Positions 1 through 64,000 of a stretch of 64,000 nt of DNA are shown one piece after another. This stretch comes from Thioclava sp. GXIMD2076 (GTDB taxonomy: Bacteria; Pseudomonadota; Alphaproteobacteria; Rhodobacterales; Rhodobacteraceae): the NCBI RefSeq assembly GCF_037949795.1, contig NZ_CP149934.1, positions 496,001-560,000 of the forward strand. Direction: 5' to 3'. A program made the position numbers and the translations under genes. The stretch's first letter is position 1; every line of letters starts with the position of its first letter. A model generated the notes under the pieces. The model worked only from the letters and a program-made list of their open reading frames with translations. It did not search any database and was not told where the DNA came from.

Positions 1-220
1 GAGCCCCGAATTTGCCCATTTCGTCCTGCGCGAGGACGGGCTCTCGGTGCAATATGCGAGTGATGACCTCGATGAGATCGACCATGGCGGGGCGCTGCGT
101 CAGGCTGCCGAGGCGCTGAAATCCGAGTTCGACGATGACCGGCTGGCCCAGAGCGAACGGGCGATTGCCGGAGACGCGCTGGCGCGGCTTTACGGCTATA
201 TGCGGGAGGATATGCCATGA
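1..220 (+). CDS. C-terminal end of a probable SbcD-like metallophosphoesterase (partial)
   Basis: An open frame enters from the left edge (codons in phase with base 2) and stops with TGA at 218-220, overlapping the ATG of the next gene as ATGA. About 72 residues remain, acidic and helical (ends ALARLYGYMREDMP), with no catalytic motif left. The call rests on context: YhaN/SbcC-type ATPases like the next gene are usually translationally coupled to an SbcD-like DNA phosphoesterase. What is seen is only the tail; the identity is inference. Confidence 0.5.
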   Translation, partial: SPEFAHFVLREDGLSVQYASDDLDEIDHGGALRQAAEALKSEFDDDRLAQSERAIAGDALARLYGYMREDMP

Positions 221-2805
221 AGCTGCGCGCAATCCGGATGAAAGATGTCCGCCGCTTCACCGCCCAGGTCGAGATCACCGGCATTGGTGACGGGCTCAAC
301 GTGCTGTCCGAACCCAATGAATATGGCAAATCCACCCTCTTTGATGCGCTGAAGGCGCTGTTTTTCGAGCGTCACAGCTCGAAAAAGAAAGAGGTGGGCG
401 CGCTCAGGCCCCATGCGGGCGGTGCCCCCGAGATCGAGGTCGAGATCGAAACCGCTCAGGGCCGGTTCACACTGGCGAAACGGTGGTTTTCCAAACCTAT
501 GGCCGAGGTGCGCCAGAACGGGCGGGTTATCGCACAATCGGATGCTGCCGAGGACTGGATCGCGCGGCTTCTGGGCGCGGGGGATGGCGGTCCGGCGGGT
601 TTGATCTGGGTCCGTCAGGGCATGACCGAGCTGGAAGGGCCGGTGAAGGCGGAGAACGAGGCGGCGCTCGCCTCGCGCCGCGATCTGATGTCGAGCGTGA
701 CAGAAGAGGTCGAGGCGATGACCGGCGGCCGGCGGATGGATATGGCGCTCAGGCGGGTGGACGGAGAACTGGCCCGCTATGTGACCGCCAGCGGCAAGCC
801 CAGGAAGAACGGCCCTCTGGGCGATGTGCTCGACGAGATCCAGCGGCTGGAGGCGGCGCAGGCCGAGCAGCAGGCCCGCGTGGAGGCCCTTCACCGCGAC
901 CTCGAGACGCGCAAGCGCCACCGAAAGACCCTGACCGATCTCGAGGATCCCGAGGAAAGAGGCGCCCGCGAGACGCGTCTGGCCCAGGCGGAGACCGCGC
1001 ATTCGGAGGCGCTCCGCCATGCCGAGCAGGTGGCCGCTGCCGCCCGCCAACTGCAATCGGACGGGCTGGCCGTGACCCGCGCCGAGGAGCGGCTGGGGCA
1101 GATGCGCAGCCTGCGCAAGGAAGCTACCGAGGCAAAGGCCGGGCTCGAGGCGGCGATGCCTCTGGCGGAGGCCGCGGCAGAGATCGAGGCCCGCACCCGC
1201 GCGCAGGCCAAGGAGCTGGCGGCCGCGCTTGAGGCCGCCCGCGAGGCCGAGCGCCAGCAGGCCGGGCGTCACGCCCGCGCCAGTCTGGCCGAGGCCGCGC
1301 GGCAGGGGGCCGCCCGTAAAGCCGAGATCGCTGCACGGATCGAACAGGCCGAAGCGGCCCGCACGCGCCACGAGGAAGCGCAGGCCGAAGCTGGCTTGCT
1401 CCTTACCTCCAAGGATCTGGAGACACTGCAAAGCCTCGAACAGGCATGGATCACCGAGGCGCGGCTCGCGGCGGCGGGAGCGGTGCAACTGAGCTTCGTC
1501 CCCTCGGGCGCGCAGGAGATCCGGCTCGACGGCACCCCGCTGACCGACACGGCCACACCGCTTTATGCACGGGCCGATCTGGACCTGCCGGGCCTCGGGC
1601 AGTTGACCATAGATCCGGGCGAACGGGCCAAAGCGGGGGCCGCGCAGGCCGCGCACACACGGTTGATACAGGCGTTCGAGCGCCATGGTCTGCCCGATAT
1701 GGCCGCCGCCCGCCGCAGCGCCCACCGGCGTGCCGAGCGGGAGGCCGCCGCCCGCGATGCGCAGGCGGAGCTGAAGATCAACGCTCCACAAGGGATCGAG
1801 GCGCTGCGCCGCGACCATGCCGCGATCCCCGCCCCGATTGAAGACCCCGACCTGCCCCCGCTGGCCGAGGTGAAGTCCCTGCTGGAGGCCGCGCAAGCCA
1901 AAGCCGCCGAACTGGCGCCGCAAGCGCGGCTCGCGGAGGAAAAAGCCACCGAGGCACGGCTCGAGACGGGGCGGCTGCGAGGCCTGTCTGACGCCGCCCG
2001 CGAGCGGCTGCAACGGGCCGAGGACAGGCTTGCGGAAAGCGCGCGGATGGGCGATGAGGACAGCCTTCAGGCCGAGCTGACCCATGCGGCCCAGGCCCTG
2101 AGCGCGAGCCGCGCCCTGCATGACGATCTGCGCCGGAAGGCGCCCGATCTGGCGGGGGCCGAGGCGGCGTTCAAACGTGCCAGAGCGGTCATCGAGACCG
2201 CGCAAAGGGAAGCCACAGAACTTTCGACCGAGCTTGCCCGCCTCGACGAGCGCATTATGGCGGCCAACGGTCAGGCCATCGAGGAAAAGCTGGCCGAGAC
2301 CCGCGATGCGCTCGAAGCGGCCCGCGCGACCGAAGCACGCCTGACCCATGAGGTCGCGGTGCTGCACCGGCTGCAGGCCGCGCTCGAGGCCGCGCGCAGC
2401 GCCGCCCGCGAGCAGTATTTCGCCCCTGTCGCCAAGGCGCTGCGCCCGCTTCTGGGGCTTCTGTGGCCGGAAGCCCAGCTGGAATGGGCCCAGGACAAGC
2501 TGTTGCCCGAAGCGCTGGTGCGCGCAGGCCAGTCCGAGCCCATCGACATTCTCTCGGGCGGCACGCAGGAGCAGATCGCGCTGATGGTGCGTCTGGCATT
2601 CGCACGACTGTTGCAGGAGGCGGGGCGCGGGGCACCGGTGATCCTCGATGATGCGCTGGTCTATACTGATGACGAGCGCATCGAGAAGATGTTCGATGCG
2701 CTCAATCGTCAGGCGGGCGATCTGCAGATCATCGTCCTCACCTGCCGCCAGCGTGCCTTCCGCGATCTGGGCGGCCAGCGCCTGCATCTGACCCCCGCCC
2801 CTTAA
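217..2805 (+). CDS. SbcC/YhaN-like coiled-coil AAA ATPase
   Basis: 862 residues with the split ATPase layout of SMC/Rad50/SbcC proteins: an N-terminal Walker A region (NEYGKSTL, about residues 34-41), roughly 600 residues of Ala/Glu/Arg-rich coiled coil, then a C-terminal ABC signature (LSGG, about 779) and Walker B (VILDDAL, about 808). Members of this family work with an SbcD-like nuclease in DNA end processing or repair. The start overlaps the preceding stop (ATGA), so the two genes are translationally coupled. At 862 residues it is nearer YhaN than E. coli SbcC. The exact DNA substrate cannot be read from sequence. Confidence 0.85.
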   Translation: MKLRAIRMKDVRRFTAQVEITGIGDGLNVLSEPNEYGKSTLFDALKALFFERHSSKKKEVGALRPHAGGAPEIEVEIETAQGRFTLAKRWFSKPMAEVRQNGRVIAQSDAAEDWIARLLGAGDGGPAGLIWVRQGMTELEGPVKAENEAALASRRDLMSSVTEEVEAMTGGRRMDMALRRVDGELARYVTASGKPRKNGPLGDVLDEIQRLEAAQAEQQARVEALHRDLETRKRHRKTLTDLEDPEERGARETRLAQAETAHSEALRHAEQVAAAARQLQSDGLAVTRAEERLGQMRSLRKEATEAKAGLEAAMPLAEAAAEIEARTRAQAKELAAALEAAREAERQQAGRHARASLAEAARQGAARKAEIAARIEQAEAARTRHEEAQAEAGLLLTSKDLETLQSLEQAWITEARLAAAGAVQLSFVPSGAQEIRLDGTPLTDTATPLYARADLDLPGLGQLTIDPGERAKAGAAQAAHTRLIQAFERHGLPDMAAARRSAHRRAEREAAARDAQAELKINAPQGIEALRRDHAAIPAPIEDPDLPPLAEVKSLLEAAQAKAAELAPQARLAEEKATEARLETGRLRGLSDAARERLQRAEDRLAESARMGDEDSLQAELTHAAQALSASRALHDDLRRKAPDLAGAEAAFKRARAVIETAQREATELSTELARLDERIMAANGQAIEEKLAETRDALEAARATEARLTHEVAVLHRLQAALEAARSAAREQYFAPVAKALRPLLGLLWPEAQLEWAQDKLLPEALVRAGQSEPIDILSGGTQEQIALMVRLAFARLLQEAGRGAPVILDDALVYTDDERIEKMFDALNRQAGDLQIIVLTCRQRAFRDLGGQRLHLTPAP

Positions 2806-2814
2806 GGAGCCTCC

Positions 2815-3768
2815 ATGACCCGTATCGTTTTCCTCGACCGCGCGACCATCGCGCCGCAGATCACCGTGCCACGACCAGTGGGCGACGTAGATTGGGTGCA
2901 ATATGACCGCACCCGTCCCGAGGAGGTCACCTCGCGGCTGGCAGGGGCCATGATCGCGATCACCAACAAGGTGAGGATCACCGCCGAGGTGCTGGCGGCC
3001 TGCCCCGAGCTGAAGCTGGTGGCGATTGCTGCGACAGGCTTCGATTGCGTCGATCTGGAGGCGGCCCGTGCGCGCGGCGTGACCGTGTGCAATATCCGTG
3101 GATATTCGGTCAATACCGTGCCCGAACATGTCATGGCGCTGCTGCTGGCGCTCCGGCGCAACCTGATCCCCTATGCGCGCGATGTTGGCGCGGGCCGCTG
3201 GCAGGAGAGCGGACAGTTTTGCTTCTTCGACCATCCGATCCAGGATCTGGCAGGCAGCACGATGGGCATCGTCGGGCGTGGACAGATCGGACAGAAGGTG
3301 GCAATGCTTGCCCGCGCTTTCGGGATGGAGGTCTGTTTTGCCGCCCGTCCCGGACAGGTGGCGCAGGATGAGCGGATCGGTTTCGACGAGATGCTCGAGC
3401 GCGCCGATGTGATCTCGCTCCATTGTCCGCTGACGCCCGAGACGCGGGGGCTGCTGGGGCCGGATGCCTTTGCCAAAATGGCGCGCAAACCGGTGATCCT
3501 CAATACCGGTCGTGGCGGGTTGATCGATCTGGCGGCGCTCTCTGGCGCGCTGGAGGCGGGGCGGATTTCGGGCGCGGGGATTGATGTGGCCGATCAGGAG
3601 CCACCCCCCGCCGATGATCTGCTGATGCAGCTGGCAAGGGATCCGCGCGTCATCGTCACGCCGCATGTGGCATGGGCGTCGGAGACCGCCCAATCAGCGC
3701 TGGCCGCGCAGCTCTGTCAGGTGATCGAGGGGTTCATGGAGGGTAAGCCCCTGAATGTGCTGACCTAA
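2815..3768 (+). CDS. D-isomer-specific 2-hydroxyacid dehydrogenase (glycerate dehydrogenase-like)
   Basis: 317 residues with the full hydroxyacid dehydrogenase pattern: substrate domain with ATGFDCVD (about 73-80), a Rossmann GxGxxG (GRGQIG, about 154-159) and the catalytic Arg233 (NTGRGG), Glu262 (DQEPP) and His284 (TPHVAW). The family reduces 2-keto acids such as hydroxypyruvate or glyoxylate with NAD(P)H; the substrate is not determined here. It follows the ATPase gene by 9 bases with a GGAG ribosome site, so it may be co-transcribed. Its stop codon overlaps the convergent mntR stop. Confidence 0.85.
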   Translation: MTRIVFLDRATIAPQITVPRPVGDVDWVQYDRTRPEEVTSRLAGAMIAITNKVRITAEVLAACPELKLVAIAATGFDCVDLEAARARGVTVCNIRGYSVNTVPEHVMALLLALRRNLIPYARDVGAGRWQESGQFCFFDHPIQDLAGSTMGIVGRGQIGQKVAMLARAFGMEVCFAARPGQVAQDERIGFDEMLERADVISLHCPLTPETRGLLGPDAFAKMARKPVILNTGRGGLIDLAALSGALEAGRISGAGIDVADQEPPPADDLLMQLARDPRVIVTPHVAWASETAQSALAAQLCQVIEGFMEGKPLNVLT

Positions 3769-4193
3769 CCGCGGGCCGCCAGAAAGGCTTCAAAAGCGCT
3801 CAGCGTCTCGTCACAGACATGATGTTCGATCCCTTCGGCATCGAGCTCGGCCACAGCCTCCGGCACCCCTACCGCCATCAGGAGCGCCACCACCGTCCGG
3901 TGGCGCGCCCGGACACGGTCGGCCAGAGCCGCGCCCTCATCGGTCAGGAACACCCCGCGATAGGGCCGCGCGGTGGCCAGCCCCTCGCGTTTGAGCCGCG
4001 AGATCGCCTTGGTGGCGGTGGGCTGTGCCACCCCCATCCGCGCTGCGATATCGGCCACGCGCGCCTCGCCCATCTCGGCGATCAGATCCCCGATCAGCTC
4101 GACATAATCCTCGAGAAGGGCCTTCGCCTGCACCTCGCGCGCGCGCGTGAAACGGTCGGCCATCTCTTCGGGGGGCGTCTGATCCTGCGGCAC
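3765..4193 (-). CDS. mntR: MntR, manganese-responsive DtxR-family repressor
   Basis: A 142-residue DtxR/MntR-type regulator: N-terminal winged helix (VADIAARMGVAQPTATKAIS) and a metal-binding dimerisation half with the expected acidic/His residues (EDYVE; RHRTVVALL; DAEGIEHHV). I chose the GTG at 4193 because an AAGGAG site sits six bases before it and this gives the usual family length; a longer frame to 4262 has no comparable site. It is divergent from mntH, which carries a matching operator. Its likely role is Mn-dependent repression of mntH. Confidence 0.88.
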   Translation of the reverse strand: MPQDQTPPEEMADRFTRAREVQAKALLEDYVELIGDLIAEMGEARVADIAARMGVAQPTATKAISRLKREGLATARPYRGVFLTDEGAALADRVRARHRTVVALLMAVGVPEAVAELDAEGIEHHVCDETLSAFEAFLAARG

Positions 4194-4304
4194 GGGTCTC
4201 TCCTTCTTGGGGCGCTGCGCGTCTTGGGCATCGACGCCGCGTGCGAGCGCCCCAGATACCACATGGTGCAGAACGGAGCCAGCCTGAGCATTACATATTT
4301 ACCC

Positions 4305-4333
4305 TTGCAAGAAAGTTAGCACAGGCTATATTT
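4305..4333 (+). promoter_or_regulatory. mntH promoter with overlapping MntR box
   Basis: A 22-base dyad at 4312-4333 has AAA and TAGC in its left half and GCTA and TTT in its right half, separated by ACAG. As I recall the enterobacterial mntH MntR box, only about four positions differ. A -35-like TTGCAA (4305-4310) and -10-like TATATT (4327-4332) with a 16-base spacer place the box over the -10, so bound MntR would block RNA polymerase. Confidence 0.75.
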
Positions 4334-4393
4334 CTGACAAAGTGCAATATCGGGGCCTCCCCTCCATTCGCCCCTGTCAATGAAGGCCATTCC

Positions 4394-5677
4394 ATGAGTT
4401 CTCTCGCCAGCAAAGCGCAAAGCCGGATCGACGAGGTGCTATCGAGCCCCACGATCGGCTGGAAGGCGCGTCTGATGTTTCTGGGCCCTGCGGTTATCGC
4501 CTCGGTCGCCTATATGGATCCGGGCAATTACGCGACCAATATCCAGGCGGGCGCGGGCTATGGCTACAAGCTTCTGTGGGTCGTGTTGCTGGCCAATCTG
4601 ATCGCGATGCTGTTTCAGGCGCTTTCGGCCCGTCTGGGAATTGTCACCGGCAAAAATCTGGCCGAGCTGTCGCGCGACAATTTTCCCCGTCCTGTCGTCT
4701 GGGTGATGTGGGTGGTTTCCGAGATCGCGGCAATGGCCACTGATCTGGCCGAATTCCTCGGCGGGGCGATCGGTCTGGCGCTTCTGTTCGACCTGCCGCT
4801 TTTCGTGGGGATGATCATCACCGCAATCATCACCTATGGTCTGTTACTGTTCGAGGGCCGTGGCTACCGCCCGATGGAGCTTATTATCGGGGCCTTTGTC
4901 GGGGTGATCGGGCTGTGCTATCTGGCCGAGGTGCTGATCGCACCCGTAGACTGGAGCGCCACGGCCCGCGGGCTGGTCACGCCCGATATGCCCGATACCG
5001 CAGCGCTGGCGATTGCGGTGGGGATTATCGGCGCGACCGTTATGCCACATGCGATCTATCTGCATTCCGGCCTGACCCAGAACCGGATGCCCACCCAGAA
5101 GATCGAACATAAACGACGCCTTGTGCGGTTTTCCAATGTCGAGGTCGTGCTGGCGCTGGCTGTGGCGGGCATGATCAATATGGCGATGGTGATGATGGCG
5201 GCGAGTGCCTTCCACGAGGGCCATTCGCAGGTGGCCGAGATCGAGACCGCCTATCACACGCTGACGCCCTTGCTGGGAGCGGCGGCGGCGGGGATGTTCC
5301 TGACCTCGCTGATCTGCTCGGGGATCTCCAGCTCGGTCGTGGGCACAATGGCAGGACAGATGATCATGCAGGGCTTCCTGCACTTCCGCGTGCCGATCTG
5401 GCTGCGCCGTCTGGTCACGATGGCGCCTGCCTTTGCCGTAGTGGCTTTGGGGGTGAACCCGACACAGGCGCTGATCTGGTCGCAGGTCGTGCTCTCGATC
5501 TCGCTGCCGGTGCCGATGATCGCGCTCGTCATCTTCGTGTCGCGACGCGATATCATGGGCGAATTCGCGACGTCCATGCTGACCCGCTGCCTTTCCATTC
5601 TGGGCGCGTTGCTGGTCCTGACGCTGAACTTCGTGCTGCTGGCGGAGTTCTTCGGGGTGACGATCCCCTTCCTCTGA
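4394..5677 (+). CDS. mntH: MntH, NRAMP-family Mn2+/H+ symporter
   Basis: 427 residues with about 11 membrane segments and both NRAMP signatures: DPGN in TM1 (about 42-45) and MPH in TM6 (about 217-219), the two helices that bind the metal. It imports Mn2+ (and possibly Fe2+) across the inner membrane. The ATG at 4394 is chosen over an upstream in-frame codon (4241) because an AAGG site lies seven bases before it and the upstream stretch contains the MntR-controlled promoter. The divergent mntR supports manganese as substrate. Confidence 0.95.
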   Translation: MSSLASKAQSRIDEVLSSPTIGWKARLMFLGPAVIASVAYMDPGNYATNIQAGAGYGYKLLWVVLLANLIAMLFQALSARLGIVTGKNLAELSRDNFPRPVVWVMWVVSEIAAMATDLAEFLGGAIGLALLFDLPLFVGMIITAIITYGLLLFEGRGYRPMELIIGAFVGVIGLCYLAEVLIAPVDWSATARGLVTPDMPDTAALAIAVGIIGATVMPHAIYLHSGLTQNRMPTQKIEHKRRLVRFSNVEVVLALAVAGMINMAMVMMAASAFHEGHSQVAEIETAYHTLTPLLGAAAAGMFLTSLICSGISSSVVGTMAGQMIMQGFLHFRVPIWLRRLVTMAPAFAVVALGVNPTQALIWSQVVLSISLPVPMIALVIFVSRRDIMGEFATSMLTRCLSILGALLVLTLNFVLLAEFFGVTIPFL

Positions 5678-5709
5678 GCATGAGACCGCGTCCCGATACC
5701 AGATCCATG

Positions 5710-5736
5710 GAAAGGCGTCCTTATCGGGCGCCTTTC
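5710..5736 (+). terminator. Hairpin terminator after mntH
   Basis: An 8-bp stem (GAAAGGCG / CGCCTTTC) closes an 11-base loop 33 bases after the mntH stop. The U-tract is weak (TGATTCG), so termination may be partial. Confidence 0.6.
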
Positions 5737-5771
5737 TGATTCGTAATAACGCTAATCCCTACCACTACCGC

Positions 5772-5800
5772 GGCGCGAAAATCCGTATAAAATTCGCGCC
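5772..5800. repeat. 8-bp-arm inverted repeat in the exopolysaccharide leader
   Basis: Perfect arms GGCGCGAA (5772-5779) and TTCGCGCC (5793-5800) flank 13 AT-rich bases, 175 bases upstream of the sugar transferase start. It could be an operator for the exopolysaccharide operon or an RNA hairpin in its leader. There is no U-tract. Confidence 0.45.
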
Positions 5801-5974
5801 TTGAGGGATACACCTTCCCAAACGGCAACTGCAGGCGGGGGCGGCAGCCTGCCAAATACACCCACAAGATGTAACTTAACGGCATTTACCGAACGTTATC
5901 GGTTATCGGCCAAATCTGCACTCATCCGCTCGACAGGGCGGAGACGTTACGAGTTCATTTTTTTCAGGCTCCAG

Positions 5975-6652
5975 ATGCAGCATTCGGTTTCCCTATCCAA
6001 GGCGCTTGGCGATGACGCGATCGTGCAGATCTCCAAGCGCCGTATCTATCACCGCCGGATGAAACCGGTTTTCGACCTGTGTCTGGCGCTCGCTCTTGCC
6101 CCCGTCCTCATGCCCGTCATCGCCGTGTTCTGGGCGCTGGCCCGTCTGGACGGGGGCTCCGGTTTCTATGGCCATACCCGTATCGGGAAGGATGGCCGCC
6201 CCTTCCGCTGCTGGAAGATCCGCACGATGGTGCCCGATGCCGAGCGCAGACTGGCCCTGTTGCTGGCCACCGATGCCGATGCCGCCATCGAGTGGGAACT
6301 GTCGCGCAAGTTGAAAAACGACCCGCGCGTGACACGGCTGGGCCGGTTCCTGCGCAAGACATCTCTCGACGAGTTGCCCCAGATCTGGAACATCCTGCGC
6401 GGCGAGATGAGCTTTGTGGGCGCGCGCCCCGTCACAGAGGACGAACTGACCCTCTACCGCCATCGCCGTCAGGCCTATCTCAGCCAGCGTCCCGGTGTCA
6501 CCGGTTTCTGGCAGGTGCTGGGCCGCTCCGATCTGCCCTATGCGCTGCGCGTCGAGATGGACATGGCCTATCTGCAGAAATGCTCCCTTTTCATGGATAT
6601 CGGCCTGATCCTTCTGACCGTCGCAGTGGTGCTGCGCGGAACCGGCGAGTAA
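5975..6652 (+). CDS. Initiating undecaprenyl-phosphate sugar transferase (exopolysaccharide)
   Basis: A 225-residue bacterial sugar transferase of the ExoY/PssA/WbaP C-terminal type: one membrane segment (about 33-54), then KIRTM (81-85), the Asp-Glu pair of TSLDELPQ (about 129-135) and GEMSFVGARP. These enzymes load the first sugar phosphate onto undecaprenyl phosphate at the inner membrane. I start at ATG 5975, six bases after an AGG; an in-frame codon at 5801 would add a low-complexity tail. It is the first gene of a + strand run of tightly spaced exopolysaccharide genes. Confidence 0.88.
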   Translation: MQHSVSLSKALGDDAIVQISKRRIYHRRMKPVFDLCLALALAPVLMPVIAVFWALARLDGGSGFYGHTRIGKDGRPFRCWKIRTMVPDAERRLALLLATDADAAIEWELSRKLKNDPRVTRLGRFLRKTSLDELPQIWNILRGEMSFVGARPVTEDELTLYRHRRQAYLSQRPGVTGFWQVLGRSDLPYALRVEMDMAYLQKCSLFMDIGLILLTVAVVLRGTGE

Positions 6653-6688
6653 CGCCCCTCCCCAGCCCCTTGCGCCAAGAGACATATT

Positions 6689-7996
6689 ATGAACGCCTTC
6701 TCTCCCAAACTCGCCAAAACCGCCAAGACCCTGCGCCATGTGCATGCGCGCGGGCTCAGGGTGGTGCTGATCACGGGCCATCTGCCGCTCCAGAAGCGTA
6801 AGGCCTCGATGCAGTGGTTCTGCGAGGATGTGCAGAAACGCGGCGGTCATGTGACCATGGTCAGCGTGGGCTATAGCTGGATCTCGAAATGGCGCAAGGA
6901 CCGCCGCCTGATGCAGGTGGATGGGCCGGTGCCCGAGGGCTACCGCCGGATCACTCCCAGTTTCGACGCCTATTTCGGCTATGCCCCGATCCACCCGTTC
7001 AGCCTGCGCAACCGCAAGCTCGACACGCTGGCCGCGCCGTTGATGACGCTATTCCGGCACTTTTGGGCCCGACGGCTGCCCGCGCTGCTGGCGCAGGCCG
7101 ATCTGGTCATCATCGAAAGCGGCCCTCCGGTGCTGCTGGCCGATATCGCCAAATCGGCCGCGCCCCATGCCAAGTTCATCTACCGCATCAGCGATGATGT
7201 GAAGGCGCTCGGCCTGCCGCAGATCGTGCGCCGCGCCGAAATGGCACAGGCGCATCTGTTCGACCGCATCAGTATTGCGGGGCCGCAGATCGCGGCGCGT
7301 TTCGACGAGCATCCCCAAACCGAGATCGACCCGATCGGCGTGCCACGCGCCGTGCTCGAAGCGCCGATGATCAATCCGTTTCTGGGCAAATTCGGCAAAC
7401 AGGCGGTCTGTGCGGGCACGACCCAGATCGATCTGGCGACGGCGCGGATCATGGCCGAGGCCCGCCCCGACTGGCGCTTCCATATTCTGGGACGCATCGC
7501 GGATGTGCCCGCCGATCTGCCGGCGAACCTGATCCTGCATGGCGAGGTGCCTTACGAGGTCTCCGCCGCCTATATCCGCTTTGCCGATATCGGGTTGGCG
7601 CTCTATCAGGACAAGGCAGGCGCGGAATATCAGGCCCATCACAGCAACCGTATGCTGCTTTACCGGTATTTCGGGCTACCGATCCTCGGGCCGCATCGTG
7701 TCTTTGGCGGCATCGCGCTGCATGGCGCGGGCTATGATGCCCATGATCCCGACAGCATCCGCCTGGCGACCGAACGCGTGGCTGGGCTGCGCCGTGTGGC
7801 GGGTGATCCCGAGATCGAGGACTGGTCCCGCCTGACCGACCGGCTGCTCTCGGTGCTTCCGGGGATCCACCGTCAGGTGGAGAACGGGCGGATGGCGGAT
7901 CAACGGAGCGGAATGCCTGCCGCCAATGGCGCGGAGGATCCGCTGGCGCAGCTCTCTTGCATGCACGATCCCTCTCTGCACGGCCCCCACCCATGA
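6689..7996 (+). CDS. GumK-like glucuronosyltransferase (GT-B)
   Basis: 435 residues without a clear signal. Several stretches read like Xanthomonas GumK (family GT70): VIIESG, AKFIYRISDD and LLYRYFGLPILGP, plus an IHPFSLRNRKL segment. GumK transfers glucuronate from UDP-GlcA to a lipid-linked oligosaccharide on the cytoplasmic face of the membrane. The gene lies 36 bases after the initiating transferase and overlaps the next gene by ATGA. An acidic sugar in the repeat unit is an inference. The last 40 residues look unstructured. Confidence 0.7.
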   Translation: MNAFSPKLAKTAKTLRHVHARGLRVVLITGHLPLQKRKASMQWFCEDVQKRGGHVTMVSVGYSWISKWRKDRRLMQVDGPVPEGYRRITPSFDAYFGYAPIHPFSLRNRKLDTLAAPLMTLFRHFWARRLPALLAQADLVIIESGPPVLLADIAKSAAPHAKFIYRISDDVKALGLPQIVRRAEMAQAHLFDRISIAGPQIAARFDEHPQTEIDPIGVPRAVLEAPMINPFLGKFGKQAVCAGTTQIDLATARIMAEARPDWRFHILGRIADVPADLPANLILHGEVPYEVSAAYIRFADIGLALYQDKAGAEYQAHHSNRMLLYRYFGLPILGPHRVFGGIALHGAGYDAHDPDSIRLATERVAGLRRVAGDPEIEDWSRLTDRLLSVLPGIHRQVENGRMADQRSGMPAANGAEDPLAQLSCMHDPSLHGPHP

Positions 7997-9270
7997 GACC
8001 GAAACTCTGGCTGCTCTCGCCGATCTCGCTGTTGGGACTTGCCTGGGTTCTGACGCTCGGGATCGGCGTGCTGCCCTTTCTCTATCCCGACAGTTTCTCG
8101 CTCGCACTCTATTTCCTCTCGCGCGAGGAACTGGGTGCAGAGGCGATCACCCTGATGGGGCTTGCATGGATCGCCGCGGCACTTCTTTTCTTTGTGGCGC
8201 TCAACGCTCTGACGCTCCTGCGCGCCAGGGACCTGCCCGACACCCGCGCCCTGACCGATTTCGAGCGTATGGCACGGCGGATCTTCCGTGCCAATCTCGT
8301 CTGTCTCGGGATCACGCTGGTCTGGGTGCTCAGCAGTGCGGTGCAGATGGGCGGAATCGGCGCGCTGATCGAGAGCGCCCAGAGCGATGCCAGCAGCCTG
8401 CGCGACCAGATGCTGGAGAACAAACTGTTCAGCGGGATGCGGTTGTTTTACGGTGCCCTGCCGGCCATCGGAGCCATGGCCTGTGTCATGCTGGCCGCTG
8501 GCCGGAAATTCGGGACGATGTCGCCCTTCGCGCGCCGGATCCTGATCCTCGTGCTGATATCGGATTTGGTGGCGCTGGCCCTTCTGCCGATCGTGATGTC
8601 ACAGCGTATCCTGCTTTTGCACCTCATGCTGGCCTCCTATTTCGGGCTGTGCATGGTCCATCAGCGCATCGTGGCGCTGCCACAGCTGATCCTGGGGGCC
8701 ACGCTATTCCTGACGACATGGGTGCTGCGCGAGGCTGTGACAAATCCTACGATCGACAATCATTCCGCCCTCGAGATCGGCCTGCAGAAGCTGGTCTTCT
8801 ATATCTCGAATGACTTCCTCAATTCTCTGCTGCCGTTCACGCAAGAGTTCGACCACATGCTGGGATATTTCAGCTTCCATTTCCTGCTGATCCTGACCCA
8901 GAGCCGCGATGCGGTTGATGGCCTGATACCGGAACGGCTGGAACGGATCGAGGTGGTGCGCGGCGGTGGCGAATGGTCGATGCTGACCACGCCCTATGTC
9001 GATTTCGGCATCGCCGGTGCGCTGGTGCTGCTGGCGGTCTTCGCCATTGCCACGGCCATCGCGTTCCATCGCGGGCATTTCGGGCTGACGGCGGCCACGC
9101 TTTATGCCCATCTCGCGGCGGGCTTTATGCTCTCTACCCATGTCCAGTATTTCACCAATGTAAATTTCGTTACGGGTCTTGCGCTGACCGCCTTTCTGGG
9201 ACGCGCCTGCCACCTGAGCCAGCAGAACGCTGGTCGCCCCGCGATCACGCCACTGCAAAGAGCCAGATAA
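7993..9270 (+). CDS. Wzy-like oligosaccharide repeat-unit polymerase
   Basis: 425 residues, mostly hydrophobic, with about 10-12 membrane segments and a large periplasmic loop around residues 250-340 (NDFLNSLLPFTQEFDHMLGYF ... GGGEWSMLTTPY). This topology and the position between glycosyltransferases fit the Wzy polymerase that joins repeat units in the periplasm. The ATG at 7993 overlaps the previous stop; the stop overlaps the next ATG by one base (TAATG). Polymerases are poorly conserved, so the call rests on topology plus context. Confidence 0.7.
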   Translation: MRPKLWLLSPISLLGLAWVLTLGIGVLPFLYPDSFSLALYFLSREELGAEAITLMGLAWIAAALLFFVALNALTLLRARDLPDTRALTDFERMARRIFRANLVCLGITLVWVLSSAVQMGGIGALIESAQSDASSLRDQMLENKLFSGMRLFYGALPAIGAMACVMLAAGRKFGTMSPFARRILILVLISDLVALALLPIVMSQRILLLHLMLASYFGLCMVHQRIVALPQLILGATLFLTTWVLREAVTNPTIDNHSALEIGLQKLVFYISNDFLNSLLPFTQEFDHMLGYFSFHFLLILTQSRDAVDGLIPERLERIEVVRGGGEWSMLTTPYVDFGIAGALVLLAVFAIATAIAFHRGHFGLTAATLYAHLAAGFMLSTHVQYFTNVNFVTGLALTAFLGRACHLSQQNAGRPAITPLQRAR

Positions 9271-10436
9271 TGCGAATTGCCCATATCCTGACACGCCTGC
9301 TTCGCGCGGGTTCGGAAGAGAACACCCTGTCGACTGCCCTGTGGCAGGCCCAACACGGGCACGAGGTCCATATCATCCACGGCCCCGATCCCGATCGGGG
9401 CTGGGCAGCCGAATACGGGCATCTGATGGCCTTCCATACGCTGCCCGATATGGTCCATCCGGTGGCCCCGCTGGCCGATCTGCGGGCGGTCCTCGCGCTG
9501 CGCGGGCTGCTGCGCAAACTCGATCCGGATGTGCTGCATACCCATCAGAGCAAGGCGGGCGTGCTAGGGGCACTGGCCGCCCCCGCCTGCCCGCATATGG
9601 CGGTGCTGCGCGGGCTGCATATCGTATCCTTCCAGACATCGTCATGGCCAAAACGCGGGCTGTTTCTCGGGCTCGAACATATAGCGGCACGCTTCAGCGA
9701 CCGCTTCGTCGCCGTCTCAGATGCGACCGGCCGCGCCTATCTGCAGGCGGGTATTGCCCGCGAGGTTACAACCATCCATTCGGGGATGGATCTGGCACGT
9801 TTCACCACGGCAGGTCCGGCGCCGGATCTACCCTCTGACGGGCCGATGATCGTGATGCTGGCGGCCTTCGAGCCCCGCAAGCGCCATGCCGCCTTTCTCG
9901 AGGCGCTCCCGCCGCTTCTGGCCCGCCACCCCGATCTGCGCCTGTGTTTCGCCGGCAAAGGTCCCGAAGAGGCCGCGATCCGCGCGCAGATCGCGCGGAT
10001 GGGGCTCGGGGATCATGTGTTGATGTTGGGCCATCGCCCCGATCCGGAGGCGCTGATCGCGCGCGCCGATCTGAGTATCCTCTGCTCGACCAATGAAGGG
10101 CTGCCACGGGTGATCGTGCAATCGCTGGCGGGGGGGTGTCCGGTGGTCTCGACCGATCTGCCCGCACTTCGCGAGGTCCTCACCGATGGGGTGAACGGGC
10201 TGATCGCCCCACCCGATGACCTGCCCGCAATGATCGGCATGATCGATGCGCTGCTGGACGGGCCCGCGCATCTGGCGCGTCTCGCGCAAGGCGCGCAAGA
10301 GACCGATCTATCGAACTGGGCGCTCGACCGGCTGGGGCGCGAGAGCACCCGCCAGAGCGTGCTGGCATGGCAGGCCCGTCAGGCCCGCCACCAGCGCCGC
10401 GCTGCGGCCAATCTGGCAAAAGGGGTCATTCAATGA
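9270..10436 (+). CDS. Family 4 glycosyltransferase (exopolysaccharide)
   Basis: 388-residue GT-B enzyme: N-terminal MRIAHILTRLLRAGSEENT, donor-site half with GKGPEE and TNEGLPRVIVQSLAGGCPVV, where the usual second Glu of the EX7E motif is replaced by Gln. It probably adds a nucleotide-activated hexose to the lipid-linked repeat unit. Translationally coupled on both sides (TAATG before, ATGA after). The sugar cannot be predicted. Confidence 0.82.
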   Translation: MRIAHILTRLLRAGSEENTLSTALWQAQHGHEVHIIHGPDPDRGWAAEYGHLMAFHTLPDMVHPVAPLADLRAVLALRGLLRKLDPDVLHTHQSKAGVLGALAAPACPHMAVLRGLHIVSFQTSSWPKRGLFLGLEHIAARFSDRFVAVSDATGRAYLQAGIAREVTTIHSGMDLARFTTAGPAPDLPSDGPMIVMLAAFEPRKRHAAFLEALPPLLARHPDLRLCFAGKGPEEAAIRAQIARMGLGDHVLMLGHRPDPEALIARADLSILCSTNEGLPRVIVQSLAGGCPVVSTDLPALREVLTDGVNGLIAPPDDLPAMIGMIDALLDGPAHLARLAQGAQETDLSNWALDRLGRESTRQSVLAWQARQARHQRRAAANLAKGVIQ

Positions 10437-11560
10437 CACATCTGCCGAACCGCTGTGCGGTCAATGCCCGCTTCCTAACCCAGGCCCAATCTGGCGTGCA
10501 GCGCTATGCGTTCAATCTGCTGAGCGCATTGGACCAGAAGCTCGGACAGGGCGCGCTGGTCGAGGCCATCGGACCTGTTACCGCCTATTATCCGGCAGGC
10601 GCGCGGCTGCAGATCCGCCCTGACTGGCGTCATATCCGGCTCATGCCCCTAAGCAGCCCATGGCCGTTCGCGGGGCATCTATGGGAACAGATCACCCTAC
10701 CACGCGCCTGCAAGGGAGCCTATCTGCTCAACCTGACGGGCTCGGGTCCGCTCAGCCATGCCGAGCAGCTTCTGGTGATCCATGATGCCAATGTCTGGAA
10801 ACTCCCCGAAGCCTTCTCGCGCCGCTACCGCACCTTCCATAAAACGGTCCGGCCCTGTCTGGCACGGCGCGCGCGCGATCTGGGCACCGTCAGCCAGTTC
10901 TCGGCAAGCGAACTGGCCGAGGTTCTGGCACAGCCCGAACTCAGGTTCCGCGTAATCCCCAACGGCTCCGACCACCTTCCACCGCCCGAAAATACCGCGA
11001 AGGTGATGCGTGATCTGGGTCTGACCAAGAACGGCTTCTTTCTGGCGGTGGGCAATCTCTCGCCCAACAAGAATCTCGCGCGACTGATCGCGGCGATGGC
11101 CGAGGCCGGTCATCCGGTGCCGCTGGTCGTAGCGGGGGCCAGTGCTGCGGGGCTTGCAACAGATACGGGGCCGAAAGGTCCCTGCCCGCCGGAACATGTC
11201 CGTTTTCTGGGACGGATCGATGACGCGACGCTCGCCGCGCTTTATGCAGGCGCGCGGGCCTTCATCTGGCCGCCGCTGCGCGAGGGATTCGGGATACCGC
11301 CTCTGGAGGCGATGCGCTTCGGCACGCCGGTGCTGTCATCCAACACCACCGCCATGCCCGAAGTGCTCGAACATGCACCGCTTTACTTCAATCCCGAAGA
11401 TAGCGGGGCGATCGCGCAGACGATCACGAGATTCCTCCGGCTGTCCGCCAAAGCACGCGATGCCATGGTGATGGAGGGCCATAACCGCGCCTGCCGGTTC
11501 ACATGGGAAGCCTCGGGCGCGGCGCTGGCGGATCTTCTTGTCAAGCGTGTGGCGGCATAG
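10433..11560 (+). CDS. Family 4 glycosyltransferase (mannosyltransferase-like)
   Basis: 375-residue GT-B enzyme with VNARFLTQAQSGVQRYA at the N-terminus (a typical GxxRY acceptor region), VGNLSPNKNL, and the EX7E signature REGFGIPPLEAM. It resembles WbdA/MtfB-type mannosyl or rhamnosyl transferases of polysaccharide loci. It starts with ATG overlapping the previous TGA. Its 3' end overlaps the convergent flippase gene by 20 bases. Confidence 0.82.
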   Translation: MTHLPNRCAVNARFLTQAQSGVQRYAFNLLSALDQKLGQGALVEAIGPVTAYYPAGARLQIRPDWRHIRLMPLSSPWPFAGHLWEQITLPRACKGAYLLNLTGSGPLSHAEQLLVIHDANVWKLPEAFSRRYRTFHKTVRPCLARRARDLGTVSQFSASELAEVLAQPELRFRVIPNGSDHLPPPENTAKVMRDLGLTKNGFFLAVGNLSPNKNLARLIAAMAEAGHPVPLVVAGASAAGLATDTGPKGPCPPEHVRFLGRIDDATLAALYAGARAFIWPPLREGFGIPPLEAMRFGTPVLSSNTTAMPEVLEHAPLYFNPEDSGAIAQTITRFLRLSAKARDAMVMEGHNRACRFTWEASGAALADLLVKRVAA

Positions 11561-12944
11561 ACCGCCCGCGCGAGCGCCGGAGCACCACCGCCCAGAACGG
11601 CAGGCAGGCCACAAGCATCAGCGCCCCCTGCCCCATAAGCTGCCACAGCAGCGGCCACTCCGCCACGAGCGCGCCCAGACGCCACAGGCAGACCCCGAGA
11701 CCCGCCGATAGCATATAGGGTAGCGCCAAAGCCCGCGCCACATCCTGCGGCCTGACGCCGATCAGCCGCAGGCTTCGCCCCAGCGTGACCGCCAGCGCAA
11801 GATAAGCGGCCAGAACATAGCTGCCAATGCCGGCGTAGGCCGAGACCGGCAGGGCCAGCGCCATGAAGACCACGGTAAATGCCAGCGTCAGACAGGCCCG
11901 CCAGAGCGCCCGTCCAGCCGATTTCTGCGCGACAAGCGCCTGGTCGAGCGCCAGAACGAGGCTCGCCACCGGCCCCAGAGCGGCCATGATCTGCACCATC
12001 GGCGCCGCCATCTCTCCCGCCGGACGCCCCAGAAGCCAGACCAGCACAGGCTGGGCCCAGAGCGCCGCCATCACATAGAACGGAGCGGACAGGGACGCCG
12101 CCGCTCCGATCACCCGCCGGACCAGCGCAGGGCTCTGACCCTTGGCCCGCCAGAGCATCGGCAGCACCAGAAACCGGATCGGCGCAAGGGTGACGGCGTC
12201 CAGAAGCTGGAAGATCCGCTGCGCGATCTGGAAGCCCCCCGCCACGGCCCCGCCATAGACGAGCCCCAGCGCCAGTTGGAGCAAGGGCAACGCGGCCCCC
12301 GCCACCAGCCCGCGCCCCGCGATGGCAAAAACCTCGGGCGCGATCGCGCGGATGGCCCCGCGATCCGGTCCTGCCTGCGGCCACCAGCGGGCCATCCGCC
12401 ATGACAGGACCGCCGAGAGCGCCGCGTTGAGCACCGCAAACCCCACGAGCGACCACAGCCCGGCCCCCAGCGCATAGAGCGCAAATCCCCCCAGCGCCGA
12501 GACCAGCTGCACGAAGGCCGTGCGGCAGGCGAGCGCCTTCAGCCGCAAAGCCTGCCGCAATTGCGCCTCCTGCACGGCACTCAGCCCCTGGAACAGTGGC
12601 ACCAGCATCAACGTGGCGATCACCGGTCCCATTCCCGCCAGCGCCCCGATCCCCCACGCCGCAAGCACCATCAGCCCCAGCGCCAGCAGACAGATGCCCA
12701 GTGTCATCAGTTGCGCGAGCCAGAAGAGCGTGTCCATGCGGCGCATATCGCCGGGTGCAGTCAGGACGACCGCATCGGCAATCCCCCCCTTGTGGACAAC
12801 CTGCATCCAGCGGAAAAGCGCAAGTCCCGTTGCGAAGGCCCCGAGATCCGCCACCGGCAAAAGTCGCGCCATAGCAAGGAAAAACACCACGTTTCCGCCC
12901 AGACGCGACATTTGCAGAACCAGTGACCAGAGGCCCTTCGACAT
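11541..12944 (-). CDS. Wzx-like lipid-linked oligosaccharide flippase (MOP superfamily)
   Basis: 467 residues with about 12-14 hydrophobic segments, starting MSKGLWSLVLQMSRLGGNVVFF, the usual opening of polysaccharide exporters. It would flip the undecaprenyl-linked repeat unit to the periplasmic face for polymerisation. It is transcribed toward the glycosyltransferase genes and starts three bases after the sulfotransferase stop, so the two form a small - strand operon. Confidence 0.82.
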   Translation of the reverse strand: MSKGLWSLVLQMSRLGGNVVFFLAMARLLPVADLGAFATGLALFRWMQVVHKGGIADAVVLTAPGDMRRMDTLFWLAQLMTLGICLLALGLMVLAAWGIGALAGMGPVIATLMLVPLFQGLSAVQEAQLRQALRLKALACRTAFVQLVSALGGFALYALGAGLWSLVGFAVLNAALSAVLSWRMARWWPQAGPDRGAIRAIAPEVFAIAGRGLVAGAALPLLQLALGLVYGGAVAGGFQIAQRIFQLLDAVTLAPIRFLVLPMLWRAKGQSPALVRRVIGAAASLSAPFYVMAALWAQPVLVWLLGRPAGEMAAPMVQIMAALGPVASLVLALDQALVAQKSAGRALWRACLTLAFTVVFMALALPVSAYAGIGSYVLAAYLALAVTLGRSLRLIGVRPQDVARALALPYMLSAGLGVCLWRLGALVAEWPLLWQLMGQGALMLVACLPFWAVVLRRSRGRSMPPHA

Positions 12945-12947
12945 GGC

Positions 12948-13691
12948 TCAGACCCCGCCCTGATAGAAGCCGGCGGTCGCGGCGGAACGGATATGGTGAT
13001 AGATGTCCAGATCGGGCGCGCAAACCGCCTCGACCCGTGCCCGCAACGCGGCAGGCAGCTCCGGTGCAGGATCGGGGCGGCGGTTGCGTGAGAGTGGCAC
13101 AAGAGGACGGCCCGCCAGACGCTGCAGCGCGCGGCGGAAAGCGGCCCCCTCCTCCAGAAACCCCACCAGCGAGAACCGCTCCAACGCGCGACAGGCGCGC
13201 TGCGTGTCACCCGCGACATCAGCACTATGATGTTGATAGGTCTCGGCAAAATAGAACAGATATTGCGAGCCGAAACGCTGGGCCGCCTCCGTCCCGAGAA
13301 AGGCATCGAGCGTTCCGGCACGCGATGGATCGGGGTGGTGGCGCTGGACATAGGCATAATGCGACAGGAACCGCGCCACCGGATCGCGCAGCAAGGTCAC
13401 GCAGGCCCGCGCCGGATCGAGCGTCGAGAGCACCGTGTCGCTAAACCGGACATGGGCCGAAATACAGCGCACCCGCCGGTCGAGCATCTGCGCCAGTTCC
13501 ACGCGGCGCTGCGCATAATCAGCCAGAATCAGCTCCGTTCCCGTTGCCTCTGGCGCGAGCGCCTGAGCCAGACGTCTTGTCCTGTCGATATCGATCGTGG
13601 CCTGCGAGGGCCAATAGGCAAGGCGCAGGGCCGCACCGAAACTGGTGCCGCCGCATTTAGGAACATGGATATAGAGAAAGGAACGGGACAT
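12948..13691 (-). CDS. Sulfotransferase family 2-type protein (polysaccharide sulfation)
   Basis: 247 residues with both PAPS-binding signatures of sulfotransferases: the 5' phosphosulfate loop HVPKCGGTS (about 9-17) and the 3' phosphate site LLRDPVARFLSHY (about 119-131). It would move sulfate from PAPS to a sugar hydroxyl. Placement between wzx and the wzc-like gene suggests a sulfated exopolysaccharide, a trait of marine bacteria. The target sugar is unknown. Confidence 0.78.
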   Translation of the reverse strand: MSRSFLYIHVPKCGGTSFGAALRLAYWPSQATIDIDRTRRLAQALAPEATGTELILADYAQRRVELAQMLDRRVRCISAHVRFSDTVLSTLDPARACVTLLRDPVARFLSHYAYVQRHHPDPSRAGTLDAFLGTEAAQRFGSQYLFYFAETYQHHSADVAGDTQRACRALERFSLVGFLEEGAAFRRALQRLAGRPLVPLSRNRRPDPAPELPAALRARVEAVCAPDLDIYHHIRSAATAGFYQGGV

Positions 13692-13899
13692 GGGACTCGT
13701 GACAGATAGATCGAATGCGATTCATTTACCCTAACGGCATTAAGCACGAATTAACTGAGCCCCGCCATTCCTAAGACTAACTTATGGTCAACCCGCATCT
13801 GACGACGTTTTACGGGGCTTGAATGGTAGATATTTTGTTGATGGATTGCTTGGCTTATATCCGCGCATCGCGCCCTGTTCATGATGGGGGAGACCTGCC

Positions 13900-15927
13900 A
13901 TGAGCGTGCAACCGAATTTCCGCACCACCCAGCCACATCTGACGCTTAGCGCCGTTCAGGAGACGGCCATAGTCGAGGACGGGCAGATCATTGCCCTGCT
14001 GCGGATGGTTTGGGGCGGGCGATGGCTGATCCTCGCGGCCACGCTGGTCGCGTTGGGTCTCGCGCAGCTCTGGCTGAGCACGATGGCTAGGCCGCTTTAC
14101 AAAGCGACCGCCAGCATCCTGCTCGACCCACGAACAGAACAGTTCACCGACCCCAATCCGGTTACCGAACGCATGCAGCCCATCGACGAGACCATCCGCC
14201 GGACCGAGGTCGAAATCCTGCGCGGCCGCCCTCTTCTGGGCACCGTGGTCGATGATCTGCGGCTGGTCGAAGACCCGGAATTCAATCCCGCGTTACGCCC
14301 TGAAAGTGCGTCCGCGCGGATCAAATCCCTGATCCCGCTCGAGAAAACCGATCGGGAAAAAGGCGCGACAGAGGCGCGTGAAACCGCGATCTCGCTGCTC
14401 GCGAATTCTATCTCGATCCGAAATCTGGCCCCCAGTCTGGTGTTCGAACTGAGCGCGGTCACCAGCGAAGCGGAGAAATCCACCCGTATCGCCGATCAGC
14501 TTGCCCAGAATTACATCCGCGAGCAGATCACCCGCAAGCGGGCGGAAAGCGATGAGGCGATCCGCTGGCTGGGCCAACGGGTGAGCGACCTGCAGCACCA
14601 GATCGAAACTTCGAATGCCGAATTGTCGAAACTCGACACCACCAATGCGGAAACCACGCGCACGCTGGTGCAGACCCGCCGGCTACAAAAACTTGACGGT
14701 GATCTGACGCAGGCGCGCGCGGCGCTCGACGCCTCGCGCAAGGCGCTCGAGACCCTCCCCGCCACCGCCTCCGAGGCCGCGCATGAGAGCCGTGCCGCGC
14801 AGGTCTCGATCGATGCCGCCACGTTGCGCAATCTCGAGCGGCAATATCGCGATCTCGAGGCTGGCCTGCGTGACGAGACCGAATCCGCAACCCGCCAGAA
14901 ACTGCTGGAACAACAGAACGAGACCGATCTCTTGGTCTATGGGCATTTTCTGACTCGGCTGAAAGACACCATCGCGCGCGAGGGGCGGCAACTGGCCGAT
15001 AGCCGTCTTCTGGCACCGGCGGTCATGCCCTCCATGCCCTATCTGCCCCGCGCGCCCCTTGTCCTGTCGATGAGTGCGATGGCGGGAGCCGCGGTTGGCC
15101 TGACCCTACTGCTCTTGTGGCAGGCGCTGCGCCAGACCGTGCGCTCGGCGCAGGATCTGCAGGATCTGACCGGCCAGAAGGTGATTGGACAGCTGCCGCG
15201 CCTGCCCCAGCGCCGTGGCCAGAGCGGGCTTGCCTATCTCCATGACCATCCCGACAGCCCCGCCGCCGAGGCGCTGCGCGCACTGCGCACCAATATCGTG
15301 CTCGACCAGCTGCTGCTGGGTCAGAAGATCATCGCGATTACCTCCGCCAATCCGCAGGAGGGCAAAACAACGCTTTCTCTGGGGCTGGCGCGGCAGATGG
15401 CGAGCCTTGGCAAACGCGTGCTGGTGATCGAGGGCGATCTGCGCCGCAGGGTCTTCATGGAGTATCTGGGGCTCAAATGCCCACAGACCCTGTTGGGCGC
15501 TCTGACCGGCGAGACATCCTTGCAAGGCGCCGTTTGTGCTGATCCCTATAGCGGGATCGATGTGCTGGTAGGGGCGAAGCCCCCCGGCAATCCGGCGGAT
15601 ATCTTCGCGTCGAATGCCTTCCAGGCACTGCTGGACGAGGCGCGCGAGCAGTATGATTACATCATCATCGACACGCCCCCCGTGCTCTGCGTGCCCGACA
15701 CACGCATCATCTTGCAAGGCTGCGACCGCGCGCTGTTTGTGGTCAACTGGAACATGACCACCAAACAGCAGGTGCGCGACGGTATCGGGGCGCTACATAC
15801 ATCGGGGCGCAAGCTGGGAGGGGTGATCCTGAACCGGATCGACCCGAAAAACCGTCAGGAATTCTACTACAGCGGCTATTATAGCACGCAGACCAAACCC
15901 TTCTGGCGCACTCGCGCCAGAGCCTGA
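13900..15927 (+). CDS. Wzc-like tyrosine autokinase / chain-length determinant
   Basis: 675 residues joining a Wzz domain and a BY-kinase. TM1 at about 42-59, a periplasmic coiled-coil region (about 195-370), TM2 at about 386-409, then Walker A (SANPQEGKTT, 482-491), Walker A' (VLVIEGD, 507-513, Glu for the usual Asp in the second position), Walker B (IIIDTPP, 588-594) and a C-terminal tyrosine cluster (YYSGYY, 656-661) for autophosphorylation. It controls exopolysaccharide polymerisation and export. A GGGAG site precedes ATG 13900. The outer-membrane Wza partner is not in this window. Confidence 0.92.
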   Translation: MSVQPNFRTTQPHLTLSAVQETAIVEDGQIIALLRMVWGGRWLILAATLVALGLAQLWLSTMARPLYKATASILLDPRTEQFTDPNPVTERMQPIDETIRRTEVEILRGRPLLGTVVDDLRLVEDPEFNPALRPESASARIKSLIPLEKTDREKGATEARETAISLLANSISIRNLAPSLVFELSAVTSEAEKSTRIADQLAQNYIREQITRKRAESDEAIRWLGQRVSDLQHQIETSNAELSKLDTTNAETTRTLVQTRRLQKLDGDLTQARAALDASRKALETLPATASEAAHESRAAQVSIDAATLRNLERQYRDLEAGLRDETESATRQKLLEQQNETDLLVYGHFLTRLKDTIAREGRQLADSRLLAPAVMPSMPYLPRAPLVLSMSAMAGAAVGLTLLLLWQALRQTVRSAQDLQDLTGQKVIGQLPRLPQRRGQSGLAYLHDHPDSPAAEALRALRTNIVLDQLLLGQKIIAITSANPQEGKTTLSLGLARQMASLGKRVLVIEGDLRRRVFMEYLGLKCPQTLLGALTGETSLQGAVCADPYSGIDVLVGAKPPGNPADIFASNAFQALLDEAREQYDYIIIDTPPVLCVPDTRIILQGCDRALFVVNWNMTTKQQVRDGIGALHTSGRKLGGVILNRIDPKNRQEFYYSGYYSTQTKPFWRTRARA

Positions 15928-15931
15928 TGTC

Positions 15932-15964
15932 ACGGTCCGGCAGGTAGCCAGCCTGCTGGACCGT
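15932..15964. terminator. Bidirectional hairpin between the wzc-like gene and the orphan soxG-like gene
   Basis: ACGGTCC (15932-15938) pairs with GGACCGT (15958-15964), with an inner CAGG/CCTG pair. It lies between two convergent genes, four bases from each stop; no strong U-tract on either side. Confidence 0.6.
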
Positions 15965-15968
15965 CCCG

Positions 15969-16562
15969 TTACAGAGCCGGTTCCAGCGCGTTCGCGACAC
16001 AACGGGGAGCGGCAGCACGCGCCACCATCGCGCGGTTCACCACCTGCCAGATATGCCCGCTGTCATGACGCGGCACCAGAAGCGCCAGCCGGTTGAAACT
16101 ACGGCGAATGGCAAAGATCTCAGCTCCGCCAATACGGGCCGAGCGGGCCGATCCGGGCGCGAAGCTTGCCACATCGAGATCGGTCAGGCGAATTACCAGA
16201 TCCTCGATCGTGCTGGCATCGCAGGCCACCAGCTCAAGCATGACCCGGCTCGCCCCCTGCGCGCTGATCGACAGGCCCGGCATCCCGTGCCGCAGATTAC
16301 GGGTCATGTCGGCTTCGGAGACGTTCTCGGCCTCGAGCATCCATTGGCCCGGCCCCGTCCAGAACGCGCCAAGCCCGCGCCCGCCATGCCAGTTGCCCGG
16401 CCCAGGCAGGGAGACCCCCATGGGCACCGGCACCTGCGCGCCCCGCTTCACACCAAGCGAGACCAGCGCCATATCGGAGCGCTCCGACAGGGTGGTTGTT
16501 CCGATACGGGTCTCACGGGCCATCCGGGCTGCGTGACGGTCTTGGGTGTCAGCGTGGGTCAT
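15969..16562 (-). CDS. Orphan sarcosine-oxidase gamma subunit-like protein
   Basis: 197 residues clearly paralogous to the gamma-type subunit at 35297-35851: both share a TLSERSD/TLTERPD - alternating - FWxGxGQWM pattern (here TLSERSDMALVSL, FWTGPGQWMLEAE). SoxG-type subunits are structural parts of heterotetrameric sarcosine oxidase/N-methylglutamate dehydrogenase and share the folate-binding YgfZ/GcvT-like fold. No alpha, beta or delta gene accompanies this copy. ATG 16562 has an AAGGAG site nine bases upstream. It is divergent from a GlxA-type regulator. Confidence 0.7.
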   Translation of the reverse strand: MTHADTQDRHAARMARETRIGTTTLSERSDMALVSLGVKRGAQVPVPMGVSLPGPGNWHGGRGLGAFWTGPGQWMLEAENVSEADMTRNLRHGMPGLSISAQGASRVMLELVACDASTIEDLVIRLTDLDVASFAPGSARSARIGGAEIFAIRRSFNRLALLVPRHDSGHIWQVVNRAMVARAAAPRCVANALEPAL

Positions 16563-16652
16563 CGGGGCAATCTCCTTAATTATACAGGCACTTGATCGGC
16601 ATGCATTGCCACTGGAACGAGGGGGATAGTAGCGCCCGCCAAACGCTGTTAC

Positions 16653-16683
16653 TTTCATTATAAAGACATTTCTTTTCATTATA
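16653..16683 (+). promoter_or_regulatory. Tandem 10-bp direct repeat upstream of the GlxA-type regulator
   Basis: TTTCATTATA occurs at 16653-16662 and again at 16674-16683, 21 bases apart (two helical turns), just before ATG 16692. AraC-type dimers bind such spaced direct repeats; autoregulation of the regulator and control of the divergent gene are plausible. The repeats also contain -10-like CATTAT. Confidence 0.45.
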
Positions 16684-16691
16684 GGGCCATC

Positions 16692-17642
16692 ATGATCAGA
16701 CGTATCGGTTTCCTGCTGATCGACGGATACGCGATGCTGTCGACGGCCGCCGCGCTCGATCCGCTGCGCGCTGCCAATAGTTTCGCGGGACGCACACTCT
16801 ACGAGATCACCCTGCTGACGCCCGAAGGCCATGTCGCGACCTCGTCACTAGGCGGGCGGTTCGATGCGGTGCCTCTGGCGCAGGCGGGGATGGAATTCGA
16901 TCTGGTCTTTGTGGTGGCGGGGGGCGACCCGATGCGGTTGCGCCGCCCCGATATCGATACATGGCTACGCCGCGCGGATCGGGCGGGGATCGAGCTGGGC
17001 GGGATCTCGGGGGGCGCGGTGCTGCTGGCGCGGGCGGGACTCCTGTCGGGGCGGCGCTTCACCGTGCATTGGCATCATTACAGCGATATCGAGGAGATCG
17101 ACCCGACGCTCCTGCTGGAGCGCCGGCTCTTCGTGATCGACCGCGACCGCTATACCTGCGCAGGGGGATCGGCCCCGCTCGACATGATCCATATGCTGAT
17201 CGCGCGTGATCACGGGGCACATTTCGCGCACGAGATTTCCGACTGGTTCATCCAGGCGCAGGTGCGCCCCTCCGAAACACCCCAGAAAGGGTCGATCAGC
17301 GCCCGTTACGGGGTTCTGCCACCGATGGTGGAGGCGGCGCTGGAACTGATGGAGGCGCATATCGCCGACCCGCTCAGCCCCGCACAGCTGGCCCAGCTGG
17401 CGGGGCTCTCCGAGCGCCAGCTGCAACGCCAGTTCAACGCGGCCCTCGGTGCGCCGGTGATGGAGATCTACCGCCAGATGCGCCTCGATGTGGCCCGCGC
17501 ACTGGTGCAGCGCAGCGCCCAGCCTCTGGCCGAAATCGCCCAGATGACGGGGTTTTCCTCACAGGCGCATTTCACCACCCGCTATCACGCGCGGTTCGGC
17601 ACGCCTCCGCAGGCCGACAGGGCCGGCACCCGCAAGGGCTGA
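16692..17642 (+). CDS. GlxA/GbdR-type transcriptional regulator (DJ-1/PfpI + AraC HTH)
   Basis: 316 residues: N-terminal class-I glutamine-amidotransferase-like fold (IGFLLIDGYAML; VVAGGDP; GISGGAVLLA) and C-terminal AraC double HTH (LAQLAGLSERQLQRQF; LAEIAQMTGFSSQAHFTTRY). GbdR, the activator of glycine-betaine/dimethylglycine catabolism in Pseudomonas, has this architecture. A close paralogue lies at 40427-41377 beside the methylamine genes. Flanked by an orphan soxG-like gene and a DgcA-type gene, so a role in N-methyl-amine catabolism is inferred. Confidence 0.8.
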   Translation: MIRRIGFLLIDGYAMLSTAAALDPLRAANSFAGRTLYEITLLTPEGHVATSSLGGRFDAVPLAQAGMEFDLVFVVAGGDPMRLRRPDIDTWLRRADRAGIELGGISGGAVLLARAGLLSGRRFTVHWHHYSDIEEIDPTLLLERRLFVIDRDRYTCAGGSAPLDMIHMLIARDHGAHFAHEISDWFIQAQVRPSETPQKGSISARYGVLPPMVEAALELMEAHIADPLSPAQLAQLAGLSERQLQRQFNAALGAPVMEIYRQMRLDVARALVQRSAQPLAEIAQMTGFSSQAHFTTRYHARFGTPPQADRAGTRKG

Positions 17643-17646
17643 GCCC

Positions 17647-19686
17647 TTACATCGCCCGCATCAGGCGCATCCCGTCCAGCACCGCCGCATGGGTGTTGCG
17701 CGCCGAGACCGCATCCCCGATGCGGAACAGCTTGAACCTTCCATCCGCATTGGGGGCAAGCGTCTGCGGGCGGCCCGCGATCAATGCCTCGTAATCGACC
17801 TGCCCCAGATTGGAGGACTGCCCCTTGAGATCGAAATAGAGATCATCGAGCGGCAGCGTGCCGGAATTCACCACCAGCTGATCGACCAGACGTTCCTCCT
17901 CCTCCGGCCCGTAATCCGAACCCAGCGTGACCTTGATCCGGTTGCCCTCGCGCGTGGCCGCCTTCAGCCGCCATGTCAGCGTGGTCCTGAAATCGCGCCC
18001 CTGCAGCGCGCGGATATAGGGGGTGAGGTTCATCGCCATGACCTCGGGCGCCAAGGCCCGATCCGCCGAGACCAGTTCGACCTTGCCACCAGCCGCGGTA
18101 ATCCTCTCGGCCGCCATCAGCCCTGCATGATCGCCCGCCTCATCGAAGATCAGCACCTCGGAGGCCGGCGTCACATCCCCCGAGAGGATATCCCATGCGC
18201 TGATCGCCAGATCCGCGCCGGGCTGGCCCAGATCGGTGCGCGGCAGACCGCCTGTCGCCACAACGACCACCTGCGGCTCCTGCGCCAGCACATCCTCGCC
18301 TTCGGCGAAACAGTTGAATTTGAAGCTGACCCCCAGCGTATCGCATTCGCTCATCCGCCATTCGGTGACCGCGAGCATCTCGCGGCGGCGTGGGTCCTGT
18401 GCGGTCAGCCGGATCTGGCCGCCCGCCTCGTTGGCGGCTTCCAGAACGGTGACCTTATGGCCACGCAGCGCCGCGACCCGTGCGGCCTCAAGCCCCGCAG
18501 GCCCTGCCCCCACAACCGTCACCCGCAAGGGTGCCTCGGCAGGATCGATCCGGTGCGGCAGCTCGATCTCGCGGCCCGAGGAGGGATTGTGCATACATAG
18601 CGCCCCGCCCGCCTGATAGATGCGATCGATACAGAAATTCGCGCCGACACAGGGCCGGATACGCTCTTCCTGACCCGCCACCAACTTGGCCACCAGATGC
18701 GGATCGGCGATATGGGCGCGGGTCATGCCGACCATATCCAGCTTGCCCGAGGCAATGGCATGGCGCGCGGTCGACAGATCGGGGATGCGCGCGGCATGCA
18801 GCACCGGCAGCCGGACCTGCGCCTTCACCTCGCCCGCCACATCCAGATGCGGGGCCGAGCGCGACCCTTGGATCGGGATCACATCGGTGAGCCCCGCATC
18901 GGTGTCGATATGACCGCGGATGACGTTGAAGAAATCGATCAGCCCGCTTTCGGTCAGGCGCTTGGCAATCTCGCGGCCCTCGCCCGCATTGATCCCCTGC
19001 GGCAGGTCCTCATCGACCACACCGCGCACCCCCACGATGAATTCGGGCCCCACGCGGTCACGGATCGCCTGCAGCACCTCCATCGAGAATTTCATGCGGC
19101 TTTCAAGGCTCTGCGCGCCATAGGGGCCGTCCAGCTCGTTCCATTGCGGCGACCAGAACTGGTCCATCAGATGGCCGTAAGCCTCCAGCTCGATCCCGTC
19201 GAGCCCTGCGTGTTTCATCCGCTCGGCGGCATCCGCATAATCGGTGATGATGCGGGTGATGTCCCAGTCCTCGATCAGCTTGGGCATCGCGCGGTGGGCA
19301 GGCTCGCGGACGGTGCCGGGGGCGACGGTGGGCAGCCAGTCGCCACGGTCCCAGCGGGTGCGGCGGCCCAGATGGGTCAGCTGGATCATCACCGCGCAGC
19401 CCTCGTCATGACATTCCTGCGCAAGCTTGCCCATATGGCCCACGATCTCGTCCTTATAGGCGAGGATATTGTTGAAAGCGGGCGGGCTGTCGGCGGCGAC
19501 GCTGGCCGAACCCGCGGTCATGGTCATCGCGATCCCCGCGCGGGCGCGTTCGAGGTGATAGGCGCGGTAGCGCTCGGTCGGCATCCCGTTCTCGGCATAG
19601 GCAGGCTCGTGCGAACTGATGAAGATCCGGTTTTTCAGGGTCAGATGTTTGAGCGTGAAAGGCTGCAATAAAGGGTCGTCGCGCAT
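17647..19686 (-). CDS. DgcA/StcD-type N-methyl amino acid demethylase (OYE-family flavoprotein)
   Basis: 679 residues: Old Yellow Enzyme TIM barrel (1-340), an Fe-S segment with Cys346, Cys352 and Cys364 (CVGANFC...LCMHN) and a C-terminal FAD/NAD domain (VVGAGPAGLEAARV, about 389-402). Architecture matches 2,4-dienoyl-CoA reductase relatives such as dimethylglycine demethylase DgcA and N-methylproline demethylase StcD; the CVGA...C spacing, with Ala where classical reductases have a second Cys, is as I recall typical of that subgroup. ATG 19686 has a GGAGGA site. It converges with the GbdR-like regulator. Substrate is inferred. Confidence 0.72.
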   Translation of the reverse strand: MRDDPLLQPFTLKHLTLKNRIFISSHEPAYAENGMPTERYRAYHLERARAGIAMTMTAGSASVAADSPPAFNNILAYKDEIVGHMGKLAQECHDEGCAVMIQLTHLGRRTRWDRGDWLPTVAPGTVREPAHRAMPKLIEDWDITRIITDYADAAERMKHAGLDGIELEAYGHLMDQFWSPQWNELDGPYGAQSLESRMKFSMEVLQAIRDRVGPEFIVGVRGVVDEDLPQGINAGEGREIAKRLTESGLIDFFNVIRGHIDTDAGLTDVIPIQGSRSAPHLDVAGEVKAQVRLPVLHAARIPDLSTARHAIASGKLDMVGMTRAHIADPHLVAKLVAGQEERIRPCVGANFCIDRIYQAGGALCMHNPSSGREIELPHRIDPAEAPLRVTVVGAGPAGLEAARVAALRGHKVTVLEAANEAGGQIRLTAQDPRRREMLAVTEWRMSECDTLGVSFKFNCFAEGEDVLAQEPQVVVVATGGLPRTDLGQPGADLAISAWDILSGDVTPASEVLIFDEAGDHAGLMAAERITAAGGKVELVSADRALAPEVMAMNLTPYIRALQGRDFRTTLTWRLKAATREGNRIKVTLGSDYGPEEEERLVDQLVVNSGTLPLDDLYFDLKGQSSNLGQVDYEALIAGRPQTLAPNADGRFKLFRIGDAVSARNTHAAVLDGMRLMRAM

Positions 19687-19925
19687 GGGAATCCTCCGGT
19701 GGCCGCAACCTATGCGGGCTATCCCAAGGCAAATCCGCCCCGCAGCCCCTGTCAAATCCCTGAGCGACCTGACTTGTTTATAAGCGACACCCATTTGCAA
19801 ACGGGAGCAAAGTCCATTTATCGCGCGCGCGAAGTGCCCGCCTTTCGGGCAAGTCGCGTAACAGATTGACTTTCCGCGAATCCGCGCCAACCTCTGGCGC
19901 ATCTGAAACGGCCTACGGAGCCAAC

Positions 19926-20585
19926 ATGCCCAAAGAAACCCGCACCTTCGCGATTATCGGCCTCGGAGCGTTCGGCTCTGCGGTAGCAAGCGAACTGGCG
20001 AGATTTGGCAACACCGTCATGGGCATCGATCAGGACGAGGCCCGCGTGGCCAAACTGGCCGATGCACTGACCTCTACCGTTATTCTGGACGCCACCGACG
20101 AGCAGGCCCTGCGCGAGGCGGGCGTCGACCGCTATGACGTGGCACTCGTGGCCATCGGCCATGATATCGAGTCGAGCATTCTGGCCACGATGAATGTGCG
20201 CGTGCTGGGCGTGGACCAGCTCTGGGTGAAGGCGATCAACAAGACCCATCACCGCATCCTGTCCAAGCTCGGCGCCGACCGGATCATCTTGCCCGAGCAG
20301 GAAATGGGCCGCCATGTGGCGCAGCGCCTGAACAATCCCGTGGTGCAGGATTACGTCAACCTCGGCAACGGGTTCAGCGTGGTGACCATGGCCGTGCCCG
20401 AGAGGCTGAAGGGGCGCCTGCTCTCCTCGCTGGATTTCGAACATTACGATCTGCGGCTTCTGGGCTTGATGCGGGGCACCGAGTTCCATCCCTGCGAGAC
20501 CGAGGGGCTGGAGCTTGCACCCCAGGACAAGCTTCTGGTGCTGGGCCGCAGGCCCGATCTGCGCAGCTTCGGGGATGCGTTGTGA
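19926..20585 (+). CDS. ktrA: TrkA/KtrA-type cytoplasmic K+ channel regulatory subunit
   Basis: 219 residues: RCK_N Rossmann domain (IIGLGAFGSAVASEL, about 9-23; GIDQDE) followed by RCK_C (about 135-215). Single-RCK length fits KtrA rather than the duplicated E. coli TrkA. It gates the membrane subunit in response to nucleotides. ATG 19926 has GGAG five bases upstream. Stop overlaps the GTG of the next gene. Confidence 0.9.
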   Translation: MPKETRTFAIIGLGAFGSAVASELARFGNTVMGIDQDEARVAKLADALTSTVILDATDEQALREAGVDRYDVALVAIGHDIESSILATMNVRVLGVDQLWVKAINKTHHRILSKLGADRIILPEQEMGRHVAQRLNNPVVQDYVNLGNGFSVVTMAVPERLKGRLLSSLDFEHYDLRLLGLMRGTEFHPCETEGLELAPQDKLLVLGRRPDLRSFGDAL

Positions 20586-21934
20586 AACCCTCGACGCGTA
20601 TGCTCTGGCACAAATGCCAGCGTCGCCTGACCCATATGCCACCGCCGCTCCTGCTGGCCGTGCTCTATGCCTCGGCGATCCTCCTGGGCGCCTGCGCGCT
20701 GATGCTGCCCATCTCGCGCCATGCCCAGATCAGCTGGTCGGATGCGCTCTTCACCGCCACCTCGGCGGTGACAGTGACGGGGCTCGTGGTCTTCGATATC
20801 GGCACCAGCCTGAGCCTCTTCGGGCAGATGGTGCTGGCCTTCCTGATCCAGCTGGGCGGGCTCGGGCTGATGACCTTTGCCGTGCTGGTGCTGGGGGCCC
20901 TTGGCCTGCCGATCGGCCTGACCGGACAGATCTATCTGCGCGAGGACCTCAACCAGAACTCCATGCACCGCCTGATGCAGCTGGTGCGCGTGATCCTTAA
21001 GGCCGTGCTGATCTGCGAGGCGATCGGTGCCGTCGCCCTCTGCTTCAGCTTCGTGCCACGGCTCGGGCTGCGCGACGGGGTCTGGCAGGCGATCTTCCAT
21101 TCCGTCTCGGCCTTCAACAATGCGGGCTTCTCGACCTTTTCCAACGGGCTGATCGGCTATGCGACCGATCCGATCATCAATCTGGTGATCCCTGCCCTCT
21201 TCATCATCGGCGGGATCGGCTATACGGTGCTGCGCGAACTGGGCTCGGGCAAGGGCTGGAAACGCTTCAGCCTCTCGACCAAGATCGTGCTTCTGGGCAC
21301 GGCCATCCTGATCCCCTGGTCGGTGGTGATGTTTGCCGCGCTCGAATGGACCAATCCCGGCACGCTGGGCGGCCATACCGTCTGGGCCAAGCTGATGATC
21401 AGCTGGTTCCAGGGGGTAACGACCCGCACGGCGGGCTTCAACACCACCGATATCGCGGCCATGCATGACAGCACCTCGCTGATGTTCATCTCGCTCATGC
21501 TGATCGGCGGGGGGCCGGCCTCGACCGCTGGCGGCATCAAGGTGACGACCTTCGTGGTCATGCTGCTGGCCACGGTGGCCTTTTTCCGCCGCCAGACCCA
21601 GCTCAACGCCTTCGGCCGCTCGATCGGGTTCGAGGCCGTGCTGAAGGTGATGGCGCTGACCGCGATCAGCACCGTTCTGGTGTTCGTGGCCACCTTCCTG
21701 ATCCTGATCACCCATGACGGGAGGTTCCTCGATGTGGCCTTCGAGGTCTCGAGCGCCTTCGGCACCGTCGGGCTCTCGCGCGACTATACCAGCCATCTGA
21801 ACGAGTTCGGGCGCGCGGTGATCATTGCCGTGATGTTCCTCGGGCGCGTCGGGCCGCTGACACTGGGCTTCTTCCTTGCCACCCATTCGGTGCCACGGCT
21901 GCGCTATCCAAAGGGCGAGATCCATCTGGGCTGA
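20582..21934 (+). CDS. ktrB: TrkH/KtrB-family potassium uptake channel subunit
   Basis: 450 residues with four repeated M1-P-M2 units; selectivity-filter-like segments are visible as TVTGLVVFD, NNAGFSTFS, RTAGFNTTD and GTVGLSRDY. It imports K+ (often Na+-coupled in Ktr systems). Starts with GTG 20582 overlapping the ktrA TGA, a tight two-gene operon. Confidence 0.92.
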   Translation: MKPSTRMLWHKCQRRLTHMPPPLLLAVLYASAILLGACALMLPISRHAQISWSDALFTATSAVTVTGLVVFDIGTSLSLFGQMVLAFLIQLGGLGLMTFAVLVLGALGLPIGLTGQIYLREDLNQNSMHRLMQLVRVILKAVLICEAIGAVALCFSFVPRLGLRDGVWQAIFHSVSAFNNAGFSTFSNGLIGYATDPIINLVIPALFIIGGIGYTVLRELGSGKGWKRFSLSTKIVLLGTAILIPWSVVMFAALEWTNPGTLGGHTVWAKLMISWFQGVTTRTAGFNTTDIAAMHDSTSLMFISLMLIGGGPASTAGGIKVTTFVVMLLATVAFFRRQTQLNAFGRSIGFEAVLKVMALTAISTVLVFVATFLILITHDGRFLDVAFEVSSAFGTVGLSRDYTSHLNEFGRAVIIAVMFLGRVGPLTLGFFLATHSVPRLRYPKGEIHLG

Positions 21935-21951
21935 GGATACGGCTTTGTGTT

Positions 21952-21967
21952 CGCCCGCAAGCGGGCG
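21952..21967 (+). terminator. Short GC hairpin after the K+ uptake genes
   Basis: CGCCCGC and GCGGGCG are separated by only AA, 17 bases after the ktrB stop. No U-tract; at best a weak terminator or attenuator before the DUF1007 gene. Confidence 0.35.
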
Positions 21968-22006
21968 GGCATTGCCAAAACCCCATCCACGCGGCTAGGT
22001 GGGATC

Positions 22007-22657
22007 ATGCGCAAGATCCTTCTCACATTGGGCCTTCTGATGGCCCTGCCGCAATGGGCCGAGGCCCATCCGCATATCTTTGTCGATGCCTCGCACAAGC
22101 TGATCTTCGATGATCAGGGCCGCCTGACGGCTGTGCGGGTGACATGGGATTATGACGAGATGTTCACCATGCTGATGGTGGAGGACGGCAAATACGACAC
22201 CAATGGCGATGGTGATGTCACCGGCGACGAGCTGGAGGCCTTCCGGCTCTGGGATGCCAATTGGCCACCGGATTTCGGCGGTGATCTGGTCATCCATGCC
22301 GATGGCAAGGATCAGGCGCTGGAAGACCCCACCGATTGGGCCGCCGAATGGCATGACGGGCGCGCGGTCTCCATCCATACGGTCAAGCTAAAGACCCCGC
22401 TCGATGCGTCCAAAGGGATCGTCCTGCAGAATTACGACCCCTATTTCTACGTCGATTACGAGGTAACGAAGACCCCCACCTTCGAGGGCCGCAGCGACTG
22501 CAAGGCCAAGATCGTGCAGCCCAAGCCGCACCAGATCTCGGCCAAGACCGCCGCGGCCATCGCCAATCTGCCCGCCGACCAGACGCCCGAGCAGGCGGGG
22601 CTCCCCAATGTCGGCCAGTATTTCGCCCAGACCGTGGAGATTACATGCGGTGGGTAA
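22007..22657 (+). CDS. DUF1007-family periplasmic protein
   Basis: 216 residues with a Sec signal (LLTLGLLMALPQWAEA) and a mature N-terminus HPHIFVDAS, the hallmark of DUF1007 proteins. A possible Ca-like loop (DTNGDGDVTGDE) follows at about 65-76. It overlaps the NicO-type transporter gene by 13 bases, and the two families are commonly paired, so it is probably an accessory periplasmic factor for divalent metal movement. The metal is unknown; a nearby Zur-like box makes zinc a candidate. Confidence 0.75.
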   Translation: MRKILLTLGLLMALPQWAEAHPHIFVDASHKLIFDDQGRLTAVRVTWDYDEMFTMLMVEDGKYDTNGDGDVTGDELEAFRLWDANWPPDFGGDLVIHADGKDQALEDPTDWAAEWHDGRAVSIHTVKLKTPLDASKGIVLQNYDPYFYVDYEVTKTPTFEGRSDCKAKIVQPKPHQISAKTAAAIANLPADQTPEQAGLPNVGQYFAQTVEITCGG

Positions 22658-23511
22658 TGCTGGCCGCCTGTGCGGTGATCCTCGGGTTTGCGGCGCTTTG
22701 GGGGTTGGGCGTATTCCAGGGGCTGCACTTCGCGCTTCTGGACATACAGCGTAGTTTCCAGAGCGTATTGGCGCGGGCGATGCGCGCGCTCAAGGCCGAT
22801 CATCCGGGGGCGCGCGCGAGCCTGATCTGGCTGAGTTTCCTCTACGGTGTGGTCCATGCCGCAGGGCCCGGCCATGGCAAGATGGTGCTGGGCAGCTGGG
22901 CCTTTGCCTCCAAGGCGCGGCTTGCGCGGGTGGCGGGGCTCACGCTGACCGCAAGCCTTGCGCAATCGCTCTGCGCCATCGGGATCGTGGTGATCGGCGC
23001 CTCGGTTCTGGGGCTCGGGCGACAGGCACTGACCGAACTCGCCGAAGGGCCGGTGACGCAGCTCGGCAATATCCTGATCGGGGCGCTCGGGGCCTATCTG
23101 ATGGCGCGCGCTCTTCTGGGGCTCTGGCGGAGCCTGCGCAAACCCCGCACCCAACACCACCATCATCACGAAGGCTGCGGTTGCAGCCATGCCCATGCAC
23201 CCGATCCCGAAAAATCGGCCCGCGCAAGCCTGCCCCAGGCCCTTCTGCTGATCGGGTCGGTCGCGTTCCGGCCCTGCACGGGCGGGCTGTTCGTCATGCT
23301 GCTGGCATGGCTGATTGGTGCCCCATGGACGGGCGCCTGGGCGGTTCTGGCGATGGGGGTGGGCACAGCCGTCGTGACACTGGCCATCGCGCTGGCGGCA
23401 GGCCATATGGGCAACCGATTTGCCCGCAGGCCCGACCGACCGTGGCTCGGCATCGCGGGGCGGTTCTTCGAGATGGCGCTCGGCGCGATCATTCTGGCCA
23501 TCGCGATCTGA
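22645..23511 (+). CDS. NicO/RcnA-family divalent metal transporter
   Basis: 288 residues, six or more membrane segments, with H71 and GPGHGK (74-79) in an early helix and a cytoplasmic His/Cys-rich loop (HHHHHEGCGCSHAHA, 171-185), then the second conserved motif SVAFRPCTGG. The family includes Ni/Co exporters (RcnA) and importers. Overlap with the DUF1007 gene indicates co-translation. Direction and metal cannot be decided from sequence. Confidence 0.8.
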   Translation: MRWVMLAACAVILGFAALWGLGVFQGLHFALLDIQRSFQSVLARAMRALKADHPGARASLIWLSFLYGVVHAAGPGHGKMVLGSWAFASKARLARVAGLTLTASLAQSLCAIGIVVIGASVLGLGRQALTELAEGPVTQLGNILIGALGAYLMARALLGLWRSLRKPRTQHHHHHEGCGCSHAHAPDPEKSARASLPQALLLIGSVAFRPCTGGLFVMLLAWLIGAPWTGAWAVLAMGVGTAVVTLAIALAAGHMGNRFARRPDRPWLGIAGRFFEMALGAIILAIAI

Positions 23512-23527
23512 CCCCTGACACCAGCAG

Positions 23528-23560
23528 AACGCCCCCGCCTCGGGAAGGGACGGAGGCGTT
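23528..23560. terminator. Hairpin between convergent metal-transport and COG0523 genes
   Basis: AACGCC (23528-23533) pairs with GGCGTT (23555-23560) around a GC-rich interior in the 104-base gap between two stop codons. No long U-tract. Confidence 0.5.
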
Positions 23561-23615
23561 CCAGATCCGCACCGCCCGTCGTCACGGGCAGGGGCGGCGC
23601 GGAAATCCGGGGGGC

Positions 23616-24830
23616 TCAGGCCGCTTCAGGCTGACGCCAGCGCGGGAAGGGATCGGGCAGATCCGCCCAGCTGTGCGGCGGGATCTCTTCGGGATCGATC
23701 AGGGCGCTATCGAGTGCGCGGGTGATCCCCTCCTCGTCCAGCCCCGCCCCGATAAACACCAGCTCCTGACGCCGGTCGCCATAGGGTTCCTGCCAGTGCT
23801 GCTCCAGATAGCTGCGTGCCGACGGATGGTCCGGCCAGCGCGCCTGCGGCACCGAGGCCCACCAGATCCCCATCGGCTTCACCGCCGACAGCGCCCCTGC
23901 CAGCGAGAACTCCGCCAGCCAGTCGGGACGGGTCGCCAGCCAGAAATGGCCCTTGGCGCGGATCACCCCGCGCAGCGGCCCGTTCAGCACATCGTGAATA
24001 CGCTGCGGATGGAAAGGCAGGCGCGCGCGATAGACGAAGGACGACACGCCATATTCCTCGGTTTCCGGCACATGATCGGCAAAACCATAAAGCTCCTTGG
24101 CCCAGAGCGGATGCTCATGCGCGGTGTCGAAATCGAAAAGGCCGGTATCGAGAATCCGCCCGGGCGCGACCTTGGAATGGTCGGTCTCGATGATCTGTGC
24201 ATCGGGATTGAGCGATGTGACGATCTTGCGGGCCGCATCGACCTTGGAAGGCCCTGCATCGCTGACCTTGTTGAGCACCACGACATCGGCAAATTCGATC
24301 TGGTCAACAAGCAGATCGACGATCCGGCGCTCATCGCCCTCCCCCATGCTCTCGCCGCGATCGGCAATGAAATCATGGCTCGAATAATCATTGAGCAGGT
24401 TTGCGGTATCGACCACCGTCACCATCGTATCGAGTCGCGCGACATCCGAGAGGCTCTGCCCGTCCTCGTCGCGGAACTCGAAGGTCGCGGCCACCGGAAG
24501 CGGCTCGGCAATGCCCGTGCCCTCGATGAGCAGATAATCGAAGCGCTTCTCGGCCGCCAGACGGCGCACCTCGGCCAGAAGATCGTCGCGCAGGGTGCAG
24601 CAGATGCAGCCATTGGTCATCTCGACCAGTTTTTCCTCGGCATGGCTCAGCTCGGCCCCGCCCGAACGGACGAGATCGGCATCGATATTCACCTCGGACA
24701 TATCATTGACGATCACCGCAACGCGGCGGCCCTCGCGATTATTGAGGATGGAATTCAGCAAGGTGGTTTTTCCGGCCCCCAGAAATCCCGAGAGCACGGT
24801 GACCGGCAAACGGCTGTCTTCGACTGACAT
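23616..24830 (-). CDS. COG0523 GTP-dependent metallochaperone (ZigA-like)
   Basis: 404 residues: Walker [13 protein letters not shown] (13-24), the diagnostic CICC metal motif (75-78), [19 protein letters not shown], and a C-terminal CobW_C domain. G3E GTPases of this group deliver metals to enzymes; the ZigA branch is induced under zinc starvation. A Zur-like palindrome lies 34-48 bases upstream of the start, so zinc is the likely metal. ATG 24830 follows AAGGA by ten bases. Confidence 0.85.
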
Positions 24831-24863
24831 GATGGGTCATTCCTTTTATGCCATATCCAGTTA

Positions 24864-24878
24864 TGTTATGCTATAACA
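24864..24878 (-). promoter_or_regulatory. Zur-like operator upstream of the COG0523 gene
   Basis: A perfect dyad TGTTAT-GCT-ATAACA sits 34-48 bases before the ATG. Proteobacterial Zur boxes are palindromes built on GTTATA/TATAAC, so this matches well. It would repress the gene when zinc is plentiful. Confidence 0.65.
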
Positions 24879-24954
24879 ATCACACTCCAACCAAGGACGC
24901 AAGCCCCCTCTTGTCACCCAAATGTAACCGCGATAGCCTCGGCGCGATCGACAG

Positions 24955-25071
24955 AGTGGCAACTAGGGTTCCGGGCGTATCGCGCTGCCAGCGACCGAGC
25001 GTTGCAGAGACCACGGGCTTCCTTCCGTGGCTGCACCCGAGGGGGAAAATCCCAGAGGAGGAGACGTCGAG
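24955..25071 (+). ncRNA. ykkC-family riboswitch-like leader
   Basis: Conserved blocks in ykkC order: CTAGGGTTCCGG (24963-24974), GACCGAGCG (24993-25001), a long P3 hairpin closed by TGCAG/CTGCA and CCACGG/CCGTGG (25003-25035), then GAGGGGGAAAATCCC and AGAGGAGGA (about 25040-25063). As I recall the family, GACCGAG and the terminal GGAGGA resemble the ppGpp/PRPP/ADP-sensing subtype more than the guanidine-I form (CCGAGAG, ACACGG). The leader ends about 43 bases before the EamA gene ATG, so translational control is possible. Ligand not assigned. Confidence 0.68.
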
Positions 25072-25113
25072 ATCAACCAACGTCCCGTTCCGGGGCGCTC
25101 AAAGGGGGTCTCT

Positions 25114-25986
25114 ATGACTGTATCTTCCGTCCTGATGGTGCTTTGCGCCGCCATCCTCCATGCCAGCTGGAACCTGATTGCCAAACGAAGCGCCAAAGTC
25201 GGGCCGGTTTTCGTGTTTGTCTACTCGGGCTTTGCCTGCCTTTTCTATGCGCCATGGGTGTTCTGGGTCATGGCCGATGGCACCTTCACATGGAGCGCCT
25301 TGGGGCTTGCAGTGATGGTCGCAAGCGGCGTTATCCATCTGGGCTATAATCTCTGCCTGCAACAGGGCTATGCGAAGGCCGATCTCTCGGTCGTCTATCC
25401 GGTGGCGCGCGGCACAGGCCCGCTCCTGTCGGTGCTCGGGGCGTTCTTGCTGCTAGGGGAGCAACCTACGGCAGGAGGGGTCGCGGGAATGCTCTGTGTG
25501 GTCGCGGGGATCTTCCTGATCGCCACCCAAGGCCGTCTCGCGGTCTTCACGAGACCCGGCGGCAAGACCGGTCTCCTCTGGGGGCTGGCGACCGGAAGTC
25601 TGATCGCCTGTTATACCGTGACCGATGCCTCTGCCGTGAAGCTATTGGGCATTGCGCCCGTGATGCTCGACTGGGTGTGTAACCTGATGCGGGTGGGGCT
25701 TCTGGCACCGGCCGTGCTGCGCCACCCAGACCATATGCGGGCGAGGATGCAGGGGCATTGGGGGCGCGCCGCCCTGATCGGGCTATTTTCTCCGCTGGCC
25801 TATATTCTGGTGCTGACCGCCATCTCGCAGGGCGCGCCGCTCAGCCATGTGGCGCCGTTGCGCGAAAGCTCGATGATGGTGGGCGCACTTCTGGGCATGG
25901 TGCTCCTGAAGGAGCCGGTGGGCGCGGGGCGGCTTGCGGGCTGCGCTATTCTGGTGGCGGGTGTGATCTTGCTTTCGGGTCTCTAG
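25114..25986 (+). CDS. EamA/DMT-superfamily transporter
   Basis: 290 residues with ten predicted membrane helices in two EamA repeats (each ending with a LLLGEQ- or LLKEPV-type motif at about 109 and 267). Family members export metabolites or amino acids at the inner membrane. ATG 25114 follows a run of five G. It is preceded by the ykkC-like leader, so expression is probably ligand-controlled; the cargo may be related to the riboswitch ligand, which is inference. Confidence 0.82.
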   Translation: MTVSSVLMVLCAAILHASWNLIAKRSAKVGPVFVFVYSGFACLFYAPWVFWVMADGTFTWSALGLAVMVASGVIHLGYNLCLQQGYAKADLSVVYPVARGTGPLLSVLGAFLLLGEQPTAGGVAGMLCVVAGIFLIATQGRLAVFTRPGGKTGLLWGLATGSLIACYTVTDASAVKLLGIAPVMLDWVCNLMRVGLLAPAVLRHPDHMRARMQGHWGRAALIGLFSPLAYILVLTAISQGAPLSHVAPLRESSMMVGALLGMVLLKEPVGAGRLAGCAILVAGVILLSGL

Positions 25987-26041
25987 GCGCGCGCGCGCCA
26001 ACCTGCTAAGCCCGCGCAAACCAACCCGAAAGGATGACCCC

Positions 26042-26374
26042 ATGATCCAGCCAAGCGCCTCCTTCAAAGACAATCTGCAACAGCTGCCGCCGATCGACGC
26101 ACTCGCACGGATCGAGCTGCTCGATGCTACCGGCACGGTGGTGGACACGATCGAGAACGAAGCGGGCCGGAAAGGCTCTCTGGCCGTCTACAACTATATC
26201 GCAGGCACCTTCGAGGCGCTGGATGCCAAGGCGGCGGCACATGCGGTGGCTGTGTTTGCCGAACATGGCGAGGAGGCGAAATCCCATCGCGGCTCGCACC
26301 CCAATATCGACCGCCTGCTCGATATCATTGGCGGTGCCCCCGCACTTGCGCTGCGCCCCGTTCTGGCGGCCTGA
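26042..26374 (+). CDS. DUF2322-like small protein
   Basis: 110 residues, soluble, no signal peptide. The opening FKDNLQQLPPIDALARIELLDATGTVVDTIEN and HPNIDRLLDII near the end match my recollection of DUF2322 proteins; function unknown. AAGG ribosome site precedes the ATG. It ends just before a strong terminator shared with phoX. Confidence 0.6.
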   Translation: MIQPSASFKDNLQQLPPIDALARIELLDATGTVVDTIENEAGRKGSLAVYNYIAGTFEALDAKAAAHAVAVFAEHGEEAKSHRGSHPNIDRLLDIIGGAPALALRPVLAA

Positions 26375-26387
26375 TCGGCCATGGAAA

Positions 26388-26413
26388 AACCCTCCGGCGC
26401 AGGCCGGAGGGTT
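26388..26413. terminator. Strong bidirectional terminator, DUF2322 gene / phoX
   Basis: An 11-bp perfect stem (AACCCTCCGGC / GCCGGAGGGTT) with a GCAG loop. On the - strand it is followed by a T-run, so it terminates phoX; it lies 13 bases after the + strand stop as well. Confidence 0.85.
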
Positions 26414-26431
26414 CGGTATTGAGCGGGTGGC

Positions 26432-28318
26432 TCAGCCGACCAGCTGACCGTCATCGCGTTTCACCGCGATTACGCTCGAGCGCGGCAGACCGCTCTCGGC
26501 AGGCCAGCTCCCGCCCGGGTGCTGGATGCCCACGAACATGGTGCGGCGGTCCGCCGACCAGCAAAGGCCGGTGATCTCGCAGCCATTAGGGCCGGTCAGG
26601 AAGCGCGCGATCTCGCCGGTGGTCGGGTCGCCCGCGAGCTGCTGGTTATTGCCCATACCGGCATAATCGCCCTCGTTGCTATCCTCGCCATCGGTCTGGA
26701 TCCACAACAGGCCCGCGCTATCGAAGGTCATGCCATCGGGCGAGTTGAACATATTGCCGCCGGTGACATTCTTCGAGCCTGCATAGGCATCCGAATGCAC
26801 CTCCGGATTGCCCGCCATCACGAAGAGATCCCATTTGAACGTCTCTCCGGCATGGTTGTCGTCGCTCGGATACCAGCGCACGATCTGGCCGTAATTATTG
26901 GCATTGCGCGGGTTCGGACCGTTGACGGCGGTGTCATCGCCACCGGCATTCGGCTTCACGCCGCGGTTCTTGTTATTGGTCAGGCAGCAATAGGCCTCGA
27001 CCGCATAGGGGTTTACGGCAATCCATTCGGGGCGGTCCATCGTGGTCGCGCCCAGTTTCGAGGCCGCCTGACGGGCGAAGATCAGCATCTCTGCCATCTC
27101 CATGCCGGTGGTCTCGGGGGTCATGGCGAGCCACTCGCCGGTCTGGTCATCGTGGAACTTGGCCACATAAAGGATGCCGTCATCCAGAAGACCGTCCGTC
27201 GGCTGACCCGCGACATAGGGGTAGGTCGAGACATAGCGGTAGAGGAACTCGCCGCGCTCGTCATCGCCCAGATAGACCACCACACGCCCGTCGGGCGCCA
27301 GCGTGACTTCGGCATTCTCGTGTTTGAAACGGCCCAGAGCGGTGCGTTTGACCGGCGTACTCTCGGGGTTGGTCGGGTCGATCTCGACCACCCAGCCGAA
27401 GCGGTGCGGCTCGTTGGGGTTCTGGCCCAGATCAAAGCGCGGATCGAATTTCTCGTAGCCATACTGGCTCTCGTCGCCCAGACCATAGCGGTCATACCCC
27501 GCCTTGACCGTATCGGAGATACCGGTCGCCATGCCGCCGAAATAGCCGTTGAAGTTTTCCTCGCAGGTCAGATAGGTGCCCCACGGCGTCTTGCCCGCGC
27601 CGCAATTGCCCATCGTGCCCAATACCTTGGTGCCGGTGCTGTCTGCCGCGGTCTGCATCAGCGCATGGCCTGCGGCCGGACCCGAGATCGCCATCTCCGC
27701 ATTATGGTGCAGGCGGCGGTTAAAGCGCGAGTTCTTCACCGGTGCATAGCCGTTCTCGCCCTCGGCGATCTCCATCACCGTCACGCCCTGGAAGTTCTGG
27801 AGCGTGCGCACATCCTCGGCCGATTGCGGAACGCCATCGGGGGTATGGGGGAGGTTGATCTCGGAATTCACATATTCATTGTTGATCGCGATGATCTCGT
27901 GCGATCCGATCTGGAACGTCTCCATCCCGTCGGTATTCTCGCCGAAGACCTTGTCCGAATCCGCCGCGGTCACACCGTTGGTGGCATCGAAATCGGCCAC
28001 ATTATCGAAGAGCGGGTCGCCCCAGCTGACCATGGTTTTCCAGTTCCAGCCCTCGGGCACATGCACCGTCATATCGGTCTGTGCGTCGATCGGGGTGAAG
28101 GGGAAACGCGAGGCGGCCTGGGCCTGCGCCGAGGTCGAGTTCAGAAGGCCGGTGCCCATTGCAACCGCGCCGGAACCGAAGGCCACGAGGCCACTCAGGA
28201 AGCCACGGCGCGAGATGGCGCGCTCGACCACACGGTCGAATTCGTTCTCTTCGGGGCGGGGAAAATGCAGCTCATCCCACTCATCGGCGGGCATCTTATG
28301 CGGAGGCAGCTTCGTCAT
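26432..28318 (-). CDS. phoX: PhoX-family alkaline phosphatase (Tat-exported)
   Basis: 628 residues of the PhoX/DUF839 type. A Tat signal is visible (SRRGFL at 36-41, hydrophobic stretch, AQAQA cleavage near 67). PhoX releases phosphate from organic phosphoesters in the periplasm and uses Ca/Fe cofactors. Family-like segments include GNCGAGKTPWGTYLTCEENFN and the C-terminal NSPDGMTFD. ATG 28318 follows GAGGAA by seven bases. Expected PhoB control; only a degenerate PHO-box-like stretch is visible upstream. Confidence 0.9.
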   Translation of the reverse strand: MTKLPPHKMPADEWDELHFPRPEENEFDRVVERAISRRGFLSGLVAFGSGAVAMGTGLLNSTSAQAQAASRFPFTPIDAQTDMTVHVPEGWNWKTMVSWGDPLFDNVADFDATNGVTAADSDKVFGENTDGMETFQIGSHEIIAINNEYVNSEINLPHTPDGVPQSAEDVRTLQNFQGVTVMEIAEGENGYAPVKNSRFNRRLHHNAEMAISGPAAGHALMQTAADSTGTKVLGTMGNCGAGKTPWGTYLTCEENFNGYFGGMATGISDTVKAGYDRYGLGDESQYGYEKFDPRFDLGQNPNEPHRFGWVVEIDPTNPESTPVKRTALGRFKHENAEVTLAPDGRVVVYLGDDERGEFLYRYVSTYPYVAGQPTDGLLDDGILYVAKFHDDQTGEWLAMTPETTGMEMAEMLIFARQAASKLGATTMDRPEWIAVNPYAVEAYCCLTNNKNRGVKPNAGGDDTAVNGPNPRNANNYGQIVRWYPSDDNHAGETFKWDLFVMAGNPEVHSDAYAGSKNVTGGNMFNSPDGMTFDSAGLLWIQTDGEDSNEGDYAGMGNNQQLAGDPTTGEIARFLTGPNGCEITGLCWSADRRTMFVGIQHPGGSWPAESGLPRSSVIAVKRDDGQLVG

Positions 28319-28404
28319 TTTGGCGTTCCTCGTTTCACTTGATGAGCGAGGAGTTAATGAGCCAATGAAAAGGTTTTGTGACGTTTGCCTTAAGAAATCA
28401 CGAC

Positions 28405-28437
28405 ATGCTCCCTTTCCTGTGATTGGAAAGGGAGCAT
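28405..28437. terminator. 13-bp-stem hairpin between the VOC gene and phoX
   Basis: ATGCTCCCTTTCC (28405-28417) and its exact complement (28425-28437) flank TGTGATT. It lies 16 bases after the VOC stop and 87 bases upstream of phoX. On the + strand it is followed by a T-rich stretch, on the - strand the U-tract is poor. Terminator of the VOC gene is the simplest reading. Confidence 0.65.
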
Positions 28438-28452
28438 TGATATCTTTCTTTT

Positions 28453-28977
28453 TTAGTCCGGGAAATAGCGGGTCTGCGTCGCTTCTTTCGCGTAGTGCAT
28501 CGGCGACGGCATGTGATTGAACTCGATGATCAATCCCCAAGGCGTTTTGCAGAATTGGGACTGGTTTCCGGGCCCCTCTTCCGGCCCTCCCCCGTCAATC
28601 GGGCCTTTCAGGATCTCGGCACCAGCGGCCTTCAATTTGGCAATCGCCTCCTGCATGTCACGGCAATAGATGCAGATATGATGATAGCCCTGATCCTCGA
28701 AGCGAGGCTGGTCCTTACGGCCGGTATTCTCTACCTCGAACAGCTCGATATTCGGACCGGATCCAATCCGAATCATGGTGATCGCCTTCACGGCACTTTC
28801 CATCGCCAGATCGTTGATCGGGTTCATTTCAGGACCGGTAATCGGATCCTCGTCTTTGGTTTTGGCACGGAACAGGATTGTCGCGCCAAAGGCCTTCTCG
28901 AAAAACACCTCGGCTTCGGTAATATCGGGAACGGTCAGCGCCACATGTTCAAGCCCCAGAAACACATCATCTGTCAT
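28453..28977 (-). CDS. VOC-superfamily (glyoxalase/dioxygenase-fold) protein
   Basis: 174 residues forming paired beta-alpha-beta-beta-beta units: LEHVALTVPD (His11), IELFEVEN (Glu), GYHHICIYC (His) and LIIEFNH (Glu), the four positions that bind metal in glyoxalase I-type folds. The length fits a lactoylglutathione lyase-like or methylmalonyl-CoA epimerase-like enzyme; substrate unknown. Confidence 0.75.
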   Translation of the reverse strand: MTDDVFLGLEHVALTVPDITEAEVFFEKAFGATILFRAKTKDEDPITGPEMNPINDLAMESAVKAITMIRIGSGPNIELFEVENTGRKDQPRFEDQGYHHICIYCRDMQEAIAKLKAAGAEILKGPIDGGGPEEGPGNQSQFCKTPWGLIIEFNHMPSPMHYAKEATQTRYFPD

Positions 28978-29477
28978 GCTACAACCTCTTATAATATAAG
29001 AAAACTTCCCGCGACCCGCGGGTATACCCGGTCAACGCGTCTGCCTCCGCTTGGGTTTCGGGATTTTTCAAAATTTTGCCGTGAGCAGGATAATGGTGAA
29101 TATTTCGGAGATAAATCTTGACTTAAGGATCAAAAATACCAGATGCTAGAGAGGATCGTGGGAAGCCTATGGCTGCTCTCGATCCATCGGGGATATCCCC
29201 GATCACGCCCACCGAACGGCGTTACGATTTCCGGTCAGAAGTGACCTACCACGCTACAGCTGCTCCTGTAGGTGGTGCCGCATATCCGGTTTTTGCCTGA
29301 TATGCAGGTCGGCCCTGTGCCGATCGGGCTGGAAATTTCATGGAAATGTCATGGATCTGTTTCCGAGTTGGAAAGATTCCCAGCGCATACTCCGTGAAGT
29401 TCACATGATGAACGCAACCCAGGGGCGCACCTGACTGACACAATGCCCCGTGTCTCACAAGAATAAAGGATAACCGA
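28978..29477. other. 500-base region without a convincing gene
   Basis: AT-richer than its surroundings. It holds a perfect 18-base palindrome (29186-29203), an inverted repeat GCATATC...GATATGC (29280-29286 / 29299-29305) and a -35-like TTGACT at 29118-29123. Frames crossing it lack ribosome sites and normal codon use. A small RNA is possible but unproven. Confidence 0.4.
29186..29203. repeat. Perfect 18-base palindrome
   Basis: ATCGGGGATATCCCCGAT, in the gene-free stretch between the VOC gene and the small orphan gene. Could be a dimeric regulator site or the stem of a small RNA. Confidence 0.5.
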
Positions 29478-29738
29478 ATGGGACTTAAACTGACTGAACT
29501 GACGAACCATCACGCCACAGGCGAGCTTGATGGCCAACCTTTCCACCTGACCGTCGAAAACGGCCAGTATTATGTGCGGATCAAACCCGAAAACGCCGCA
29601 GCCGGTCATGACTGGACCTTGGCGGATACCTTCGTGGCCCCCGTATCTACCCGTAAGGGAATGGCGGACCGGATCCGTTCCTATGCTTATGCGGCGACGG
29701 CAAAATACCGTCAATTCCAGCGCTTCGGCGCGATCTGA
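29478..29738 (+). CDS. Small protein of unknown function
   Basis: 86 residues, MGLKLTELTNHHATGELDGQPFHLTVENGQYYVRI..., predicted beta-strand N-terminal half and a helical basic end (YAYAATAKYRQFQRFGAI). No signal peptide or membrane segment. A good AAAGGA site seven or eight bases before ATG and a proper terminator downstream (29856-29880) argue that it is real. I do not recognise the family. Confidence 0.6.
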   Translation: MGLKLTELTNHHATGELDGQPFHLTVENGQYYVRIKPENAAAGHDWTLADTFVAPVSTRKGMADRIRSYAYAATAKYRQFQRFGAI

Positions 29739-29744
29739 TCGCCA

Positions 29745-29763
29745 CGATCCGGCCTCCGGATCG
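29745..29763 (+). terminator. Hairpin after the small orphan gene
   Basis: CGATCCGG / CCGGATCG with a 3-base loop, six bases after the stop. It lacks a U-tract. Confidence 0.4.
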
Positions 29764-29855
29764 GGCAGATGATACGACCGGCCCCGGCATATGGCGATTG
29801 CGCCTCTGGCTCGGGCCCTGGTCGGGATCACCCCTCCCCTACCTTCAAACGCATC

Positions 29856-29880
29856 AGCCCCCGACAGGTCGTCAGGGGCT
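29856..29880 (+). terminator. Rho-independent terminator
   Basis: AGCCCC (29856-29861) pairs with GGGGCT (29875-29880), inner GAC/GTC pair, then TTGTTTT. A classic terminator for the 29478-29738 gene. Confidence 0.75.
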
Positions 29881-29905
29881 TTGTTTTACGCGGGGTCTAT
29901 AAAAA

Positions 29906-29930
29906 CGCCCCGCTCTGGTGGAGCGAGGCG
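29906..29930 (-). terminator. Rho-independent terminator of nrdHIEF
   Basis: On the - strand CGCCTCGCTC and GAGCGGGGCG flank a short loop and are followed by TTTTTA. It ends the ribonucleotide reductase operon seven bases after the nrdF stop. Confidence 0.75.
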
Positions 29931-29936
29931 CGAGGA

Positions 29937-33039
<3,103 letters not shown>

Positions 33040-33064
<25 letters not shown>

Positions 33065-33462
33065 TGTGCTCTCCAGAATTTCTCGAGCCCGTCTCTGACG
33101 CGGGCAATATCTAGGTCGGTGCCGCTCAACTCGAACCGGTAGAGCAGCGGGATCTTGCATTTCTCGGCGATCACTTTGCCCGCATAGCCATAGTAGATCC
33201 CGAAATTGGTGTTTCCAGTGCCGATCACACCCCTGATATTCTTGCGTATCTCGGGGTTGTTCAAAGCATGGATCACGGGTTTCGGAACCGCTCCCCGGCC
33301 CTCGCCATCGCTATAAGACGGGCATATCAGCACAAAAGGCAGCTCGGCCAAACTGGCCGAGCGATCTTCGGTGCCCCCGATGCGTATAGCAGGCAGACCG
33401 AGCCGGGTGACGAAGCGATGCGTGTTTCCGGTGGCCGAGGAAAAATAGGCCAGTCCGGTCAT
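33040..33462 (-). CDS. nrdI: NrdI, flavodoxin-like activator of class Ib RNR
   Basis: 140 residues: FMN phosphate loop [11 protein letters not shown] (7-17), [10 protein letters not shown], and the NrdI-typical GTGNTNFG (81-88). It supplies superoxide for assembly of the Mn2-Tyr cofactor of NrdF. Located between nrdH and nrdE with a 25-base overlap. Confidence 0.93.
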
Positions 33463-33472
33463 CGGCTTGCGA

Positions 33473-33697
33473 TCAGGCGACGAGGGTCGCGATACGATCC
33501 GGACGGAAACCTGCCCAATGATCAGCGTCGGTCACCACAACTGGGGCCTGACGGTAGCCAAGGCCGGTCACTTTTTCCATCGCATCCGCATCCAGCGTCA
33601 GGTCGATCACATCATGCTCGATCCCGCGGGCATTGAGCGCGCGAATGGTGGCAGTGCATTGGACGCAGGCAGGTTTGGAATAAACCGTAATAGACAT
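33473..33697 (-). CDS. nrdH: NrdH, glutaredoxin-like electron donor
   Basis: 74 residues, glutaredoxin fold with the redox motif CVQC (11-14) and the NrdH ending WAGFRPDRI, which distinguishes it from ordinary glutaredoxins. Reduces the NrdE C-terminal cysteines via thioredoxin reductase. ATG 33697 follows GAGAG. First gene of nrdHIEF; ten bases before nrdI. Confidence 0.93.
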   Translation of the reverse strand: MSITVYSKPACVQCTATIRALNARGIEHDVIDLTLDADAMEKVTGLGYRQAPVVVTDADHWAGFRPDRIATLVA

Positions 33698-33924
33698 AGG
33701 CTCTCGACCCCGAAGCAAAGGGGCGGACATTCGGAAGGTGGATCGCATTTCTGCCAAACTCCCCCCGGACATACCGCCCGTGGACATTATCACTCATCAG
33801 ATCCGCAGGAGGCGCCCATAAGGCCCGCTCTATTCTCCGTCTAGTGCCACAACAGTCCCCCAGGACCTGAAAAGCAACTTACCCTACGGAGGGTCCGGCT
33901 CAACTTCCGGACCTCTACACGGAG

Positions 33925-33964
33925 CGGATATGGTATCCGGTTCCATCTGATGCGCTATATATAG
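33925..33964 (-). promoter_or_regulatory. Candidate regulatory dyads upstream of nrdHIEF
   Basis: CGGATA-TGG-TATCCG at 33925-33939 and CTATATATAG at 33955-33964. The second resembles the core of an NrdR box (consensus close to ACACTATATATAGTGT), but NrdR boxes normally occur as pairs about three helical turns apart, and no clear partner is present. They lie about 230-270 bases upstream of nrdH. Confidence 0.4.
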
Positions 33965-34261
33965 TAGCTGAATTGCGTCTGAAGTCCAGAGGTTTTTAGC
34001 CATTCCCCGCGCTTCCCTAGGGGCGGAAGACCCCGCATCCCCGACAGCGCGCAACCGCCTGAATCGTTGGAGCTCTGGCTACAAAGAAGACCGCCGGAAG
34101 CAAAGACCGAAAAAAATAATTGTTGGGCTGGACGAAAGACGGGGGTTCTGCAACTCGAATCGCGGGCGCGGATTCGTCCACAGGACCGGTCGCCCAGAGC
34201 ACGAGCCTAGCACGGATCCGCTCGCCTGTCCCCTACGTCAACATCACGCCTCAAATGCCCG

Positions 34262-34285
34262 ATGGCCGCCCCGGGGGACGGCCAT
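34262..34285 (-). terminator. Hairpin after purU
   Basis: ATGGCCG / CGGCCAT arms with a GC-rich loop, 43 bases downstream of the purU stop. No U-tract, so a weak terminator candidate. Confidence 0.4.
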
Positions 34286-34327
34286 GGAAGATGCACACCA
34301 CTATATCTAGGAGGAAGCTCTTACCGC

Positions 34328-35212
34328 TCAGCCCATACGCTCGGAGGAGAACGAGCCCGGAGAGGCGGGGAAGACCACCGTTTTCGAGCCGTTGATAAAG
34401 ACCCGACGATGGGCATGGGCATGGATCGCCCGCGCCAGAACCGCGCTTTCCACATCGCGCCCCAGCGAGACATAATCCTCGGGCGATTGCGCATGGGTCA
34501 CGCGCACCGTGTCCTGCTCGATGATCGGGCCCTCATCGAGATCGGCGGTCACATAATGCGAGGTCGCCCCGATCAGCTTCACCCCGCGGGCAAAGGCCTG
34601 CTTATAGGGGTTCGCGCCCTTGAACGACGGCAGGAAGGAATGGTGGATATTGATGATCCGCCCCGACATCTTCTGGCACATCTCGTCCGAGAGGATCTGC
34701 ATGTAGCGTGCCAGAACGATCAGCTCGGCGCCTGCCTCCTCGACCACCTGCATGATGCGGGCCTCGGCCTCGGGCTTGTTTTCTTTGGTCACCTTGATGC
34801 AATGGAAGGGAATATCGTGGTTCACCACGACCTTCTGGTAATCCATATGGTTCGAGATCACGGCCACGATCTCTACCGGCAGCGCCCCGATACGGGCGCG
34901 ATAGAGCAGATCGTTCAGGCAATGCCCGAAGCGCGAGACCATGATGACGACCTTCATCTTGGCCGCCTCGTCATGGAAAGCGAAATTCATGTCGAAGCCG
35001 GAGGCCACGGGGGCGAACTCGGCGCGCAGGCTGTCGGCATCATTGCCGGTCTCCGAGGCAAAGCTCACCCGCATGAAGAAATTGCCCGTCTCCAGATCGT
35101 CGAACTGGGCGCTATCGGTGATATTACACCCTTTATCGGCCAGAAAACCGGAAATGGCAGCGACAATCCCGCGCTTGGTGGGGCAGGTGACGGTCAGGCA
35201 ATATTTGGTCAT
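34328..35212 (-). CDS. purU: PurU, 10-formyltetrahydrofolate deformylase
   Basis: 294 residues: N-terminal ACT domain (1-85) and a formyl-transferase-fold hydrolase domain with NIHHSFLPSFKGANPYKQA and SHYVTADLDEGPIIEQD. Hydrolyses 10-formyl-THF to formate and THF. Directly downstream of the mgd genes, it probably disposes of the THF-bound C1 unit produced from methylamine, with formate then oxidised for energy. The 84-base gap to mgdD allows co-transcription. Confidence 0.92.
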   Translation of the reverse strand: MTKYCLTVTCPTKRGIVAAISGFLADKGCNITDSAQFDDLETGNFFMRVSFASETGNDADSLRAEFAPVASGFDMNFAFHDEAAKMKVVIMVSRFGHCLNDLLYRARIGALPVEIVAVISNHMDYQKVVVNHDIPFHCIKVTKENKPEAEARIMQVVEEAGAELIVLARYMQILSDEMCQKMSGRIINIHHSFLPSFKGANPYKQAFARGVKLIGATSHYVTADLDEGPIIEQDTVRVTHAQSPEDYVSLGRDVESAVLARAIHAHAHRRVFINGSKTVVFPASPGSFSSERMG

Positions 35213-35296
35213 GACTATATCCAGAAATCTTTCGCCCGATCAGATATGACCGATCGGCCGCAGGAAGAGAAGAGGCAGGGACACTACCCTAAAACA

Positions 35297-35851
35297 TCAG
35301 CCAAGGCGCGCAGCGGCCTCATTAAGCGTATGCCAGAGACTGCCGGCATAGGAGCGCATACCCCAGATCCGGCAGTGATCGGGCGCAAGCCGCAACAGAA
35401 AGACCGACATATGGTGCAGGCCGGTGCGGGTTGCCATGCCGGTGGCCTTGGCCGCGTCAGGCAGGTTCACCAGCCGCTCGAGGAGCGCCTCGACATCCTC
35501 GCCTGTTACGTCAAACGCCACCCAGCCATCGGTCTGCTCGGTCACCGAGGCGCCCTCGGCCTGCGTTTTGACCCATGCGGCGAAATCCTCATGCGCGCGG
35601 GATGGCCCTTCGATCATCCACTGTCCCTGCCCCGCCCAGAAGGCGGTCAGACCTGCGCCCTGCGCGAGCGCACCGGGTGCGGGCAGGACCATCCCTGCCA
35701 GCTCGCTCAGGCTCTGCCCGCGCCGCATGGCCAGCGAGGCCAGCGCGATATCTGGACGTTCGGTCAGGGTCATGGACCCGAAGGTTTCAACCTTGGGCGC
35801 GGTTTCACCCAAAGCGGTGAGCGCAATCAGATCAGTCACGGGCTTAGTCAC
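35297..35851 (-). CDS. mgdD: MgdD, N-methylglutamate dehydrogenase gamma-type subunit
   Basis: 184 residues of the SoxG type (TLTERPDIALASL; FWAGQGQWMIEG; SVFLLRLAPDHCRIWG). Start taken as GTG 35851, which follows GGAG and overlaps the mgdC stop by 8 bases. Automated pipelines would call it sarcosine oxidase gamma subunit; association with gmaS and mgsABC points to N-methylglutamate dehydrogenase. A paralogue sits alone at 15969-16562. Confidence 0.8.
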   Translation of the reverse strand: MTKPVTDLIALTALGETAPKVETFGSMTLTERPDIALASLAMRRGQSLSELAGMVLPAPGALAQGAGLTAFWAGQGQWMIEGPSRAHEDFAAWVKTQAEGASVTEQTDGWVAFDVTGEDVEALLERLVNLPDAAKATGMATRTGLHHMSVFLLRLAPDHCRIWGMRSYAGSLWHTLNEAAARLG

Positions 35852-38789
35852 GGAGACGCTCCCCCTCTGGGTCAACAAAATGGGCAGGCACAATCCGGCA
35901 ATCACAGCCCGAATTTTCCAGCGGATTATAGGCGACAATCACCTCCCCCATCCGCGTCTCGCCATGTTCCACAAAACCAAGCGCGATATGGCTTCCGACA
36001 TGCGGCGAATAACAGGCCGAGGTCACCCAGCCCTGATCGGTGTCCATCGCGCGCCGGTCCCCACGGGTGAACAGATGCGACCCCGCCATGATCCGTTCTG
36101 CCGGATCCAGCGGTTGCAGCCCCACAAGACGGCGCTTGTCGGCCGCCAGCCCCTCGCGGCGCGACATGATCGCCCCGATGGAATCCTTCTTGGCAGAGAC
36201 CATCCTGCCCAGACCCAGCATCTGCGCGGTAGTCTGACCATTCAGTTCCGCTCCCGCGGCATGACCCTTCTCGATCCGCAGCACAGCCAGTGTTTCTGTC
36301 CCGTAAGGCGTCACACCCAGATCGGCGCCCTGCGCCATCAGCCGGTCCATCAGCGCATTGCCGTAACGCGCAGGCACCGCGATCTCATAGGCCAGCTCGC
36401 CCGAGAAGGAGATCCGGAAGAGCCGCGCCCGTAGCCCGCCGCAGATGGTAAGTCCAGCACAGGCCATGAAGGGAAACGCCTCGTTCGACAGATCGAACCC
36501 GTCAACAATCCGCGACAGAAGCTCACGCGATTTCGGCCCCGCCACGGCAATCTGCGCCCAAGCCTCGGTGGTGGAGATCAGTTGCACATCCAGATCGGGC
36601 CACAGACATTGCCGCGCGAATTCCATCTGCCGGTAGCACAGCCCCGCATTGGCGGTGGTGGTGGTGACCACATAGTGATCCTCGGCCAGCCGCGCGCAGG
36701 TGCCGTCATCATAGATATGGCCATCCTCGCGCAACATGATCCCGTATCGCACACGGCCCACCGGCAGCGTGCCCATCATATTGGCATAGATCCGGTTCAA
36801 AAACTCGCCCGCGTCCGCACCCTGCACATCGACTTTGCCGAGCGTGGTCACGTCGCATAGCCCAACGCCCGCACGCACGGCCAGCACTTCACGGTCCACA
36901 CTCTCGCGCCAGTTTGTCTCCGCGCCTTGCGGGAAATATTGCGCGCGCATCCATTGCCCGACCTCGACAAATTCGGCCCCCTGCGCTCTCGCCCATTCAT
37001 GGGTGGGCGTCAGCCGCGTCGGGCGGAAATGCGCGCCACTATCGCCTCCGCCGAGCACCCCCAGAGACACGCCGGTATAGGGCGGGCGGAAGATGGTGGT
37101 GCCGGTCTCCGGGATGGATTTGCCGGTAAGTTCGGCCATGACCGCCAGCGCCGAGACATTGGCCGTCTTGCCCTGATCGGTGGCCATGCCAAGCGTCGTC
37201 CAACGTTTGAGATGCTCGATGGGGCGCATATTCTCCTTATGGGCCAGCGCGATGTCCTTCACCGTCACATCATTCTGGAAATCGACCCAGGCCCGTTTTT
37301 TGCCCGGCACATGCCAGAAGGCCGCCTGCTCCAGCGGTATATCCTCGGCCTTGGGCAGATCGGGCACAGAAGCCGCGATCCCGAGATCGCCGAGCGCGCG
37401 CGCCGCCGCCCGCGCGCCAGACGCCATCGCCTGCGCGGTCGAGCCCTCACCATTGCAGGCCCCTGCGGGGATCAGCCCCGCAGGCCCGCCCTCACCCGGC
37501 ACGAAGGCCAGCAGATCCTCGTTCCAGACCGGACGCCCGCGATGATGCGAGGCCAGATGCACATTGGGGTTCCAGCCGCCCGACACGCCCAAAGCGCCGC
37601 AATCGAGCCACTCGGCCTTATGCCCCGAGCGGATCTCGATCTTCTGGAGCCCGAGCCGCCCCTTGCTGCCCGTCACCACCGATCCGGCATAAAGGCGATA
37701 GTCACCCAGAGCCTTGGCATCGGTGCGCACATCCACCACGCCCGCCACCTTGGCACCTCTGGCCAGAAGATCGAGCGCCGTCCGGTGACCATCGTCATTA
37801 TTTGTGAAGATCGCGATCCCGTCGCCCGCCTGCCGCACGGGCGCCACCGCCCAACGGTTGGCATAGGCGCGCATCGCGCCCGCCAGCATGATGCCCGGAC
37901 GGTCATTATCGGCAAAGGGAATATGCCGCTCGGTAGCACCTGCGGCCAGCACGGTGCGCCGCGCGGTGATCCGCCAGAGCGTCTGGCGGACTTTCCCGCC
38001 CGCCTCCGCCAGATGGTCCGACACGCGTTCGACCGCGCCGTAAACGCCGTGATCATAGGTGCCGAACACCGTCATCCGCGTCATCACCCGCACATTGGGC
38101 ATCGCGCGCAACTCGGCCTCGGTGGCGCGCACCCAATCGGTCGCGGGCGCGTCATCCAGCGTATGGCTTTCGGCCAGAAGCCGCCCGCCCAAAGCGAAAT
38201 CCTCATCGGCCAGAATGACCTTGGCCCCCGCACGGCCCGCGGTCAGCGCCGCCATCAGGCCCGCTGCACCACCACCGACTATCAGGAGGTCGCAATGCAG
38301 GTATCCGCGATCATAGGCATCAGGGTCGGGCAGGCCCGACAGCGCCCCGAGCCCCGCCGCCTTGCGGATCATCGGCTCGTAGAGTTTCTCCCAGAAGGCG
38401 CGCGGCCACATGAAGGTCTTGTAGTAGAACCCCGCCGCAAAGAAGGGCGACAGGAGATCATTCACCGCCAGCCAGTCGCGCTCGAGCGCGCCTGCATAAT
38501 TCTGCGAGGACGCTTCCAGCCCATCATAAAGCTCTGCCACGGTGGCGCGGGTATTGGGCTCGGCATAGGCGCCGGTGCGCAGGGTCACCAGCGCATTGGG
38601 TTCCTCCGAACCTGCCGCCACCACACCGCGCGGGCGGTGATATTTGAACGAGCGCCCCATAAGCTGCACACCATTGGCCAGAAGCGCCGAGGCCAGCGTA
38701 TCGCCCTGAAACCCCGAATACTCGACCCCATCAAAACGGAAGCTCAAAGGCACGTTACGGTCCACCAGACCGCCAGACAAACGGCTCAT
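35844..38789 (-). CDS. mgdC: MgdC, N-methylglutamate dehydrogenase alpha-type subunit
   Basis: 981 residues with SoxA architecture: N-terminal Fer2-like fold without iron ligands (SFKYHRPRGVVAAGSEEP), an NAD/FAD Rossmann domain (LLIVGGGAAGLMAAL) and C-terminal GcvT-like folate-binding domains (about 600-981). The last domain captures the methyl-derived C1 unit as methylene-THF. ATG 38789 overlaps the mgdB TGA. Length matches heterotetrameric sarcosine oxidase alpha subunits. Confidence 0.85.
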   Translation of the reverse strand: MSRLSGGLVDRNVPLSFRFDGVEYSGFQGDTLASALLANGVQLMGRSFKYHRPRGVVAAGSEEPNALVTLRTGAYAEPNTRATVAELYDGLEASSQNYAGALERDWLAVNDLLSPFFAAGFYYKTFMWPRAFWEKLYEPMIRKAAGLGALSGLPDPDAYDRGYLHCDLLIVGGGAAGLMAALTAGRAGAKVILADEDFALGGRLLAESHTLDDAPATDWVRATEAELRAMPNVRVMTRMTVFGTYDHGVYGAVERVSDHLAEAGGKVRQTLWRITARRTVLAAGATERHIPFADNDRPGIMLAGAMRAYANRWAVAPVRQAGDGIAIFTNNDDGHRTALDLLARGAKVAGVVDVRTDAKALGDYRLYAGSVVTGSKGRLGLQKIEIRSGHKAEWLDCGALGVSGGWNPNVHLASHHRGRPVWNEDLLAFVPGEGGPAGLIPAGACNGEGSTAQAMASGARAAARALGDLGIAASVPDLPKAEDIPLEQAAFWHVPGKKRAWVDFQNDVTVKDIALAHKENMRPIEHLKRWTTLGMATDQGKTANVSALAVMAELTGKSIPETGTTIFRPPYTGVSLGVLGGGDSGAHFRPTRLTPTHEWARAQGAEFVEVGQWMRAQYFPQGAETNWRESVDREVLAVRAGVGLCDVTTLGKVDVQGADAGEFLNRIYANMMGTLPVGRVRYGIMLREDGHIYDDGTCARLAEDHYVVTTTTANAGLCYRQMEFARQCLWPDLDVQLISTTEAWAQIAVAGPKSRELLSRIVDGFDLSNEAFPFMACAGLTICGGLRARLFRISFSGELAYEIAVPARYGNALMDRLMAQGADLGVTPYGTETLAVLRIEKGHAAGAELNGQTTAQMLGLGRMVSAKKDSIGAIMSRREGLAADKRRLVGLQPLDPAERIMAGSHLFTRGDRRAMDTDQGWVTSACYSPHVGSHIALGFVEHGETRMGEVIVAYNPLENSGCDCRIVPAHFVDPEGERLRD

Positions 38790-39055
38790 TTCGCGCCCTC
38801 CGCGTTCATTGCAAGCTCGGCGCCCAAGATCTCGTGGGTCAGCGTGTTGCGGGTGACGATCAGCCACGAGCGGTCGCCCTGCTCGTGATACCAGAGCTCG
38901 CGATGCACACCTGCCGGATTGTCGCGCAGGAAAACATACTCGGCAAAGGCCGCCTCGCCCGCATCAGGCGCAGGCCGCGCCATCAGGGAGACATCGCCCA
39001 GATAAGCAAACTCCTGCGCGTCCCGCAGGCCAAGAAGAGGATGGGGTATCAGCAT
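38786..39055 (-). CDS. mgdB: MgdB, delta-type subunit with a lost zinc site
   Basis: 89 residues aligned to SoxD by GLRDAQEFAYLGD, FLRDNPAGVHRELWYHEQGDRSW and TRNTLTHEI. In sarcosine oxidase the delta subunit starts with CPYCG and binds Zn with three Cys and one His. Here the segment reads IPHPLLGLRD and the later Cys is Asp (GDRSW), so the zinc ligands are gone while the fold is kept. This separates it from true SoxD. ATG 39055, ten bases after the mgdA stop. Confidence 0.8.
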   Translation of the reverse strand: MLIPHPLLGLRDAQEFAYLGDVSLMARPAPDAGEAAFAEYVFLRDNPAGVHRELWYHEQGDRSWLIVTRNTLTHEILGAELAMNAEGAK

Positions 39056-39065
39056 GATCTGGGCC

Positions 39066-40316
39066 TCAGTGCAGGTTCGGTTGGGCACCAACGCCCTTTT
39101 CATCAATGACATAGCCACGCGCGAAACGATCAAGCCGCATCTTCGCGGTGACCTCGTGGCTTTGCCCCGTGGCCAGAAGATGGGCAAAGCAGAAGCCCGA
39201 GGCCGGCGTCGCCTTGAACCCGCCATAGCACCAGCCCGCATTCAGGTAGAGCCCCGAGACCGGCGTCTCGTCGATGATGGGCGAGCCATCCATCGACATA
39301 TCCATGATGCCGCCCCAATTGCGCAACAGCCGCGCGCGCCCGATCATCGGCATCAAGGCCATGCCGCCTTCGAGCACATCCTCGACCACCGGAAGATTAC
39401 CGCGCTGCGCATAGGAATTATAGCCGTCGATATCGCCGCCAAAGACCAGCCCGCCCTTATCGGACTGGCTGATATAGAAATGCCCCGCGCCAAAGGTGAT
39501 CACATTGTCGATCAGCGGTTTCAGCCCTTCGGATACAAAGGCCTGCAGCACATGGCTCTCGATCGGCAGGCGCATCCCCGCCTTTTCCATAACACGGCTC
39601 GTGGATCCTGCCACCGCCACACCGACCTTCTTCGCCCCGATAAATCCGCGCGAGGTCTCGACCCCCTCGACACGGCCATTATTGATACGGAAACCGGTAA
39701 CCTCGCAATTCTGGATGATATCGACGCCGCGCTGGTCGGCGCCGCGCGCATAGCCCCAGACCACGCCATCATGGCGCGCCGTGCCCGCGCGGGGCTGGAT
39801 CAGCGCCCCTTTGATCGGGAAGCGGGCATTGTCGAAATTGAGATAGGGGAGCATGCCCCGCAGATCGGCCGCATCCACCAGTTTCGCGCCAGCCTCCGAG
39901 AGCATCATCGCATTGCCGCGCCGACGATAGGCATCACGCTGTCCGTCGCTATGGAACAGGTTGTAGATCCCGCGCTGGCTGACCATCGAGTTGAAATTGG
40001 TCTCCTGCTCGAGGTTTTCCCACAGCTTCATCGACAGCTCGTAGAAGGGCTGGTTTCCGGGCAAGAGGTAGTTCGAGCGGATAATCGTGGTGTTCCTCCC
40101 GATATTGCCCGAGCCGAGCCAGCCCTTTTCCAAAACCGCGATCTTCAGATGGCCGAAGTTTTTCGAGAGATAAAAGGCCGTCGAGAGACCATGACCACCG
40201 CCGCCGACGATGATCACATCATAGGCCGGTTTGGGCTCGGGATCGCGCCACAAAGGCCCCCATCCCTTATGCCCCGTCAGCGCCTCTTTCAGCACCCTGA
40301 ACCCTGAAAACTTCAT
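39066..40316 (-). CDS. mgdA: MgdA, N-methylglutamate dehydrogenase beta-type subunit
   Basis: 416-residue DAO-family flavoprotein like SoxB: FAD loop VIIVGGGGHGLSTA (about 34-47), GSGNIGRNTTIIRSNYL, and TARHDGVVWGYARGA with the His that carries covalent FMN in sarcosine oxidase. It oxidises the N-methyl group of N-methylglutamate, passing formaldehyde equivalents to the MgdC folate domain. First gene of mgdABCD; divergent from a GbdR-type regulator 110 bases away. Confidence 0.85.
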   Translation of the reverse strand: MKFSGFRVLKEALTGHKGWGPLWRDPEPKPAYDVIIVGGGGHGLSTAFYLSKNFGHLKIAVLEKGWLGSGNIGRNTTIIRSNYLLPGNQPFYELSMKLWENLEQETNFNSMVSQRGIYNLFHSDGQRDAYRRRGNAMMLSEAGAKLVDAADLRGMLPYLNFDNARFPIKGALIQPRAGTARHDGVVWGYARGADQRGVDIIQNCEVTGFRINNGRVEGVETSRGFIGAKKVGVAVAGSTSRVMEKAGMRLPIESHVLQAFVSEGLKPLIDNVITFGAGHFYISQSDKGGLVFGGDIDGYNSYAQRGNLPVVEDVLEGGMALMPMIGRARLLRNWGGIMDMSMDGSPIIDETPVSGLYLNAGWCYGGFKATPASGFCFAHLLATGQSHEVTAKMRLDRFARGYVIDEKGVGAQPNLH

Positions 40317-40426
40317 GACCTGCGCTCCTTTATCTGGCTCAGGCTATGCGGGATCAGATGAATAAACTTCTTTATATACGCCATATACTATCGTAAAAAT
40401 GCCATTAGGATTAATCGGGCAAGCCT

Positions 40427-41377
40427 ATGCAACATATCGCCTTTCTGCTTCTGGACGGCTATGCGCTAATGTCCACGGCCTCGGCCCTCGAGCCATTGCG
40501 CGCGGCCAACCAGTTCCGCCCGGGCAGCTACGAGATCACGATTCTCGCGGGCCAGGAGCGTGCGGTCTCCTCGATCGGGTCGGAATTTCCGGCACGCCCC
40601 TTCCGCACGACCCCGCCCGAGTTCGATCTGGTCTTCGTGGTGGCGGGCGGCGATCCGGCCCGCGTGACCGACCCTGCCTTGATGGCATGGCTGCGTGAGG
40701 CCGACCGGAAGGGCGTGGCCTTGGGCGGCATCTCGGGCGGGGCGCTGGTCCTTGCACGGGCGGGGTTGCTGGAAGGGCGGCGTTTTACCGTCCATTGGCA
40801 TCATTATGAGGATATCGAGGCGATGGGCGGCGACTGGCTGCTGGAACGGCGGCTCTTTGTGATCGACCGCAACCGCTATACCTGCGCAGGCGGCACAGCG
40901 CCTCTGGATATGATGTATGCGCTGATTACACGCGATTTCGGCACGGGCTTCGCACGGCGGATCGCGGACTGGTTCATGCAGACCGAGGTGCGCGGGCCCG
41001 AAGCCCCGCAAATCGCCTCGATCGAGGCGCGATACGGGGTGATGCCGCCTGTGGTGACCGCCTGTATCGAGCTGATGGAAAGCCATATCGCCGATCCGCT
41101 CGACCAGAGCCAGTTGGCAAGCCTTGCAGGTGCCTCGCTCAGGCAGGTGCAGCGGCAGTTCAAATCGGCCATGGACCGGACAATGATGGAGGTCTATCGC
41201 CAGATCCGTCTGGAGAAGGCACGCGAGCTGATCGTGAACACGCGGCTGCCGCTCTCGGAAATCGCGCATCTGACGGGTTTCGCCACGCAGTCGCATTTTA
41301 CCGACCGCTTCCGCGAGGCCTATGGTCATGCGCCGCGCAGCCTGCGCGACAAAAAAAGCCCGACGTCACGAGAGTGA
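40427..41377 (+). CDS. GlxA/GbdR-type regulator of the methylamine cluster
   Basis: 316 residues, same architecture as the regulator at 16692-17642 and strongly similar along its length (both have GRRFTVHWHHY, LLERRLFVIDR, RYTCAGG, APLDM). DJ-1/PfpI-like sensing domain then AraC HTH (LASLAGASLRQVQRQF; LSEIAHLTGFATQSHFTDRF). It stands between mgdABCD and the mgs-gmaS operon, so activation of one or both in response to a methylated amine is the likely role (inference). Confidence 0.82.
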   Translation: MQHIAFLLLDGYALMSTASALEPLRAANQFRPGSYEITILAGQERAVSSIGSEFPARPFRTTPPEFDLVFVVAGGDPARVTDPALMAWLREADRKGVALGGISGGALVLARAGLLEGRRFTVHWHHYEDIEAMGGDWLLERRLFVIDRNRYTCAGGTAPLDMMYALITRDFGTGFARRIADWFMQTEVRGPEAPQIASIEARYGVMPPVVTACIELMESHIADPLDQSQLASLAGASLRQVQRQFKSAMDRTMMEVYRQIRLEKARELIVNTRLPLSEIAHLTGFATQSHFTDRFREAYGHAPRSLRDKKSPTSRE

Positions 41378-41386
41378 GCGCCGGGC
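41351..41386 (-). terminator. Rho-independent terminator of mgsABC-gmaS
   Basis: Stem GCCCG/CGGGC with inner TCAC-GAGA-GTGA tetraloop hairpin; on the - strand it is followed by seven T. It overlaps the last codons of the convergent regulator gene. Confidence 0.8.
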
Positions 41387-41408
41387 ATCAGGAGGGGTAA
41401 TTCCGCGC

Positions 41409-42713
41409 TCAGATATCGAGCGTATTGTCCTTTTCCCATTGCGAGAAATGCGACACGAAGGACGTCCATTCCTGCATCTTCATCTTGATATAGGAGGCCG
41501 AGAACTCCGACCCCATCGCGGCTTTCAGCCCCTCATCGGCGTCAAAATTGCGCAGCGCATCGAGCAGGTTCAGCGGCAGGCGCGGCGCATCCTTCACCTT
41601 GTAGCCTTCGGCATACATGTCGATGTCATGGCGCGGCCCCGGATCGGCCTTGGAGCGGATGCCCGAAAGCCCCGCCGCGATGATCACCGCCTGCAACAGA
41701 TAGGGGTTCACCGCCCCATCGGGCAGGCGCAGCTCGAACCGGCCCGGACCGGGAACGCGGACCATATGGGTGCGGTTATTGCCGGTCCAAGTGACCGTAT
41801 TGGGCGCCCATGTCGCACCAGAGGTCGTGCGCGGCGCATTGATCCGCTTATAGCTATTGACCGTAGGGTTGGTGATCGCGGCCAAGGCTTCCGCGTGCTT
41901 CATGATGCCGCCCAGGAAGGTGCGGCCCTGATCCGAGAGACCCAGCTCTTTGGACTTATCGGCAAAGGCATTGACCTTGCCCTCCAGATCCCAGACCGAG
42001 ATATGCGCGTGGCAGCCATTGCCCGTCAGCCCCTCGATGGGTTTGGGCATGAAGGTGGCGCGCATACCGTGTTTCTCGGCGATCGACTTCACCATGAACT
42101 TGAAGAAGCTGTGGCGGTCGGCGGTGACCATCGCATCATCAAAGCCCCAGTTCATCTCGAACTGGCCATTGGCATCCTCATGGTCGTTCTGATAGGCACC
42201 CCAGCCGAGCTCCAGCATATAATCGCTGATTTCGGCAATGATATCATAGCGCCGCATCACGGCCTGCTGGTCGTAGCAGGGTTTGGCCGCGGTATCATAG
42301 GGGTCCGAGATCTGATCGCCCTCAGGCGTCAGCAGGAAGAATTCGGCCTCGATACCGGTCTTTACCCGCAGCCCCTCGGCCGCCGCCTCATCGACCAGCT
42401 TCTTCAGCACATTGCGCGGTGCCTGATCCACCGGCTCGCCTTCCATCACGCAATTGGCCGGAACCCATGCCACCTCGGGTTTCCATGGCAGCTGGATCGC
42501 GCAGGCGCTATCGGGGACCGCCAGCATATCGGGATGGGCAGGCGTCAGATCGAGCCATGTGGCAAAACCCGCAAATCCCGCGCCGTCTTCTTCCATATCG
42601 GTGATCGCCTGCGCGGGCACCAGCTTCGCGCGCTGGCCCCCGAAGAGATCCGTATAGGAGACCATGAAATATTTGACGCCCTTCTCGCGGGCAAATTCGG
42701 CCAATCCTGCCAT
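41409..42713 (-). CDS. gmaS: GmaS, gamma-glutamylmethylamide synthetase
   Basis: 434-residue glutamine-synthetase fold (type III-like): VSYTDLFGGQRAKL near the N-terminus, GIEAEFFLL, NGCHAHISVW (ATP/ammonium region) and RFELRLPDGAVNPYL. GmaS ligates methylamine to glutamate with ATP, the first step of the N-methylglutamate pathway. Context with mgsABC and mgdABCD decides against ordinary GlnA. ATG 42713 follows AGAGG by seven bases. Confidence 0.85.
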   Translation of the reverse strand: MAGLAEFAREKGVKYFMVSYTDLFGGQRAKLVPAQAITDMEEDGAGFAGFATWLDLTPAHPDMLAVPDSACAIQLPWKPEVAWVPANCVMEGEPVDQAPRNVLKKLVDEAAAEGLRVKTGIEAEFFLLTPEGDQISDPYDTAAKPCYDQQAVMRRYDIIAEISDYMLELGWGAYQNDHEDANGQFEMNWGFDDAMVTADRHSFFKFMVKSIAEKHGMRATFMPKPIEGLTGNGCHAHISVWDLEGKVNAFADKSKELGLSDQGRTFLGGIMKHAEALAAITNPTVNSYKRINAPRTTSGATWAPNTVTWTGNNRTHMVRVPGPGRFELRLPDGAVNPYLLQAVIIAAGLSGIRSKADPGPRHDIDMYAEGYKVKDAPRLPLNLLDALRNFDADEGLKAAMGSEFSASYIKMKMQEWTSFVSHFSQWEKDNTLDI

Positions 42714-42781
42714 CTGAACACCTCTTATCCCTGTTGCATGGGGCGGGGCGTTTGCCGCCCTCGCCCTGTCTTCCGGCTGGC

Positions 42782-44107
42782 TCAGAAGCCGCCCTTGCCC
42801 GGCCACCAGTTGGTGCCCGCCAGCGGCACCTGCGCCATTGCGGCCGCTTCCATCGTCAGCGCGCACAGATCCTCGGGCTCGAGATTATGGACATGGTTAT
42901 GGCCACAGGCCCGCGCGATGGTCTGGCATTCGAGCGTCATCACGTTGAGGTAGTTGCGCAGCCGGCGCCCTGCCGCCACCGGATCGAGCCGCTTCATCAG
43001 CTCGGGGTCCTGCGTGGTGATGCCCGCCGGATCTCGGCCCTCATGCCAGTCGTCATAGGCGCCCGCCGTGGTGCCGAGCGCGTTATATTCGGCCTCCCAA
43101 CGCGGGTCGTTATCGCCAAGCGCGATCAGCGCCGCCGTGCCGATCGCCACCGCATCCGCGCCGAGGGCCAAGGCCTTTGCCACATCAGCCCCCGAGCGGA
43201 TACCGCCCGAGACCACCAGCTGCACCTCGCGGTGCATGCCGAGATCCTGCAGCGCCTGCACGGCGGGGCGGATACAGGCCAGTGTCGGCTGGCCAACGTT
43301 TTCAATGAACACATCCTGCGTGGCGGCCGTGCCGCCCTGCATGCCATCAAGCACCACCACATCGGCACCGGCTTTCACCGCAAGCGCCGTGTCGTAATAG
43401 GGGCGCGCACCCCCCACCTTGATATAGATCGGCTTCTCCCAATTGGTGATCTCGCGCAGCTCCAAGATCTTGATCTCCAGATCATCGGGGCCGGTCCAGT
43501 CGGGGTGCCGGCAGGCCGAACGCTGGTCGATCCCCACCGGCAGATCACGCATGCCCGCAACCCGTTCGGTGATCTTCTGACCCAGCAGCATCCCGCCACC
43601 GCCCGGTTTGGCGCCCTGCCCCACCACGATTTCAATCGCATCGGCGCGGCGCAGGTCATCGGGGTTCATCCCGTAACGCGAGGGCAGATATTGATAGACG
43701 AGTTTCTCGGAATGGCCGCGTTCTTCCTCGGTCATGCCGCCATCGCCGGTGGTGGTCGAGGTGCCCGCAAGGCTGGCCCCGCGCCCCAGAGCCTCTTTCG
43801 CATGGCCCGACAGCGCGCCAAAAGACATGCCCGCAATGGTGATCGGGATCTTGAGCTCAATCGGCTTCTTGGCAAAACGTGTGCCCAGAGTCACCGAGGT
43901 GTCGCATTTCTCGCGATAGCCCTCGAGCGGATAGCGCGACATTGACGCGCCCAAGAACAACAGGTCGTCGAAATGCGGCACACGGCGTTTTGCGCCCCCG
44001 CCACGGATATCATAGATACCGGTCGCCGCGGCACGGCGGATCTCGGAATTGACCTCCTTGGAGAAGGTCCAGCTCTGGCGCGGTTCGGTCTGCGGTGTCT
44101 TTTCCAT
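42782..44107 (-). CDS. mgsC: MgsC, N-methylglutamate synthase FMN subunit
   Basis: 441 residues of the glutamate synthase FMN domain: ITIAGMSFGALSG, GTSTTTGDGGM, VGQGAKPGGGGML, VLDGMQGGTAA and VVSGGIRSGADVAKALALGADAV. A Cys-rich tail (LECQTIARACGHNHVHNLEPEDLC) may bind an Fe-S cluster. Together with MgsA and MgsB it converts gamma-glutamylmethylamide and 2-oxoglutarate to N-methylglutamate. Eleven bases after mgsB. Confidence 0.85.
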   Translation of the reverse strand: MEKTPQTEPRQSWTFSKEVNSEIRRAAATGIYDIRGGGAKRRVPHFDDLLFLGASMSRYPLEGYREKCDTSVTLGTRFAKKPIELKIPITIAGMSFGALSGHAKEALGRGASLAGTSTTTGDGGMTEEERGHSEKLVYQYLPSRYGMNPDDLRRADAIEIVVGQGAKPGGGGMLLGQKITERVAGMRDLPVGIDQRSACRHPDWTGPDDLEIKILELREITNWEKPIYIKVGGARPYYDTALAVKAGADVVVLDGMQGGTAATQDVFIENVGQPTLACIRPAVQALQDLGMHREVQLVVSGGIRSGADVAKALALGADAVAIGTAALIALGDNDPRWEAEYNALGTTAGAYDDWHEGRDPAGITTQDPELMKRLDPVAAGRRLRNYLNVMTLECQTIARACGHNHVHNLEPEDLCALTMEAAAMAQVPLAGTNWWPGKGGF

Positions 44108-44118
44108 CTACGCGCTCC

Positions 44119-44802
44119 TCAATATTCGTCTGCGTGGTCGATGTTGAAATTGTAGAGCTTGCGCGACGAGCCGTAGCGTTTGAACTCTTCGGGTTTGGCA
44201 TCGGCGCCGGTCTTCTCGAGAATATCCTTCAGGAAGGCGATATGCTCGGGGCGCATCTCCTTCTCGACGCAATCGGCGCCGAGCGATTTCACTTTGCCGC
44301 GCACAAACAGACGCGCCTCATAAAGGCTGTCGCCCAAGGCATCGCCCGCATCCCCCAGCACGACCAGATTGCCGCGCTGCGCCATGAAGGCCGACATATG
44401 GCCGATATTGCCATGCACCACGATATCGATCCCCTTCATCGAGATCCCGCAGCGCGAGGACGCATTGCCCTTGATGTTCAGGAGCCCACCACGACCAGTG
44501 GCACCGGCATATTGGCTGGCATCGCCCTCGATGGTGACCATGCCCGACATCATATTCTCGGCCACCCCCGGACCGGTCGAGCCCTCGACCGTCACTGTGG
44601 CTTCCTTGTTCATGCCCGCGCAGTAATAGCCCGTCGAGCCCTTGATGGTCACGCTCAGCGGGCCATCAAGCCCCACGGCCACCGCATGGGAGCCGCGCGG
44701 ATTGGTGATGTCGAAGGCTTCATTCTTGCGGTCTTTGGCGGCCGCCTGCAAGGTGGAGTTCAGCTCGCGCAGCTCCATCTGCGACATATCCAGAACACTC
44801 AT
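44119..44802 (-). CDS. mgsB: MgsB, GXGXG-domain subunit
   Basis: 227 residues forming the right-handed beta helix of glutamate synthase C-terminal domains (repeated G-x-x-G turns: GSTGYYCAGMNK, GSTGPGVAEN, GATGRGGLLNIKG, GNIGHMSAFMAQRGN). Structural subunit of N-methylglutamate synthase. Three bases after mgsA, so the genes are translationally linked. Confidence 0.85.
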   Translation of the reverse strand: MSVLDMSQMELRELNSTLQAAAKDRKNEAFDITNPRGSHAVAVGLDGPLSVTIKGSTGYYCAGMNKEATVTVEGSTGPGVAENMMSGMVTIEGDASQYAGATGRGGLLNIKGNASSRCGISMKGIDIVVHGNIGHMSAFMAQRGNLVVLGDAGDALGDSLYEARLFVRGKVKSLGADCVEKEMRPEHIAFLKDILEKTGADAKPEEFKRYGSSRKLYNFNIDHADEY

Positions 44803-44805
44803 GGA

Positions 44806-45693
44806 TCAACGCTCCCAGAAATAGACAGTGGCGGGTTCGGGCTCCCAGACGCGGGCCGCCTCGATTCCCGGCAAATCGGCAAAGGCGCGGTATTCGGAGG
44901 CAAAGGCCACATAATCCTCGGTCTCGGCCATGATCGCGGGCTTGCAGGCGATCGGGTCACGCACCACGCCAAAGCCGTTCTTGGTGCCGGTGACAAAGGT
45001 GAAGAAGCCGTCGAGATCCTTCAGCGTGCCTTCCAGCGCCTCGCCAAGGCTCGCGCCCTCGGCAATGCGCGAGGAGATATAGGCCGCCCCCACTTCGGTA
45101 TCATTCTCGGTCTTGGTGAAGACACCCTTCTTGGCCAGCTTGCGGCGCATCGAATTGTGGTTCGAGAGCGAGCCATTATGCACCAGACATTGGTCATCGG
45201 CGGTCGAGAACGGGTGCGCACCTTGCGTTGTCACGGCGGATTCGGTCGCCATACGGGTATGGCCGATGCCGTGGCTGCCGCCCATTTCACGGATACCGAA
45301 GCGCGCCGCCACATCCTTGGGCAGGCCGATCTCCTTGTAGATCTCCATGCTTTCGCCCACGCCCATCACGCGCAGCCCCTTGGCCTCGACGGCCGCCAGA
45401 AGGGCAGCCTCGGCTTCCATCGGCGCCTTGATAACGGCATGGGTGGACACAACCTTCACCGACACCCCAACGCCTGCGGCCTTGGACAGATCGTCTTCCA
45501 GACCTGCAAAATCCACATCCGGCGTATCCGATTGCACGGTGATCTTCACACCATCGCTCTCATCGCCATAGATCGCGATCCCCGCACTATCGGGGCCGCG
45601 TTCAGTCATGGTGATCAGCATATCGGTCAGCATATCGCCCAGCTTCGGGCGCAGATCGTCCTTCTTCAGAAAAAGGCCAACAATCCCACACAT
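44806..45693 (-). CDS. mgsA: MgsA, class II glutamine amidotransferase-like subunit
   Basis: 295-residue Ntn-hydrolase: starts MCGIVGLFLKK, so Cys2 becomes the N-terminal nucleophile; GGSHGIGHTRMATES and HNGSLSNHNSMRR are the substrate-binding segments. It would release methylamine (instead of ammonia) from gamma-glutamylmethylamide for the synthase. First gene of mgsABC-gmaS, 70 bases downstream of a dyad shared with the neighbouring regulator gene. Confidence 0.85.
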   Translation of the reverse strand: MCGIVGLFLKKDDLRPKLGDMLTDMLITMTERGPDSAGIAIYGDESDGVKITVQSDTPDVDFAGLEDDLSKAAGVGVSVKVVSTHAVIKAPMEAEAALLAAVEAKGLRVMGVGESMEIYKEIGLPKDVAARFGIREMGGSHGIGHTRMATESAVTTQGAHPFSTADDQCLVHNGSLSNHNSMRRKLAKKGVFTKTENDTEVGAAYISSRIAEGASLGEALEGTLKDLDGFFTFVTGTKNGFGVVRDPIACKPAIMAETEDYVAFASEYRAFADLPGIEAARVWEPEPATVYFWER

Positions 45694-45762
45694 AGGTCAT
45701 CTCCCAGACATCGAGACCGGCGCCAGCGCGCCTTCTTCAAAATCACTAAGGAGAATTTTTTA

Positions 45763-45775
45763 TTCCTAATAGGAA
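45763..45775 (-). promoter_or_regulatory. TTCCT-N3-AGGAA dyad upstream of mgsA
   Basis: Perfect palindrome TTCCTA-A-TAGGAA in an AT-rich promoter region, 70 bases before the mgsA ATG. The same TTCCT-N3-AGGAA core occurs in front of the adjacent XRE-cupin gene, so it is a candidate operator for that regulator. Confidence 0.6.
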
Positions 45776-45860
45776 AATAATTACGATCCCGATCACTGCC
45801 CCGCCATTGCCTAGAATTTAACCGCCCTCGCGCATTGATGGTCACGCGTTGGGCGCCCGG

Positions 45861-46496
45861 TCAACGCGATTGCGGATAGGTGATGATCGACAGATAGCGG
45901 ATCGGCAGGTCCGAGAGATCCTCCGGCCCATGCGGCGCATCCGCATCGAACAGAAGCGAGTCGCCCGCCTCCAGCACATAGCGCTGGTCGCCATGGCGGT
46001 AGGTCATCGTGCCATCGATCATATAGAGAAGCTCGATCCCCTCATGCTGGAAGATGGGGAATTTGTCCGACGGGCTTTCAAGCGTGATCATATAGGGCTC
46101 GACCACCACGCCCGAATTGTTCGAGCCGATATGGCCCAGAAGCTGGTATTGATGACCGGCCCGCGTGCCCTCGCGCTCAATCTCCACGCCATCGCCGGCC
46201 TTCACATGCATGCAGCCGCGCGCTTCCTCATAGCCCGAGAACAGCTGCACCAGCGGCACACGCAGCGCATGGGCCAGCACCGAGATCGTCGAGAGCGAGG
46301 GGGAGGTCACGCCATTCTCGATCTTGGACAGCATCCCCACCGACAGCCCCGTCTGCCCCGCCAGATCGGCCACCGTCATACGCTGGCGCTTGCGCAGATC
46401 GCGCACCTGACGGCCAATCGCCACCTCGAGATTCTTCTCGCGGATCTCGCGCACGGCATGGGGGTTCTGTTGCAGCCCCTTCCTGGTCTGTGGCAC
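45861..46496 (-). CDS. XRE-cupin transcriptional regulator of the methylamine genes
   Basis: 211 residues: N-terminal XRE helix-turn-helix (VRDLRKRQRMTVADLAGQTGLSVGMLSKIENG) and a C-terminal cupin (about 110-205: HEGIELLYMIDG, LEAGDSLLFDADAPHG). Start set at GTG 46496 because AAGGAG lies six bases upstream; a TTG at 46535 is possible but would put the putative operator over its ribosome site. Located upstream of mgsA in the same orientation. Confidence 0.78.
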   Translation of the reverse strand: MPQTRKGLQQNPHAVREIREKNLEVAIGRQVRDLRKRQRMTVADLAGQTGLSVGMLSKIENGVTSPSLSTISVLAHALRVPLVQLFSGYEEARGCMHVKAGDGVEIEREGTRAGHQYQLLGHIGSNNSGVVVEPYMITLESPSDKFPIFQHEGIELLYMIDGTMTYRHGDQRYVLEAGDSLLFDADAPHGPEDLSDLPIRYLSIITYPQSR

Positions 46497-46540
46497 CTCT
46501 GGCTCCTTCGCTATCCTCGAAGGGCCATCTTGCAAGAAAT

Positions 46541-46555
46541 TTTCCTCTCAGGAAA
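46541..46555 (-). promoter_or_regulatory. TTTCCT-N3-AGGAAA dyad upstream of the XRE-cupin gene
   Basis: Arms TTTCCT (46541-46546) and AGGAAA (46550-46555) around CTC. Shares its core with the dyad before mgsA; suggests autoregulation plus control of mgsABC-gmaS. Confidence 0.6.
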
Positions 46556-46559
46556 GACT

Positions 46560-47903
46560 TCAGATCCCCGACAGCATCCGCGAAATACGCAGCGCATAGC
46601 GGTCGGTCATGCCCGAGACGAAATCCCCCATCGCATGCAGCGCCGTCTCGGGGCTGCGCACATCGCGCAGATCAAGCCCCAGCACCCGCACCACCTGCGC
46701 CGAATGCGCATCGAGTGCTTCCGCATCCCAGCCTTTCGCGCCAAGCCTGTCATAGATCGGCGCGATACCATCGAGCACATTGCCGATGATCCGGTAACCC
46801 GACACCTCCAGCTCGGTCTTGCGCGGGGCGGTAAAGATACGCGCCTTGGCCAGCGCACGGATCGCCGCGAACTGCGCGCCCAGACGCCCCGCCTCCACCA
46901 GCCCCTGGCCGAAGGTGCCGCCCATGATCTCGCCGTAATTCTGTTTGAATGCCTCGAGGCAGCTGTCGATCGCCCGCCCGATGCTGAGCGCGCGCAGCAA
47001 AGCAATCTCTTCGGCCTGCGTCATGCCCTGCGCACCGCGATTGGGTTTTTCGGCCAGATTGAACAGCGCCTCGCGCACCACATCAAAGGGTAGCTCGCCG
47101 GTGGTGAACGCATCCTCGAGATCGACGATATTATAGCAGATGTCATCGGCGGCCTCGACGACATAGACCAGCGGATGCCTGCGCCACCATTGATAGGGGC
47201 CCACGGCAATCTGCGGCAGACCAAGGCTGGATGCTGCCTCGGCAAAGAGCCCCAGATCGGAATTGAAAATACCGAATTTCTTGGCTCCGAAATAGCCCGC
47301 CGAGCGGTAATCGCTCAGCCCCGCATGTGTTGCCGCCGAGAGCGGGTATTTCATGAACGCGCCCAGCACCGCCTTCGACAGGCGCATACCGCCATCATTG
47401 CGATACATCTCCTTGCGGGCGATGATGCGGAAGCCTTGGGCATTCCCCTCGAAATGGCAAAATTGCGGGTGTAGCTCGGGGTCCAGATCACCACAGACCC
47501 CGCGGGCCTCGTCAAAGGCACGGGCAAACCACGCCCCGATCGAGGCCTCGCCCGAATGACCGAAAGGCGGATTTCCGATATCATGGGCCGCGCAGGCCGC
47601 CTGCACGATATTGGCAATCGCGTTTTCCTCGCCCGCCGCGATCTCGTCTTCCTCCACCAGCCATTGCCCGATGGACATCGCCAGAGACCGGCCCACCGAC
47701 CCCACCTCGATCGAATGGATCAGCCGGTGATGGACATGGTCATGCTCGTAAAGCGGCTGCACCTGCGTCTTGTTGGCCAGACGGCGGAACGGCTCGGAGA
47801 AGACGATCCGGTCGTAATCCTGCGTGAAGATCGACCGGTTGCGGGCTTCCGAATATTTCCGGTCGCGCAGGCGTTCGTTCGACAGAAGGCTCGTCCAGTC
47901 CAT
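46560..47903 (-). CDS. dgt: Dgt, deoxyguanosinetriphosphate triphosphohydrolase-like
   Basis: 447-residue HD-domain dNTPase: RRLANKTQVQ, HHRLIHSIEVG (first His of HD) and AAHDIGNPPFGHSGE (His-Asp). Splits dNTPs to deoxynucleoside and triphosphate, balancing dNTP pools. I start at ATG 47903, six bases after GGAG; an ATG two codons upstream abuts that site. Its presence with nrdHIEF gives the replicon both dNTP-making and dNTP-degrading functions. Confidence 0.9.
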   Translation of the reverse strand: MDWTSLLSNERLRDRKYSEARNRSIFTQDYDRIVFSEPFRRLANKTQVQPLYEHDHVHHRLIHSIEVGSVGRSLAMSIGQWLVEEDEIAAGEENAIANIVQAACAAHDIGNPPFGHSGEASIGAWFARAFDEARGVCGDLDPELHPQFCHFEGNAQGFRIIARKEMYRNDGGMRLSKAVLGAFMKYPLSAATHAGLSDYRSAGYFGAKKFGIFNSDLGLFAEAASSLGLPQIAVGPYQWWRRHPLVYVVEAADDICYNIVDLEDAFTTGELPFDVVREALFNLAEKPNRGAQGMTQAEEIALLRALSIGRAIDSCLEAFKQNYGEIMGGTFGQGLVEAGRLGAQFAAIRALAKARIFTAPRKTELEVSGYRIIGNVLDGIAPIYDRLGAKGWDAEALDAHSAQVVRVLGLDLRDVRSPETALHAMGDFVSGMTDRYALRISRMLSGI

Positions 47904-47963
47904 GCTCATCTCCGTTGGGGCCGTCTCCTTCTAGCGCCCGAAGACAGCAAAGGCGAGACGCGA

Positions 47964-48689
47964 TCACACGCCGCGTTTATTGCCCCAGATCATTACATGC
48001 AGCTGCGGCAGCACGCGCGGGCGGAACCATTTCGCCGCAATGGTCAGGTCAACCAGCCATTCGAGCCGCTTGGCCGCCTGATCCAGATCGACGGGCAGAG
48101 CGGGGTCCACCTCCGGATTGCCCGGTTGCAGATAAAGGGGGAGTTCGGGATAGCTCGCCGCCGCCGCACGGGCAAAGGCGAAATCCTCCTCGTCGAAAAT
48201 GACGATCTTCATCACCACCTGCGTATGCGGCCCTGCGGCCTTCACACAGTCGTCGAACCGCTCCCAGACCACGCGCTCGCCACTCGAAGGGGGCTTGGGG
48301 CTCAGCACCAGCGTGTCGAGCATCCCGAACCACGGCGCGGGGATCGAGCCCTGGGTCTCGCAGGCAAAGCGGTAGCCCGCCGCCTGCCCCATCGAGATTA
48401 CCGGCCCCAGATTCTGGATCGCCGGATTGCCGCCCGAAAGCGATACCGTCAGCGGACGGTTGCCCGAGAGATGCTGCACCTCGTCCCAGATCTCGGCGGG
48501 TGTCATCTTCTGCCATGTGTGGCGATACTGGCTATCCACGGCATGCAGGCTGTCACACCAGCTACAGCGGTAATCGCAGCCGCCGGTGCGCACGAAGACC
48601 GTGGGCTCGCCGATCAGCACGCCCTCACCCTGAATGGTGGGGCCGAAGATCTCCGAGATGCGCAGTGTCTCGATGCGCTCCGCACTCAT
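47964..48689 (-). CDS. queE: QueE, 7-carboxy-7-deazaguanine synthase
   Basis: 241-residue radical-SAM enzyme: [10 protein letters not shown] gives the CX3CX2C cluster (Cys38, 42, 45), FGPTIQGEG at 15-23 and LSGGNPA. Converts 6-carboxytetrahydropterin to CDG in queuosine synthesis. ATG overlaps the queD stop (ATGA), so both are co-translated. queC is not in this window. Confidence 0.93.
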
Positions 48690-49039
48690 GGCCGGAACTC
48701 CGCCCAGGTCTTGGGCGTCTCCGACACCTTCACCGCCGTGACCTCGGGCCAGCGCGCCTTGCACCATTGATAGAAGTGATGCGCCATATGCTCGGCCGTC
48801 GAGGGGCAATCGAGCACATCATTGAGATGGCGGTGATCGAAGCGGGTGTCGATATAGTCCTTCAGATCCTTCAGCTCGTGATAATCGCGCACGAACCCGT
48901 CGGCATTCAGCTCGCTGGCCGACAGCTCGACCACGACCACATAGTTATGCCCGTGCATCCGCGCGCATTGATGGTCGGCGGGCAGATGGGTCAGCTGGTG
49001 CGAGGCTGAAAAATGGAATTCTTTCGTGATGCGGAACAT
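48686..49039 (-). CDS. queD: QueD, 6-carboxy-5,6,7,8-tetrahydropterin synthase
   Basis: 117 residues with Zn ligands His14 (SASH), His29 and His31 (HGHNY) and catalytic Cys25 (CARMHGH). Makes carboxytetrahydropterin from dihydroneopterin triphosphate for queuosine. ATG 49039 follows AAGGAG. First gene of queDE. Confidence 0.93.
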
Positions 49040-49303
49040 CAGGGCATCTCCTTGGCAACGGGCAGGACACACCATAATGCAACATCAAAGGGGCATGGCC
49101 CCTGCAGGATACTCGTCATAGCTCAGTCCTTGTTTTGATAACCGGGTAGGCTGCGACCGGTGATTTTTCCGATACCGTTTCTGATGGGCTCTTGCAAGAC
49201 ATAGGCGGGGATATGGAAAATGCCGCCACATCACATCTGATTATCAGCGCAAACCTATCGAATTTTCTTGCCAAATGGAGAGGTGCCCCCTATCGCAGGC
49301 GCC

Positions 49304-49645
49304 ATGATGGATACATTGCCCCCCTGCCCCAATTGCGCCTCCGCCTATACCTACGAGGTCGACGCGCTACTCACCTGCCCCGAATGCGGGCATGAATGGT
49401 CGGCGCAAGCCGCCGGCGACGATGACGAGATCATCCGCGATGCGGTTGGCAATATTCTGGCCGATGGCGACACCGTGACCGTGATCAAGGATCTCAAGGT
49501 CAAGGGCAGCTCGTCGGTGGTCAAGGTCGGCACCAAGGTGCGCGGCATCCGTCTGGTTAGCGGCGATCACGACATCGACTGCAAGGTCCCCGGCATCGGC
49601 CAGATGGGGCTGAAATCGCAATTCGTGAAAAAGGTGAACGAGTAA
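49304..49645 (+). CDS. yjdM: YjdM (PhnA-type) zinc-ribbon protein
   Basis: 113 residues: N-terminal zinc ribbon CPNC...CPEC (Cys8, 11, 25, 28) and the conserved C-terminal segment [25 protein letters not shown]...[20 protein letters not shown]. Family once called PhnA although not a phosphonoacetate hydrolase; function uncertain. Start at ATG 49304 (or 49307). Weak ribosome site. Confidence 0.88.
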
Positions 49646-49668
49646 GGGCGCACCCTTACCCGTTTCTC

Positions 49669-50592
49669 TCAGACAAATCCCGTCTCGCGCAGATAGCTGC
49701 GCGAGGCCGCCAGATCCTCGAGGATCGAGCCGGTATTACGTGGATCGCGCTCCTGCTCGATGGTGATATAGCCGCCATAGCCCTTCGCTTCCAAAAGCGC
49801 ATGGATGGCCGGATAATCGATCACCCCGCGCCCGATCGGGCACATCACCCCTTCGCCGCAGGCATCGAAGAACCGGATCCGGCGGCCCATCACATCGGCA
49901 AACACCTCCGCATCGATATCCTTGAAATGGATGTAATCGAGCCGGTCCCAGTATTTTTCAAGCGTGGCCACAGGATCCATCCCCGCATAGAGCGTATGGC
50001 CCGTATCCAGACAGAGCCCCGCCACCTCGGGCGGAATATCCGCCACCAGCCGTTCGATCTCATCGGCAAACTCGATATGCCCACCCGCATGCGGATGGAT
50101 CACCGCCCGCACACCATAGCCTCTGGCCACATCGGCAATCTGGCGCAGGGTCTCCATCATCCCCGCCCATGCCGTGTCGGGCAGGCGCAGCGCGCGGTCA
50201 CTGTGACCGGCAGCATAATCACGCGCGTCATGGCCCCAATCCATCACCGTCAGGTAGGGCGCGGGGAAACGCTGGCCCCCATGCGCAGGCGGCTGGGGCA
50301 GTGCCGTGATCAGCGCGCAGATCTCGCGGGTCTGGCGCAGCAGGTTCTCGCGATTGGCGGGCGTCACCAGATCATCGAAGATCGTGCCCGCCACGATGCT
50401 CAGCCCGCGTGAAACAAGCGCCTCGCCCACCAGAGTAACATCGAGCGGCATATAGCCATAAGGCCCCAGCTCTAGCCCACCGAAACCGGCATCACGCGCT
50501 TCATCAAGCACCTTCTGCCAAGGCGGAAGATGCGGATTTCTCACATCATCCACCCCCCAGCAGCAGGGCGCACAGGTCACGGTCACATCCAT
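49669..50592 (-). CDS. IolE-like sugar isomerase/epimerase (TIM barrel)
   Basis: 307-residue AP-endonuclease-2/xylose-isomerase-like barrel: FGGLELGPYGY, VIHPHAGGHIEF, LCLDTGHTLYAG, DYIHFKDID and YITIEQERD carry the metal-binding Glu/His/Asp set. Similar to inosose dehydratase IolE or sugar epimerases. It begins four bases after the adjacent dehydrogenase stop, so it belongs to a three-gene operon for an inositol-like or sugar substrate. Confidence 0.78.
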   Translation of the reverse strand: MDVTVTCAPCCWGVDDVRNPHLPPWQKVLDEARDAGFGGLELGPYGYMPLDVTLVGEALVSRGLSIVAGTIFDDLVTPANRENLLRQTREICALITALPQPPAHGGQRFPAPYLTVMDWGHDARDYAAGHSDRALRLPDTAWAGMMETLRQIADVARGYGVRAVIHPHAGGHIEFADEIERLVADIPPEVAGLCLDTGHTLYAGMDPVATLEKYWDRLDYIHFKDIDAEVFADVMGRRIRFFDACGEGVMCPIGRGVIDYPAIHALLEAKGYGGYITIEQERDPRNTGSILEDLAASRSYLRETGFV

Positions 50593-50596
50593 GCTC

Positions 50597-51628
50597 TCAC
50601 CGCAGCGAAACGCTGCGCCCCTCTTCGGCGCTCAGCCGCGCGGCATCGAGCACCGCCAGCACCGCCACTGCCTCATCGGGCGTCACGGGCGCCGGTCCAC
50701 CGGCTGCGGCAGATTTGGCAAAGGCCTCGTAATAGGCGTGATAGGCGCCCTGTTCGGAGGGGATCACCTCATCGCCTTGCCCGCGCAGGCGCAGCACACC
50801 CCAGTCTTCCTCGGCCTCATAGCCCCAGCCCGCCAGATCATCGACAGGGCGTTCGCCCGAGAAGATCTGCTTGGCCTGAATATCCTGGCCTTGCGAGATA
50901 TAGCTGCCATTCGCGCCATAAAGCCGGAATTCCTTCATCACCACAGCGTTCATCTTGCTGGCCGAGAGATGCGAATGCACCCCGCTCTCGTGGCGCAGGG
51001 TGATCGTGTAACCCGCATCGGTCGCGCCCCCCTCCAGCTCGGCAATATCGAGCTGCGCATCGACCGAGACCACCGGCCCCAGCAGCGCCAGCGCCTGATC
51101 GACCATATGGCTGCCCAGATCGCGCAACAGCCCACCCTCGGGACCGGCCTCGACCGTCTCGGGGCTGTCCTGCTCGATACGCGAATGGAAGCGCCAGAGG
51201 TTGCCCAGCTTGCCCGCCGCCTTCACCGCCATCAGCGTGCGGAAATCGGCGTCCCACCGACGGTTGTGATAGACCCCCAGCGTAATCCCCGTCTCCCGCG
51301 CCAGCGCCGCGAGCGAACGTGCGGCCTCCGCCGAGGGCGCGAAGGGCTTGTCGGCCACCACATGCACGCCCTTGGCCGCTGCCTCGCGCACCAGCGCATC
51401 GCGGGTGGCAGGCGGGGTGGTGATGGTGACCGCATCAACCGTCCCACTGTCCAGCATCTCGGTCAGGCTGGAGAATATCGCCACATCGGGGAAATCGGCG
51501 CGCACCTTGGCAATGGTCGCCGGTGCCCGCGCCACGATCCCCGTCAGCTCGCAGCCCTTGGCCGCCTGAATATAGGGGGCGTGGAAATGCTGACCGCCCG
51601 TGCCGTAACCTACAACTCCAAATCGCAT
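50597..51628 (-). CDS. Gfo/Idh/MocA-family oxidoreductase
   Basis: 343 residues: Rossmann motif VGYGTGGQHFHAPY (about 5-18), the catalytic DKP (VVADKPFAP, Lys at about 95) and LLRDLGSHMVDQAL. NAD(P)-dependent oxidation of a sugar or inositol is expected. ATG 51628 follows AGGAG. Middle gene of the trio. Confidence 0.83.
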   Translation of the reverse strand: MRFGVVGYGTGGQHFHAPYIQAAKGCELTGIVARAPATIAKVRADFPDVAIFSSLTEMLDSGTVDAVTITTPPATRDALVREAAAKGVHVVADKPFAPSAEAARSLAALARETGITLGVYHNRRWDADFRTLMAVKAAGKLGNLWRFHSRIEQDSPETVEAGPEGGLLRDLGSHMVDQALALLGPVVSVDAQLDIAELEGGATDAGYTITLRHESGVHSHLSASKMNAVVMKEFRLYGANGSYISQGQDIQAKQIFSGERPVDDLAGWGYEAEEDWGVLRLRGQGDEVIPSEQGAYHAYYEAFAKSAAAGGPAPVTPDEAVAVLAVLDAARLSAEEGRSVSLR

Positions 51629-51675
51629 AATCGTCTCCTGATCCTCAATCATTTTCACCTGTTGCCGCGTGGCGC

Positions 51676-52842
51676 TCAGGCGTAATCCACCCAAGCCCCG
51701 CCAGCTTCGGCCGAGCGGATGCAGTTTTCAAGCCAACGCACGCCAGAGGTGCCAGCCGCCATATCGGGATAGCGCGCGGGCGGGTTTCCGGCGATCGCCT
51801 GCGCGATCCAGAGATAGATATTGGCCCATGAATCGCCCAGACCCTCGGTGTGCAGCGCCCCCATCCGGTCATATTCGTGCCCCTCCTCCTCCAGATAGGG
51901 CATCCCGTGATGCAGGATGCGCGACGGCTCGCCCTGCACCTCGTAAAGCAGCTCGTCGGGCCGCGCCGCGTGCCATTCGACCGAGGCCTTCGCGCCCACA
52001 AAGCGGTAGCGCTGCGCATCCATCTGCCCCGCATCGACCGAACTCACCCAGAGCCGCGCCCGTGCGCCATTGTCATAATGCATCAGCACCGTAGCATGAT
52101 CCTCGAGCGGCGCGCGCGAGGGGATAAAGGCCGTGCGATCACACAGAAGCTTCTCGATCTTCAGATGCGGCAGCACGATTTCCGAGAGATATTGCAGATG
52201 GGTGCCGATATCACCCAGCACAAAGGTGCCCCCCGAACGCGCCGGATCGACCCGCCATTGCTGCGCCTCGGAGGCGCCCGTATCATCGCCCGCGTTGAAG
52301 CCGTGGGTATATTGCATATCGACGATACGGATCTCGCCCAGCATCCCCTTGGCCACCATCGCCGCCATCTGCGCCACCATCGGATGGCCGGTATAGCCAT
52401 AGGTGACGCCCACAATCAGCCCTTTCTCGCGGGCCAGTGCGGCGATCTCGTCGCATTCGGCCACGCTGAAGAACAGAGGCTTTTCGCAGATCACATGGAT
52501 CCCCGCGCTCAGCAGCGCCTTGGTGATCTCGTAATGGGTGAAATTGGGCGTGGCGACAGATACCACCTCGACCCCGTCCGCTCGCGCGGTTTCGGCCGCG
52601 ATCAGCGCCTGATAGCTGTCGTAACAGCGCTCCTCGGCCACCCCGACGCGCATCCCGAAATCGCGCCCGCGCGCGGCATCCACATCGAAGGCCCCGCAGA
52701 CCAGATGATAGGTCCCGTCGCGCAACGCGCCTGTACGGTGCTTGTAACCTACCTGACCGGTGCGGCCACCGCCCACCATGCCCCAGCGCAAAGGCCGAGC
52801 CAGTTGCAATTCTCCGTTGATCATCATCCCCCCGATTTTCAT
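51676..52842 (-). CDS. Gfo/Idh/MocA-family oxidoreductase
   Basis: 388 residues: WGMVGGGRTGQVGYKHR, ICEKPLFFS (EKP motif), and GGTFVLGDIGTHLQYL. Longer than its neighbour and from a different subgroup. ATG 52842 is preceded by GGGGAG; a second ATG at 52827 is possible. First gene of a three-gene operon with the next dehydrogenase and the IolE-like enzyme; no transporter or regulator for the pathway lies beside it. Confidence 0.82.
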   Translation of the reverse strand: MKIGGMMINGELQLARPLRWGMVGGGRTGQVGYKHRTGALRDGTYHLVCGAFDVDAARGRDFGMRVGVAEERCYDSYQALIAAETARADGVEVVSVATPNFTHYEITKALLSAGIHVICEKPLFFSVAECDEIAALAREKGLIVGVTYGYTGHPMVAQMAAMVAKGMLGEIRIVDMQYTHGFNAGDDTGASEAQQWRVDPARSGGTFVLGDIGTHLQYLSEIVLPHLKIEKLLCDRTAFIPSRAPLEDHATVLMHYDNGARARLWVSSVDAGQMDAQRYRFVGAKASVEWHAARPDELLYEVQGEPSRILHHGMPYLEEEGHEYDRMGALHTEGLGDSWANIYLWIAQAIAGNPPARYPDMAAGTSGVRWLENCIRSAEAGGAWVDYA

Positions 52843-53160
52843 CCGGCGCTCCCCGCGCGAAGCACGCCTGCGCGCGCCCCGCAAGCGGTTGATCCGCCTC
52901 TCCTCCACCCTCCCGCCAATGCGGGCCTCCTTGGGCATACGGGTGATGTTAGCGCCGGAAATTTCGCGGTAAAGTGGTGGCAGATGCCGCAAAGGGGCGC
53001 GCCGCGATTTTGTTTCATTCGTGAGAGCATGCCTGTGCAATGGCGAGACAATTCCATGGCTGCACCATATGCCTGACCTTGGTCAGGGACCGGTTTCTTG
53101 CAAATCCGCCCACTTTCCGGCAGGAGGATGAGGCCCGCACGCCTTGTCCGCAGGAACCCC
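52843..53160. other. Divergent intergenic region upstream of bioMNY, with a dyad
   Basis: 318 bases between the sugar operon and bioM. A dyad CCTGACC-TT-GGTCAGG (53073-53088) sits 72-87 bases before bioM. No match to the alphaproteobacterial BioR box (TTATMKATAA type) was found. Nothing else recognisable. Confidence 0.45.
53073..53088 (+). promoter_or_regulatory. Candidate operator dyad for bioMNY
   Basis: 7-bp arms CCTGACC / GGTCAGG around TT. Position fits an operator, but the cognate regulator is unknown. Confidence 0.4.
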
Positions 53161-53889
53161 ATGGCCCACAGCCCCCGCCTGACACTCGACCATCTGACAC
53201 TCGACCTTGCCGGAAAGCCGGTGCTGAAGGATCTGGTCTTCGACCACGAGATCCGCCGCCTCGGAATCGTCGGGCGCAACGGCTCGGGAAAATCCACCCT
53301 TGCCCGCGTGGTAGCCGGGCTGATCGAGCCCTCCTCCGGCACGCTCACCCTCGACGGGATCATCCCCGCCCGCGACCGTCACGCCGCCCTCAACCGCATC
53401 GGCATCCTGTTCCAGAACCCCGACCACCAGATCATCTTCCCGACCGTGCGCGAGGAACTGGCCTTCGGTCTGCGCCAGCAGGGGCACGGCAAGGCCGAGA
53501 CCCAGAGCCTGATCTCCCGCATGCTCGCGCGGTTCGGTAAATCCCACTGGATCGATGCACCCGTCTCGACGCTCTCGCAGGGCCAGAAACAGCTGGTCTG
53601 CCTGATGGCGATCCTGCTGATGCAGCCGCAGCTGATCGTGCTTGATGAACCCTTCTCCGGCCTCGATCTGGCGATCCGTGGCCAGCTGACACGGCTCTTC
53701 GAGAGCCTGCCGCAGGCCCTTATCCATATCACCCATGATCCGGACTGCCTGCGGGGATATGACCACGCGCTCTGGATCCACGAGGGCGAAATCCGGCAGT
53801 CAGGCACACCCGAGACCGTCCTGCCCGACTATCTCGACTATATGAACCAAGCGGGGCTGGGCGATGATCTCTCTGACCTCACCGATTGA
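53161..53889 (+). CDS. bioM: BioM, biotin ECF transporter ATPase
   Basis: 242-residue ECF A-component: Walker A GRNGSGKST (38-46), Q-loop FQNPDHQII, signature LSQGQKQ, Walker B LIVLDEPFSGLDL. FQNPD is typical of ECF ATPases. Powers biotin uptake with BioN and BioY. ATG 53161 follows AGGA; overlaps bioN by 26 bases. Confidence 0.9.
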   Translation: MAHSPRLTLDHLTLDLAGKPVLKDLVFDHEIRRLGIVGRNGSGKSTLARVVAGLIEPSSGTLTLDGIIPARDRHAALNRIGILFQNPDHQIIFPTVREELAFGLRQQGHGKAETQSLISRMLARFGKSHWIDAPVSTLSQGQKQLVCLMAILLMQPQLIVLDEPFSGLDLAIRGQLTRLFESLPQALIHITHDPDCLRGYDHALWIHEGEIRQSGTPETVLPDYLDYMNQAGLGDDLSDLTD

Positions 53890-54511
53890 GACCCGCGCCC
53901 ATCGCTGGCCCGCGGGGCCGAAACTGGCGGGACTGTGTCTGGCAACCGCCTTGCTGTTCGCCCTGCCCTCGCTGCCGCTGCAACTTGCGGCCTTCGCCAT
54001 CATCGCGCTTCTCTACCTGCTCCCCGGCCTGCGCTTTGCCAAAGCCGGAGCAAAAGCGCTGCGTCCACTCTGGCCTATCGCGCTCGTGCTCGCCCTCTGG
54101 CACGGGCTGACCGCCGATTGGGCGGAAGGCGCGCGTATTGTGCTGCGCTTCACCACCGCCGTGGCTCTGGCCAATCTGGTGACGATGACCACCCGACTTG
54201 CCGATATGCTCGACACACTCCACTGGCTGACACGGCCCTTGGCGGCACTCGGGGTCAATACCCGCGCGGGCGAGCTGGCCATCGCGCTCACCATTCGCTT
54301 CACACCGATCCTTGCCCAGAAAGGCCAGATGCTGGCCCAAAGCTGGCGCGCACGTTCGGCCAAGCGCGCCAACTGGCATCTTGTGCTCCCCTTGGGGATT
54401 CTGGCATTAGACGATGCAGAACATGTGGCCGAAGCGCTGCGCGCGAGGGGGGGAGTAAACCCCGCGCCGCCCTCGGCTTCCAAGGGAGGAGACCCGACAA
54501 ATGGAACGTAA
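53864..54511 (+). CDS. bioN: BioN, ECF transporter T-component
   Basis: 215 residues, four to five membrane segments and the coupling motifs of T-components (SWRARS and EALRARGG). Links BioM to the substrate-binding BioY. Overlaps bioM by 26 and bioY by 11 bases. Confidence 0.88.
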   Translation: MISLTSPIETRAHRWPAGPKLAGLCLATALLFALPSLPLQLAAFAIIALLYLLPGLRFAKAGAKALRPLWPIALVLALWHGLTADWAEGARIVLRFTTAVALANLVTMTTRLADMLDTLHWLTRPLAALGVNTRAGELAIALTIRFTPILAQKGQMLAQSWRARSAKRANWHLVLPLGILALDDAEHVAEALRARGGVNPAPPSASKGGDPTNGT

Positions 54512-55046
54512 TCTAACGATGGTGGCGCTCTTTGCCGCGCTGATCGCCGCCCTTGGTCTCGTGCCGAGCCTTACGCTGGGCTTCGGCGTGCCGATCACCG
54601 CGCAGACGCTGGGCGTCATGCTGGCGGGCACCGTGCTGGGCGCCAAACGCGGGGCGCTGGCCGCCCTGCTGATCGTGGTGCTCGTGGCGCTCGGCCTGCC
54701 GCTTCTGGCCGGTGGCCGTGGCGGCCTCGGCATTTTCACCAGCCCCACCGCAGGCTTCCTGCTGGGCTGGCCTCTGGGGGCCTTTGTCACCGGCCTGATC
54801 ACCGACAAAACCCGCCAGCTGCCACTGTCGGTCTCCGCCATTATCGGCGCGGTCATCGGTGGTATCGGGATCGTGTATCTGTGCGGCGTCATCGGTATGT
54901 CGATTGTGCTGGACAAAACCCTGATCGAGGCCACATGGCTGGTCACTGCTTTCATTCCGGGCGATGTTGTGAAGGCAGTGCTGGCGGGCTTCATCACACA
55001 GGGGCTCGCCAAAGCCCGCCCGCAAAGCGTTCTCACCAGACACTGA
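54501..55046 (+). CDS. bioY: BioY, biotin-binding S-component
   Basis: 181 residues with six membrane helices and the BioY segments PITAQTLGVMLAG (about 32-44) and GGRGGLGIFTSPTAGFLLGW (about 72-91). Binds biotin with high affinity. Order bioM-bioN-bioY as in Rhodobacter capsulatus. Confidence 0.93.
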   Translation: MERNLTMVALFAALIAALGLVPSLTLGFGVPITAQTLGVMLAGTVLGAKRGALAALLIVVLVALGLPLLAGGRGGLGIFTSPTAGFLLGWPLGAFVTGLITDKTRQLPLSVSAIIGAVIGGIGIVYLCGVIGMSIVLDKTLIEATWLVTAFIPGDVVKAVLAGFITQGLAKARPQSVLTRH

Positions 55047-55076
55047 CCGACGACTAGACAAGGACGACCCCACCGC

Positions 55077-55754
55077 ATGTCGACAAGCGTGGAAAACCTG
55101 CTGAAGGCGCGCCAATCCACCCGCGCCTTCCTGCCCGACCCCGTCTCGCGCGAGACGGTCGAACATCTGCTATGGGCCGCGCGCCGCGCGCCCTCGGGGG
55201 CCAATCTGCAACCGGGCAGCTTCCATGCGCTGACCGGCGACGCCTTGGCCACGCTTGTCACCAATATGACCCGCGCCATCGACGACCATCGCCCGCAAGT
55301 GGCGGAGTACGAATGGTTTCCCCGCCCGATCCCCGCGCATCTGAAAGCGCGGCAACGGGCGGCGGGCTATGCGCTTTACCAGAGCCTCGGCATCGAACGC
55401 CGCGATATCGACGGACGCCGCAGCCAGTTCAAGGCCAATTACCGCTTCTTCGACGCGCCTCTCGGGATCGTGGTCGCCATCGACCGGCGTATGGGCGAAG
55501 GTGGCTATATGGATCTGGGCATGTCGATCATGGCGCTGATGCTGGCCGCGCAGGACAAGGGTCTGGGCACGGTAGGGATCGGGGCATTGGCCAATTATGC
55601 CGATGTCGTCCATGAGACGCTGGGCCTGCCCGAGGACGAGATGGTGCTTTGCGGCATCGCCATCGGCACCCCTGACGAGAGCGCTGTGATCAACAGCTTC
55701 CGCACCGAGCGCGAACCGCTGGAGAGCTACGCCACCCTTCGCGGCTTCGACTAA
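55077..55754 (+). CDS. Nitroreductase-family FMN oxidoreductase
   Basis: 225 residues: RQSTRAFLPDPV (FMN-phosphate site), APSGANLQPG, and a glycine-rich QDKGLGTVGIGALANYADVV followed by LPEDEMVLCGIAIGTP. Reduces quinones, nitro compounds or a specific metabolite. It follows bioY by 30 bases, so it may be in the bio operon. Stop overlaps the convergent thiolase stop. Confidence 0.85.
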   Translation: MSTSVENLLKARQSTRAFLPDPVSRETVEHLLWAARRAPSGANLQPGSFHALTGDALATLVTNMTRAIDDHRPQVAEYEWFPRPIPAHLKARQRAAGYALYQSLGIERRDIDGRRSQFKANYRFFDAPLGIVVAIDRRMGEGGYMDLGMSIMALMLAAQDKGLGTVGIGALANYADVVHETLGLPEDEMVLCGIAIGTPDESAVINSFRTEREPLESYATLRGFD

Positions 55755-56812
55755 TCCCGATGGAACAGCAAGGCGGTGCCGATACCGCCTGCTGCCGCAA
55801 TGGCGGCCAGTCCGGTCTCGCCCCTGGCGAGGTCATGGAAAAGCCGCACCGCCAGTATCGCCCCCGAAGCGCCGATCGGATGGCCCCGCGCCAAGGCACC
55901 GCCTTTCAGGTTGACACGATCCGGATCGATCCCCGCCTTGCGAAGGCAGGCCAGCGCCTGCACCGCATAGGCTTCCATGATCTCCACGCGATCCGCCCCT
56001 GCCCCGTCAATCGCCTCGATAGCGGCGACTGGCGCGAGACCCGGCAGATCGGGTGTGGCGCCCAGCGTGCGGCCCCGCCCAATGCGCACACCGCGCCCTT
56101 GCGCCTGCGCCCCGGCCATCAGCACGCAAAACGCCGCGCCGTCGGCGGCCACCGCCGCATTGCCCGCCGTCACATCGCCCGCAATCACCGGACTGTGCGC
56201 CATCAGCTTGGCACTGGCCTTGCGCGCAAAAGGATCACGGCGGATTTCATTAATTTCCGCAATTTCAGGAAACTCAGAACAAACTGTTCTCAAATGGCTT
56301 TCAACAGCCCACGCATCGGCTTCCTGGCGTGATATCCCGCAGAGACGGCCAAGCTGGTCCGCCGCATCAGCCATATCGGGATCGCGCTCCGGCCAAGGGG
56401 TAAACGGTGCTTGAGTATAGAACTCCGGCCCCTCCGCCCGTTGAAACGCCCGCAGCGGGCGGCGCGAATAGCTCTCTACCCCACCGGCAATCACGACCCG
56501 TGCCTGACCGCTGGCAATCAGCGCCTGCCCGAGCATGATCGCATCAAGCCCGCCCGCGCATTGCCGGTCAAGGCTCAGCCCCGCCACGCGCTCGGGCAGC
56601 CCCGCGCCCAAGGCCACGACCCGCGCGACATTTCCCCCCGGACCGATCGCATTGGAACAGATCACCTCGTCCACATCCTCCGGTCCGATCCCCGCATCCG
56701 CCAGACAGGCGGCAATCACCGGCGCGGCGATCTCGTGCGGGTCGAGCCCGGCAAAGCCCCCCCCGCGCGGCACAACGGCCGAACGACGTGCGGAGATGAT
56801 GCGCACCGTCAT
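55751..56812 (-). CDS. Thiolase-fold protein lacking the second catalytic cysteine
   Basis: 353 residues of the thiolase family: nucleophilic Cys85 in RQCAGG, NEAYA-type loop altered to MEAYAV, and His311 in GGALARGHPIGASGA. The usual C-terminal CIGGG is AAAGG (Ala339 in place of the second catalytic Cys). Shorter than the 390-residue norm. Claisen condensation would be impaired, so it may act as a hydrolase-like or transfer enzyme. Overlaps the adenylating-enzyme gene by ATGA. Confidence 0.75.
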   Translation of the reverse strand: MTVRIISARRSAVVPRGGGFAGLDPHEIAAPVIAACLADAGIGPEDVDEVICSNAIGPGGNVARVVALGAGLPERVAGLSLDRQCAGGLDAIMLGQALIASGQARVVIAGGVESYSRRPLRAFQRAEGPEFYTQAPFTPWPERDPDMADAADQLGRLCGISRQEADAWAVESHLRTVCSEFPEIAEINEIRRDPFARKASAKLMAHSPVIAGDVTAGNAAVAADGAAFCVLMAGAQAQGRGVRIGRGRTLGATPDLPGLAPVAAIEAIDGAGADRVEIMEAYAVQALACLRKAGIDPDRVNLKGGALARGHPIGASGAILAVRLFHDLARGETGLAAIAAAGGIGTALLFHRD

Positions 56813-57912
56813 ATCATCGCCTCGAGCCGTTGCAGATCGGGCTTGCCGCTGGGCAGCAACGGCAACGGATCGACCCGTTGCCAGCCATGCGGGGCCGCAG
56901 TCGGACCGACCCTGTGACGGAAGGCCGCCAGCGCCTCCTCGACCTGCGCACCCTGTGGCCCCTGCCCGACCATCGCCCAGAGACGCGCCCCGCGCAGAGC
57001 GTCACGCCGCGCCACCACCGCAACCGGACAGCCCAGCCTTTCCGACAAAAAGGCCTCCGCCGGTTCGGGGCTCACAAGATGGTCCAGCACCTGCACCACC
57101 CGCCCCTTGCGCCCTTGCACATAGACATAACCGTCGGCATCGATCTGGCCGATCTCCCCCACGGACAGAAACCCATCATCGGACCAGCGTGTCTCTGGGC
57201 TCCCGCCGAGCCCGTAACCCTCGAAAAGATAAGGGCTCCTCACCCATAACTCCCCTGCCCCGTCGGTCCGGATCTCGACCTCCGGATAAGCGCGTCCGAC
57301 CGAACCTTCAGGCGCATCCCCCGGATCCAGTGTAATGAAACTCGTCTCGGAGGCGCCGTAGAATTGCGCCACCCGCGCCTGTGGAAACCGATGTGCCAGA
57401 CGCTGCCGCAGATCGGCCGACAAGCGACCGCCGCCGATAATCCATTGCCGCAGAGAGGGCGCGTTGCCCTCGCCCATCAGGATCATCTCGGCCTGCGCGG
57501 GCGTGGCATAGACATGACTGACCCCGTGCGCGACCAGCTGGCCAAGCTGCCGGTCCGCCCGCAACCCCGACAGATCGACAAGCCCTGCCCCCGCCCATGC
57601 CGCCTCGAGCGCAGCATAGAGCGTCAGCGATTGCGCCATCGTTCCGGGGAGTCCGATCACCGCATCCTGCAAGCCGAAGAGCGCCCCGTTGCGGACAAAG
57701 CTGCGCGTCCAGCTCTCGAGACTCCGGCGGATGCGTTTGGGCGCCCCGCTACTCCCGGAGGTGGTGCATTCGATATGGCCCGCATCGATAGCGGTGATCC
57801 CGTCCGACCCGACGCGCACGCCCTGTCCGGCGGCGACCATCCCGCGCAAATGGCCGAATGTGCCCCGAGGGTCGAAAAGGATCGGCCCCTGCCAATCGAT
57901 ACAGGCCACCAT
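56809..57912 (-). CDS. Compact ANL-family adenylating enzyme (acyl-CoA synthetase-like)
   Basis: 367 residues, about 150 shorter than typical members, lacking much of the N-terminal subdomain but keeping the P-loop TTSGSSGAPK (50-59), YGASET, GEIGQIDADGYVYVQGR and the C-terminal catalytic Lys in LPSGKPDL. It would activate a carboxylate as an adenylate or thioester. ATG 57912 (GTG 57915 possible) lies just after aroQ. Coupled to the odd thiolase; substrate unknown. Confidence 0.75.
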   Translation of the reverse strand: MVACIDWQGPILFDPRGTFGHLRGMVAAGQGVRVGSDGITAIDAGHIECTTSGSSGAPKRIRRSLESWTRSFVRNGALFGLQDAVIGLPGTMAQSLTLYAALEAAWAGAGLVDLSGLRADRQLGQLVAHGVSHVYATPAQAEMILMGEGNAPSLRQWIIGGGRLSADLRQRLAHRFPQARVAQFYGASETSFITLDPGDAPEGSVGRAYPEVEIRTDGAGELWVRSPYLFEGYGLGGSPETRWSDDGFLSVGEIGQIDADGYVYVQGRKGRVVQVLDHLVSPEPAEAFLSERLGCPVAVVARRDALRGARLWAMVGQGPQGAQVEEALAAFRHRVGPTAAPHGWQRVDPLPLLPSGKPDLQRLEAMI

Positions 57913-57915
57913 CAC

Positions 57916-58353
57916 TCAGCCCAGAAGGCTCAGGATACGGCGGACGGCAAATTCGTAGCCCTCGATCCCGCAGCCGCAGATCACGCCATCCGCACGTCCC
58001 GAAACATAGGAGTGATGGCGGAAGGCCTCGCGTTTGTGGATGTTGGAGATATGCACCTCGAGGACCGGCCCTTCATAGGCGTTGAGCGCGTCAAGGATGG
58101 CGACCGAGGTATGACTATAGGCGCCCGGATTGATCACGATTGCGCAGGCTTTCTCACGCGCCTCGTGGATCGTATCGATGATCACGCCCTCATGGTTGGA
58201 CTGGAACAGTGCGACCTCGGCACCGCCCGCCTCGGCGACGGCACGGCAGTTTTTCTCGATATCATCCAGAGTATCGCGGCCGTAAATCTCCGGTTGGCGC
58301 TTGCCGAGAAGATTCAGGTTTGGTCCGTTCAGGATATAGATTAACTTAGACAT
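57916..58353 (-). CDS. aroQ: AroQ, type II 3-dehydroquinate dehydratase
   Basis: 145 residues: [17 protein letters not shown] (9-25), [13 protein letters not shown] and [17 protein letters not shown], all conserved in type II enzymes. Dehydrates 3-dehydroquinate in the shikimate or quinate pathway. ATG 58353 follows AAGGA. It heads the - strand group aroQ, ANL enzyme, thiolase. Confidence 0.93.
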
Positions 58354-58492
58354 TGGTGCATCCTTTGACTCCATGCCACCGATCTATCGTGACGCGGCAT
58401 CTGCGTCAAAGGACAGGACCTGAATGCGCCGCTTTTCTCATGGGTTTGAGGCATATAATCGATGTTATCATACTTCGTCGATTTTTATAGCC

Positions 58493-58503
58493 ATGTATAC
58501 TAT
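58493..58503. promoter_or_regulatory. Candidate GntR operator between aroQ and the GntR gene
   Basis: ATGTATACTAT, centred on a GTATAC palindrome, in the 202-base AT-rich divergent spacer. FCD-type GntR proteins often bind such sites. Speculative. Confidence 0.35.
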
Positions 58504-58555
58504 TTACAGCGTATAGATCGGCTTAAGTTAATATGAGTCCCATCTTCAGGTTATC

Positions 58556-59230
58556 ATGCGCAAAGCAACCCTCGTCTCTACGCTCTACGATGCGTTATTG
58601 GACCGTCTTCTGAGCAATCAGTTGAAGCCGGGCGAAAAGATCAATCTCGACCGGCTCCGCGCCGAACTCGGGGTTTCGATCAGCCCCTTGCGCGAAGCTG
58701 TATCCCGCCTGACCGGCACGCGCCTCATTCAATTCGAGGACCAGCGCGGTTATACCGTGTCGGAGGTCTCGCTCGTTGATTTCCACGAGGTGATGGAGAT
58801 CTGCCGCAATAGCGAATGCTTCGCGCTGACCCGCGCCATCGAACAGGGTGACCTGCAATGGGAAAGCGACATCACCGCGGCCCTTTACCGTCTGCGCAAC
58901 ACCGAGGCCAATCTGCGCTCCCCTGAATGGGAGATCGCTCATCGGGACTTCCATCGGACCCTCGTTTCGGCCTGCAAGATGCCGCGTATCCATGCCATCA
59001 TCGAACAGATCGCCATTGCCCAGAGGCGCTACCGCGGGCTGATTGACGCCCATGCGCTGAGCGACCGATCTGCAGATCACATCCAGCTCGCCGAGGCGGC
59101 TCTTGCGCGGGATGCCGAGCGCGGCTGCGAGATCATGCGCCAGCACATCTCCAGCGTCGAGCAGGAGATGACACTGCTGCTCCATGGTTATTTCGAGCGT
59201 GAGAGCGCGGGAGATATCGCCGCGCAATAG
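58556..59230 (+). CDS. GntR-family (FCD subfamily) transcriptional regulator
   Basis: 224 residues: winged helix (about 10-75; LDRLRAELGVSISPLREAVSRL) and an all-helical FCD ligand domain with metal-binding His/Asp (HRDFHRTLV; QHISSVEQE). Divergent from aroQ and the ANL/thiolase genes, so it may regulate them. Followed by a strong terminator. Confidence 0.85.
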   Translation: MRKATLVSTLYDALLDRLLSNQLKPGEKINLDRLRAELGVSISPLREAVSRLTGTRLIQFEDQRGYTVSEVSLVDFHEVMEICRNSECFALTRAIEQGDLQWESDITAALYRLRNTEANLRSPEWEIAHRDFHRTLVSACKMPRIHAIIEQIAIAQRRYRGLIDAHALSDRSADHIQLAEAALARDAERGCEIMRQHISSVEQEMTLLLHGYFERESAGDIAAQ

Positions 59231-59255
59231 AGCCTGCCTCTGACAATACTCCATA

Positions 59256-59285
59256 AAAAAGCGGCGGGGAAACCCGCCGCTTTTT
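59256..59285. terminator. Strong bidirectional terminator between the GntR gene and parB
   Basis: AAAAA-GCGGCGGG-GAAA-CCCGCCGC-TTTTT: 8 GC pairs extended by A/T runs on both sides. It isolates the partition operon. Confidence 0.9.
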
Positions 59286-59301
59286 CTTCCCCACGGGGAA
59301 G
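59286..59301. repeat. parS-like palindrome A
   Basis: CTTCCCCACGGGGAAG, the five-base neighbour of the parB stop codon. Same 6-bp arms TTCCCC/GGGGAA as the four copies inside parAB, with centre AC. Confidence 0.65.
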
Positions 59302-59305
59302 GTTT

Positions 59306-60409
59306 TCATGAAAGCCCGTCTAGAAGATCTTTCAGGGCACGTTCCAGACTGGTGCGATCCACAGTCGAGAAATCGCGATCAAGCCGGATCTCCAGCCGGC
59401 CATTCGAGGCCGTACATTTGGCGGCTCCGGTACGGGTCTGGACCTGGAACACGGTGCGCGCCTTACCGCTCCGCGGCTTGGCGGCGGGTTTCGGCACGAG
59501 AGCCGGACGAGCGGTGTCCTCGCCGATCGCCTGCCGCAACACATCCAGCTCGTCACTGGCGGAATGGTTATCCCAGTCTTTCAGAGCCTCACGCACCTGC
59601 GCCACGATCTCGGGCCGGTCCTCCATTTCAGAGACGAACTTCAGTCCCAGCGAACGGGGCACATGCTGGATGAACTTCAGATCCTCGCCCAGACGGTCCA
59701 CCAGCTTGATGAAGCTGCGGATATAGCTGCGTTTCTGGTAGCCCGCGCTTGCGAAGAGCTCGGCCACCGCCTTGTCGGGATCCATCTGCGCGGTGCCGGG
59801 ATCCTTGGCATAGTTCAACGCGAGCCCGGCCATCTCTCCGAAGGAGATGTCCTTACGCACGAGGTTCTCGTCGACCATGCGGCGGTAAAGACCCTCAAGA
59901 CCTTCCCCGCGGGGAAGAATGCCAGCGGGGATTACCCCCCAACGCTCGGCATCACCGGTCTCCTCGAGCAGGGACTTATAGGCCGAAAGCCTCCTAAACC
60001 CTTGAATTAGCTCGAATTTCCCATCATCGCGCGCTTCGACACGGATCGGATTGGACAGCCCCAACTCGCGGATGGACTTGATCAGCTCGGTCAGCTCGAA
60101 ATCATCGTCCTTGGCACGGTCGCGGATCAGCTTCCACGTCTCGATCTGGTCGAGCGGGATCATATCGACCATCAGGCCGAGCTTTTTCATCCGCACATGC
60201 TCTGCGGCCAGCGCGTCATTCTCGGCGCGGATCTTTGCCTCGAGAGCTGTCCGGTCGCGCAGGCTGGCCGCGTTCTCGCTGATGGCGGCGGCCATGGGCG
60301 AGCGCCGGTTCTGCGGGGCAGGGGCCTCGGGTTCGACCTTCCCCGCAGGGAAGGTGCCTGTTTCATCGTCCTCGGGAAGGTCGATGGCGAAGGTCCGACG
60401 CTTCTTCAT
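59306..60409 (-). CDS. parB: ParB-family centromere-binding partition protein
   Basis: 367 residues: ParB N-terminal domain (IPLDQIETWKLIRDRA...LTELIKSIRELGLSNPIRV...LIQGFRRLSAYKSL, about 85-150), a helix-turn-helix middle (VRKDISFGEMAGLALNYAKDPG; FASAGYQKRSYIRSFIKL) and a C-terminal dimerisation part. It binds centromere sites and stimulates ParA. ATG overlaps the parA stop. The gene itself contains two parS-like palindromes (60336-60355 and 59902-59917), which encode FPAGK and LPRGE. Confidence 0.9.
   Translation of the reverse strand: MKKRRTFAIDLPEDDETGTFPAGKVEPEAPAPQNRRSPMAAAISENAASLRDRTALEAKIRAENDALAAEHVRMKKLGLMVDMIPLDQIETWKLIRDRAKDDDFELTELIKSIRELGLSNPIRVEARDDGKFELIQGFRRLSAYKSLLEETGDAERWGVIPAGILPRGEGLEGLYRRMVDENLVRKDISFGEMAGLALNYAKDPGTAQMDPDKAVAELFASAGYQKRSYIRSFIKLVDRLGEDLKFIQHVPRSLGLKFVSEMEDRPEIVAQVREALKDWDNHSASDELDVLRQAIGEDTARPALVPKPAAKPRSGKARTVFQVQTRTGAAKCTASNGRLEIRLDRDFSTVDRTSLERALKDLLDGLS
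59902..59917. repeat. parS-like palindrome B inside parB
   Basis: CTTCCCCGCGGGGAAG, a perfect 16-base palindrome. On the coding strand it is read as LPRGE, a codon phase one base shifted from copies C and D. Confidence 0.7.
60336..60355. repeat. parS-like palindrome C near the start of parB
   Basis: 8-bp arms ACCTTCCC / GGGAAGGT around CGCA; one mismatch to the core. Encodes TFPAGKV. Confidence 0.65.
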
Positions 60410-61713
60410 TCAATCTCCTCCAGTTTCTCCCATGCGTTCAGGAAGGTCGCACGGAACTCATCATAGGCGCGGTCAAAGGAGGCGCGCGCCCTGCGCCAGG
60501 TCTCTCGGGTCATCGTGCGGTAGTCTATCTCGTAAACAGATGACAGGAAACGCCCCGACTGCTCGACCGCCCGCGTCATCTCGATCGGGTTATCGGCTAA
60601 GCGTTCACCAAACACATTACGGAAGGCTTCGAACATCGCACGGTGCAGATCGTTGCCCGGCTCGAACCGCGTCATCAGGAAACGGATGTCGAGGAATTCC
60701 TTCGGCAAGGTCATATTCCCCGCGGGGAAGGTCCCCTCGAACCCGTGGGAGAGATCGCCCAGGGCTTCCGAAAGCTGTCCGATGAAGGAGGTGGTCGAGT
60801 CGTATTCCCAATAACCGGGCCCCGAGGGAATATAGAGGACATCGGCCGCGAAGACCGCGTTCATCGACTGGTATCCGATGGCCGGCGGGCAGTCGAACAC
60901 GATGACATCATAGCTGTCATGGGGCACCGCATCGAGATAGCGGGCGACCGCGGCGAAGAATGACCAGTCAGGATTGAGATGGCGGTATTGCGCGGAGGCG
61001 AACTCGACGAAGGCCGCGTTGGCGCAGGAGGGGATCATGTCGATCGTAGGCCACGCGGTGGTGCGGATGAAATCGGTGATGCGAAGGCTGTCGAGCCCCA
61101 GATCAAGGATCGAGCCGGGAAGCCTGCGATGGGGCAGGGCCGTGCCGGATTCGGCTGCGCGGGGCGCATTGTTCATCCGCTCGGTCTCGCGGATGAGGTC
61201 GCGCGCGATGATCCCCCAGACGGTCAACTCCTCGGAGACATCGGTGAGGCCCATCGAATGGGTCAGCGTGGCCTGCGGGTCGAAATCGACGAGCAGGACG
61301 CGATAGCCATCGAGGGCCGCCGCATGCGCCATATGGAGTGCCACGGTCGATTTACCGGCTCCGCCCTTGAAGTTGGAGATGGCCACGCGGATCGCGCGCT
61401 TCTTATGCGGTCGCGGCGGCTGCAGGGAGCGGCGGTTAACCTTCATCTTGCGCCGCATCTCGTTGATCTCCGGAAGGGTGAACCAGCGCTGGCGGCCCTC
61501 CTCCTCGACTTCCCCGCCGGGAAGGTCAAGATCGGCGGCCAAGCGGCCACGGAAGGTCGATTGGTTGATCTTCAGGATCAGCTCGGAGACCTCCCAGCTG
61601 GAGAAGCGGCGCAATGTCTTCTCGTGCTCGGGCGAGAAGGTCTGCTTGCGGATGGCTGCCTGCATCTTGAGCGAGCGGGAATGCAGCTCCTCCAGACTTT
61701 CGTGAGTGAACAT
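60406..61713 (-). CDS. parA: ParA/RepA-type partition ATPase
   Basis: 435 residues with an N-terminal DNA-binding extension (about 1-100, a RYxxxEI-like FTLPEINEMRRKM segment) typical of type Ia plasmid ParA, then deviant Walker A FKGGAGKST (115-123), VLLVDFDPQATLT and Walker B VIVFDCPP. Moves plasmid copies and represses its own operon. ATG 61713 follows GAGG. Contains palindromes D and E. Confidence 0.92.
   Translation of the reverse strand: MFTHESLEELHSRSLKMQAAIRKQTFSPEHEKTLRRFSSWEVSELILKINQSTFRGRLAADLDLPGGEVEEEGRQRWFTLPEINEMRRKMKVNRRSLQPPRPHKKRAIRVAISNFKGGAGKSTVALHMAHAAALDGYRVLLVDFDPQATLTHSMGLTDVSEELTVWGIIARDLIRETERMNNAPRAAESGTALPHRRLPGSILDLGLDSLRITDFIRTTAWPTIDMIPSCANAAFVEFASAQYRHLNPDWSFFAAVARYLDAVPHDSYDVIVFDCPPAIGYQSMNAVFAADVLYIPSGPGYWEYDSTTSFIGQLSEALGDLSHGFEGTFPAGNMTLPKEFLDIRFLMTRFEPGNDLHRAMFEAFRNVFGERLADNPIEMTRAVEQSGRFLSSVYEIDYRTMTRETWRRARASFDRAYDEFRATFLNAWEKLEEIE
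60716..60729. repeat. parS-like palindrome D inside parA
   Basis: Perfect TTCCCCGCGGGGAA, encoding FPAGN on the coding strand. Confidence 0.7.
61510..61523. repeat. parS-like palindrome E inside parA
   Basis: TTCCCCGCCGGGAA, one mismatch; read as LPGGE in the same codon phase as copy B. Confidence 0.6.
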
Positions 61714-61837
61714 ATCTGCCTCTTTCGGACGTTGATTATCTCTGAACCCAGAAATACGCCGGATTTGCCTTTGACGCAAAAAGAAAGTTATAAATATAGC
61801 GGAAAGTTCGAACAGCGTCCGGCGCCAATGAATTAAA

Positions 61838-61851
61838 CGGTCTCGAGACCG
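61838..61851. promoter_or_regulatory. Perfect 14-base palindrome upstream of parA
   Basis: CGGTCTCGAGACCG, 125 bases before the parA ATG. Different from the parS-like sequence; could be the ParA autorepression operator. Confidence 0.45.
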
Positions 61852-61930
61852 AATCGACCTGCCAGTGATTCTCCCGTGTAGACCGAGTCGCGGGCGATTC
61901 CTTGAGGGGACAATATCGGGCCATTCCGGG

Positions 61931-61984
61931 CAATTAGGGTGACATTTCCACCCAATTAGGGTGACAGCCTATATGTCCCCCTTA
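61931..61984. repeat. Iterons of the replication origin
   Basis: CAATTAGGGTGACA occurs twice as exact direct copies starting 22 bases apart (two helical turns), followed by the inverted near-copy TGTCCCCCTTA at 61974-61984. Such iterons are initiator-binding sites of plasmid origins. Confidence 0.75.
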
Positions 61985-62191
61985 ACCTATGATTACCATT
62001 TTTTCTGATCAAAAGAGGATTGGAAGAAGGGTGAAAAACCCATCTGCTTGACAGAATCGAATTTCCGGACGCAAATGGCCAACATCGAGAGGAAAGCGTT
62101 GGCTTGATGTGGCTAACCGTGATACTCTCGGCAAATGAGGCGCGAAATGACGCCCGAACAATGAAGCGCTCAAATGCGCCGGAGCAGTGGC

Positions 62192-62863
62192 ATGATGAAA
62201 AAGGCAGTGGGTCGCGGTGCGGCCGCGCGTAAATACGATTTGCTGTCCGTCCTTGGAAGCTATGCACTTTCACAGGACAAGTATATCCAGAAGCAGGCGC
62301 TCCGGCTGATCTGCCTGATAACAGCGCGATATAATTGGCAAAATGACGAGCTATCGATGGGGCAGGCCGAGATATCGAAGCTGTGGTCTGTCGATGTGCG
62401 CACGGTCAAGCGCGAGATGGCGGCGCTACGCCAACGTCGCTGGCTGATCGAAAAGCGTCCTGCGGCGCGGGGCAGGGTGGCCCTTTATGGTCTGAACGTC
62501 GCACAGATCCTCGAGGATACACGGGAGGGTTGGGCAAAGATCGGACCCGATCTGGTCGAGCGGCTCGCTCCGAGCGAACCTGCAGCGCCGGAAACGAATG
62601 TGGTGCCACTCAGGGCCGCCGATCTGCCGAGCAACGGGATCTGGCCGGACGTGGCGCGCCGTTTGCAGAGCCATCACCCGACCTTCTGGGGGGCGTGGTT
62701 CGCACAGCTGACAGTGGTCTCAGAAACCCGCGAGAGCCTCGTTCTGCGGGCAGGATCGGAATTTCAGGCCAGCTATATCGAGACGCATCTGCGCAGCACG
62801 CTCGAGGCGGTGATCCGCAATGTGGCGCCCGAGATTACGCGGGTGCAGATTGTCGCGCATTGA
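62192..62863 (+). CDS. DnaA-like plasmid replication initiator
   Basis: 223 residues. The N-terminal half (about 10-105) is a winged-helix DNA-binding domain (LSMGQAEISKLWSVDVRTVKREMAAL); the C-terminal 75 residues (WPDVARRLQSHHPTFWGAWFAQL...FQASYIETHLRSTLEAV) resemble DnaA domain I. There is no AAA domain. This is the make-up I associate with DnaA-like plasmid replicases of Rhodobacteraceae. ATG 62192 follows GGAG by seven bases; 62174 and 62195 are alternatives. Divergent from parAB across the iteron region. Confidence 0.8.
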   Translation: MMKKAVGRGAAARKYDLLSVLGSYALSQDKYIQKQALRLICLITARYNWQNDELSMGQAEISKLWSVDVRTVKREMAALRQRRWLIEKRPAARGRVALYGLNVAQILEDTREGWAKIGPDLVERLAPSEPAAPETNVVPLRAADLPSNGIWPDVARRLQSHHPTFWGAWFAQLTVVSETRESLVLRAGSEFQASYIETHLRSTLEAVIRNVAPEITRVQIVAH

Positions 62864-62866
62864 AAA

Positions 62867-62894
62867 ACGCCCCGCCGGAAGACCGGCAGGGCGT
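62867..62894. terminator. Bidirectional terminator, replicase gene / rhlE
   Basis: ACGCCC and GCCGG arms pair with CCGGC and GGGCGT around an AAGA loop; on the - strand a T-run follows. Lies four bases after the replicase stop and nine before the rhlE stop. Confidence 0.75.
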
Positions 62895-62902
62895 GTATCT
62901 GA

Positions 62903-64000
62903 TCAGTGCTGTGGCGCGCGGCGCTTTGCGGGCCCGGCATCGGCGGGACCCCGTTTGCCCGAGCCTTGCGGTTTGCGGCGGCGGTTCTGGCCATTCGGTT
63001 TGCCCTCACCCGCAGGTTTGAACGCCCGCACGGCGCCCGATTTCGGCGGGCCACCCCGACGACGGCCACGCGGGGCAGGAGAGACACCGGCAGGGCGCGA
63101 GCCCGCGGCCACGGGGATCTCGATCTTCATCAGCTTCTCGATCTGGTCGAGAAGCTCGACCTCTTCCTCGCAGCAGAAGGCGATGGCCTGACCTTCGCGG
63201 CCCGCACGCGCGGTCCGGCCGATGCGGTGTACATAGCTATCAGGCACTTCGGGGAGGTCGAAGTTGATCACATAGGCCACGCCCGGAATGTCGATACCGC
63301 GGGCGGCCACGTCGGTGGCGACCAGAATGGTGGTCGTGCCGGCACGGAAGCCCTCGATGGCGCGGTCGCGCTGGTTCTGGCTTTTGTTGCCGTGGATCGA
63401 GGCGGCGGGGAAGCCGTCTTTCTCGAGCGAGCGCATCAGTTTCTCGGCACCGTGCTTGGTGCGGCAGAAGACCAGAGTCAGCGCGCCCTCGTCCTGCGAG
63501 AGGATCTTGCGCAGTCGGTTGGGCTTTTCGGCCTTGTCCATGAACTGCACCGACTGGCTGACCTTATCGGCCGCTTTGCCGGGCGGGCTCACCTGAACGC
63601 GCTGGGGATTGTTGAGATAGGCCTTGGACAGCTCTTCCATCTGCTTGGGCATGGTCGCCGAGAACAGCATGGTCTGGCGCGGCGTGCCCAGACGCGGTGC
63701 GATCTTGCGCAGCGCGTGGATGAAGCCGAGATCGAGCATCTGGTCGGCCTCGTCGAGCACGAGATGCTTGGTCTGCGACAGATCGACCGAGCCGCGGTCC
63801 ATCAGGTCGATGAGACGGCCAGGGGTGGCGACGAGGATATCGCAGCCCCGATGCAGCGCGCCGATCTGGCGGTTGATCGACTGGCCGCCGACGACGGTGA
63901 TGATGTGGATCTTGGTGCCTTTGGTCAGCGTGCGCAGCCCGTCGGCGATCTGGTTCACCAGCTCACGGGTGGGTGCGAGGATGAGCGATTTGGCGGTTTT
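62903..64000 (-). CDS. rhlE: RhlE-type DEAD-box RNA helicase (N-terminus outside the window)
   Basis: About 366 C-terminal residues: motif Ia PTREL, motif II DEAD, SAT (FSATMP), ATDVAARGIDIPGV and motif VI HRIGRTARAG, then a basic Arg/Gly/Pro-rich tail (about 100 residues). Motif I lies beyond base 64000. RhlE family members remodel RNA in ribosome assembly or cold response. Convergent with the replicase gene. Confidence 0.93.
   Translation of the reverse strand, partial: KTAKSLILAPTRELVNQIADGLRTLTKGTKIHIITVVGGQSINRQIGALHRGCDILVATPGRLIDLMDRGSVDLSQTKHLVLDEADQMLDLGFIHALRKIAPRLGTPRQTMLFSATMPKQMEELSKAYLNNPQRVQVSPPGKAADKVSQSVQFMDKAEKPNRLRKILSQDEGALTLVFCRTKHGAEKLMRSLEKDGFPAASIHGNKSQNQRDRAIEGFRAGTTTILVATDVAARGIDIPGVAYVINFDLPEVPDSYVHRIGRTARAGREGQAIAFCCEEEVELLDQIEKLMKIEIPVAAGSRPAGVSPAPRGRRRGGPPKSGAVRAFKPAGEGKPNGQNRRRKPQGSGKRGPADAGPAKRRAPQH

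Follow-up and report, generated by a model that had tools for sequence, protein, structure and literature searches.

The leader that precedes an EamA-family transporter gene in Thioclava sp. GXIMD2076 is, judged by comparison of homologous leaders, a real RNA element of the ykkC family, and it probably belongs to the subtype 2 riboswitches of that family, subtype 2d being the likeliest assignment; as such it would turn on translation of the transporter as its ligand accumulates. The element lies in a window of 64,000 nucleotides (the whole stretch of DNA analysed, part of a 582-kb contig in a 4.1-Mb genome), to whose numbering all bare coordinates refer (Table 1). A first-pass annotation had described a ykkC-like leader at 24955..25113 and had suggested that it may be a ligand variant in front of an EamA gene. 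The position holds, as does the variant in front of EamA, with two amendments: the true extent is longer, running from the start of the P0 helix at 24948 to the end of an alternative stem at 25118, and the class is not new, being in print as ykkC subtype 2d (PMC7266159, PMC5912903, each in part).

Table 1. Features of the leader and its gene (window coordinates)
Feature	Position	Strand	Basis or remark
Sigma-70-like promoter, TTGTCA-17-TAGCCT	24911..24939	+	Sequence; ends 8 nt before P0
P0 5' strand, UCGAC	24948..24952	+	Pairs with 25066-25070
AGU just 5' of P1	24955..24957	+	Placed like A5-G6-U7 of the PRPP aptamer; invariant in group A; hand placement from PMC6031431 (in part)
P1 (24959-24963 with 25001-25005), enclosing P1a and P2 (24974-24977 with 24983-24986)	24959..25005	+	RF00442 alignment
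Subtype marker, G-C dinucleotide	24999..25000	+	G-A in guanidine-I, G48-C49 in the PRPP aptamer; marker from PMC6031431 (in part)
P3 hairpin (25011-25016 with 25025-25030)	25011..25030	+	Two-sided changes in 3 of 6 pairs
Pocket segment CACCCGA, P3a (GGG/CCC) and AG	25034..25055	+	Equivalents of C75 A76 C77 C78, 95 and G96
Alternative (OFF) strand CGUCGAGAUC, holding the whole P0 3' strand	25065..25074	+	RNAalifold consensus
P0 3' strand, GUCGA	25066..25070	+	Pairs with UCGAC at 24948-24952
3' side of the OFF stem: Shine-Dalgarno run AAAGGGGG, GGUCUC (25107-25112), AUGAC	25101..25118	+	
EamA/DMT transporter, 290 aa	25114..25986	+	Pfam EamA; best NCBIfam model TIGR03340 phn_DUF6, 137.1 bits, cut-off 288.15

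The sequence blocks on which the ykkC assignment had been built are all in place: CTAGGGTTCCGG at 24963-24974, GACCGAGCG at 24993-25001, the P3 hairpin at 25011-25030 and the AGGG..AAAA.CCC block at 25040-25053. At gathering thresholds no Rfam family reaches its cut-off anywhere in the window. A relaxed search of 24840-25200 finds RF00442 (Guanidine-I) at 24952-25060 with 35.7 bits (E 5.7e-5 for the 361 bases searched), below the gathering score of 63 bits; the other match there, a flavivirus element with E 7.7, is at chance level. Minimum-free-energy folding of 24955..25113 gives no signal, with 147 of 200 shuffled sequences folding equally well or better, and because folding energy alone is silent the support for the leader is comparative. 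The relaxed RF00442 match and the pairing conserved over nine leaders together bear out membership in the family, and the same leader is found before orthologous EamA genes, with compensatory changes in P2 and P3. The low RF00442 score is not a lineage effect, because the same genome has a separate, standard guanidine-I element of 79.3 bits (L061, G000:C2:399918-400037). That element precedes a gene which, named by eye, resembles one for a substrate-binding protein.

One position of the aptamer is said to separate guanidine from non-guanidine ykkC RNAs (PMC6031431, in part), subtype 2 having a pyrimidine where guanidine-I has A, a rule stated for 2a and 2b in the portion of that paper available; the leader has C at 25000. 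Across 52 distinct places pooled from four genome scans (L055 and L072 being left out as repeats of L039 and L032), the marker is C in 19, every one of which precedes EamA, and A in 28, none of which does, with five places unclassifiable. Only the marker column enters these counts, the second motif column (CAC-GG/CC/CT) being unreliable in that P3 can match it. Many of the 28 marker-A places appear, by eye from the translations, to precede a periplasmic substrate-binding-type protein. The earlier impression that the leader is nearer to the nucleotide-sensing subtypes than to guanidine-I gains support from the marker C, from one extra nucleotide after CAC, from an equivalent of G96 and from the P0 helix (landmarks mapped by hand from part of PMC6031431).

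The EamA-linked leaders fall into a group A, to which that of the window belongs, and a group B. When the ON structure (aptamer plus P0) is laid over nine group A leaders, 97.3% of cells are paired, as against 28-47% in slid controls, and seven pairs are changed on both sides, a number reached in 1 of 500 shuffles (shuffled mean 3.7). All four P2 pairs change on both sides in these nine leaders, and P1 is invariant. With 14 leaders and P2 omitted, three P3 pairs are changed on both sides; that count is reached in 109 of 500 shuffles, and the cell number or the covariation score in none. Alignment A6 leaves out L109 and L111, although both have the leader. All 14 group A leaders have CACCC and CCCAG unchanged, and the pocket segment reads CACCC or CACCU, not CACGG, in all 14 group A and all 12 group B rows. 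Two sub-kinds can be told apart in group B, one having CACCC and CCAGAGGGG, the other CACCUUAA and AGGGGGG (L046 and L068-L071 compared with L031, L035, L036, L038 and L065-L067), so that the pocket segment varies even within one gene context. A search of solved structures returned no sequence match at E <= 1.

Within group A, P0 is paired in 100% of cells over 14 leaders, yet four of its five pairs are without variation. RNAalifold applied to the 12 group B leaders finds P0 unprompted, with arms unrelated to those of group A, and in its outer part an exchange of C-G for U-A is visible when the arms are read by eye. Duplexes of cognate P0 arms come to -4.5 to -6.3 kcal/mol in group A and -10.8 to -15.4 in group B, as against means of -2.8 and -1.2 kcal/mol for arms crossed between the groups (best single pairs -6.7 and -5.3). 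The differently armed P0 of group B is stronger support for the helix than the pairing within group A. Upstream of P0, a promoter-like pair of the form TTGNNN-N16/19-TANNNT ends 6-8 nt before the helix in 12 of 13 leaders of group A and in 8 of 12 of group B, while 500 mononucleotide shuffles give it on average in 0.04 (of 13) and 0.01 (of 12); given this spacing, the RNA 5' end is expected at or near the first P0 base. A stricter consensus scan, requiring 9 of 12 matches, lists no promoter in the window, whose own pair has 8.

How such an element might act on its gene is suggested by a second structure. Unprompted, RNAalifold pairs CGUCGAGAUC of group A with GGUCUC and GACG of the start region in place of P0, and because CGUCGAGAUC includes all five P0 bases, P0 and this OFF stem are mutually exclusive. 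Over 14 leaders 97.1% of OFF-stem cells are paired, as against 29-60% in slid controls (the window's outermost pair is a C-U mismatch). A single pair shows a two-sided change, in two rows, and the same pair is open in 3 of the 14; of 500 shuffles 213 reach one such pair and 51 the paired percentage. As aligned, the OFF stem shows conservation more than covariation. In single-sequence folds its probability exceeds 0.5 in 11 of 14 leaders, the others being that of the window (0.09), L063 (0.12) and L004 (0.33), and the freely folded window RNA leaves the start codon unpaired. The probability of P0 in such folds is 0.00 in all 14, its formation costing 3.0-6.9 kcal/mol. Of the 15 bases spanning the Shine-Dalgarno run and the AUG, 6-8 are still paired in each leader even when P0 is forced, compared with 7-11 unforced. 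The 3' region of group B forms a hairpin in the RNAalifold prediction.

Taken together, these predictions suggest a translational ON switch as the likeliest mechanism, one which the single-sequence folds back only in part. Ligand binding would stabilise P0, the ligand together with tertiary contacts paying the energy cost of the helix; formation of P0 would in turn take the OFF-stem strand and free the ribosome site, such that a build-up of ligand would turn on translation of the EamA exporter.

Comparison with the described ykkC subtypes places the leader more closely. Guanidine-I (RF00442) shares with it the P1, P2, P3 and P3a layout and the core sequence, but in the leader three guanidine-contacting bases are changed, one nucleotide is inserted and P0 is added. 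Membership in guanidine-I was rejected on the score of 35.7 bits against 63, the marker C, the changed pocket guanines and the separate 79.3-bit element in the genome. Of the polyanion-binding subtypes, conserved extensions are described for 2a-2c (PMC5912903, in part) and P0 for 2b (PMC6031431, in part), and conserved 5' and 3' extensions are present in the leader also. The ppGpp-binding 2a RNAs lack a G at 96, whereas the leader conserves one at 25055 (hand mapping). The PRPP riboswitch (2b) shares with the leader, by hand mapping from the available portion of PMC6031431, the marker C, the G96 equivalent, C75-A76-C77 with the C that follows, and a P0 at the RNA ends; it differs in lineage, in its 3' pyrophosphate-contacting segment (A101/A103/G104/G105) and in gene context, with purine genes where the leader has EamA. 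It acts, moreover, on transcription termination (PMC5912903, in part), whereas the predicted switch of the leader is translational. Subtype 2c, which senses (d)NDPs, has a NUDIX or HAD hydrolase downstream; EamA follows 19 of 19 marker-C places.

Subtype 2d, on the other hand, controls EamA (originally phn_DUF6) and TauE transporter genes, and its ligand is given as undetermined in a 2020 review (PMC7266159, in part). The leader shares with 2d the downstream EamA/phn_DUF6 family, the ykkC core and the subtype 2 marker, and it is filed there because the gene and the marker agree. It may stand apart in two respects: in the text available, a 2018 paper ascribes additional conserved ends to 2a, 2b and 2c alone (PMC5912903), whereas the leader has a clear P0, and 2d includes TauE-linked members, whereas every marker-C place here precedes EamA. 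Compared by published description and gene context, then, the leader is most likely a member of this orphan subtype. A literature search over titles and the starts of abstracts, with subscription papers mostly outside its scope, named no 2d ligand among the matches listed. In the 2d literature, so far as its text was available, we found no earlier statement of P0 in EamA-linked RNAs, of groups A and B, of a start-codon switch or of the RpiR-linked sister clade described below.

The leader before orthologous EamA genes occurs in Thioclava, Roseibium, Paracoccus, Agrobacterium and genomes of other alphaproteobacterial families. A first model (A2), built from three leaders (those of the window, a congener and Roseibium) with P0 deliberately unpaired, found in 295 genomes of the family two further copies (131.2 and 124.7 bits) along with four lower-scoring leaders that belong to a second kind; in 385 genomes of the class it found the window's leader as the sole EamA-linked one, with one place unclassifiable. 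With a second model, EamA-linked leaders appeared in 13 of 390 genomes of the order sample and in 4 of 398 of the phylum sample, none of these outside the class. The samples overlap and the scan filters are strict, so that all four counts (order, phylum, class and family) are lower bounds.

Against plasmids, the leader DNA of the window matched 15 records (Agrobacterium 9, Thioclava 4, Paracoccus 2), one Thioclava plasmid having a 180-base leader stretch 100% identical to that of the window. The model detected a leader in 7 of the 12 plasmid transporter neighbourhoods first scanned and none in seven more (L113-L119) together with L027 (0 of 8). The leader and EamA are seen as a unit on different plasmids, among them pTiCFBP5877 (L102), the 16-kb pAvF25f (L107) and Paracoccus megaplasmids (L101/L111), some of them typed conjugative; the two may travel as one mobile unit. 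A contig catalogued as viral likewise bears leader and EamA (L120, ~1753-2780, minus strand). Because L030 (G066) has what looks like an identical leader stretch, this is probably host DNA at the edge of a provirus.

For the transporters tested, phn_DUF6 (TIGR03340) is the best NCBIfam model, with scores under the model's cut-off. In a tree of these proteins groups A and B share one branch with a third clade (100/99), which is sister to group B (99/96). The program flags a meeting of long branches, and the tree took six of the 21 congeneric matches L005-L025 and left out L109, L110, L111 and L116. Three members inside group A (L027, L103 and L112) are leaderless. The third clade is distinguished by its regulator: an RpiR-family gene lies directly upstream in 7 of 7 tree members and in the near-copy L116, and in none of the 32 other loci scanned. 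These regulators are 63-83% identical to that of Klebsiella, and the two tested both have an HTH_6 and an SIS domain, a fold that typically binds phosphosugars. The RpiR/SIS-linked transporters (Klebsiella, Burkholderia, Variovorax, Stutzerimonas, Acetobacter and Streptomyces plasmids) are of the same family as that of the window and share a supported branch with groups A and B, but differ in that the RpiR-family gene precedes the transporter and no leader is found, the model scan being negative in all eight loci. In the Acetobacter locus (L105, 3455-5998) the RpiR gene upstream of EamA is interrupted by ~1.7 kb of other sequence. A divergent ketopantoate-reductase-like gene stands beside the third-clade locus in seven of eight cases, with a fragment in the eighth, and also at L118, outside the clade.

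The gene neighbourhood is less informative. EamA alone is widely shared among the 21 contexts compared (that of the window and 20 more), and for that reason the neighbouring genes do not point to a ligand. The EamA frame was called in 16 of the 21, and other shared clusters in 3-5 loci, mostly of group B, by an ORF caller crude enough to miss some EamA frames and to call spurious antisense ones. In the intergenic region of the leader, a palindrome-like GTTATGTTATGCTATAAC is seen at 24860-24879 and, by eye, in the congener L004 also; it lies upstream of a divergent ZigA-type GTPase gene (23616-24830; NF038288, 599.2 bits, cut-off 600), and we take the palindrome to resemble a zinc-repressor operator. 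Flavin-oxidoreductase genes alike by eye occur at 17647-19902, ~5 kb upstream of the leader, and directly upstream of a group B leader (L091:7552-9585).

What the ligand might be is best approached through the pocket. Guanidine-I holds its ligand by the AG-bulge G33-A34, G63, the G64 backbone and G81 (PMC11661666, in part); hand mapping onto that partial pocket list gives G-C, C, C, and A or G at the equivalent positions of the leader. The phosphate and ribose contacts of the PRPP aptamer are A5, G6, G48, C49, C77, C78, G96 and the 101-105 segment (PMC6031431, in part). Mapped by hand from the primers in the available part of that paper, the leader retains the equivalents of G48, C49, C75-A76-C77, the C at 78 and G96, with A5-G6 in group A and only G6 in group B. 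It departs from the PRPP aptamer in an A at 95 and a different 101-105 segment, a mapping that was made from primers and text, not from an aptamer alignment. As in the PRPP aptamer, four nucleotides precede P3a in the leader where guanidine-I has three, a difference seen as an insertion in the RF00442 alignment also.

The retention of positions that bind phosphate in the PRPP aptamer, together with the SIS-domain regulator paired with the sister transporters, hints that the ligand may carry phosphate; the regulator is a clue independent of the pocket, though an indirect one. P0, the PRPP-like pocket and the RpiR/SIS sister clade speak more for a phosphorylated ligand than for the guanidine-like compound suggested in print, and we infer that EamA exports this ligand or one of its relatives. 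As a tentative proposal, less probable than its alternatives taken together, the EamA-linked ykkC RNAs may comprise two or more aptamer architectures (those of groups A and B, which differ in junction length and whose P0 helices are unrelated). These RNAs would sense phosphorylated metabolites, perhaps two of them, and would functionally replace an RpiR/SIS phosphosugar regulator before one transporter family.

The reading that competes most directly, somewhat unlikely in our estimation, is that of the 2018 paper, which finds the 2d consensus closest to guanidine-I and suggests a small, charged, toxic, guanidine-like ligand (PMC5912903, in part). A stand-alone exporter with no conserved neighbour would be as expected for detoxification, and the charged residues invariant over 35 rows of the transporter family include the acidic D171, E251 and E267 along with H16, K24, H75, R99, R250 and R273, a set that does not decide between a cation and an anion. 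Such a ligand sits poorly, however, with a P0 and a PRPP-like pocket of the kind described for polyanion-binding subtypes, and with the RpiR/SIS regulator of the sister clade. That the aptamer senses PRPP itself, as in 2b, we regard as improbable, for although the equivalents of G48, C49, C75-C78, G96 and A5-G6 are kept (hand mapping) along with P0, the pyrophosphate-contacting 3' segment (A101, A103, G104, G105) is changed, in different ways in groups A and B, and the gene is an exporter rather than one of purine synthesis, with no obvious reason for PRPP to be exported.

Still less probable is a divergent guanidine-I riboswitch that continues to respond to guanidine, the EamA protein then being a DMT-superfamily exporter of that compound. 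RF00442 is the sole meaningful Rfam match, and EamA and guanidine transporters do belong to one superfamily (PMC5912903, in part); against this stand the sub-threshold score (35.7 against 63 bits), the pocket changes A34 to C, G63 to C and G81 to A or G (mapped by hand on part of PMC11661666), the standard 79.3-bit element elsewhere in the genome, and the 28 marker-A elements, none of which precedes EamA. Very improbable, too, is an intermediate of phosphonate breakdown by C-P lyase (a ribosyl phosphonate), which would explain the name of phn_DUF6, the best NCBIfam model for the transporters tested, and the phnJ gene within 6 kb of the leader in G941, but phnJ occurs in 6 of 20 leader-bearing genomes compared with 13 of 20 leaderless ones (hand-picked from the no-match rows of the strict-filter order scan), and it is absent from the genome of the window. 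As a general rule a C-P lyase link is thus not supported by the phnJ counts. In G941 itself, PhnM- and PhnL-like genes (by eye) together with phnJ face the EamA of a group A locus (L083, ~5570-7440 and beyond). Least credible of all is a conserved protein-binding or thermosensor leader, compatible with the lack of unusual stability from folding alone but at odds with ykkC core bases, common to the guanidine-I family, that are conserved to the point of invariance.

In the 2020 review, 2d alone among the ykkC subtypes had no ligand assigned (PMC7266159, in part), and P0, a possible start-codon switch and a protein-regulated sister clade narrow the search to phosphorylated metabolites (including the effector of RpiR) versus guanidine-like cations. 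They also point to constructs and reporters long enough to take in P0. Should the phosphorylated-ligand proposal prove true, with these RNAs standing in for an RpiR/SIS regulator, the EamA transporter would be an overflow exporter of the phosphosugar type.
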